Assembly: GCA_002457235.1 (NCBI GenBank)
Contig: NTJV01000004.1
Span: 1 to 34,326, forward strand
DNA length: 34,326 nt
Source of the DNA: Puniceicoccaceae bacterium MED-G32
Lineage (GTDB): Bacteria; Verrucomicrobiota; Verrucomicrobiia; Opitutales; Coraliomargaritaceae
Direction: 5' to 3'
Part shown: one piece after another, positions 1 to 34,326 of the stretch
How positions within the stretch are numbered: the stretch's first letter is position 1
Layout of the letters: each line of letters opens with the position of its first letter
Notes under the pieces: generated by a model
Database searches by the model: none
Told to the model about the DNA's origin: nothing
Seen by the model: the letters and a program-made list of their open reading frames with translations, nothing else
Translations under genes and position numbers: made by a program

Positions 1-630
1 AGGTGTCGCGACAAGAATGATTTTTGAAATAGCCGAATCAAGTTGATAGTTTTCTGCAGTTTTTTTGTTTAGGTACATTGGATCGATAAGGCTTTTTTGG
101 CTGAGTAAGGTATAGTAGCTTTGTTCTAAATCTGCTAACTGTTTCCAGCGTTCGACTTCTATTCCAAGTTTAATACAAGTTGCTGCGATATGAGATAAAT
201 CTAAGCCTTCAATCCCAATCTCTTTTCGTAACTTATGAAAACGTCTAGCATAGGAGAGCTTTGAGATATCACTGAATGGGTAGGTATTGGGAAATATCGT
301 ATTAATAGAATATTTTTTTGCCATTCCCAATACTTCAATCCAAGTAAAGATGCACTGTTCGTCTGTCGCCTTGTTCGCTGCATCCAATTCCAATTCAAGA
401 AATTGTATTGGAGTAATGATTTTTGGACTCAAAAGACCTTTGTTTATTGTTAGGGGGTCAGTACTCAGTGCTTCTAATAAATGCCTGCCAGATTTAGCCG
501 TTGGAATGATTACAAGGAGGTGACTTAGGTCGATCAAATGAGCGTTTTTATCAATTTCACTCAATAAGAACTCTTTTACCTGTGGGATAAGTGCTTCATT
601 CCAATTAAGATGTTTTTGATTCGATGGCAT
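1..630 (-). CDS. AddB-like PD-(D/E)XK nuclease/helicase family protein, N-terminal part
   Basis: The gene is cut by the window edge; about 210 N-terminal residues are visible and the frame stays open to base 1. The protein starts MPSNQKHLNWNEALIPQ. A hydrophobic strand followed by a PTAKSGRHLLEAL segment resembles the start of AddB/RexB-type proteins, where an inactivated helicase domain precedes a C-terminal nuclease. Further on, a segment around ERWKQLADLEQSYY followed by SLIDP also fits that family. Such proteins act in recombinational repair of DNA ends. The nuclease and helicase core lies outside the window, so the family call is inference from the N-terminus. The ATG at 630 is chosen because the ATG at 643 reaches a stop after three codons. 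It follows the TPR gene by 18 bases, probably in one operon. Confidence 0.55.
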   Translation of the reverse strand, partial: MPSNQKHLNWNEALIPQVKEFLLSEIDKNAHLIDLSHLLVIIPTAKSGRHLLEALSTDPLTINKGLLSPKIITPIQFLELELDAANKATDEQCIFTWIEVLGMAKKYSINTIFPNTYPFSDISKLSYARRFHKLRKEIGIEGLDLSHIAATCIKLGIEVERWKQLADLEQSYYTLLSQKSLIDPMYLNKKTAENYQLDSAISKIILVATP

Positions 631-647
631 ATTACGATGGCATATTA
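622..647. repeat. 13-bp perfect tandem duplication at a start codon
   Basis: CGATGGCATATTA occurs twice back to back (622-634 and 635-647). On the minus strand each copy carries an ATG. The upstream ATG opens only ATG-CCA-TCG-TAA. The downstream one starts the AddB-like gene. Confidence 0.9.
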
Positions 648-648
648 A

Positions 649-960
649 CTAATGCTTAAAGTGCTCAAGAAGAGCTAGTATTTCATTTTTGGGGTCATCA
701 TGATTTTGGTCTATGGCAAGCTTGAGCGCCTTTTCTAGAATTTTTTTAGCTTCATCTGCTTGGTTAGAGTGAAGCAGTGATTTTCCTAATAATATATGGG
801 CGAGCATCCAATCATCTTGAAGCTGTATGCATTTCTCTAAATGAGGTATCGCATCGGCAAATTGCTCTTGGTCAAAGAGTATTTTACTGAGGCTGAAGCG
901 AAAAAGTTTATTTTCAGGTGCTTCTTGAACTTTTTGGATAAAAAAATCTTGCTGACTCAT
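649..960 (-). CDS. small tetratricopeptide repeat (TPR) protein
   Basis: This is a 103-residue soluble protein built almost entirely of helical repeats. Two TPR-like units are visible: one around NKLFRFSLSKILFDQEQFADAI and the next around AHILLGKSLLHSNQADEAKKI, each with the small and large residues expected at TPR positions. TPRs mediate protein-protein contacts; no catalytic domain is present and the partner is unknown. The ATG at 960 is preferred to the in-frame TTG at 963. It is the first gene of a minus-strand pair with the AddB-like gene and is divergent from lysS. Confidence 0.75.
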   Translation of the reverse strand: MSQQDFFIQKVQEAPENKLFRFSLSKILFDQEQFADAIPHLEKCIQLQDDWMLAHILLGKSLLHSNQADEAKKILEKALKLAIDQNHDDPKNEILALLEHFKH

Positions 961-1002
961 CAATTTAATTAGGATGTTGCTTTATTTATTGCATATGTAA
1001 AA

Positions 1003-1018
1003 AACTATTTAAATAGTT
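1003..1018. promoter_or_regulatory. 16-bp perfect palindrome between TPR gene and lysS
   Basis: AACTATTTAAATAGTT is a perfect inverted repeat with no spacer. It lies in the 98-base divergent intergenic region, 40 bases before lysS and 42 bases before the TPR gene. It may be an operator or simply AT-rich promoter DNA. Confidence 0.4.
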
Positions 1019-1058
1019 AATTAACAATAGGAACTGGCAAAATTTACGACAATACAAA

Positions 1059-2543
1059 ATGAAAGCAAATAACGAAAATAATGACAATACGCATGACTTA
1101 TATGCGGTTCGTTTGGAAAAGCTTGAAGGTCTAATAAAAGAGGGGAGAAATCCTTTTTTAGCTAATTTCGAGCAAAAATTCTCTTCTGAAGCGGCACAGT
1201 CACAATATGATGAAAGCTTAGAAGACGATCAACAGCCGATTGTTAAGGTAGCGGGGCGTATCATTGCCTTTCGTATTATGGGCAAGGCAAGTTTCATCAA
1301 ACTACAAGATAGTGCTGGGCAAATTCAATGTTATGTGACCCGTGATGAATTACCTGAAGGTGAGTACAATACCTATTTTAAAAAATTAGATCGCGGAGAT
1401 ATTATTGGTGTGGAAGGTCGATTATTTAAGACTAAAACAGGTGAAATCACAGTCCGTGCTAGTGCTTATACATTGGTCTCGAAATCTTTGAGGCCTCTTC
1501 CAGAAAAATGGGCTGGTTTGACAGATGACGATAAGATTTACCGTCAACGCTACTTAGATCTTATCGTAAATCCGGAATCGAGAACACGCTTCAAGCAAAG
1601 ATCAAAAATTATTCAAGCAATGCGCACCTATCTATGGGGCTTAGGCTTTACAGAAGTGGAGACACCTGTTTTGCAATCCGTAGCTGGTGGTGCTGCTGCT
1701 AGACCCTTCGAGACTCATTTTAATGCATTAGATTGTCCGTTTTACCTCCGAATCGCACTTGAATTATATTTGAAACAAATGCTGGTTGCTGGTGAAGAAA
1801 AAGTTTTTGAGATTGGTCGAGTTTTTCGTAATGAAGGGTTATCGCGTAGGCACAACCCTGAATTCACCATGCTTGAGTTATATCAAGCCTATACCGATTT
1901 TCGTGGTATGATGAATTTAACCAAAGGCTTAATCCAACATGTAGCAGAAACAGTAATTGGGGATTTGACGATAAAAAGACCGGACGGAAAAGAGATCGAC
2001 CTAAGTGGTGAGTGGCGAGAGGTCGCTTATAAGGATTTGATTAAAGAAGCGACCGGAGATGCTACTTGGTTTGAGTTATCAAAAGAAGAGAAGTTGAAAA
2101 AGTCGAATGCATTAGGGATACAAGTCAATCCAGACTTAGAAGACTATGAAATCACAAATAATGTTTTTGAGAAGTTGATTGAACCGACCTTGATTCAGCC
2201 AACTTTTGTCACACATATCCCGAAGCAACTATGCCCATTGGCTAAAATTACACAAACAGATGAGACAACAATTGACGTATTTGAGTTATGTATCAACGGG
2301 CAAGAAATTGCACCCGCTTACTCAGAGCAAAATGATCCATTAATTCAAAGAGAAATGTTCTCAGCTCAAGTCGGCGAAGAGGTGCAGGATATGGATACTG
2401 AATTTTTGACTGCCTTAGAATATGGAATGCCTCCTGCAGGCGGAATGGGATTAGGGATAGATCGATTGATTATTCTACTAACTGGGGCGGAGAGCATCAG
2501 AGATACGATTCTTTTCCCAAGTTTGAAGCCGACAAAAGACTGA
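1059..2543 (+). CDS. lysS: lysyl-tRNA synthetase, class II
   Basis: It charges tRNA-Lys with lysine in the cytoplasm using ATP. At 494 residues it has normal bacterial LysS length. The N-terminal third is the OB-fold anticodon-binding domain (about residues 60-150, including the VAGRIIAFRIMGKASFIKL segment). The rest is the class II catalytic core. Motif 2 is clear near residue 255 (FRNEGLSRRHNPEFTMLE), and motif 3 near residue 460 (GMGLGIDRL). The ATG has no Shine-Dalgarno sequence. A TTAACA hexamer at 1021-1026 could be a -35 element. The gene ends 7 bases before the convergent YhaM-like gene, leaving no room for a terminator between them. Confidence 0.97.
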   Translation: MKANNENNDNTHDLYAVRLEKLEGLIKEGRNPFLANFEQKFSSEAAQSQYDESLEDDQQPIVKVAGRIIAFRIMGKASFIKLQDSAGQIQCYVTRDELPEGEYNTYFKKLDRGDIIGVEGRLFKTKTGEITVRASAYTLVSKSLRPLPEKWAGLTDDDKIYRQRYLDLIVNPESRTRFKQRSKIIQAMRTYLWGLGFTEVETPVLQSVAGGAAARPFETHFNALDCPFYLRIALELYLKQMLVAGEEKVFEIGRVFRNEGLSRRHNPEFTMLELYQAYTDFRGMMNLTKGLIQHVAETVIGDLTIKRPDGKEIDLSGEWREVAYKDLIKEATGDATWFELSKEEKLKKSNALGIQVNPDLEDYEITNNVFEKLIEPTLIQPTFVTHIPKQLCPLAKITQTDETTIDVFELCINGQEIAPAYSEQNDPLIQREMFSAQVGEEVQDMDTEFLTALEYGMPPAGGMGLGIDRLIILLTGAESIRDTILFPSLKPTKD

Positions 2544-2550
2544 ATTAAAC

Positions 2551-3537
2551 TTACTTTTCTTTATTAGGTGGGGTAAGCAATAATCGTGTTTTTAGCCCAG
2601 GTAAATAATCAGAAAACTCGGCATTCTCTGGAGCATTGCGAAGTGTTCTTTGTACCATGCCCATTTTTGCATCAAGGTTATCAACCATAGAAACAAAAAC
2701 GGCTTCGGGCGTGGCTGCCATTGCTGCAGCTCCCCATTCTTTTTCGCCTTGATGGCTCAGTATTATATGTTCCAAGCGTTCTGTTAAATCTTCACTGAGA
2801 TTTGATAAAATAGCTGCTTTCCTAGCAACTTTATAGCCGAGCACTACATGACCTTGTAGGATGCCAACTCGAGTGGTTTTTGTCGCAATATCACCCTCGT
2901 ATTCTTCTAATTTTCCAATGTCGTGTAAAATAATACCAGCAATTGCTAAATCAAAATCAACCTCTTTATAAATTGGCAATAAAGCCAGTCCAATTTGCAA
3001 CATGTGGACCGTATGTTCTAATAATCCATGACGATAAGCATGGTGCATGGCAATGGCAGCAGAAGCATTACGAAAAGCTGATTCATGGTTCTGAATGACG
3101 TTTTCGACAGTTGCCTTCAATGCAGGGTGTTTAATCTGTTCTATGCCAAATGTTAATTGATCCCAGAGGTAAGATTCACTTTCGGGCGGTACCTCTATTA
3201 ATTGATGAATAATTCCTTGATCAGTCGCTTCTTCCAATGAGTAAAGTGCTACAGAATAAATATCAGGAGAGATTTGTTGATTATAAAATCGGGTAGTTCC
3301 TTGAATCTTGATTAAGCTACCTTCAGAAATATCCTCTAGTGTGACATAGGCATTACTGTTATTAAAGATATTAGTAACAAAGGTTCCACTAGCATCAGAA
3401 AATTCTAAAAGAAGATAAGGGTTTCCGTTTTTAGCAGTTTTGGTCAATTTACGCTTAATAAAATAAATTCCCGTAAAGGCTAATTCAGAAGATGGATCAA
3501 GAGCTTGGAGTTGTTTTATCGATAAATAATCAGTCAC
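2551..3537 (-). CDS. YhaM-like OB-fold/HD-domain 3'-5' exoribonuclease
   Basis: The protein has 328 residues. The N-terminal part (about 18-100) looks like an OB-fold nucleic-acid-binding domain. The C-terminal part is an HD phosphohydrolase domain, with HHAYRHGLLEH (165-175), the HD pair in ILHDIGK (205-206) and a later ILSHQGEKEWG segment. This order matches the YhaM family of Firmicutes, 3'-5' exonucleases in RNA turnover, so a metal-dependent nuclease role is inferred. Translation probably starts at GTG 3537, with AGGA five bases upstream. An ATG two bases further upstream reads straight into TGA, so it cannot be the start. This is one of the few genes here with a Shine-Dalgarno-like site. 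Confidence 0.8.
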   Translation of the reverse strand: MTDYLSIKQLQALDPSSELAFTGIYFIKRKLTKTAKNGNPYLLLEFSDASGTFVTNIFNNSNAYVTLEDISEGSLIKIQGTTRFYNQQISPDIYSVALYSLEEATDQGIIHQLIEVPPESESYLWDQLTFGIEQIKHPALKATVENVIQNHESAFRNASAAIAMHHAYRHGLLEHTVHMLQIGLALLPIYKEVDFDLAIAGIILHDIGKLEEYEGDIATKTTRVGILQGHVVLGYKVARKAAILSNLSEDLTERLEHIILSHQGEKEWGAAAMAATPEAVFVSMVDNLDAKMGMVQRTLRNAPENAEFSDYLPGLKTRLLLTPPNKEK

Positions 3538-3625
3538 ATATCCTAGTATTAGAGATATTAACAGAGATGCAATTGGAAAAATAAATCGAGGAAACTCTTC
3601 ATTAATTGAGAAAATTTATTATTCC

Positions 3626-4294
3626 TTAAGTGAATTTTTTCAGTGATACAAATAAGAGGATAAAAGTAAACATGCCTAGAATCGCTGCATTATTTTCGGG
3701 TATTTGTACAGTTATAGACTCCAAAGCAAAATTCTCAGTTGCTGGTGCATCAGGACTTAAATATAATGAAATCTGCTGGCCGGGTGTGAATGCCTCATTG
3801 ATAGTGAAGTCATCCTGACCACTTAATGCAGTTTTTGTATTTAAGTTAAATTGATTTCCACCTTCGAAAGATAAAATGGCTTCATTCGCGGATTCTTCAA
3901 TATATCGTAAATCAATAGTATTCAAAATACCTGCAACATTGAATGAGAAGACAATGGTTTCTTTGCCATTTATATTATCAATTCTTTGCGTATGATCAGA
4001 GAGTCCATCGCTATTAACACCAAATCCTTCAGCGCCACCGTTTAATTTAGCTTTTGTTGAGGTATCATTCAGCAGAGCCTCCATAGAAAGGGTAATACCA
4101 TTCTGAGTAAAAGAGGCTTTAGAATCTTCATTATCAAAAGAAGAACCAGCAGCTGTAAGTGCGGCACCATCATGTAATGAAAATTGTATGGATTGTCCCA
4201 TTAATGGAATGATTAGGACTATTTTCAATAAGCATAGTAGACATATTTTTGTTACTAAGGTTTTTGGGATAAAAGAAGATATTGTAAATTTCAT
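3626..4294 (-). CDS. exported protein with PEP-CTERM-like sorting tail
   Basis: A 222-residue protein of unknown function with the layout of an exosortase substrate. It has an N-terminal signal peptide (hydrophobic stretch about residues 14-32, likely cleavage near MGQ-S). A beta-rich, Ser/Thr/Asn-rich middle follows. The C-terminus has a short turn, IPENN, then a hydrophobic helix (AAILGMFTFILLFVSL) and a basic end (KKFT). The usual PEP motif reads PEN here, so this is a variant tail. By analogy the protein would be exported, processed at the tail and placed on the cell surface. No enzyme motif is seen. It lies on the same strand as the suf genes, 52 bases after sufT, but its role looks unrelated. 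Confidence 0.65.
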   Translation of the reverse strand: MKFTISSFIPKTLVTKICLLCLLKIVLIIPLMGQSIQFSLHDGAALTAAGSSFDNEDSKASFTQNGITLSMEALLNDTSTKAKLNGGAEGFGVNSDGLSDHTQRIDNINGKETIVFSFNVAGILNTIDLRYIEESANEAILSFEGGNQFNLNTKTALSGQDDFTINEAFTPGQQISLYLSPDAPATENFALESITVQIPENNAAILGMFTFILLFVSLKKFT

Positions 4295-4346
4295 AGTATT
4301 TAGCTAATCTATTTATCGTTATTTTTCAAATAAAAAAATATTTTAT

Positions 4347-4889
4347 TTAGATCAGTCCTAAAATCATTTTCCCTTCTTCGGTGATCATTTCTTGGTCCCA
4401 AGGCGGATCCCAAACAATGCTTACTCTTGCCTCTTTGACTCCGGGTATAGTTTCAAGGTGATTTTGTGCATCTTCTGCAATTGCTGGCCCCATTCCACAT
4501 CCAGGAGCTGTGAGTGTCATTTGCATTTCGACAATGTGAAGTTCCTCTTCTTCTTTTATCTCTAGTGAATATACCAACCCTAAATCAACAATGTTAACGG
4601 GTATTTCTGGATCAAAAACTTTTTTCAGAACGGTCCATAAAGCATCCATTTTAGGAGGACCCTTGTGGTTTTGACCTGAACTTTTCTCGTTTACAACAAT
4701 TGTTTCGCCAAGTGCATCAGCATCACTTCCTTTAATTCGGAACATCCCATTTTCTGTCATGATGGTGAAATTTCCACCTAAGCGATGAGTGATGACAACA
4801 TTTTCACCTTCAGCTAATTCCATGGGTGTACCTTGTGGAATTAAAGTAGCTTCTACCGCTCGTGATAGTATGCGTTTATCTTCTTCCAT
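4347..4889 (-). CDS. sufT: Fe-S cluster assembly protein SufT
   Basis: At 180 residues it matches the usual length of SufT. An N-terminal extension of about 75 residues precedes a DUF59/MIP18-type domain. Hallmarks of that domain are [15 protein letters not shown] (about residues 93-107), [11 protein letters not shown] with its conserved Cys, and VWDPPW near the end. SufT proteins help mature Fe-S proteins, particularly when demand is high, but are not part of the SufBCD scaffold. The gene starts five bases after the sufD stop, so it is very likely co-transcribed as the last suf gene. Confidence 0.93.
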
Positions 4890-4894
4890 CTTGC

Positions 4895-6196
4895 TTATGA
4901 CTTTATTTTGGAGGCAAACTTTTCTTCTAAAAGCTTTCGAATATTTTCAGCTAGTGAATCTGAACCTAGTTTTTCAATAATTTCTTCAAAAAATCCGAGC
5001 ACAATTAATTGCATAGCAACTCTATGTGGGATACCCCGACTGAGCATGTAGAATAATTCATCTTCGTCGATATTGCCAGTTGTGGCGCCGTGTGAACACT
5101 TTACATCATTGGCAAGAATTTCTAATCCAGGAAGTGCATTAGCATCGGCTCTTTGGTCGAGTAATAAATTACGATTTGTTTGGTAAGCATCGGTTTGTTG
5201 TGCTCCTTCTTCAACTTGTATCAGCCCTGAAAAGATAGTTCTACTCGTGTCAAAGAGTGCATTTTTATAGAGTAAGTCAGATACTGAGTTTGGGGCATTG
5301 TGAGTCTGGAAGGTTCTTTGGTCAAACTCCTGAGTCTCTTCTGCAACGGATAAAGAATACATGGTTACGTGGGCACCTGAGCCATTGATTTTTATTTGGT
5401 TCTCATAACGGGCTTTTGCTGCACCCAAATTAATGGCAATGTTTTCAAGTTGTGTATCTCTATCTGCAATAGCTGAGTCTAATTGAAAGGAAAGGGTTTT
5501 AGAATTAAAGTTTTGAATTACTTTTCTATAAATATTTGCTGACGGGTGACCTTGAATGTTACTCGCAGAAATATTTAAGCATCGGTTTTCCTCAGTCGTT
5601 GAAGCTAAGACATCAATCAATGAAACCTTTGATTGTGCTTCGGCAATGATGAGCGTGTGTGGGCAAATTAGACCTTTATCGGTATTAGACCAATGATAGA
5701 CTGCAATGGGTTCGTTAATTTCAACACCTTTGGGTACATAGAGTACCGCACCTGCTTTGACATTAGAGGCGTGCAATCCAAAATATTTTTGAGAACCTAA
5801 TCGGGTAGAATCTTTCAAAAAATAGGGCTCTAATAAATGAGAGTGATCTTCAATAGCTTCATTGAGCGATAGAAAGCGAACACCTTTATCAATCAATTCT
5901 TTCGGCAAGGGTTTAGATTGAACTAAATGATCATCAACAAAAATGAGTTCAGCGATTGGGTCTTCAACCAGTTTTGAATTGGATAATGCATAATCTATAG
6001 CATGGTCTTCAGGCATTGGCGCAGATTTGAAGGCATCAATGTCTTCAGATAAAACAGAAGCAAAACGCCAGTTTTCATCCTTTGCTGAAGGCACTGGTAA
6101 ATTAGAATAAGTTTCGTTGCCAGAATTGCGTCTATCAAGCAACCATTGCGGTTCTAGTGCATTAGCGGTGGTATGTGTATTGACTGTAGTATTCAT
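4895..6196 (-). CDS. sufD: Fe-S cluster assembly protein SufD
   Basis: SufD forms the SufBC2D scaffold that builds Fe-S clusters in the cytoplasm. The 433-residue protein has the SufBD beta-helix core. Typical stretches are [20 protein letters not shown] in the middle and, near the end, [25 protein letters not shown], which contains the conserved Cys-Ser-His. It lies 30 bases after sufB and five before sufT on the minus strand. No Shine-Dalgarno site precedes the ATG. Confidence 0.95.
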
Positions 6197-6226
6197 TAAA
6201 TGATGAAGCTAAAATTATAACTATGG

Positions 6227-7651
6227 TTATCCGACGGATCCTTCCATTTCCATGTCGATCAGGCGTTTTAATTCTACTGAGTATTCCATAGGAAATGCCT
6301 TGAGTAGATCATTGACAAATCCATTGACTGCAAGACTCATCGCTTCTCCTTCAGAGAGACCTCGTTGCATCATGTAGAAAATTTGTTCGGCACTAACTTT
6401 TGAAACACTAGCTTCATGTTGTACCGTATTGCCTTCGCCTCTAGTTGTGATCGCAGGGTATGTGTCAGTTCGACTATTCGTATTTATGAGAAGAGCATCG
6501 CATTCGGTATTATTTTTACAATTTTTCAAATGCTTTGGCATGTGCACTTGGCCTCGATAAGTCGAACGTCCTTTACCAATTGAAATTGATTTTGAAATAA
6601 TGTTACTGCTTGTTTCATCAGCAAGGTGAATCATCTTAGCTCCAGTATCTTGGTGTTGTCCGTCATTTGCGAGTGCTATTGATAACACTTCTCCACGGGC
6701 TTTTCGACCTTTGAGAACTACGCCTGGATATTTCATGGTTAAACGTGAACCGATGTTACAATCGATCCATTTAACTTCTGCATTTTCTTCTGCGTGCGCA
6801 CGTTTAGTGACTAAGTTAAATACATTATTGGACCAATTTTGAACCGTGATGTACTGGATTTTTGCATTCTTTAATGCAACGAGTTCAACAACCGCACTGT
6901 GTAAGGTAGCCGTCTCAAATTTTGGAGCCGTACAACCTTCCATGTATGTGATTTCTGATCCTTCATCGGCTATGATGAGGGTTCTTTCAAATTGCCCGAA
7001 GTTTTCCGCGTTGATTCGGAAATATGCCTGTAATGGTTGTTTTAATTTAACGCCTTTTGGGACATAAATAAAACTGCCACCAGAAAATACAGCACTATTG
7101 AGAGCAGAAAATTTATTGTCGGCAGAAGGAATAACTTTCCCAAAGTAGGGACGAAATATTTCAGGGTACTTTTCTAACCCTTCTGTAGAGCCGACAAAAA
7201 TAACGCCTTCTTTTTCTAAATCTTCTTTCATTCTAGAATAAGCAGCTTCTGAGTCAAATTGTGCCTCAACTCCAGCTAAGAATTTTCGTTCTTGTTCAGG
7301 AATGCCTAGTCGTTCAAAGGTTTCCTTAACATCGTCAGGCACCTCATCCCAAGTGCGACTTGGTTTTTGCCCTTTGGAAAGATAATAACGTATATTATCA
7401 AAAACGATGTTTTCTAAATCTTTGCTCGCCCAATGCGTAGGCATGGGTTTTTTGTTGAAGATTTCTAGTGCCTTGAGTCTGAATTCTTTAACCCATTCAG
7501 CTTCATTTTTTACTTTAGATATATAGGCTACTGTTTCTTCATTGAGTCCAGTACCTGCATCATAGGTGTAGTCTTCGGGGAAGCTAAAGTTGCCTTTTTC
7601 GTAATCAACTTTGATGGCTTCTTCTTGTTCGTTGATGATTGATTCACTCAT
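6227..7651 (-). CDS. sufB: Fe-S cluster assembly protein SufB
   Basis: SufB is the scaffold subunit on which the nascent cluster is assembled, in complex with SufC and SufD. At 474 residues it has normal length. Typical segments are the [20 protein letters not shown] strand pair, [16 protein letters not shown], the conserved [17 protein letters not shown], and [14 protein letters not shown] with a conserved Cys near the C-terminus. It starts 24 bases after sufC. No cysteine desulfurase (SufS) or sulfur carrier (SufE/SufU) gene is in the cluster, so the sulfur donor must be encoded elsewhere. Confidence 0.97.
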
Positions 7652-7675
7652 TATTGGTTTGATTGGCTGGTTTTA

Positions 7676-8440
7676 TTATTGAGCTAAAGAGGAGACAAAT
7701 GAGTCTTTTACCCAGTCGTATCCTTTGGATTCAAGCTCTTTCGCTAATTCAGCATCTCCGCTATGCACAATTTTTCCATCGTACATCACATGCACAACAT
7801 CAGGAATGATATAGTCTAAAAGCCTCTGATAGTGAGTGATGATTAGGAAGCCTCTTTCTGGACTTCGCATTAAATTAACTCCATCAGCAACAATTTTCAG
7901 TGCATCAATATCTAAGCCTGAATCCGTCTCATCCATTATGCAATAGTCTGGCTCAAGCATAGACATTTGTAATACTTCGCATCTTTTTTTCTCTCCACCA
8001 GAAAACCCTTCATTGAGCGATCTTGCTGTGAATTTTCGGTCGATCTTTAAAGCGTCCATTTTGTCGTAAAGCTCTTTATAGTATTCAACAGCATTAATAC
8101 TTTCATTCTCTGGTAGGCGCGCTTGCTTTGCCGCACGAATAAAATTGGCTATACTCACGCCTGGAATTTCTAAGGGATATTGGAAGGCTAAGAAGAGACC
8201 AGCTAAACTAATTTCATCAGGCTCTTTCCCTAGGATAGATTCGCCATTTAGCAAGATCTCTCCAGAAGTGACCTCATAATCCTCATGCCCTGCAATGACT
8301 TTAGCTAGGGTACTTTTACCAGTTCCGTTCGGGCCCATTAAAGCATGAATTTCGCCTTTAGGAATATTTAGGCTGAAATCCTTGAGGATGGGCTGTCCGT
8401 CAATGTTTACGTTTAAATTAGTGATTTCTAAGGATTGCAT
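7676..8440 (-). CDS. sufC: Fe-S cluster assembly ATPase SufC
   Basis: SufC is the ABC-type ATPase of the SufBCD complex and drives the conformational change needed for cluster assembly. The 254-residue protein has a Walker A motif, GPNGTGKST (36-44), an ABC signature in [15 protein letters not shown] and Walker B ending [11 protein letters not shown]. The DETDSGLD form is typical of SufC. The start is set at ATG 8440 rather than a TTG at 8446 that abuts the fur stop. The seven-base gap to the regulator implies co-transcription. Confidence 0.96.
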
Positions 8441-8446
8441 ATACAA

Positions 8447-8884
8447 TTATGAATTGTTGTTAATTTTTTTGATCGAACCATTGAAGTTAATATCAATTTG
8501 TTCGGGTTGGAAATTTTTCGGCAGATGTTTTTTTAAGGTATCAAATACGGAGGCTGGCAAGTCTACGTCATAAATAGTGCCTGTATCTTTACAGAGAAAA
8601 TGTGCATGAGGTTTTAAATTTGGACAGTATCGAGTGGACTCTCTCTCAAAGTTTACTTGGCGAATCAGCCCGCTTTCAACTAATGTTTCGAGGCAATTAT
8701 ATATAGTCGCGAGTGAAATCGAGGGCATGGTTTCTCGCGAACGGGTATAAATCTCATCCGCAGTCGGATGATCTTTTTTATTAAGAATTAAAGAAAATAT
8801 GTGTTCGCGCTGTTTGGTTGGCTTTAACGAACTTTTCTCTAGTGCATTCTTAAAGATTGTTTTATATGCTGGAGATAAATGCAT
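8447..8884 (-). CDS. Fur-family metalloregulator leading the suf operon
   Basis: A 145-residue Fur/PerR/Irr-type repressor. The N-terminal winged helix includes [10 protein letters not shown] (21-30) and the recognition-helix region [20 protein letters not shown]. The dimerisation part carries [14 protein letters not shown] with H93 and H95. The structural zinc site is degenerate: the usual CxxC reads C98-K-D-T, and no Cys occurs in the C-terminal third. That pattern is known from Irr-type or otherwise atypical family members, so the ligand (iron, haem or peroxide) cannot be told. It is the first gene of fur-sufC-sufB-sufD-sufT, with a perfect 7-1-7 palindrome 44 bases upstream, and probably represses itself and the suf genes. 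Confidence 0.88.
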
Positions 8885-8927
8885 GTACCTTTAATCGTTA
8901 TATAAAATCATGAAAAGACAAGTGTAA

Positions 8928-8942
8928 TTAGAATAATTCTAA
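8928..8942. promoter_or_regulatory. candidate Fur/PerR-type operator (7-1-7 inverted repeat)
   Basis: TTAGAATAATTCTAA is a perfect inverted repeat with a one-base centre. It closely resembles the known PerR/Fur 7-1-7 box. It lies between the divergent fur-like and rsmE genes, 43 bases upstream of the fur-like ATG and beside a TATAAC-like -10 (8897-8902, minus strand). The site is seen directly; its use as an operator is inference. Confidence 0.65.
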
Positions 8943-8997
8943 ATTAATTTTTGGAAACTCGACTTTTTTCTAAACTTTAGCACTAATTAAAGAAATC

Positions 8998-9756
8998 ATG
9001 GCAGGATATAAGGCATTTTTATCGGATATTTCAAAGTTGCAGTCGGAACGATTATTTCTTGATCCTCAGGAAAGTCATCACCTGTGTCGTGTATTAAGGG
9101 CTTCAAAAGATAGTGTTGTAGAGGTTTTTGATGGGAAAGGTACAATTTATAAGACTAAGCTTTTGGAGGCAAATCCTCGGAATGCAGAATTGGAAATAAT
9201 CCAAAAAAAGACCTATGCTTTGCCAAAAAGGGAATTGATTTTGCTTATGAGCATCCCAAAACCAAAAGCAATGGATCAAATATTAAAACATGCGGTTGAG
9301 ATAGGGATACAGAGAATTATACCAGTTTTTAGTGAGCATAGTGCCTTTAGGTTAAACTCTGAAAAAATGGAGGAAAAATTAAATAAATGGCAAAGTATCT
9401 TAATTGAATCATGTAAACAAAGTGGGTGTCCACTTTTGCCTCAAATGCATGCGATTGAGTCTCTTGAGCAGTTTTTTTTAAGGTATGCATCTGATTGGAA
9501 GCAGAATGCTATGGGGGTTGTAGCTAGTTTAGAAGGTGATGCTGATTTATTATGGGATAGATTGGAGCATGCTTATGAAAGTGAAAAAATGATTATTTAT
9601 GCGGTAGGTCCAGAGGGTGATTTTTCAAAAACTGAATATGAAGCATTTAAAGATTTAGGCTTTTTAAGTTCACGACTAGGGGCGCATGTCTTGAGATCGG
9701 AGACAGCTGTTACTTACGGTCTTAGTGTAATTGATCAATTTTTGCGGACTCGCTAA
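8998..9756 (+). CDS. rsmE: 16S rRNA (uracil-1498-N3)-methyltransferase
   Basis: RsmE methylates N3 of U1498 in helix 44 of 16S rRNA using SAM. The 252-residue protein has the expected N-terminal PUA-like part, with HHLCRVLRASKDSVVEVFDG, and a C-terminal SPOUT (knotted) domain. Knot-forming motifs are IYAVGPEGDFSKTEYEAF and the final LGAHVLRSETAVTYGLSVI. ATG 8998 agrees with the family N-terminus but has no Shine-Dalgarno site. The gene pairs with the downstream DNA glycosylase, 11 bases away. Confidence 0.95.
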   Translation: MAGYKAFLSDISKLQSERLFLDPQESHHLCRVLRASKDSVVEVFDGKGTIYKTKLLEANPRNAELEIIQKKTYALPKRELILLMSIPKPKAMDQILKHAVEIGIQRIIPVFSEHSAFRLNSEKMEEKLNKWQSILIESCKQSGCPLLPQMHAIESLEQFFLRYASDWKQNAMGVVASLEGDADLLWDRLEHAYESEKMIIYAVGPEGDFSKTEYEAFKDLGFLSSRLGAHVLRSETAVTYGLSVIDQFLRTR

Positions 9757-9767
9757 GATTATCTGTC

Positions 9768-10319
9768 ATGAATGATTCAGATCCAAATATTCTAAAGGAT
9801 CATTTTTTTGAACGAGATTCTTTTTTAGTAGCGGAAGAGATTTTAGGCTGTGCCTTAGTTCGGGAATTACCCGATGGAAATTTAATTCGTTCAATTATAA
9901 GTGAAGTTGAAGTTTATGATGGCTTCTTAGATAAAGCTTCTCATGCGCATCGAGGAATTACAAAGAGAAATCAAGTGATGTTTGGTCCTCCAGGAAGAGC
10001 CTATGTTTATTTGTGTTACGGAATGCATTGGCTTTTAAATATAACAACAAGGGAATCAGGGTATCCTGCTGCTTTATTAATCCGTTCGGTGAGTGATTGT
10101 AAGGGGCCCGGTCGTACTACTCGTTTTTTTCATATAAATGGTGAGCAAAATAACCAATCGCTGAATAAAGAAAATGGGCTATGGTTAGAAGCGAATAAAA
10201 ATAAGCTCCTGAAGAACATAAAGAAAGAGCCACGAGTAGGTATTGATTATGCAGGAAAGCCTTGGGTAAATAAACTCTACCGTTATGGCTTAAAGTCTTT
10301 AGAGGATTGCACCAATTAA
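9768..10319 (+). CDS. DNA-3-methyladenine glycosylase, AAG/MPG type
   Basis: It removes alkylated purines such as 3-methyladenine from DNA as the first step of base excision repair. The 183-residue protein has the compact AAG fold common in bacteria. Recognisable parts are ILGCALVRE, the EVEVYDG segment that should carry the catalytic Glu, SHAHRGITKRNQVMFGPPG and the YVYLCYGMHWLLNI segment of the DNA-intercalating region, then GPGRTTRFF. It is likely co-transcribed with rsmE. It converges on the 79-residue ORF at 10340 with 20 bases between stops. Confidence 0.93.
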   Translation: MNDSDPNILKDHFFERDSFLVAEEILGCALVRELPDGNLIRSIISEVEVYDGFLDKASHAHRGITKRNQVMFGPPGRAYVYLCYGMHWLLNITTRESGYPAALLIRSVSDCKGPGRTTRFFHINGEQNNQSLNKENGLWLEANKNKLLKNIKKEPRVGIDYAGKPWVNKLYRYGLKSLEDCTN

Positions 10320-10339
10320 AATTCTAAAGATTTATTTAT

Positions 10340-10579
10340 TCAGTTTTTATTTTGTGAGCGGATTGCTTCTAAAATATTTTTTTTGAGATCCTTTGGGATT
10401 TCAATTGATTGCAAGGCATTATGTAGCTCCTCCTCTAAATTGAAATCTTCAGAAAGGTCTTCTACAATTTTTTTAAACTGATTATTATCCTTAACTAACT
10501 CTGAAATTGTATCTTCATTCAGTATCTTCTTTCTTTTTGTTTGGTTTAGGATTTGTTTTTTTGGATGATGTGGGTTCAT
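10340..10579 (-). CDS. small hypothetical protein downstream of ECF sigma gene (possible anti-sigma-like)
   Basis: A charged, helical, cytoplasmic protein of up to 79 residues with no membrane segment. The ATG at 10579 lies 65 bases inside the sigma gene. The first 20 or so residues mirror the Lys-rich tail of that gene in another frame, so the true start may lie later at a non-ATG codon. The end (EELHNALQSIEIPKDLKKNI) recalls short acidic proteins that follow sigma genes in several phyla, so an anti-sigma role is possible but unproven. It might also be reached by slippage on an A7 run (T7 at 10556-10562 on the plus strand). Confidence 0.5.
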   Translation of the reverse strand: MNPHHPKKQILNQTKRKKILNEDTISELVKDNNQFKKIVEDLSEDFNLEEELHNALQSIEIPKDLKKNILEAIRSQNKN

Positions 10580-11138
10580 TGTCTTTGGTTTTATCGGTCG
10601 CTATATCTTTAAACTTTAAGACAGATTTTAACTGCTTTTTACCTCTAGATAATCGCGACATTACAGTGCCAATAGGAATAGTTAGGATGTTTGAAACCTC
10701 TTTGTAAGAAAGGTCTTTTAAGTAAAAAAGTATAATTACTTCTTTATAAATGGGCTCGATTTTATCGAGTGCACTGAGAACACTATTTTTTTCTTCTTTA
10801 TGAATTATATTTTGAGTTCGGTTACTCGGGTCTTCGATTTCAATACTTAATGTGTCAAAATCATTTAAGCGTGCGGCTTTTCTTCTTTGATTTAGAAACT
10901 CTCTATAAAGGGTGGTAAATAGCCATGATTTTATTTTTGAGCTATTTTTAATGGTGTGACCTTTTTTGCTGTAAATTAAAAAAGTTTGTTGAGTAAGGTC
11001 AGAAGCTTCGTGCGGACTTTTACTTAAGCTGTAAGCAAAACGATACAATGGCTTGTAATAAGCTTCAATGATTTGTTCGATTTGCTTTTGAGAGCTCGTT
11101 TTTGGAGTATTAGAGTTATCTTTTTCTTCTTTAGTCAT
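10515..11138 (-). CDS. ECF-type RNA polymerase sigma factor
   Basis: It directs RNA polymerase to a specific promoter set. Region 2 is at about residues 20-85, with YYKPLYRFAYSLSKSPHEASDLTQQTFL and IKSWLFTTLYREFLN. Region 4 is at about 120-175, with LSYKEVSNILTIPIGTVMSRLSRGKKQLKS forming the helix-turn-helix. The protein has 207 residues. A Lys/Thr/Pro/Asn-rich tail of about 30 residues, probably disordered, extends past region 4, unusual for compact ECF factors. No membrane anti-sigma gene is adjacent; a small soluble protein overlaps its 3' end. Its targets cannot be told from the window. Confidence 0.9.
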   Translation of the reverse strand: MTKEEKDNSNTPKTSSQKQIEQIIEAYYKPLYRFAYSLSKSPHEASDLTQQTFLIYSKKGHTIKNSSKIKSWLFTTLYREFLNQRRKAARLNDFDTLSIEIEDPSNRTQNIIHKEEKNSVLSALDKIEPIYKEVIILFYLKDLSYKEVSNILTIPIGTVMSRLSRGKKQLKSVLKFKDIATDKTKDNEPTSSKKTNPKPNKKKEDTE

Positions 11139-11188
11139 TTTGGGGATGATTGAAGTAGGATAATGGAATTATGGACTCTTATGATGAG

Positions 11189-12280
11189 TTAAAGTATTAA
11201 CATCGCATCGCCATAAGAGTAGAACCTATAATTATTTTTAATTGCTAAATTGTAAAGTGTTTTTAGCAACTCTACTCCATGAGTAGTATCTGGCTCAAGG
11301 AAAGCTGATACTAAACAAAGTAAGGATGAGCGAGGTAAATGAAAATTGGTGATCATGGCATCAACACCAAGAAATTTAGCAGGTGGATAAATATACAGAT
11401 CGGTACTGGCTGAGTAGGGTTTATCAAAAAATTGTTCTAGAGTATCTGAGTTTTTAGATAGGTGTGCATAAAATGATTCTAAGGATCGTACACTAGTTGT
11501 CCCAACGGCGACTCGCAATTTTGAGCCTTTGGGCTGTAAGGCTTTTATGGTAGCTGGAGGAATTTCAAAAGATTCTCGATGGATCTTATGGTTTTCTATC
11601 GCATCGACTTGTATCGGCCTAAAGGTTCCTATGCCAACATTTAGGCTAAGGTCTAAAAAATCATGTCCTTCAGCTTTCAATTTTTCAATGAGTTCATTTG
11701 TGAAGTGAAGTCCCGCGGTTGGTGCAGCAGCTGCAAATGGTTTGTTGTCATCCGCATAGACAGTTTGGTAACGCTCAGAGTCGAGTTTATCTCGAATGTC
11801 TTTTTTTTCCCTTTGTATATATGGGGGAAGGGGCATTTTGCCAAGTTTGTTTGCTAGGTCATAAACATTATTTTCATGAAACAAATTAAACCGAACCTTA
11901 TATTCTCCGTTAATATTAGTATCTAATACGTTCGCTTCATAATGATTTTCATCAAAAAAGTATCGAGCATTTAATGTTTTTTTGCCGGGCTTAATCAAGC
12001 ACCACCAAGTATTTGAATCTTCGGCAGGATTTAGCAATAAACATTCAACTAAGCCTCCTGTCTTTCTCTTGCCAAAAAGTCTGGCTTTGAGCACAGAGAC
12101 TTGATTTCTGAAAAATTGTACATTTTTAGGTAAAAAATCACCTATATCTTTAAATTGGGCATGGCTTATCATTCCATTTTTTCGATTATAGACTAATAAT
12201 CGAGCGTCGCTTCTTTTTTCGCTGGGTTCTTGTGCAATTAAAGATTTCGGTAATGTGTAGTCAAATAAGGATAAATCCAT
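11189..12280 (-). CDS. queA: S-adenosylmethionine:tRNA ribosyltransferase-isomerase
   Basis: QueA transfers and rearranges the ribosyl part of SAM onto tRNA-bound preQ1 to form epoxyqueuosine. The 363-residue protein starts with the typical FDYTLPKSLIAQEPSEKRSDARLLV. It contains AAPTAGLHFT, LNVGIGTFRPI, VGTTSVRSLES and, near the end, TNFHLPRSSLLCLVSAF. All are QueA hallmarks. It lies 7.5 kb from queC, queD and queE, and is probably the first gene of a unit with the sigma factor 50 bases downstream. Confidence 0.96.
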   Translation of the reverse strand: MDLSLFDYTLPKSLIAQEPSEKRSDARLLVYNRKNGMISHAQFKDIGDFLPKNVQFFRNQVSVLKARLFGKRKTGGLVECLLLNPAEDSNTWWCLIKPGKKTLNARYFFDENHYEANVLDTNINGEYKVRFNLFHENNVYDLANKLGKMPLPPYIQREKKDIRDKLDSERYQTVYADDNKPFAAAAPTAGLHFTNELIEKLKAEGHDFLDLSLNVGIGTFRPIQVDAIENHKIHRESFEIPPATIKALQPKGSKLRVAVGTTSVRSLESFYAHLSKNSDTLEQFFDKPYSASTDLYIYPPAKFLGVDAMITNFHLPRSSLLCLVSAFLEPDTTHGVELLKTLYNLAIKNNYRFYSYGDAMLIL

Positions 12281-12339
12281 TGTGTTATTTTTTAGTTTTC
12301 TTACTTAAGCAACTTAGGTTAATTTTATAAAGAATTAGT

Positions 12340-13332
12340 ATGCAAACTATTTTAGACAGTTTCAGAAATAAGGGCTATTTATTGGAGTCTAATGTTTATC
12401 AGTATCTATTAAAGGAAAAGGTAGACAAAATACTTGTTGCTTGTTCAGGAGGCGCAGATTCAGTTTTTGCTCTATTGCTTTTAATGAGCCACCAAAAAGA
12501 AATGGGGTTTGATTTAGAAGTGGCTCATTTTAATCATAATTGGAGAGGGGTGGACTCAGCCAAAGATGCTCAATATGTTGAAGATTTTGCAAAAAAACTG
12601 AAATTATCGTATCGCTATGATTCAGCTAAGTTAGATCAATCAGTTAAAACAGAAACAAATGCTCGAGTGGCTAGAATTGAATTTTTGAGAAAGACGGCAA
12701 AGAAAGTAGGGGCAAGTGTAATTGCTTTTGGTCATCAAATGGATGATATTTTGGAAACACAGATTCAGCGTTTAGGACGTGGATCGAGTATAGAGGGTTT
12801 AATTGCTCCAAGACCAGTTCATTTATTTGAGAATGAGCCAACTCATATCCGACCGGTTTTAAATTTCAGTGCAGAAGCAATTAAGGAAATATTGACAAAG
12901 CATGAGTTAGCCTGGTGTGAAGATGCTAGTAATAATGATGAGAGGATTGTACGAAATAAACTCCGTAAGAGTATCATTCCTCAGCTAGCTGAGTGGATGC
13001 ATAGAGATGTTTCTCAGGGAGCCTGGAGAAGCAGGAAGTTATTAGAGGACGATGCAAATTTTCTAGATGAATTAGCAAAAGAGCGATTGCCTGCCTGTTA
13101 CAAGTTAGAAGCTAAATTAGATCGCTTATTACTGAGATCAGAAAAACAATCACTTACCAGAAGAGCTTTCTTTTACTGGCTTCATAAAATGAATCCAAAT
13201 TTTGTAGCGAGTGCTCGCTTACAGGAACAATTGTTAAATGCAATTTATGGTGAACAATTTCGCGAAAAGTTTTCGCTAGGGGAAGCATTTATTGTAATGA
13301 ATAAGCGACAAATATGGATAGAAAAGAGTTGA
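12340..13332 (+). CDS. tilS: tRNA(Ile)-lysidine synthase
   Basis: TilS converts C34 of tRNA-Ile(CAU) to lysidine, so that the tRNA reads AUA and not AUG. The PP-loop ATP-binding motif SGGADS is at 36-41, followed by HFNHNWRG and FGHQMDDILETQIQRLGRGSS, typical of the catalytic domain, and RNKLRKSIIPQL near residue 205. At 330 residues it is shorter than the E. coli enzyme of about 430. It seems to lack the extra C-terminal tRNA-binding domain, as many short TilS proteins do. A TATAAA hexamer at 12326-12331 sits only eight bases before the ATG. Confidence 0.93.
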   Translation: MQTILDSFRNKGYLLESNVYQYLLKEKVDKILVACSGGADSVFALLLLMSHQKEMGFDLEVAHFNHNWRGVDSAKDAQYVEDFAKKLKLSYRYDSAKLDQSVKTETNARVARIEFLRKTAKKVGASVIAFGHQMDDILETQIQRLGRGSSIEGLIAPRPVHLFENEPTHIRPVLNFSAEAIKEILTKHELAWCEDASNNDERIVRNKLRKSIIPQLAEWMHRDVSQGAWRSRKLLEDDANFLDELAKERLPACYKLEAKLDRLLLRSEKQSLTRRAFFYWLHKMNPNFVASARLQEQLLNAIYGEQFREKFSLGEAFIVMNKRQIWIEKS

Positions 13333-13371
13333 AGTCTTTTTTTTCTTTTATTTAGATTATCGGTTCATAAT

Positions 13372-13400
13372 TTGACATACTAATTAGGAAGAACTACTTT
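13372..13400 (+). promoter_or_regulatory. candidate promoter for ftsH
   Basis: TTGACA at 13372-13377, a 17-base spacer and a weak TACTTT at 13395-13400. The predicted start of transcription, near 13407, is only two bases before the ATG. Confidence 0.3.
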
Positions 13401-13408
13401 CACATACA

Positions 13409-15463
13409 ATGTTTAATAATCAAAATTTTAAAGATTCGAACTCAGAAAAGAATAATTCACGCAAGCCAAGAAGATTTCAGCCGCGTGTTTTGTATATCTA
13501 TTTGATCATTTTGGGTGTTATTATGGCCTTATTTTTCGCTAACCCAAATTCGGGTTTATCAGTTAAAAATCTGACGATTAGCGAAGTTATAGATAAAGTT
13601 CAGGCTGGTGAAATCACCCCTTGGGAAGGTACGATGAAACCAAATTTATCTTTTGGTCGTGAAGGGTATTCCATTTCAGGAATCTTCAGACCAAATAGTG
13701 ATAGCTCTGATTTAACGCTTACTGAAGATAGTCAGATGGAAGTTCGATTCTTTGCAGAAGGTCGTCTAACAGAAGATGATTTTTTGCTAATGAGAAACTA
13801 TTTTAATGAACGACAATCAAGCACGATGCTCCAGGATGTGCTTGTTAGTTTTCTTCCCTTTATTCTAATTGTAGCCCTATTATATTTTCTCTTTGTTCGT
13901 CAGTTAAAGAGTGCAGGAAAAGGGGCTATGAGTTTTGGTAAGAGTAAAGCAAAAATGCTAACTCGAGACAAAGACTCCATTACTTTCAAAAATGTTGCTG
14001 GCTGTGATGAAGCTAAAGAAGAAGTTGGCGAGGTCGTAGACTTTTTGAAAGACCCAAAGAAATTTCAGAAAATAGGAGGTAAAATACCAAAAGGTGTGCT
14101 TATGGTAGGCCCTCCAGGTACTGGTAAGACTCTATTAGCCAAGGCAGTGGCTGGGGAAGCAGACGTGCCATTCTTTTCTATCAGTGGTTCTGATTTTGTT
14201 GAGATGTTTGTCGGAGTGGGGGCAGCTCGCGTCAGAGACATGTTTGAGCAGGGCAGAAAAAGCGCACCTTGTATTGTTTTTATAGATGAGATTGATGCAG
14301 TAGGACGTCAACGTGGAGCAGGTCTTGGTGGAGGTAATGATGAACGTGAACAAACTTTGAATTCACTCCTTGTTGAGATGGATGGTTTTGATGGTCACGA
14401 AGGTGTGATTATAATTGCAGCCACGAATAGACCAGATGTCTTAGATAGTGCTTTGTTACGCCCTGGGCGTTTTGACAGACAAGTAACCATTGATTTGCCA
14501 GATGTGATTGGGCGTCGTGAGATCTTACAAGTTCATGCTAAAAAGATAATTCTATCAGAAGAAGTGAATTTAGAAAATGTAGCTCGCAACACACCTGGGT
14601 TTTCTGGTGCAGATTTAGCTAACTTGTTAAATGAGGGAGCATTAATAGCGGCACGCCATAATAAGAAATTTGTCGAATCTAATGATCTTGATGAAGCACG
14701 TGATAAGATATCATTCGGTCGTGAGCGAAGAAAATTAATGGATGATGAGGATCGTAAAATTACTGCGTATCATGAGGCAGGACATGCTGTTGTTCAGGCA
14801 GTAGTCGATGATGGTACGATGCCTGTTTATAAAGTAACAATTATTCCTCGAGGTCAAAGTTTAGGATCTACAATGTTTATGCCTAAAAAAGACCTGTTAA
14901 ATTATTCTAAAAAGCGATTATTGAATCAAATATGCTGTGGTATGGGAGGTCGATGTGCTGAAGAAATAATATTTGATGATATCACAAGTGGAGCTTCTGG
15001 AGATATTAAAATGGTGACTAAAACAGCTCGTCATATGGTATGCGATTGGGGTATGACTGAACTTGGTACGGTTGCTTTAGGTGAAAACAAAGACCATGTT
15101 TTTCTTGGACAAGAGATACAGCGATCACAAAATTATAGTGAATCAACAGCTATAAAAATTGATAACAAGATAAGCGAAATAGTGGATATCCAACATCAAC
15201 GTGCTTTAGACATTCTTAATGAAAACAGAGAGTCTTTAGAAGTCTGCGCTCAAGCACTTCTTGAGCATGAAACGATTGAGGGTAAGCATGTTTATGAAAT
15301 ATTAGAATTTGGCGAAATCCGCTCACCGATTATAGAAACACGCTCTATTGCTGAGAATGTATCTGAAGAAAGTAGTGAGGAAGAATTGAAGACTGAGGAG
15401 CAAACTGATCAAGGAGATGATGATTTAGCAGGCGACGAGTCCCCGATTCAAGCACCTGCTTAA
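13409..15463 (+). CDS. ftsH: ATP-dependent zinc metalloprotease FtsH
   Basis: A membrane-anchored AAA+ protease that degrades misassembled membrane proteins and short-lived regulators. The order is a basic N-terminus, membrane helix 1 (about 27-45), a short extracytoplasmic part, membrane helix 2 (about 145-165), then the AAA domain. Walker A GPPGTGKT is at 234-241 and Walker B FIDEID near 291-296. The second region of homology includes RPGRFDRQV. The zinc site is HEAGH at 455-459. The 684-residue protein ends in a Glu/Asp-rich tail. Its TAA overlaps the stop of the convergent FeoB-associated gene within the TTAA at 15460-15463. Confidence 0.97.
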
Positions 15464-15615
15464 GATCCGTTTTTACTCTTTTTCTTTTCTGTACATTTTG
15501 AGCTACAGGAACAGCCTTTCTTTTTCTTATTGTACGCAGGAGTAAATTTGCAAATCAATATCCATGAAGCTAAGGTACACAGAGCAATTACCATGATTGT
15601 ATCTAAAAGGTTCAT
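15460..15615 (-). CDS. FeoB-associated Cys-rich membrane peptide
   Basis: A 51-residue peptide with one N-terminal membrane helix (LDTIMVIALCTLASWILI) and a short cytoplasmic tail holding GCSCSSKC and many lysines. This matches the small FeoB-associated Cys-rich proteins found next to feoB in many bacteria. Their exact role is not settled; metal handling or FeoB complex stability has been suggested. Start ATG 15615 overlaps the feoB stop as ATGA, which implies translational coupling. An upstream in-frame start at 15660 is unlikely because it would overlap feoB by 49 bases. Its stop overlaps that of ftsH. Confidence 0.75.
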   Translation of the reverse strand: MNLLDTIMVIALCTLASWILICKFTPAYNKKKKGCSCSSKCTEKKKSKNGS

Positions 15616-17774
15616 AGGAAAAAGTTTATAGATTGATAAGTTATGATACTTGCCACCCAAGCAATAAGACTGAGGCTAATAAATGATCCTATTGCCCATA
15701 GCCAATTTAGTTCTTGAGCGATAATTGCAACTGTAGCTCCGCACTGCATACAGAGTGCAAAAAATATCATAATAGAGAAGGCAACAGCTATATCAAAGAC
15801 AGGCATGCCTTTACGTTTGCCTTCTTCCCAGGTTGCATTTTTTAAAGAGGCTCTAAGGTCTCTCGAGTTTTCATCCATCTCTCCGCCCAATGAGTATAGG
15901 ATACCTAAGGTTGCGATTATGACTTCTCTAGCTGGAAAACTTGCAATGACCGCAACTGTAATTTTCCAATCGTAGCCAGAAGAATTAAATATTGGTTGCA
16001 GCCCTTTACCTAATTTTCCGCCAAAACTATTCTCTAAATAAGCACTATCAATTTTGGCTTGTAAGCTACTTTCATCTATTAATTCAACTGCGTATTGATT
16101 GCGAATTTCACTTTCAATATTCGCCGGGCGAGGAAAGTAAAAGAGCGCCCATATAATAATAGTAAATGCAAAAATTAGAGTTCCTGCACTGCTAATAAAG
16201 GCATAGCCACTTTCATAAATTCGTCCGTAAATGTTTTTTAGGTTTGGAATTCGATAACGAGGTAATTCCATGACAAAGGGTATAGATATGCTTTTTCTTT
16301 GAATACATTGATTCATTAAGTAAGCGGCAGGCGCAGCTACTAAGACACCAATAAAGTGCATGAAGAAAAGTGTTATACCTGAAATCGCAGGTCCATAAGC
16401 TGGCTCAACAAATATACCAATCATTAAAATATAAATCGGTAAGCGAGCAGAACAACTCATCAATGGAGCAATCATTATGGTAATGATTCGTATTTTTTTA
16501 TCATTGATGGTACGTGTTGCTAAAATTCCAGGAATAGCACAGGCATAGCTAGACAAAAGTGGCACAAAGCTTTTTCCATTTAGGCCGCACCATTGGAAAA
16601 GTTTATCCATTAAAAAGGCAGCACGTGCCATGTATCCAGTTTCCTCTAAAAGGGAGATAAATAAAAATAAGACTAATATTTGTGGCAAAAATATAACAAA
16701 AGCACCAACACCACTGAGTACGCCATCTACAATTAAGCTTTGAAGCATTGGGGTGCTTTCTAAAGCAGAGGAGGCAAGGGATTGGACATGAGCAATACCC
16801 CCTTCAATTAATTGCATAAACGGACCAGACCAAGAATACACAGATTGAAAAACGAAATACATCATTCCAACAAAAATGACTAAGCCCCAGAACCGATGTA
16901 AAAGCAGTTGGTCTATACTTTCTGAATGTATAGATTTTTTAAGTGTTGCTTGACGGGCGATGATATCCGCAAGTATGGGTTTTAAAAATCGAAATCGAAT
17001 AATTGATTCTACAGCATTTGGATGGAAGCCACCTTTATGAACGGTCTCTTTTGCCTTTTCTATAGCTTCTAAAATTTGTGTTTTTTCGCCTTTTAGCCTA
17101 TCTGCTACCGCACTTGAAGCATCAAATATCAATCTTTGTATTTCACCATTTGATAGAGATTGTGATGTTTGATCGATAGCACTTAAATCCGCTTTTAGTG
17201 TATCTACCGCTTCTTGTACGGGTTCAGGCCATTTCGGGCGAACCATAATTGCTTTATTGCTTAGTGCTGTTTTGACCGCTAAGGCAAGCTTATCAATCCC
17301 TTTTGCTTGATTAGCAACTGTGGGTACAACTGGTACACCTAGGCGTTTTTCCAGTAACTTAGAATCAATCTGTATGCCTTTTCTTTCCGCGATATCCCAG
17401 CAATTCAGTGCAATGACAATAGGCACTCCTAATTCAGATGCTTGAGAAGCTAAAAAAAGATTTCTTTGCAGATTTTCTGCATCGATGACTATTATCATTA
17501 AACTAGGACTGAGATCAGGTATATTCCCTGAAAGAACATCAACGGTAATACGCTCATCTATGGTTTGAGCACTTAAACTGTAAGTGCCAGGAAGATCAAT
17601 AACAGTTAGGGATTCTGTTTTACTCAGTTTCCAAAGTCCGGATTTTTTCTCAACAGTGACACCTGGATAATTGCCCACTCGTTGTTTTTGACCAGTCAAG
17701 GCATTGAAGAGGGACGTTTTACCCGTATTGGGATTTCCAATTAGAGCAATTGTTGATAAACGCTGATCCATCAT
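15612..17774 (-). CDS. feoB: ferrous iron transport protein B
   Basis: FeoB imports Fe(II) across the inner membrane. The N-terminal GTPase domain has G1 GNPNTGKTS (13-21), the G3-type DLPGTYSLS and an NCWD G4-like site. The polytopic membrane part has two gate-like motifs: SSYACAIPGILATR with a conserved Cys, and FPAREVIIATLGILYSLGG. With start ATG 17774 the protein has 720 residues. An in-frame ATG at 17795 and a longer start at 17825 would overlap feoA. The order is feoA, feoB, then the Cys-rich peptide. No FeoC is seen. Confidence 0.95.
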   Translation of the reverse strand: MMDQRLSTIALIGNPNTGKTSLFNALTGQKQRVGNYPGVTVEKKSGLWKLSKTESLTVIDLPGTYSLSAQTIDERITVDVLSGNIPDLSPSLMIIVIDAENLQRNLFLASQASELGVPIVIALNCWDIAERKGIQIDSKLLEKRLGVPVVPTVANQAKGIDKLALAVKTALSNKAIMVRPKWPEPVQEAVDTLKADLSAIDQTSQSLSNGEIQRLIFDASSAVADRLKGEKTQILEAIEKAKETVHKGGFHPNAVESIIRFRFLKPILADIIARQATLKKSIHSESIDQLLLHRFWGLVIFVGMMYFVFQSVYSWSGPFMQLIEGGIAHVQSLASSALESTPMLQSLIVDGVLSGVGAFVIFLPQILVLFLFISLLEETGYMARAAFLMDKLFQWCGLNGKSFVPLLSSYACAIPGILATRTINDKKIRIITIMIAPLMSCSARLPIYILMIGIFVEPAYGPAISGITLFFMHFIGVLVAAPAAYLMNQCIQRKSISIPFVMELPRYRIPNLKNIYGRIYESGYAFISSAGTLIFAFTIIIWALFYFPRPANIESEIRNQYAVELIDESSLQAKIDSAYLENSFGGKLGKGLQPIFNSSGYDWKITVAVIASFPAREVIIATLGILYSLGGEMDENSRDLRASLKNATWEEGKRKGMPVFDIAVAFSIMIFFALCMQCGATVAIIAQELNWLWAIGSFISLSLIAWVASIITYQSINFFL

Positions 17775-17778
17775 TATT

Positions 17779-18018
17779 TTATTGGGTCGATTCATTAATG
17801 ATATCAACTTCCAAGAAGGCGGCATCTTTTAAGCGAATAGATACATGACAATCTTTAAATTCGATCGATATCGGATCTCCAAGAGGAGCTTCATGGCGAA
17901 TACGGATTAATTCTCCAGGGAGTAATCCCATATCCATTAAACGACTTATGCAACGCTGTGACTCATCCATTTTGAGTACTTTATAATGTCCTTTGTCTTT
18001 GATTTGATTCAGTTGCAT
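17779..18018 (-). CDS. feoA: ferrous iron transport protein A
   Basis: A 79-residue SH3-like cytoplasmic protein that assists FeoB. The central RLMDMGLLPGELIRIRHEAP followed by LGDPISIEF is the FeoA signature. The start is set at ATG 18018, because the longer frame to 18057 would cover two inverted repeats and add an atypical hydrophobic start. The gene ends four bases before feoB. The leader contains a 17-bp palindrome (18026-18042) ending seven bases before the ATG, and a second inverted repeat further up. Confidence 0.9.
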   Translation of the reverse strand: MQLNQIKDKGHYKVLKMDESQRCISRLMDMGLLPGELIRIRHEAPLGDPISIEFKDCHVSIRLKDAAFLEVDIINESTQ

Positions 18019-18025
18019 GATTGGT

Positions 18026-18042
18026 TTGAGAATTAGTCTCAA
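18026..18042. promoter_or_regulatory. candidate Fur-family operator upstream of feoA
   Basis: Plus strand TTGAGA-ATTAG-TCTCAA is a 6-5-6 inverted repeat. Read on the feoA strand, its 15-base core (18027-18041) is TGAGACTAATTCTCA. It matches the suf-operon palindrome at 12 of 15 positions, including the centre. It ends seven bases before the feoA ATG, so binding could block transcription or translation. Confidence 0.5.
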
Positions 18043-18051
18043 TAGCATAGA

Positions 18052-18078
18052 TTGCAATAGTAATTTAGATTATTGCAA
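18052..18078. promoter_or_regulatory. 8-11-8 inverted repeat between carbonic anhydrase gene and feoA
   Basis: TTGCAATA (18052-18059) and TATTGCAA (18071-18078) flank an 11-base spacer. No T-run follows on the minus strand, so an intrinsic terminator is unlikely. A second regulator site for feoA is possible. Confidence 0.4.
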
Positions 18079-18086
18079 ACTTTGAG

Positions 18087-18623
18087 CTAATTTTTTGTAG
18101 AAAATTTGGACTTATGAAATCGTGCGGTTATGATATATTTTTCAGCCCAGGGTTTAAGTGATAGGCGCTCTTTTTCACTCAATGTTCGTACGATTTTTGC
18201 GGGAGAGCCTAATACAAGAGAACCTTCAGGAATTTGGCTTCCTTTAGTGACAAGGGCATTCGCCCCAATAATGGACTGTTTGCCAATAGTAGCTCCATCA
18301 AGGATAGTTGCATTCATACCTACAAGGCATTCGTCATCGATAGTACATGCATGAATAACGGCTGAGTGTCCTACGGTGACAAATTTTCCGATAGAGACAC
18401 CAAAGTCGTCTGCCAGGTGAACGACAGAGCCATCTTGAATGTTTGATCCTTCATCAATACTTATGGTATTTATGTCACCACGTAAAACTGCACTATGCCA
18501 AATGCTGACGTTTCTCTTTAAATTGACTGCTCCAATCACAGTTGCTCCTTTAGCAATATAGACTGAGGGATCAATTTTTGGATCTGAATTCAAATATTTT
18601 TTCAATCGTTCTTCCAAAGTCAT
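18087..18623 (-). CDS. gamma-class carbonic anhydrase-like hexapeptide-repeat protein
   Basis: A left-handed beta-helix protein of the YrdA/PaaY/CaiE group, 178 residues. Hexapeptide repeats run through the whole chain, for example IGAVNLKRNVSIWHSAVLRGD and VGMNATILDGATIGKQSIIG. Three His residues spaced like the zinc ligands of gamma carbonic anhydrase are present (H69, H86, H91). Many members bind metal but show little or no carbonic anhydrase activity, so the reaction is uncertain. It lies between queE (16 bases) and feoA on the same strand. Confidence 0.88.
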   Translation of the reverse strand: MTLEERLKKYLNSDPKIDPSVYIAKGATVIGAVNLKRNVSIWHSAVLRGDINTISIDEGSNIQDGSVVHLADDFGVSIGKFVTVGHSAVIHACTIDDECLVGMNATILDGATIGKQSIIGANALVTKGSQIPEGSLVLGSPAKIVRTLSEKERLSLKPWAEKYIITARFHKSKFSTKN

Positions 18624-18639
18624 AATTAGAAATGGTTAT

Positions 18640-19329
18640 TTAAAAGCCTAGGTTTCTATCACCACCTAAAGGAACATTGGGTTTAGAATGGCCATCTTTT
18701 TGATCGGCTGAAAAGAGTTTGTGAATTTGATAGCCTGCCCGAAATGGGTCACCGTGATCTTTGATCCATTCGGTTATGGTGTCTAAGATATTTGCATCAT
18801 TTCTTTTTGACCATTCTGGATGAAGCCAAACAGTTTCAACATTTGTAATATCAGGGAAACGTTCTAACCATTGCTGAATGGCGGATGTAGTATCAACAAT
18901 AAGCTTAATTTCATTAGCAGATTGAATATTTTTTTGCAGCGGTAATTTCCATTCTTTAGGGGAAAGGGTAATCCAATCGAACGTCCCTTTGATTTCAAAC
19001 GCACCAGATGTTTCTAAGTGTACGGGTAAATTTGCTTCTGAGCAAAGTGCACAAAGTTCATTTAAATTATGAATGGTTGGTTCACCTCCGGTAACTACCA
19101 CAATACTCGCATTATTTTTTTGAGCATTTTCTATCAAATCTTTTGGGTAAATTTTTTCAATAGTCTTTGGAATGAAATCAGGATGCCAAGTGCCTGCACT
19201 ATCACACCATGGGCAATGAACCGGACATCCAAATGTGCGAATAAAATAGGCAGAACGCCCCTGATGAATGCCTTCACCTTGCCAGGTAAAAAACTGTTCA
19301 TAAATAGGAAGCTTACCATTTTTAGTCAT
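18640..19329 (-). CDS. queE: 7-carboxy-7-deazaguanine synthase
   Basis: A radical SAM enzyme that contracts 6-carboxytetrahydropterin to 7-carboxy-7-deazaguanine in queuosine synthesis. The 229-residue protein begins with the substrate-binding FTWQGEGIHQGRSAYFIRT, followed by the CxxxCxxC cluster motif in GCPVHCPWCDS. VVVTGGEPTIHN is the GGE motif for SAM. The order queC, queD, queE on one strand gives a complete route from the pterin to preQ0, apart from the GTP cyclohydrolase. No Shine-Dalgarno site is seen. Confidence 0.95.
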   Translation of the reverse strand: MTKNGKLPIYEQFFTWQGEGIHQGRSAYFIRTFGCPVHCPWCDSAGTWHPDFIPKTIEKIYPKDLIENAQKNNASIVVVTGGEPTIHNLNELCALCSEANLPVHLETSGAFEIKGTFDWITLSPKEWKLPLQKNIQSANEIKLIVDTTSAIQQWLERFPDITNVETVWLHPEWSKRNDANILDTITEWIKDHGDPFRAGYQIHKLFSADQKDGHSKPNVPLGGDRNLGF

Positions 19330-19362
19330 ACTTTTTAGGGTGCTTAATCTCTTTTACGAAGG

Positions 19363-19803
19363 TTACTTGTTTTTTGGAATGTAGCTAACAAAATTTTTCT
19401 CGTCTTCATAAAGTTTAAGACTACGAATGGAGACTCTGCCTTTTTCATGAGCTTCAATTAATTGTGAAAATGTCTCGTATAGAAACAGAGCAATTCCTTC
19501 GCAAGAGGCATTGTCCACCCATAATATTTTGAATAAATCCTTAAATTCACTTTGGGATAAGGATTGTACCTGACTATCTTTTTTAGAAAAAAGACATGCA
19601 TGATCTAGATGTTCATCGATAAATGCTTTGAGGTATTTCAAATTTCCAAAATCAACAACGAATCCATTGGCATCTAATTCAGTCGCTTCAAATTCAATGA
19701 CGATTGTCCAATTATGACCATGAATTTTTGAGCAATGACCTTTGTGTAAAGGTTGTCTATGAGCAAAAGGTATATCTTTATAAGTTTTTGAGCAGGTAAG
19801 CAT
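19363..19803 (-). CDS. queD: 6-carboxy-5,6,7,8-tetrahydropterin synthase
   Basis: It makes 6-carboxytetrahydropterin from dihydroneopterin triphosphate. The 146-residue protein is a T-fold enzyme. The zinc ligands are expected in FAHRQPLHKGHCSKIHGHNW, where the Cys would be catalytic. LDHACLF provides the usual second-half His. It starts two bases after the queC stop, so the two are probably coupled. Confidence 0.93.
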   Translation of the reverse strand: MLTCSKTYKDIPFAHRQPLHKGHCSKIHGHNWTIVIEFEATELDANGFVVDFGNLKYLKAFIDEHLDHACLFSKKDSQVQSLSQSEFKDLFKILWVDNASCEGIALFLYETFSQLIEAHEKGRVSIRSLKLYEDEKNFVSYIPKNK

Positions 19804-19805
19804 GT

Positions 19806-20528
19806 TTAGTATTCCTCATTCAATTTCCAATTGGTTTCAAGCATTTGTTCTATAGTTGGTGCTTGAGCTTCGTATTCTGTTGGGTCTTCAACACCCGCTA
19901 AGTAAAAGGCTTCTCTTCTTTCTACGCAAGTACCACAGCGACCGCAATGTAGCTCATTACCTTGATAGCAAGACCAAGTCTTTTCATAAGGCACTTGGAG
20001 TTGTGCTCCTAATTTACAAATCCCCGCCTTTGTCATATCAACAAAGGGACGATTAAGCTTCACTGAATGCCAGTCGCATAATTGCATTACCTCGTTCATG
20101 CCATTTGCAAAGGATTCACGGCAGTCCGGATAAATAGTATGGTCTCCCGCATGGGCTGCATAGCTGACTGAGCTCGCTTTGCAATTAATTGCCCAAGCTG
20201 TTGCTAAGGAAAGGAGAATCATATTTCTATTAGGAACAACAGTCGCTTTCATCGATTCTTTCTCATAATGTCCTTGGGGAATAGCTTGCTCAGGGTTGAT
20301 TAGACTGCTGTTAGACAATAGTTCAGTCACGGAAGTTAGGTCTATGATTTTGTGTTCAACAGATACTTGTTCACATAGACTTTTTGCATAATTGAGTTCT
20401 CTCTTATGTTTCTGACCATAGTCGATAGATAGACAGCGAACCGTGTAATTATCGTTCAATAATTTGTAGAGTAAGACGGTTGAGTCCATGCCCCCTGAAT
20501 AAATTAATATAGTATTCTGTTTTTGCAT
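19806..20528 (-). CDS. queC: 7-cyano-7-deazaguanine synthase
   Basis: It converts 7-carboxy-7-deazaguanine to preQ0 using ATP and ammonia. The 240-residue protein has the PP-loop SGGMDST near the start and a C-terminal zinc site in CYQGNELHCGRCGTC. VVPNRNMILLSLA and SYAAHAGDHTIYPDCR are also typical. ATG 20528 is preferred to an upstream in-frame ATG at 20585, because family members begin shortly before the PP-loop. The 147-base leader shows no recognisable preQ1 riboswitch. Confidence 0.95.
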   Translation of the reverse strand: MQKQNTILIYSGGMDSTVLLYKLLNDNYTVRCLSIDYGQKHKRELNYAKSLCEQVSVEHKIIDLTSVTELLSNSSLINPEQAIPQGHYEKESMKATVVPNRNMILLSLATAWAINCKASSVSYAAHAGDHTIYPDCRESFANGMNEVMQLCDWHSVKLNRPFVDMTKAGICKLGAQLQVPYEKTWSCYQGNELHCGRCGTCVERREAFYLAGVEDPTEYEAQAPTIEQMLETNWKLNEEY

Positions 20529-20614
20529 GAATTGATTGTTAGCGAGAATATAGATGTAGTATTTGAAAATTCGATTTAACTGCAATGAATAATTCTTTTT
20601 TAAAGTAGGGTTTT

Positions 20615-20628
20615 TTATCTTTAGATAA
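20615..20628. repeat. 6-2-6 inverted repeat in queC/cyclase divergent region
   Basis: TTATCT-TT-AGATAA is a 14-base palindrome. It lies 86 bases before queC and 47 before the cyclase gene. It could be an operator; nothing further supports this. Confidence 0.35.
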
Positions 20629-20641
20629 TCAGACTAACTCG

Positions 20642-20672
20642 TTGACAGTAAGCAGATAAAAATTTTTATAAG
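20642..20672 (+). promoter_or_regulatory. candidate promoter for the EIIA-cyclase gene
   Basis: A perfect TTGACA at 20642-20647 is followed by TATAAG at 20667-20672 (19-base spacer) or TTTATA at 20665-20670 (17-base spacer). The predicted transcription start falls on or just after ATG 20676. A 14-base palindrome, ATAAAAATTTTTAT (20656-20669), overlaps the -10 region. Confidence 0.45.
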
Positions 20673-20675
20673 ATA

Positions 20676-22031
20676 ATGCGAATCGATCGTTATATAGCAC
20701 AAAATAGGGTCATTGATATTGAGAGTCATGATTTCAAAGGTGCTTTAGAGGAGTTGCTAGATGTTTGTGAATTACCTAAAGCGACTCGCATAAAAAAATC
20801 AGATTTGATGGAAGAGTTGTTAGATCGAGAAACTCAAATGACAACTTATTTAGGGAATGGAGTTTGTTTACCGCATGCCCGTGTCAAAATGAAACGCCCT
20901 TATATGATAGCAGTAGGTCGTTGTCCGAAAGGTTTGGAATTTAAAGGACAAAGAGATTATCCTGAGATTCGTTATCTATTTTTATTATTAGCAGCAGAAA
21001 ATGCGCGGAGTTACCTGTATGGTTTGGCGGCACTGGCAAGAGTATTTCAAGATAATGCTCAAATGGCTCGATTAGCTAGTGCACAGTCTTTAGTTGAATT
21101 TAAGCGAGAGTTGAAGTCTGTCTTTGGAGGGCAGGGAAGAACAACGATTAAGGGACATAATCGTTTTAATTTCTTAATGCTTAAGGAAGCGGCAAAAATT
21201 GCGAAAGGTTCTAATTGTTCCTCAGTTGTAGTTTTTGGTGATACCTTTGGTGGCGGAATTGAGATTGGTAATTTTTTTAGTGGATTTAAGACCGTACTCA
21301 TTGCTCACGGAAGTTCTGAGGCGATTAAACTCAAAGATAAAATTGATGCAGTACTGCCTGTGCGTGCTTATAGCCAACAGCGTTTGTCTCAATTAAGAAG
21401 TGCGGTGTTAATTGGCTTGGCGCGAGGAGTTTTCAAAAGTACAGATCGCTTGTGTTGCGTAGGTGGTATTCCCCAAAGTAATCAATTCGATAGTGTGGTT
21501 GTAGTTGATATTGATCGTGAATTTAGATCCTTATTAATTGATCGTTCAGATGTATTGCCTTCGAATGTTTTACCCGAGGTTGTTGAGCGTGTGCTTGGTA
21601 TTGCTACAGAACTGGCAATGGAAGGCCGAGAAGGACATTCAGTCGGTTGCTTATTTACAATTGGAAGTGCCGATAAGATTAACCAATATACAAAGCCTTT
21701 AATCCTAAATCCGTTTCACGGATACGATGAAGAAGATCGGAATATATTGAATCCATTTATGGATGAAACGGTTAAGGAATTATCCACTATTGATGGGGCT
21801 TTTGTTATACGAGGAGATGGGGTTTTACTGTCTGCAGGCTCATTGATTCATGCTCCAGATTACAACCATCGTTTGCCTAGTGGTTATGGGAGTCGTCATG
21901 CCGCTGCAGCTGCAATAACTAGTGTAGTCGATTGCTTATGTGTAGTCGTTTCAAGTAGCACGGGTCAGGTTTCATTATTCCGAAAAGGAGAGATGCTTCC
22001 ATTGATTGAAAAAAGCTTTGTTCAACGCTGA
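20676..22031 (+). CDS. PTS EIIA-like / CdaZ-type diadenylate cyclase fusion protein
   Basis: A 451-residue cytoplasmic protein with three parts. Residues 1-150 resemble a PTS EIIA (fructose/nitrogen type) domain, with GNGVCLPHAR placing a phosphoacceptor-type His at 67. Residues 165-300 look like the pyruvate-kinase-C-like domain found in CdaZ. Residues 310-451 form a DAC domain, with LAMEGREGHSVG, NPF-GY, DGA (373-375) and the GSRHAAAAAIT segment. DAC domains make c-di-AMP from two ATP. The usual RHR motif reads R407-H408-A409, so activity is uncertain. The fusion suggests that sugar or nitrogen PTS signals control c-di-AMP levels, but this is inference. No other PTS gene is in the window. 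Confidence 0.85.
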   Translation: MRIDRYIAQNRVIDIESHDFKGALEELLDVCELPKATRIKKSDLMEELLDRETQMTTYLGNGVCLPHARVKMKRPYMIAVGRCPKGLEFKGQRDYPEIRYLFLLLAAENARSYLYGLAALARVFQDNAQMARLASAQSLVEFKRELKSVFGGQGRTTIKGHNRFNFLMLKEAAKIAKGSNCSSVVVFGDTFGGGIEIGNFFSGFKTVLIAHGSSEAIKLKDKIDAVLPVRAYSQQRLSQLRSAVLIGLARGVFKSTDRLCCVGGIPQSNQFDSVVVVDIDREFRSLLIDRSDVLPSNVLPEVVERVLGIATELAMEGREGHSVGCLFTIGSADKINQYTKPLILNPFHGYDEEDRNILNPFMDETVKELSTIDGAFVIRGDGVLLSAGSLIHAPDYNHRLPSGYGSRHAAAAAITSVVDCLCVVVSSSTGQVSLFRKGEMLPLIEKSFVQR

Positions 22032-22036
22032 TTGCG

Positions 22037-22065
22037 TCTGTATGCAGTTTTTTGTTGCAAACAGA
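22037..22065 (+). promoter_or_regulatory. imperfect hairpin between the cyclase gene and trpA
   Basis: Arms TCTGT-A-TGCA and TGCA-A-ACAGA pair with one A-A mismatch around a nine-base T-rich loop. It starts five bases after the cyclase stop. No T-run follows the stem, so it is a poor intrinsic terminator; it may protect the 3' end or mark a regulatory site. Confidence 0.35.
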
Positions 22066-22090
22066 TGGATTAAAAAAATGAATCATAATC

Positions 22091-22900
22091 GTGAATTCTA
22101 GAATCCAAAATATTTTTGCTCAGTGTAAAAAAGAAGAGCGTGCTTGTTTCGTTGCCTATCTATGTGCAGGTGATCCTAATTATGAGAGTTCAATCGAAGC
22201 TTGTCGAAGTTTAATTGATTCAGGAATTGATATACTAGAATTAGGCGTTCCTTTTTCTGATCCCTTAGCAGATGGTTTGACCAACCAGCTTGCTGCTCAG
22301 CGAGCTCTAGAATCAGGTATGACAAGTGAAAAAGTTTTTAAGCTAGTGGAAGCCATTCGAAGTTTCAGTTCCATTCCAATCGTATTTTATACTTATTATA
22401 ATCTAGTTTTTTCTATGGGAAGTGAAACTTATGCCAAGCGAGCAAAAAAGGCAGGAGTGGATGCGTTATTGACCTTAGATTTACCGCCAGAAGAATCACA
22501 AGTGCACTTGGATGCCTGTGAGGCGGAAGAAATAGAGACAGTATTTATTGTGGCACCGACAACACCTGAAGAGCGTTTAGTGAAAATCTGTGAAGCGACT
22601 ACGGGTTTTATTTATTATGTATCACGTGAAGGAGTGACTGGTGAGCAAACAAATTTATCACAGGGGATACAATCTCGTGTAGATTTAATAAAGCGCTATA
22701 CAAACTTGCCGGTTGTTGTTGGATTTGGCGTATCTAATTCAGATCATGTTCGTACCATTGCACAAGTGGCTGATGGTGTTGTTGTAGGAAGCGCAATTGT
22801 CAATTGTATCGCCCAAAACCTTGATAATCCAAAAAATATAGAATTCGCTTTGAAAGATAAAATGAAGGTACTTCTTGAAACAAATGCTCTTAAAGGATGA
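22091..22900 (+). CDS. trpA: tryptophan synthase alpha subunit
   Basis: TrpA cleaves indole-3-glycerol phosphate to indole and glyceraldehyde-3-phosphate. The 269-residue TIM-barrel protein has the catalytic Glu in LELGVPFSDP and the catalytic Asp in that SDPLADG stretch, then YYVSREGVTGEQ and VVVGFGVSN for phosphate binding. Where most TrpA proteins have ADGP, this one reads ADGL. The start is GTG at 22091. trpB is not adjacent, so the partner gene lies elsewhere. Confidence 0.93.
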   Translation: MNSRIQNIFAQCKKEERACFVAYLCAGDPNYESSIEACRSLIDSGIDILELGVPFSDPLADGLTNQLAAQRALESGMTSEKVFKLVEAIRSFSSIPIVFYTYYNLVFSMGSETYAKRAKKAGVDALLTLDLPPEESQVHLDACEAEEIETVFIVAPTTPEERLVKICEATTGFIYYVSREGVTGEQTNLSQGIQSRVDLIKRYTNLPVVVGFGVSNSDHVRTIAQVADGVVVGSAIVNCIAQNLDNPKNIEFALKDKMKVLLETNALKG

Positions 22901-22940
22901 TTCTTTGAAGTTTTCTCCCTTGTCTAAGTTTAAAACCCTA

Positions 22941-22952
22941 ATCAAATTTGAT
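22941..22952. repeat. 12-bp palindrome just upstream of the manC-type gene
   Basis: ATCAAATTTGAT is a perfect palindrome ending two bases before ATG 22955. Too short and AT-rich to assign a role. Confidence 0.3.
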
Positions 22953-22954
22953 GC

Positions 22955-24046
22955 ATGAATAATCGATTTGTTGTTATAATGGCAGGAGGTAATGGTGAAC
23001 GATTTTGGCCAGAAAGTCGTAAAGCTTTACCTAAGCAATTTTTGCCAATTGTTGGTGATCAACCAATGCTTACTCAAACTATCAATCGGCTGAAAGGCAT
23101 GATTGATCCTCATAACATTTTTGTGATTGCAGGAGAACAACATCGTTCAGTGATTATTGATATTTGCCCTGATTTAGATCCTGAGAAAGTCATTGGTGAG
23201 CCGATCGGTAGAGATACTGCACCAGCTGTTGCCTTAGCAACTACACTTGTATCAAGAGAAAATCCGAATGCCGTATTTGCTATGTTGCCTGCAGATGCGG
23301 TAATCCATGATGCGAATAATTTTTGTTCAGTTTTGGAATCAGCATTTGTTTTGGCTGAAGCAGAACCTGTCCTTGTTACAATAGGGATTAAACCAACTTC
23401 ACCAGCTACAGGTTATGGCTACATCAAAAAGTCAGAAGCGAAAGGAGAGTATGCAGGACTTCAATCATTCCATGTGAGTCGATTTGTGGAAAAACCTAAT
23501 TTGGAGAAAGCCAAGGAGTATTTAGCTTCTGGAGATTTTTATTGGAACGCAGGAATGTTTATTTGGTCAGTTGATTCTATACGTGCTGAATTTGAAAAAA
23601 ATTGTGCAGGTTTATGGAAGTCATTACTTTCCGTGAATCAAGCATTAGATGGTGGCGAACCATTAGGTGATATTTTAGCTCGTGAATACCCAACGATTGA
23701 AAAGATTTCAGTCGATTATGCGGTTATTGAAAAAGCAAATAATGTTGCTATGATTGAATCGACTTTCGACTGGGACGATGTTGGTGAATGGTCTGCTATT
23801 GAACGTCATAATGATTCAGACAAAGAAGGAAATTGTTTTCAGGGACAAATTAAAGGTCTAGAAGCACAAGGTAATATTGCCTATAATCGAGAAAAAGATC
23901 ATCTAGTTACCCTGTTAGGTGTAGAAGGTTTAATTGTCGTACATACGAAAGATGCTACTTTGATCTGTAAAAAAGAAGAATCACAAGCGGTGAAAAACTT
24001 AGTTAAGAAAATTTCAGCCGATGATAATTTAGCCAATTTTGTTTGA
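22955..24046 (+). CDS. manC: mannose-1-phosphate guanylyltransferase
   Basis: It forms GDP-mannose (or a related nucleotide sugar) from mannose-1-phosphate and GTP for surface polysaccharides. The 363-residue protein has the nucleotidyltransferase signature GGNGERFWPESR followed by PKQF, then FVEKPNLEKAKEYL and FYWNAGMFIW. The C-terminal part has a short left-handed beta-helix-like region. It lacks the extra phosphomannose isomerase domain of bifunctional enzymes. The stop overlaps the next start as TTGA, implying coupling with ruvX. Confidence 0.9.
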   Translation: MNNRFVVIMAGGNGERFWPESRKALPKQFLPIVGDQPMLTQTINRLKGMIDPHNIFVIAGEQHRSVIIDICPDLDPEKVIGEPIGRDTAPAVALATTLVSRENPNAVFAMLPADAVIHDANNFCSVLESAFVLAEAEPVLVTIGIKPTSPATGYGYIKKSEAKGEYAGLQSFHVSRFVEKPNLEKAKEYLASGDFYWNAGMFIWSVDSIRAEFEKNCAGLWKSLLSVNQALDGGEPLGDILAREYPTIEKISVDYAVIEKANNVAMIESTFDWDDVGEWSAIERHNDSDKEGNCFQGQIKGLEAQGNIAYNREKDHLVTLLGVEGLIVVHTKDATLICKKEESQAVKNLVKKISADDNLANFV

Positions 24047-24465
24047 ATGTCTTAGGAATAGATTGGGGAGAAAAGAGAATTGGATTAGCCTTTGCTGATT
24101 CATTGGCTGTTGCGGTGCCGATTGAGCCAGCAATACAGAAGAAACTCAAAGAGCGATTGGCTTATATTGAAAACCAAATAAAAGAAAGAAAAGTTGATGC
24201 AATAGCTATCGGCTATCCTTTAAATATGGATGGTACTATTGGATTTAAGGCTAAAGAAGTAGATGTCTTTATTAAGAAACTAGAAAATCGATTTCATTTG
24301 CCGATAACTCGTGTGGATGAGCGTCTTACAAGCCACTTGGTTGAACAGGATTACAAGGGTCATAAAAAGAAAATCGACCCTAAGAGTGGAGCGATTGATT
24401 CAAGTGCTGCCTGTATTATATTACAGGATTTTTTAGGATTTTCAGGAGATTCAAAGCTTTCTTAA
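24043..24465 (+). CDS. ruvX: Holliday junction resolvase-like protein RuvX/YqgF
   Basis: A 140-residue RNase H-fold protein. YqgF proteins are linked to 16S rRNA 5' processing and to Holliday junction resolution in some bacteria. The first motif is LGIDWGEKRIGLAF, followed by IAIGYPLNMDGTIG, the VDERLTS motif and a closing Asp in GAIDSSAACIILQDFL. The start is taken as TTG 24043, which overlaps the manC stop by four bases, since the nearby ATG is out of frame. Confidence 0.92.
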   Translation: MNVLGIDWGEKRIGLAFADSLAVAVPIEPAIQKKLKERLAYIENQIKERKVDAIAIGYPLNMDGTIGFKAKEVDVFIKKLENRFHLPITRVDERLTSHLVEQDYKGHKKKIDPKSGAIDSSAACIILQDFLGFSGDSKLS

Positions 24466-24475
24466 AATTCCTTGC

Positions 24476-24506
24476 TTGACCGAATCTCTTTTGAATGCGA
24501 TTTAAT
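24476..24506 (+). promoter_or_regulatory. candidate promoter for tRNA-Gly
   Basis: TTGACC at 24476-24481, a 19-base spacer and TTTAAT at 24501-24506. The predicted transcription start, near 24513, is three bases before the mature 5' end. Confidence 0.4.
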
Positions 24507-24515
24507 AAGTCTCTA

Positions 24516-24590
<75 letters not shown>

Positions 24591-24632
24591 TTCCATAATT
24601 AGGATTTGGATGAAATGTATTTTGCTGAATAA

Positions 24633-25406
24633 ATGAAAAGCTTGCTCATAATACTTGCCAATTTCGTTCGTGAGCTAGGTGCTATCTTATTATTTATTAA
24701 TAAGTCACTAATTGCATTTTGGGTTTGTAAAAACCGCTTAAAAAAAATCATCCAAAGCACTTTAGAAATAGGATGTCGTTGTGTCTTCATTGTCTTAATT
24801 ATCGGGCTCTTTACAGGTATGGTAATGGGACTTCAAATGTATTATACGTTAATTAAGTTTGGTGCAGATGCCGCCTTAGGAACAGCAGTATCATTGTCTT
24901 TGATTCGTGAACTAGGCCCTGTGTTAACCGCATTGATGATCGTTGGCCAATCGGGCTCTGCTTTATGTTCTGAAATTGGCATCCAAAGGAATGGTGAGCA
25001 AGTAGATGCGTTAGAGACCATGGGTATTCATTCTATCGGGTTTTTGTCAGGACCTCGACTCTATGCTGGATTAATCAGCTTTCCTATTTTGACTGCATTT
25101 TTTGATTTGATTGGTTTATTGGGCGGTTATTTTTCTGGCTGTGTCTTGATGGGACTGGATGGGGATATTTATTGGAAAAAGGTGTTTTACAGTGTTCAGT
25201 TTATTGACGTATATGGAGGCTTTATTAAGTCTGTCTGTTTTGGAATTTTTACGATAGGAATTTGTACCTATGAGGGCTATTACGCACATTTAAATTCTTC
25301 TTATAAAGGGATACAAGGTGTGACACAAGCAGCGACAAAAGCGGTTGTTAAATCAAGTGTTTTGGTGTTAGTTTTTGATTACTTAATTACTTCTTTCTTA
25401 CTCTAA
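24633..25406 (+). CDS. mlaE: MlaE-type ABC transporter permease
   Basis: The membrane subunit of the Mla/MCE phospholipid transporter, in the inner membrane. The 257-residue polytopic protein has the family pattern VVMGLQ-like GMVMGLQMYY, then SLIRELGPVLTALMIVGQSGSALCSEIG, EQVDALETMGI and a final SSVLVLVFDYLITSFLL. It has normal MlaE length, with no N-terminal STAS domain. It begins 43 bases after the tRNA-Gly gene and leads the operon. Confidence 0.94.
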   Translation: MKSLLIILANFVRELGAILLFINKSLIAFWVCKNRLKKIIQSTLEIGCRCVFIVLIIGLFTGMVMGLQMYYTLIKFGADAALGTAVSLSLIRELGPVLTALMIVGQSGSALCSEIGIQRNGEQVDALETMGIHSIGFLSGPRLYAGLISFPILTAFFDLIGLLGGYFSGCVLMGLDGDIYWKKVFYSVQFIDVYGGFIKSVCFGIFTIGICTYEGYYAHLNSSYKGIQGVTQAATKAVVKSSVLVLVFDYLITSFLL

Positions 25407-25407
25407 A

Positions 25408-26160
25408 ATGAACTTTCAAATTAACATAAAAGGATTGAGTAAACATTTTGGTACTAACGTGGTTTTGGACGGAGTGGATCTTCAGATTACGGCAGAAACA
25501 ATTACTGCGGTTATAGGAAAAAGTGGCACGGGAAAATCAGTCTTGTTGAAACTGATTGCAGGAATTCTGGAAAAAAACTCAGGAACGATTGAATGTACTA
25601 AAATATTAGAGAGTGGCGAAGCTATTCCAATTAGCTTTAACGATATAGGCTTTAGTTATATGTTTCAAAATAATGCCTTATTTGATTCTATGACGGCTTT
25701 TGAAAATGTCGCATTGCCTTTAATTGAGGGAAATAATCCTTTACCTAAAGAAAAAGTTAAAGAAAAAGTGAATCATTTATTAGAGCAACTTGACTTAGCG
25801 TCTTCAAGCAATCGATATCCAGGAGAGCTTTCTGGTGGAATGAATAAGCGAATTGCTTTTGCTCGGGCGCTTGTCACTGAACCTAAAGTCGTATTATTTG
25901 ATGAGCCGACTACAGGACTAGACCCTGAAAGAAAATTTACTGTTTTTGACATGATTGAGAAATATAGAAATTTATTCGGTTTTTCTGCCTTATTAGTCAG
26001 CCATGATATTCCAGATGTTTATAAGATCGTTGATTCAGTTGCTTGGTTAGATGAAGGAAAGATTCAATTCTTTGGAAAACCAGAAAACATTGATCTTATT
26101 TCAGAAATCCCTATAAGGGAATATTTGAAAACTGGTCGTATTAGTTCACGTAATTTATAA
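25408..26160 (+). CDS. mlaF: MlaF-type ABC transporter ATP-binding protein
   Basis: The ATPase that drives lipid transport through MlaE. Walker A GKSGTGKS is at 37-44. YMFQNNALFDSMTAFENV contains the Q-loop. The MlaF-type signature is LSGGMNKRIAFARAL and the Walker B region is VVLFDEPTTGLDP. The ABC signature form LSGGMNKR, with its Met, is typical of the MCE group. The gene starts one base after the mlaE stop. Confidence 0.95.
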   Translation: MNFQINIKGLSKHFGTNVVLDGVDLQITAETITAVIGKSGTGKSVLLKLIAGILEKNSGTIECTKILESGEAIPISFNDIGFSYMFQNNALFDSMTAFENVALPLIEGNNPLPKEKVKEKVNHLLEQLDLASSSNRYPGELSGGMNKRIAFARALVTEPKVVLFDEPTTGLDPERKFTVFDMIEKYRNLFGFSALLVSHDIPDVYKIVDSVAWLDEGKIQFFGKPENIDLISEIPIREYLKTGRISSRNL

Positions 26161-26173
26161 TTTAAATAATAAT

Positions 26174-26635
26174 ATGAAAAAAATTGAAATCATCGTAGGC
26201 CTTTTTGTTTTATCAGGATTGATTGGAGTATTCTTTTTGGCTTTTAGAATAGGGAAAAGTGAATTTATTGGTCAAAAAACCTATGAGTTAGTAGCTGTTT
26301 TTAATAATCTAAGTGGAGTGAGTGAAAATGGCAGAGTGGAAATCGCTGGTGTTCGAGTTGGTTCAGTGCAAAACATTCAGCTGAATGATAATTTTCAAGC
26401 AATTGTTACTTTGAAACTTCCCGAGCATTTGAAATTGGATGATGATACCATTGCTGCTGTTAAGACTTCAGGTCTTATTGGGGATCGTTTTATAGAATTA
26501 TTTCCAGGCGGTTCAGGAATACAACTAGAGCCAGGAGATCTTATTTTTGATACTCAATCAGCAATAGATTTAGAATCTTTAATCAGTAAATTTGGCTTTG
26601 GCGATTTAGAGGGTTCTAGACAGTCAATTGAATAA
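26174..26635 (+). CDS. mlaD: MlaD-type MCE-domain lipid transport protein
   Basis: An inner-membrane-anchored MCE protein that binds phospholipid in the periplasm and sits on the MlaE/F transporter. The 153-residue protein has an N-terminal membrane helix (IEIIVGLFVLSGLIGVFFLA) and a single MCE domain at about 38-115. Typical MCE stretches are VFNNLSGVSENGRVEIAGVRVG and TSGLIGDRFIELFPGG. Homologues with similar layout form hexamers with a central pore. Confidence 0.93.
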   Translation: MKKIEIIVGLFVLSGLIGVFFLAFRIGKSEFIGQKTYELVAVFNNLSGVSENGRVEIAGVRVGSVQNIQLNDNFQAIVTLKLPEHLKLDDDTIAAVKTSGLIGDRFIELFPGGSGIQLEPGDLIFDTQSAIDLESLISKFGFGDLEGSRQSIE

Positions 26636-26643
26636 AATCATCA

Positions 26644-27240
26644 ATGAAGATCTTTAGATTATTTTTTTGGGTATTAGCCTTCTTCTTAGCTAATCATTTG
26701 TGGGCTACAAATGATCCATCAATTAAAATAAAAGAAACATCTGAGTGTGTTTTAGAGATATTGTATTCTGAGTCACAAGATATTGATAAGGAAATACTAG
26801 CTTATTTAAGTAAAAATTATAACTTAAATATTATCATTCGCCGAACCCTTGGTAGAAATTGGAATAAGATCGATTCTGCACATCAAAATAAAGTTGTAGA
26901 ATTAATTAAGCGCTTAGTTCTTCGTGCCTATATTGATGGAATGCACGGAAAAATGAAACCAGAAATAAAATATTCTAAGACCCGTTATTTGTCTAAAAAG
27001 CGTGCTGAGGTGCCTACTTTTGTTTATTTATCTGATAAACCATTAGCTTTAACATATCGAGTAGGTTTAGTTTCCGATCAATGGGAAATATTTGACATTG
27101 TAGTTGAAAATATCAGCATCGTTCTAACTTACAGAAACCAATTTGATGCCTTTTTTGATAACAACACTAGCGAGGCTTTAATTGAGAAATTAGAAACCCT
27201 ACTGACGAATGAAAATCTTGGTAAATCGCTTCCTATATAA
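26644..27240 (+). CDS. mlaC: MlaC-type periplasmic lipid-binding protein
   Basis: The soluble periplasmic shuttle that carries phospholipids between the MlaA outer-membrane complex and MlaD. The 198-residue protein has a signal peptide (hydrophobic residues about 5-20, with likely cleavage after LWA). Low-identity but family-like segments follow: the LGRNWNKI stretch, then VVELIKRLVLRAYI and VGLVSDQWEIFDIVVENIS. The last 32 bases overlap the mlaA start. Identification rests mainly on context plus these segments. Confidence 0.85.
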   Translation: MKIFRLFFWVLAFFLANHLWATNDPSIKIKETSECVLEILYSESQDIDKEILAYLSKNYNLNIIIRRTLGRNWNKIDSAHQNKVVELIKRLVLRAYIDGMHGKMKPEIKYSKTRYLSKKRAEVPTFVYLSDKPLALTYRVGLVSDQWEIFDIVVENISIVLTYRNQFDAFFDNNTSEALIEKLETLLTNENLGKSLPI

Positions 27241-27973
27241 TAAGGTTCTTTTATTCACGACTTTATTATTTTGTTCCTGTCTTTTTGCTGACGATTCCAA
27301 CTTAGATTATGGATTCAGCGAAGAAGAGAATTGGTCAGATGATACAGAGACAAAAAGTGATCTGTTAGAGCCAATCAATCGTTCAGTGTATCATTTTAAT
27401 GATTTTATTTATCTTCATTTTTTTGATCCTGTTACAAATGTTTATGTCAATTATACGCCTGAGAGCGTGCGTAATTCGTTAAACAACTTTTTTACTAATT
27501 TAAAATATCCAGTCCGTTTTTTAAGCAATGTACTGCAAGTCAAAGTCAAAGAAGCCTATTATGAGTCATTGAAATTTGGCATCAATTCAACCATTGGCAT
27601 TTTTGGAATTCATACACCTTCAGACAAATACGACTTTCTCAATGAGATTCCCAATGAAGATCTCGGACAAGTTTTAGCCGTTTGGGGAGTACCAGCAGGT
27701 CCCTTTATCATGGTGCCAATTTTAGGTCCTTCGACATTAAGAGATTTATCTACAAGAATTGTTGGTCGAGAGATAAATCCAATTGATGTAAGTTCAGACA
27801 ATTGGGATACCGTTGATACTCAATGGATTGCTCTGTTGAATACTGCAGAAATCTTATCTCTTAATGAGGAAATGCTGCCGAGGTATAAAGGACTTAAAAA
27901 GGCTTCAATCGACCCATATACGGCACTTCGCTCTACTTATTTTCAGCAAAGAGAACAAGAGGTTAGCCAATAA
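27209..27973 (+). CDS. mlaA: MlaA (VacJ)-family outer-membrane lipid-asymmetry protein
   Basis: MlaA removes mis-sited phospholipids from the outer leaflet of the outer membrane. The 254-residue protein has DLLEPINRSVYHFNDFIYLHF and then RFLSNVLQVKVKEA, FGINSTIGIFGI and the VWGVPAGPFIMVPILGPSTLRD segment. The N-terminal signal ends LLFCSCLFADD. The site is a poor lipobox (F-C-S-C24), so lipidation is uncertain and ordinary signal peptide cleavage is possible. It starts 32 bases inside mlaC. It converges on the DUF983 gene with 14 bases between stops. Confidence 0.92.
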   Translation: MKILVNRFLYNKVLLFTTLLFCSCLFADDSNLDYGFSEEENWSDDTETKSDLLEPINRSVYHFNDFIYLHFFDPVTNVYVNYTPESVRNSLNNFFTNLKYPVRFLSNVLQVKVKEAYYESLKFGINSTIGIFGIHTPSDKYDFLNEIPNEDLGQVLAVWGVPAGPFIMVPILGPSTLRDLSTRIVGREINPIDVSSDNWDTVDTQWIALLNTAEILSLNEEMLPRYKGLKKASIDPYTALRSTYFQQREQEVSQ

Positions 27974-27987
27974 CTCTTTTTAGGCTT

Positions 27988-28407
27988 TTATAGTCGCTCA
28001 TCTTCATCAAATAATAAGTGGTCTGAATTTTCAGGACGATTTCCATGAAGTTCTTTTGGAAGGCACGAGTAATAAATCATAAGCCATAAGCTCCATGATA
28101 TTGGGTAAAAAAGGATTGGAAGTGAAATCGAGAAAATAATGCTTAAAGAAAGTGTCCATGCAATTGGTATCATATTAGAAAATCCTAAAATAAGAAGTGG
28201 GCTTATAATTCCAAACGCAATGACTCCATAATTTAGGCAGATAGGACCAATATAAAAGCCATTGCCCCGTTTGATAGGCATATTGCATTCTGGGCACTTT
28301 TCATGTATTATGATCCAGGAGTGACCAATTTTAGATCGCCCACAATTTGGGCACAAAGCCTTTAAGCATCGATTGAAAATTGTCTGTCTGTTTATCTTAA
28401 GTGTCAA
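27988..28407 (-). CDS. DUF983-like protein with zinc-ribbon-type CxxC pairs
   Basis: A 139-residue protein with two CxxC pairs (C19-C22 and C38-C41) near the N-terminus, likely a zinc ribbon, followed by two membrane segments. The membrane parts are NYGVIAFGIISPLLILGF and the LSLSIIFSISLPILFYPISW region. This layout matches DUF983 proteins, whose function is unknown. The start is TTG 28407; no in-frame ATG lies upstream before a stop. The tail is acidic. It is on the same strand as dnaE. Confidence 0.75.
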   Translation of the reverse strand: MTLKINRQTIFNRCLKALCPNCGRSKIGHSWIIIHEKCPECNMPIKRGNGFYIGPICLNYGVIAFGIISPLLILGFSNMIPIAWTLSLSIIFSISLPILFYPISWSLWLMIYYSCLPKELHGNRPENSDHLLFDEDERL

Positions 28408-28415
28408 AATAGAAT

Positions 28416-28440
28416 TCGTTTATATTGGATCGTTTATATT
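28416..28440. repeat. 11-bp direct repeat (TCGTTTATATT) upstream of DUF983 gene
   Basis: Two perfect copies lie at 28416-28426 and 28430-28440, three bases apart. They start nine bases upstream of the TTG start. A regulator or promoter-doubling role is possible; sequence alone does not decide. Confidence 0.6.
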
Positions 28441-28499
28441 TGAATAATTGACTTTGTTCTTTTTTACAAATCCGGTAACATCAAAATGATTACAGAATA

Positions 28500-31400
28500 C
28501 TATTTTTTCCAAGAAGGTCTGCTAAAATCCCGCAATTGTATGCTTTCTGCATTAATTCCTGCTAATACTGGGTCATTTTTAATTTTGTTATAACGGTTTT
28601 CGGACAAAGCAAAGGACAATGAATTTGCAGTTTGAGTTTCAACAATATGATTATCTACCAAGAATTGAATGCCAATCTTAGTATTTCCATGTGCTTCATC
28701 TGCAAGCACTCTTAATTTTTCAATAAAGCCAGCTGCTTGCTCATTTGGGTGAAGAATGAAGTTAACTTTCGTTACAAAATTTGAAATAGTATTATTAAGG
28801 TCGTGTAATTCATAGACGTAGAATTGAGTCTCGTCGTCCTTCTTTTGTATGATGCCTTCAACAATAACAGCTCTTCCTTCTTCAAGGAATTCTTGGTATT
28901 TTTGATAGGTATCTGAAAATACAATCATTTTATAGTTCACAGCTCTTTTATTTAAGCTAAAAGTCGCCATTTTTTTGTTATTTTTTCGAGTATATAAGGT
29001 GTTGATTCCATCAATAATTCCTGCAATCCGGAAGGCTTTCCGATCTGTGATTGATTCTAATTCGGCTTCCTTATGGAATGAGTCTAATGAATGAATGAGC
29101 CCTTTAAATGTTTCTAATGGATGCCCTGAAAGATAAATTCCTAAAAGTTCTTTTTCGTAATTCAATTTATCGATTTTGGTCATAGCTGGAATGTTAGCAT
29201 TTGGCTCCGATGTTGATTTCCCATATTCCAAACCACTGGATGTATCTCCTCCAAAAAGATCTATCTGCCCATCACTTTCATTGTTTTTCTGTGATTGCGC
29301 ATCGGCAATAGAAGCAGGTAAAAAATGTAAGAGTTGATTTCGATCAATATTAAATGAATCAAAGGCGCCAGTTTTAATTAATGCTTCAAAAACTCGTTTA
29401 TTAATTTTTGTGTCGTTTAAACGATAGATGAATTCGTAAAAATTTAAATAAGGACCATTCTTTTCTCGCTCATCTATAATGATTATAGCTGCACTCTCGC
29501 CAACACTTTTAATGGCAGATAATCCAAAGCGAATGGATTCTTCATCTTTTTTAATGATGGGAGTGAAATTAATGCCTGATTGATTGATGTCCGGGCTGAG
29601 TACAGCAATTTTCATCGAATGACATTCTTCTAAAATGTGTGCAATTTTTGAGGCATTTCCTTGCTCAGATGTTAAAATAGCTGCCATGAACTCAATTGGG
29701 AAATTTGCTTTTAAATAAGCTGTTCGATAACTAAGCATAGCATAAGCTGCTGAGTGGGATTTGTTAAAGCCGTATTCTGCAAACTTTTCTAAAAGTTGAA
29801 AAATAGAAGTCGCAGTTTTGGCGTCTATATCATTTGTTGTTTTAGCGCCATCGATAAAGACTTGTTTTTGCTGATCCATTACAGATTTGATCTTTTTACC
29901 CATGGCACGCCTGAGAACGTCTGCACCACCTAAAGTATAGCCAGCAATAATTTGTGCGGCTTTCATCACTTGTTCTTGATATACAAGTACTCCGTAAGTT
30001 TCTTGCACAAGTTCTTCTAAAAGTGGATGTGGAATATCAATCGATTCAGGATCTTTTTTTCCTTTGATGAATTGGGGGATAAATTGCATCGGGCCAGGTC
30101 TATACAATGCAATTAGGGCAATGATTTCTTCAAATGAACTAAGTCCTATTTGGCGACATAGTTTTTGCATACCAGAAGATTCTAGTTGGAAAACACCTGT
30201 TGTTTTTCCGCTATTTAGTAGATTAAAAGTAGACTCATCTTCTAAAGAAATTTTTTCGACATCAAATTCTGAAGTTTGATTAGTCTTTGAGATATAAGCT
30301 TCTGTATCACTAATTATAGTAAGTGTTTTCAGACCAAGAAAATCCATTTTCAAGAGGCCTAAATCCTCAGAAGGGCCTTTAGGATATTGTGTTGTTAAAG
30401 CCCCTTCCTGCATAGTTACTGGAATGAGATCGGTGATATCCTGGTCAGCGATAATAATACCACAGGCATGTTTTCCAGTATTTCGAATCATACCTTCGAT
30501 CACCTTGCCTTCTTCAATGATTTTTTTAGCAACTGGGTTGCTCTTAATTTCTTTGGCTAGTTCTTGAGATTTTTTAACTGAATCACTTAAAGTAATGTTA
30601 AGTTCATCGGGAATCATTTTTGCAATCTTATCAGCAACAGAATATTCAATGTTGTTTACTCGTGCCAAATCTCGAACGATCATTTTAGCACCAAACGTAC
30701 CAAAAGTTATAATGTTTGCGACTCGCTCTTCACCATATTTTTCACGAACATATTCCACTACCTCGTCTCTGCGTCGCATACAGAAATCAACGTCAAAATC
30801 AGGTGGAGATATCCGCTCTAAGTTGAGCATACGCTCAAAAAGTAAGCCAAACTTCAATGGATCAATATCAGTGATTTTTAAAATATAAGATACTAGACAG
30901 CCTGCACCTGAACCTCTACCGGGACCTACTGGGATACTTTTTTCCCTGGCCCAGCGAATAAAGTCCCAAACAATTAAAAAGTAATCAACAAATCCAGTGC
31001 CAGAAATAATAGCTAATTCATAGTCTAATTGTTTGCAGATATTGTGAGCTTTTTTATCAAACTTATCAGGGTTCTTTTGAGTCGCATCGTAGTCGATCTT
31101 ATAGCGTTCCGCTAAACCTTTTTTACATAAATCAAAAAGATAAAGTCCGTTATTTTTTAATTTGGATTTCTCTGAAGACGATAGGGTGATAGGGGCTTTT
31201 TCATCACGTTTTAATACTTCATTTTTTTTCTCAACATAAATATCTGTAATACGATCAAAATTAAGATCATCCTTTTTATAATCGAGAGTTTTAGGGGCTT
31301 CGAAAACGGGGTAGTGATTTTCTCCAAAAGGAAGCTCGACATCACACATTTCAGCGACTGCTGAGGTATTAGTGATTGATTCAGGGCATTCTTTAAAAAT

Positions 31401-32177
31401 TAATTCCATCTCTTCTCTGGATTTTAGGAAAAACTGCTGTGCATCATAACGCATGCGTTTTTCATCATTTAATTTAGCCCCTGTTTGAATACACAGTAAA
31501 GAGTCGTGTGGCATCCAATCTGTTTCATTCACGTAGTGTACGTCATTGGTGGCTACAATTTTTAAGCCAAATTCTGAAGCTAATCGAATGAGGTCTGGAA
31601 TGATTTTCTTCTGATCACTTAAGCCGTGATCCATGAGCTCTATAACGAAGTTTTCTTTGCCAAAGATATCAATAAATTTTGCCGTAGCCTCTCGCGCAGA
31701 CTCATAATTATTTTCTGATAATAACCTTGGAATAACTGCAGCTAAACATCCAGAAAATCCGATCAAATCTTCACTATATTTAGACAAAGTATCAAGATCA
31801 GTACGCGGTCTTTTATAGAAGCCTTCTGTATGTGCCTTTGAAATGATTTTACACAAATTCTGATAGCCCTTGAAGCTTTTAGCCAAGAGACCCATGTGGT
31901 AAGCTTTTTGTGTAGATCTTGCTTCATTGTCTTTTCCCAATTGGCTTTCGTAGACTAAATAAATCTCACATCCTAATAATGGTTTAATGCCATGACTTTT
32001 AGCTTTTTTGAAAAAAGAAGTTAATCCATAAAGTACTCCATGGTCAGTTATCGATAGAGCCTTCATACCTAACTCTTCGGCGCGCTCACAAAGTCGGTCT
32101 ATTTTTGCACAACCATCTAGCAAACTATGGTCTGTATGTACATGAAGGTGAACAAATTCTTTGTCTTTGGATGGCAT
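28500..32177 (-). CDS. dnaE: DNA polymerase III subunit alpha
   Basis: The catalytic subunit of the replicative polymerase. The 1225-residue protein starts with a PHP domain containing HLHVHTDHS (10-18). The polymerase palm holds the catalytic aspartates in PDFDVDF (459-465). The fingers contain GPGRGSGAG and QLESSGM. A Gly/Asn-rich helix-hairpin-helix part, an OB-fold domain and a C-terminal tau-binding region follow. No intein or split site is seen. It lies 14 bases after the RmlD-like gene on the minus strand. Confidence 0.97.
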
Positions 32178-32191
32178 GAGTATTTAATCAA

Positions 32192-33079
32192 TTAGTTGAA
32201 TTTTATAGGTTCTTTATACTCTAATTCTTCAAAGATGTCTTTTAAGTTTAAAGCTTTAGTCTTTAGCTTACTTTTAAGCGGGTTTAATTCCATGCAAAAA
32301 TTTCTTTTGGGTGAATTATTATTCAGTTTTAAAAATTCCTCAGGATTTTCAATATTTGCTCTTCTTAGGATGAGTGTAGCTAGGTCATATTCATTAATTG
32401 TTTCACTTCCACCCCAGTGAAAAATTCCATGAAGATCTTTTCGTTCACATAGCTCTAAGATTACATCAGCAATATTTGTCGCGCTTGTTGGTTGGAATTT
32501 TATTGTGTTGGTTAATTCAATAATTTGTTTGGATTGAACGGAGTGAGAAATTCTTTGATTAAAGGGTTTTTGCTCAGAATTGAAGCCAGAAAATAATAGC
32601 TCAGGAATTCTTAGTATTAAGGGATTTGAACTACTATTTTTGAGTATTTCTTTTTCGCCCAATAACTTTGTTTGTCCATAAAAAGTTTGAGGGTTTGGCG
32701 TATCGGTAGAGCGATACAAATCAGATTTTGTGCCATCAAAAATAGCATTCGATGAAATATGGATGAATCGTGTGCCAAGGTGGTGGGTTAATTGAGATAA
32801 AAATTTAGGTAAATGAGTGTTAGAGCGAGCCATAATCTCTTCATCAATTGTTTCTTCTGCACAATTAATCAATACTTCAGGCCATTCTTGAAAGAGAAGT
32901 TCTTGGAGTTTTTGTTGATTAGTTAGTTCGCATTCTAATATTTTCCCTGATTGAGCATGCCTTAAGCTTGAATCTCTTTTAGGGTCTAATACGGCAACTA
33001 CCTCGAGACCTCTAATTGATGATGCTTTTAAAAAAGACTGCCCGATGGGGCTAGATATGCCGATGAGGAGAGTTTTCAT
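32192..33079 (-). CDS. RmlD-like NAD(P)-dependent sugar-nucleotide reductase
   Basis: A 295-residue member of the extended SDR superfamily, closest in layout to dTDP-4-dehydrorhamnose reductase. Seen are an N-terminal Rossmann start, LLIGISSPIGQSF; HISSNAIFDGTKSDLYRSTD in the active-site region; and YGQTK with the catalytic Tyr and Lys, followed by LLGEKEI. The glycine motif is altered: the middle glycine of GxxGxxG is Ser. No rmlA, rmlB or rmlC genes are nearby, so the substrate is unclear. It leads a minus-strand unit with dnaE and is divergent from hisC. Confidence 0.75.
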   Translation of the reverse strand: MKTLLIGISSPIGQSFLKASSIRGLEVVAVLDPKRDSSLRHAQSGKILECELTNQQKLQELLFQEWPEVLINCAEETIDEEIMARSNTHLPKFLSQLTHHLGTRFIHISSNAIFDGTKSDLYRSTDTPNPQTFYGQTKLLGEKEILKNSSSNPLILRIPELLFSGFNSEQKPFNQRISHSVQSKQIIELTNTIKFQPTSATNIADVILELCERKDLHGIFHWGGSETINEYDLATLILRRANIENPEEFLKLNNNSPKRNFCMELNPLKSKLKTKALNLKDIFEELEYKEPIKFN

Positions 33080-33132
33080 TTTAAGATATCTAGAATTGCA
33101 ATTATCTAAGCTTATTTCAAATATATTCCATT

Positions 33133-34227
33133 ATGAATTACACTGACCTAGCAAATCCAGGAGTTTTTGATCAGCCGATGTACATTCCTGGCAAACCGTT
33201 AAATGCTGTCGCTAAGGAATATGGTTTAAAAATAGATTCTATCGATAAATTAGCTTCGAATGAAAATCCTTTTGGTCCATCACCAAATGCTCTTCGCTCT
33301 TTGTCTAATGCTCTTGATTCCGTTCATTTGTATCCGGACGGAAGTTGCACTGAATTAAAAGAGGTAATCGCAAATCAGTTTTCTTTAAATTCTGAAAATA
33401 TCATTGTTGGTAATGGGTCGAATGAAATTATAGAGCTACTCGGGCATGTCTTTTTGAAACCGGGGTTGGACGTTGTTGTTGGCTCTTATTCTTTTATTGT
33501 TTATCGTTTAGTGGCACGTTTATTTGGAGCTAATGTAATCGATGTTCCAATGGATGATTTTAAACATGACTTGAGAGCCATGCTTAAAGCGATCACTCCC
33601 AATACTAGATTAGTTTTTGTGGCTAGTCCAAATAATCCAACGGGCATGGCCAATCACCCATCCGAAATTATTGAATTTATTGAGTCCATGCCAGAACATG
33701 TAATCCTTTGCTTTGATGAGGCTTATGCTGAATATCTTGAAGAGTTGCCAAACCTTGTGCCTTACATCCTTGAGGGTAAAAATATTATTTGTTTTCGCAC
33801 TTTTTCTAAAATTTATGGACTTGGTGGCTTACGAATTGGCTATGGATATGGTGATTCTGATTTAATCGCCTTGTTGAATCGTGTTAGACAACCATTTAAT
33901 GTTAATAGTTTATCTCAAGTAGCAGCTATAAGCGCATTAAGCGATTCTGATTTTTTAAATCATTGTAAAAAGGCAAATGATTTAGGGCGAAAGCAGTTAG
34001 TTGAAGGCTTAAATCGTCTAGGGTTAAAGGTTTATGGAGGTTCTGCTAATTTTGTCTTTGCCCAAGTAGGTCAGGGTCAAAAACTTTTCAAAAAGCTTCA
34101 AGCTAAGGGTATTATCATTCGTCCATTAGACAGTTATGGTTTACCTGAATATATTCGTATTACTATTGGTACTGAAACCCAAAATGATCGATTTTTAAAG
34201 ATTCTAGAGAAAGAGATGGATTCTTAA
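33133..34227 (+). CDS. hisC: histidinol-phosphate aminotransferase
   Basis: A class I/II PLP-dependent aminotransferase in histidine synthesis that makes histidinol phosphate. The 364-residue protein has KLASNENPFGPSPNA (the SNENP mark), SPNNPTG, FDEAYAEY and FSKIYGLGGLRIGY with the PLP-binding Lys at 226. It ends with the IRITIGTETQNDRF segment. Members of this family can also act on aromatic substrates, so the histidine role is likely but not certain. The gap to the divergent RmlD-like gene is only 53 bases. Confidence 0.93.
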   Translation: MNYTDLANPGVFDQPMYIPGKPLNAVAKEYGLKIDSIDKLASNENPFGPSPNALRSLSNALDSVHLYPDGSCTELKEVIANQFSLNSENIIVGNGSNEIIELLGHVFLKPGLDVVVGSYSFIVYRLVARLFGANVIDVPMDDFKHDLRAMLKAITPNTRLVFVASPNNPTGMANHPSEIIEFIESMPEHVILCFDEAYAEYLEELPNLVPYILEGKNIICFRTFSKIYGLGGLRIGYGYGDSDLIALLNRVRQPFNVNSLSQVAAISALSDSDFLNHCKKANDLGRKQLVEGLNRLGLKVYGGSANFVFAQVGQGQKLFKKLQAKGIIIRPLDSYGLPEYIRITIGTETQNDRFLKILEKEMDS

Positions 34228-34242
34228 CTGCTCTATTGCTCT

Positions 34243-34254
34243 ATGTTCGAACAT
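34243..34254. repeat. 12-bp perfect palindrome after hisC
   Basis: ATGTTCGAACAT is a perfect palindrome 15 bases after the hisC stop. No T-run follows closely, so it is not a clear terminator. Confidence 0.35.
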
Positions 34255-34294
34255 TAAGAATTAATCCCTTAAGATTGCTCCTAATTCCATTAAA

Positions 34295-34326
34295 ATGGCG
34301 TTTCGGTTTTTTGTGAATATAAATAA
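34295..34326 (+). CDS. possible start of a downstream gene (partial)
   Basis: An ATG begins a frame (MAFRFFVNIN) that stays open for ten codons to the window end. There is no Shine-Dalgarno site. It is too short to judge whether it is a gene. Confidence 0.2.
   Translation, partial: MAFRFFVNIN

Follow-up and report, generated by a model that had tools for sequence, protein, structure and literature searches.

The gene at positions 20,676–22,031 of the window, the 34,326-nucleotide stretch of DNA from Puniceicoccaceae bacterium MED-G32 analyzed here, raises two questions: whether the PTS EIIA domain at the N-terminus of its product controls the c-di-AMP synthase to which it is joined, and whether a diadenylate cyclase (DAC) domain with RHA at the position of the RHR motif of DisA and CdaA makes c-di-AMP at all.

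Domain Organization and Predicted Structure

The gene and its features, all on the forward strand, are as follows:

20676–22031, forward strand: EIIA-DacZ_P-DAC fusion gene, predicted c-di-AMP synthase (451 aa, ATG start)
20721–21116, forward strand: PTS EIIA domain, residues 16–147 (Pfam PF00359; EIIA-Ntr fold, Z 19.0)
20874–20876, forward strand: His67 codon, predicted phosphoacceptor (H in 84 of 89 rows; aligns with the PH of PtsN)
21159–21524, forward strand: DacZ_P domain, residues 162–283 (Pfam PF21755)
21615–21992, forward strand: DAC (diadenylate cyclase) domain, residues 314–439 (Pfam PF02457; CdaA/DisA fold)
21792–21800, forward strand: DGA motif, residues 373–375 (D and G in all 94 rows; Ala in 90)
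21894–21902, forward strand: RHA motif, residues 407–409 (RHR position of DisA/CdaA)

The original prediction had read an EIIA domain, a CdaZ-type middle domain, and a DAC domain into this protein, and Pfam recognized all three above their cut-offs: PTS_EIIA_2 (PF00359) at residues 16–147 (E = 9.1e-20, 71.5 bits, cut-off 27), DacZ_P (PF21755) at residues 162–283 (E = 1e-19, 70.9 bits, cut-off 27.4), and DAC (PF02457) at residues 314–439 (E = 1.1e-20, 73.9 bits, cut-off 27). LPHAR with His67, DGA at 373–375, and RHA at 407–409 are present in the translated open reading frame as it had described them. The structure predicted by AlphaFold2 from 48 homologues has a mean pLDDT of 82.9. When this model was compared using VIA-align, residues 1–153 matched EIIA-Ntr (1a6j, Z 19.0) and residues 296–445 matched CdaA (8c4n, Z 16.5), with Foldseek concurring in both cases, and residues 294–443 matched DisA (9y4s, Z 16.1). 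The expected resemblance of residues 1–150 to EIIA and of residues 310–451 to DAC is thus borne out. The link of the middle domain to the pyruvate-kinase-C (PK_C) domain, a kinship resting on sequence profiles, is weak: the family profile gives a weak pyruvate kinase match, and one relative (L108) gives a weak PK_C match. DacZ_P is described here as a PK_C-related domain and probable sensor.

Amino-acid change is strongly constrained in all three domains, with dN far below dS where dS could be estimated; as saturation affects the synonymous sites of most comparisons, dN/dS supports a statement of strong constraint only. This constraint, together with the full-length recurrence of the gene in dozens of genomes, indicates that the fusion is no chance product, and its existence is confirmed.

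Comparison with Known Systems

The protein combines the features of the DacZ superfamily, namely a DAC domain, a PK_C-related domain N-terminal to it, and the DGA and RH residues. Haloarchaeal DacZ (NF041371) likewise has a C-terminal DAC domain with DGA and RH and a PK_C-like N-terminal domain (PMC6741144), and Haladaptatus DacZ is 30% identical to the window protein over 208 residues. However, the haloarchaeal proteins are about 270 residues long and have no EIIA domain, and the third motif residue is His in two Haladaptatus sequences. The window protein scores 105.6 bits against the NF041371 equivalog model, below its cut-off of 430. The “CdaZ-type” label consequently holds at the superfamily level, where the protein falls in the DacZ_P branch, but does not extend to the haloarchaeal equivalog. 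Other DacZ_P-DAC proteins (PF21755 plus PF02457) share the same middle and catalytic domains, although some are without EIIA (L108, L120) or have another N-terminus (L107).

CdaA and DisA share the DAC fold (Z about 15–16.5), DGA, and the RH of RHR with the window protein, whereas the full RHR of the canonical enzymes is replaced by RHA at 407–409 and the regulatory domains differ. Pfam detected neither a CdaA-type membrane domain nor a DisA-type DNA-binding domain in the window protein, and its scores against the CdaA (TIGR00159, 35.6 bits) and DisA (NF010009, 24.8 bits) models lie below the respective cut-offs of 188.8 and 201.

By its domain match, fold, and active-site His, the N-terminal part is a PTS EIIA of the fructose/mannitol/Ntr class. 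It resembles EIIA-Ntr (PtsN) in fold (Z 19.0), in the active-site PH, and in belonging to a regulatory relay without the searched permease family, but it is covalently joined to a cyclase, and Tyr occupies the place of the second active-site His.

Distribution of the Fusion and Its Neighborhood

The original prediction had left open how widely the fusion is conserved across the phylum. DacZ_P was found in 59 of the 63 genomes sampled from the window's order versus 8 of the 325 other genomes of the phylum, and a protein search gave a match, mostly full-length, in 52 of 57 relatives. The named loci among these relatives belong to Puniceicoccaceae/Opitutales, Verrucomicrobiota. Exactly one DAC is present in 49 of the 50 DAC-bearing relatives. 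As judged from sequence, the fusion is an order-wide trait and usually the sole predicted c-di-AMP synthase of the cell. In a tree of DAC domains, the copies of the order grouped together with support of 97/98; deeper branching is unsupported, so the tree does not fix how often EIIA was gained.

Beyond the order, families f43 and f86 have the EIIA fusion as well (L106, L110), and relatives consisting of DacZ_P and DAC without EIIA are represented by L108 and L120. The latter (L120:3750–4640, genome G014) encodes a second DacZ_P-DAC copy of 296 aa with an RHL motif, and the same genome has the fusion. A gene for a predicted membrane protein follows L120 immediately downstream. An 840-aa DacZ_P-DAC frame with an RHN motif is found at L107:3006–5525 on the reverse strand (G164); its first ~540 residues match no Pfam family.

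The feo-que-DAC-trpA-manC-mla neighborhood is complete at the genus-level loci tested, and trpA also lies near some other copies of the family. Because the neighbors otherwise differ beyond the genus, the neighborhood is uninformative, and it was dropped as an operon-type clue to function. Anti-phage defense was likewise set aside, as no PADLOC family matched. No riboswitch was detected in the window, where Rfam yielded only a tRNA at 24516–24586.

His67 and the PTS Relay

His67 is H in 84 of the 89 rows having a letter at this position and lines up with the PH in the active site of PtsN. Together with Arg51, it is retained in nearly all members over long distances. Where PtsN has its second active-site His, the window protein has Tyr113, and Tyr is found here in 85 of 89 rows.

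The proteins that would deliver phosphate to this residue are widespread: HPr is present in 49 of 57 relatives, EI in 38 of the 40 tested, and HprK in 25 of 31. The window assembly (G000; 671 kb, 71% complete) encodes an HPr carrying both phosphosites, GVHARPA and GKSIMGLM. EI and HprK were not found in this assembly; both are present in the genus-mates G001 and G003 (97% complete), and the EI of G001 carries the GGATSH motif. The relay is retained in nearly all genomes with complete assemblies. As for its outputs, the PTS permease family PF02378 is present in 4 and absent from 53 of the 57 relatives, EIIA-Man was found in none of the 57, and none of the seven genomes of the window's genus has a PF00359 domain other than the fused EIIA; these counts cover PF00359, EIIA-Man, and PF02378. 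With EI, HPr, and HprK present and the searched permease family mostly absent, the relay looks regulatory, and the cyclase is probably its main output. Transporter-less regulatory PTS have been noted in related phyla, e.g., Planctomycetes and Chlamydiales (PMC2405797).

Two genomes depart from this pattern. In G042 (L121; 0.9 Mb, 93% complete), the fusion keeps His67, yet EI, HPr, and HprK were not found. In G016 (98% complete), HPr and DAC are both missing while EI and HprK are kept; a co-loss of HPr and DAC was not retained as a finding, since this one genome is its basis and an assembly gap is possible.

His67 itself is replaced in a few lineages, by Ser, Ser, and Cys in three genomes of family f19 (L112, L113, and L114 in G196, G222, and G350, respectively) and by Tyr in G039. 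In G350, the EIIA domain falls below Pfam recognition. All of these versions have intact DGA and RHA motifs, and HPr, EI, and HprK are still present in their genomes, indicating that phosphorylation is not indispensable. Three f19 siblings of the His67-less genomes (G054, G344, and G426) have no DacZ_P at all.

These replacements lend some weight to an alternative in which the synthase is active but EIIA serves as a structural, oligomerizing, or docking module, with His67 phosphorylated weakly or not at all and regulation exerted by DacZ_P alone. The EIIA-less relatives L108 and L120 fit such a role, as does the finding that EIIA shows the lowest conservation among the three domains in most comparisons, with DAC better conserved. 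Against it stand the long-range retention of His67 and Arg51 and the near-universal presence of the relay where assemblies are complete, and we consider this alternative unlikely. Under the preferred reading, in which His67 would be phosphorylated by the relay, the intact DAC domains of the His67-less lineages suggest that a lack of phosphorylation probably does not preclude activity. Our guess as to the direction of control is accordingly that the enzyme is active when unphosphorylated and is held back by phosphorylation.

Possible Connections to Ion Homeostasis

Other genera of the family, but not that of the window, have a second EIIA within proteins of ~740–760 aa. The one examined over its whole length (L146:686–2917, G036:C2) comprises 743 aa and is a Na+/H+ exchanger that also contains TrkA_N and, at its C-terminus, EIIA. 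The K+/H+ antiporter YcgO of E. coli is inhibited through binding of PtsN in its unphosphorylated form (PMC11808508). Together with the precedents for transporter-less PTS, the exchanger fusion and the PtsN–YcgO interaction suggest that EIIA outputs in these bacteria concern ion homeostasis. Two possible c-di-AMP targets are encoded in the window genome, namely a CitMHS-type transporter bearing TrkA_C domains and a TrkA protein, and K+ transporters are the putative site of action of the nucleotide.

Alternatively, information could flow mainly in the reverse direction or in trans, such that EIIA acts in trans on K+ transporters in the manner of PtsN and the DAC part controls it through nucleotide binding. 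TrkA-type proteins are indeed present, and because the fused EIIA is the sole PF00359 domain of the genus, it would have to perform any PtsN-like function in trans. However, the DAC domain is better conserved than EIIA, which argues that DAC output is the selected function and makes this reversal quite improbable.

The RHA Motif and Catalytic Competence

In an alignment of 94 rows, comprising homologues 28–100% identical with close relatives among them, D373, G374, R407, and H408 are the same in every row. At position 409, 86 rows have Ala and the others S, T, V, I, N, or L. Two Haladaptatus proteins scoring above the NCBIfam DacZ cut-off read GTRHHAAAAIT, that is, RHH in place of RHA. DacZ of H. 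volcanii is a proven, Mn2+-dependent c-di-AMP synthase (PMC6741144); the RHH motif was read in the two Haladaptatus sequences and not in the H. volcanii protein. Laboratory E. coli, by contrast, reportedly lacks any DAC (PMC6741144). Mutants in which RHR was changed to AAA are inactive in both M. tuberculosis DacA (PMC3328451) and M. bovis CdaM (PMC13022847), but three residues were altered together in each, so that these mutants do not show a need for the last Arg.

From this comparison, which the original prediction had called for at residues 373–375 and 405–410, RHA is best taken as the native, standard motif of the DacZ_P branch. The concern that the change might be disabling is not supported, and a dead enzyme resulting from RHA was rejected on the conservation of the motif and on the two haloarchaeal proteins that also lack the last Arg. 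A catalytically dead DAC domain sensing ATP or c-di-AMP, which RHA in the place of the expected RHR and the inactive AAA mutants might recommend, is highly improbable given the invariant RH and DG, the haloarchaeal RHH, the triple nature of those mutations, and the fact that this is usually the only DAC of the genome, so that a dead enzyme would have no c-di-AMP to detect. The fusion protein is most likely an active c-di-AMP synthase.

Proposed Mechanism and Significance

We propose that the protein would be a soluble, active synthase of the DacZ superfamily, normally the sole one in the cell, with its EIIA domain as the terminal acceptor of a non-transporting regulatory PTS relay. Phosphate would pass from PEP to EI, then to HPr, which HprK could gate, and finally to His67, and the phosphorylation state of His67 would be relayed via DacZ_P to the DAC dimer. 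In this way, PEP or energy status would tune c-di-AMP and hence K+ and osmotic control. That the synthase is active and tuned by the relay through His67 is, in our judgment, somewhat better than an even proposition; tuning by the relay is itself the more probable state of affairs, and the coupling of EIIA to DAC is presumed. Weighing against this model are the loss of His67 in f19 and G039 despite a retained relay, G042 with its His67 but no relay found, Tyr113, the low conservation of EIIA, and the lack of EI and HprK matches in the 71%-complete window assembly. The phospho-controlled c-di-AMP synthesis advanced by the original prediction thus gains backing from homology, structure, and genome context, with phosphorylation as an inferred step. 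More tentatively, and at slightly less than even likelihood, the PTS may have quit sugar import in most members of the order and become a PEP-driven switch of their sole c-di-AMP synthase.

No functional study of the EIIA-DacZ_P-DAC architecture was found in the literature searched. Galperin reportedly reviewed DAC domain architectures in J Bacteriol in 2023, and since Pfam has a name for the middle domain, this architecture may already have been catalogued.

How c-di-AMP synthases are regulated has been an open question for a long time. Covalent attachment of the PTS to a synthase would, if true, offer a directly testable answer, involving one histidine and one product, and would provide a concrete output for the permease-poor PTS of this bacterial group. 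The fusion to a phosphate-accepting EIIA points to an ion-control signal, c-di-AMP, whose level is set directly by energy status. Carbon and energy status would then be joined with ion homeostasis in one polypeptide, and such a tie would exist outside the usual Gram-positive models.
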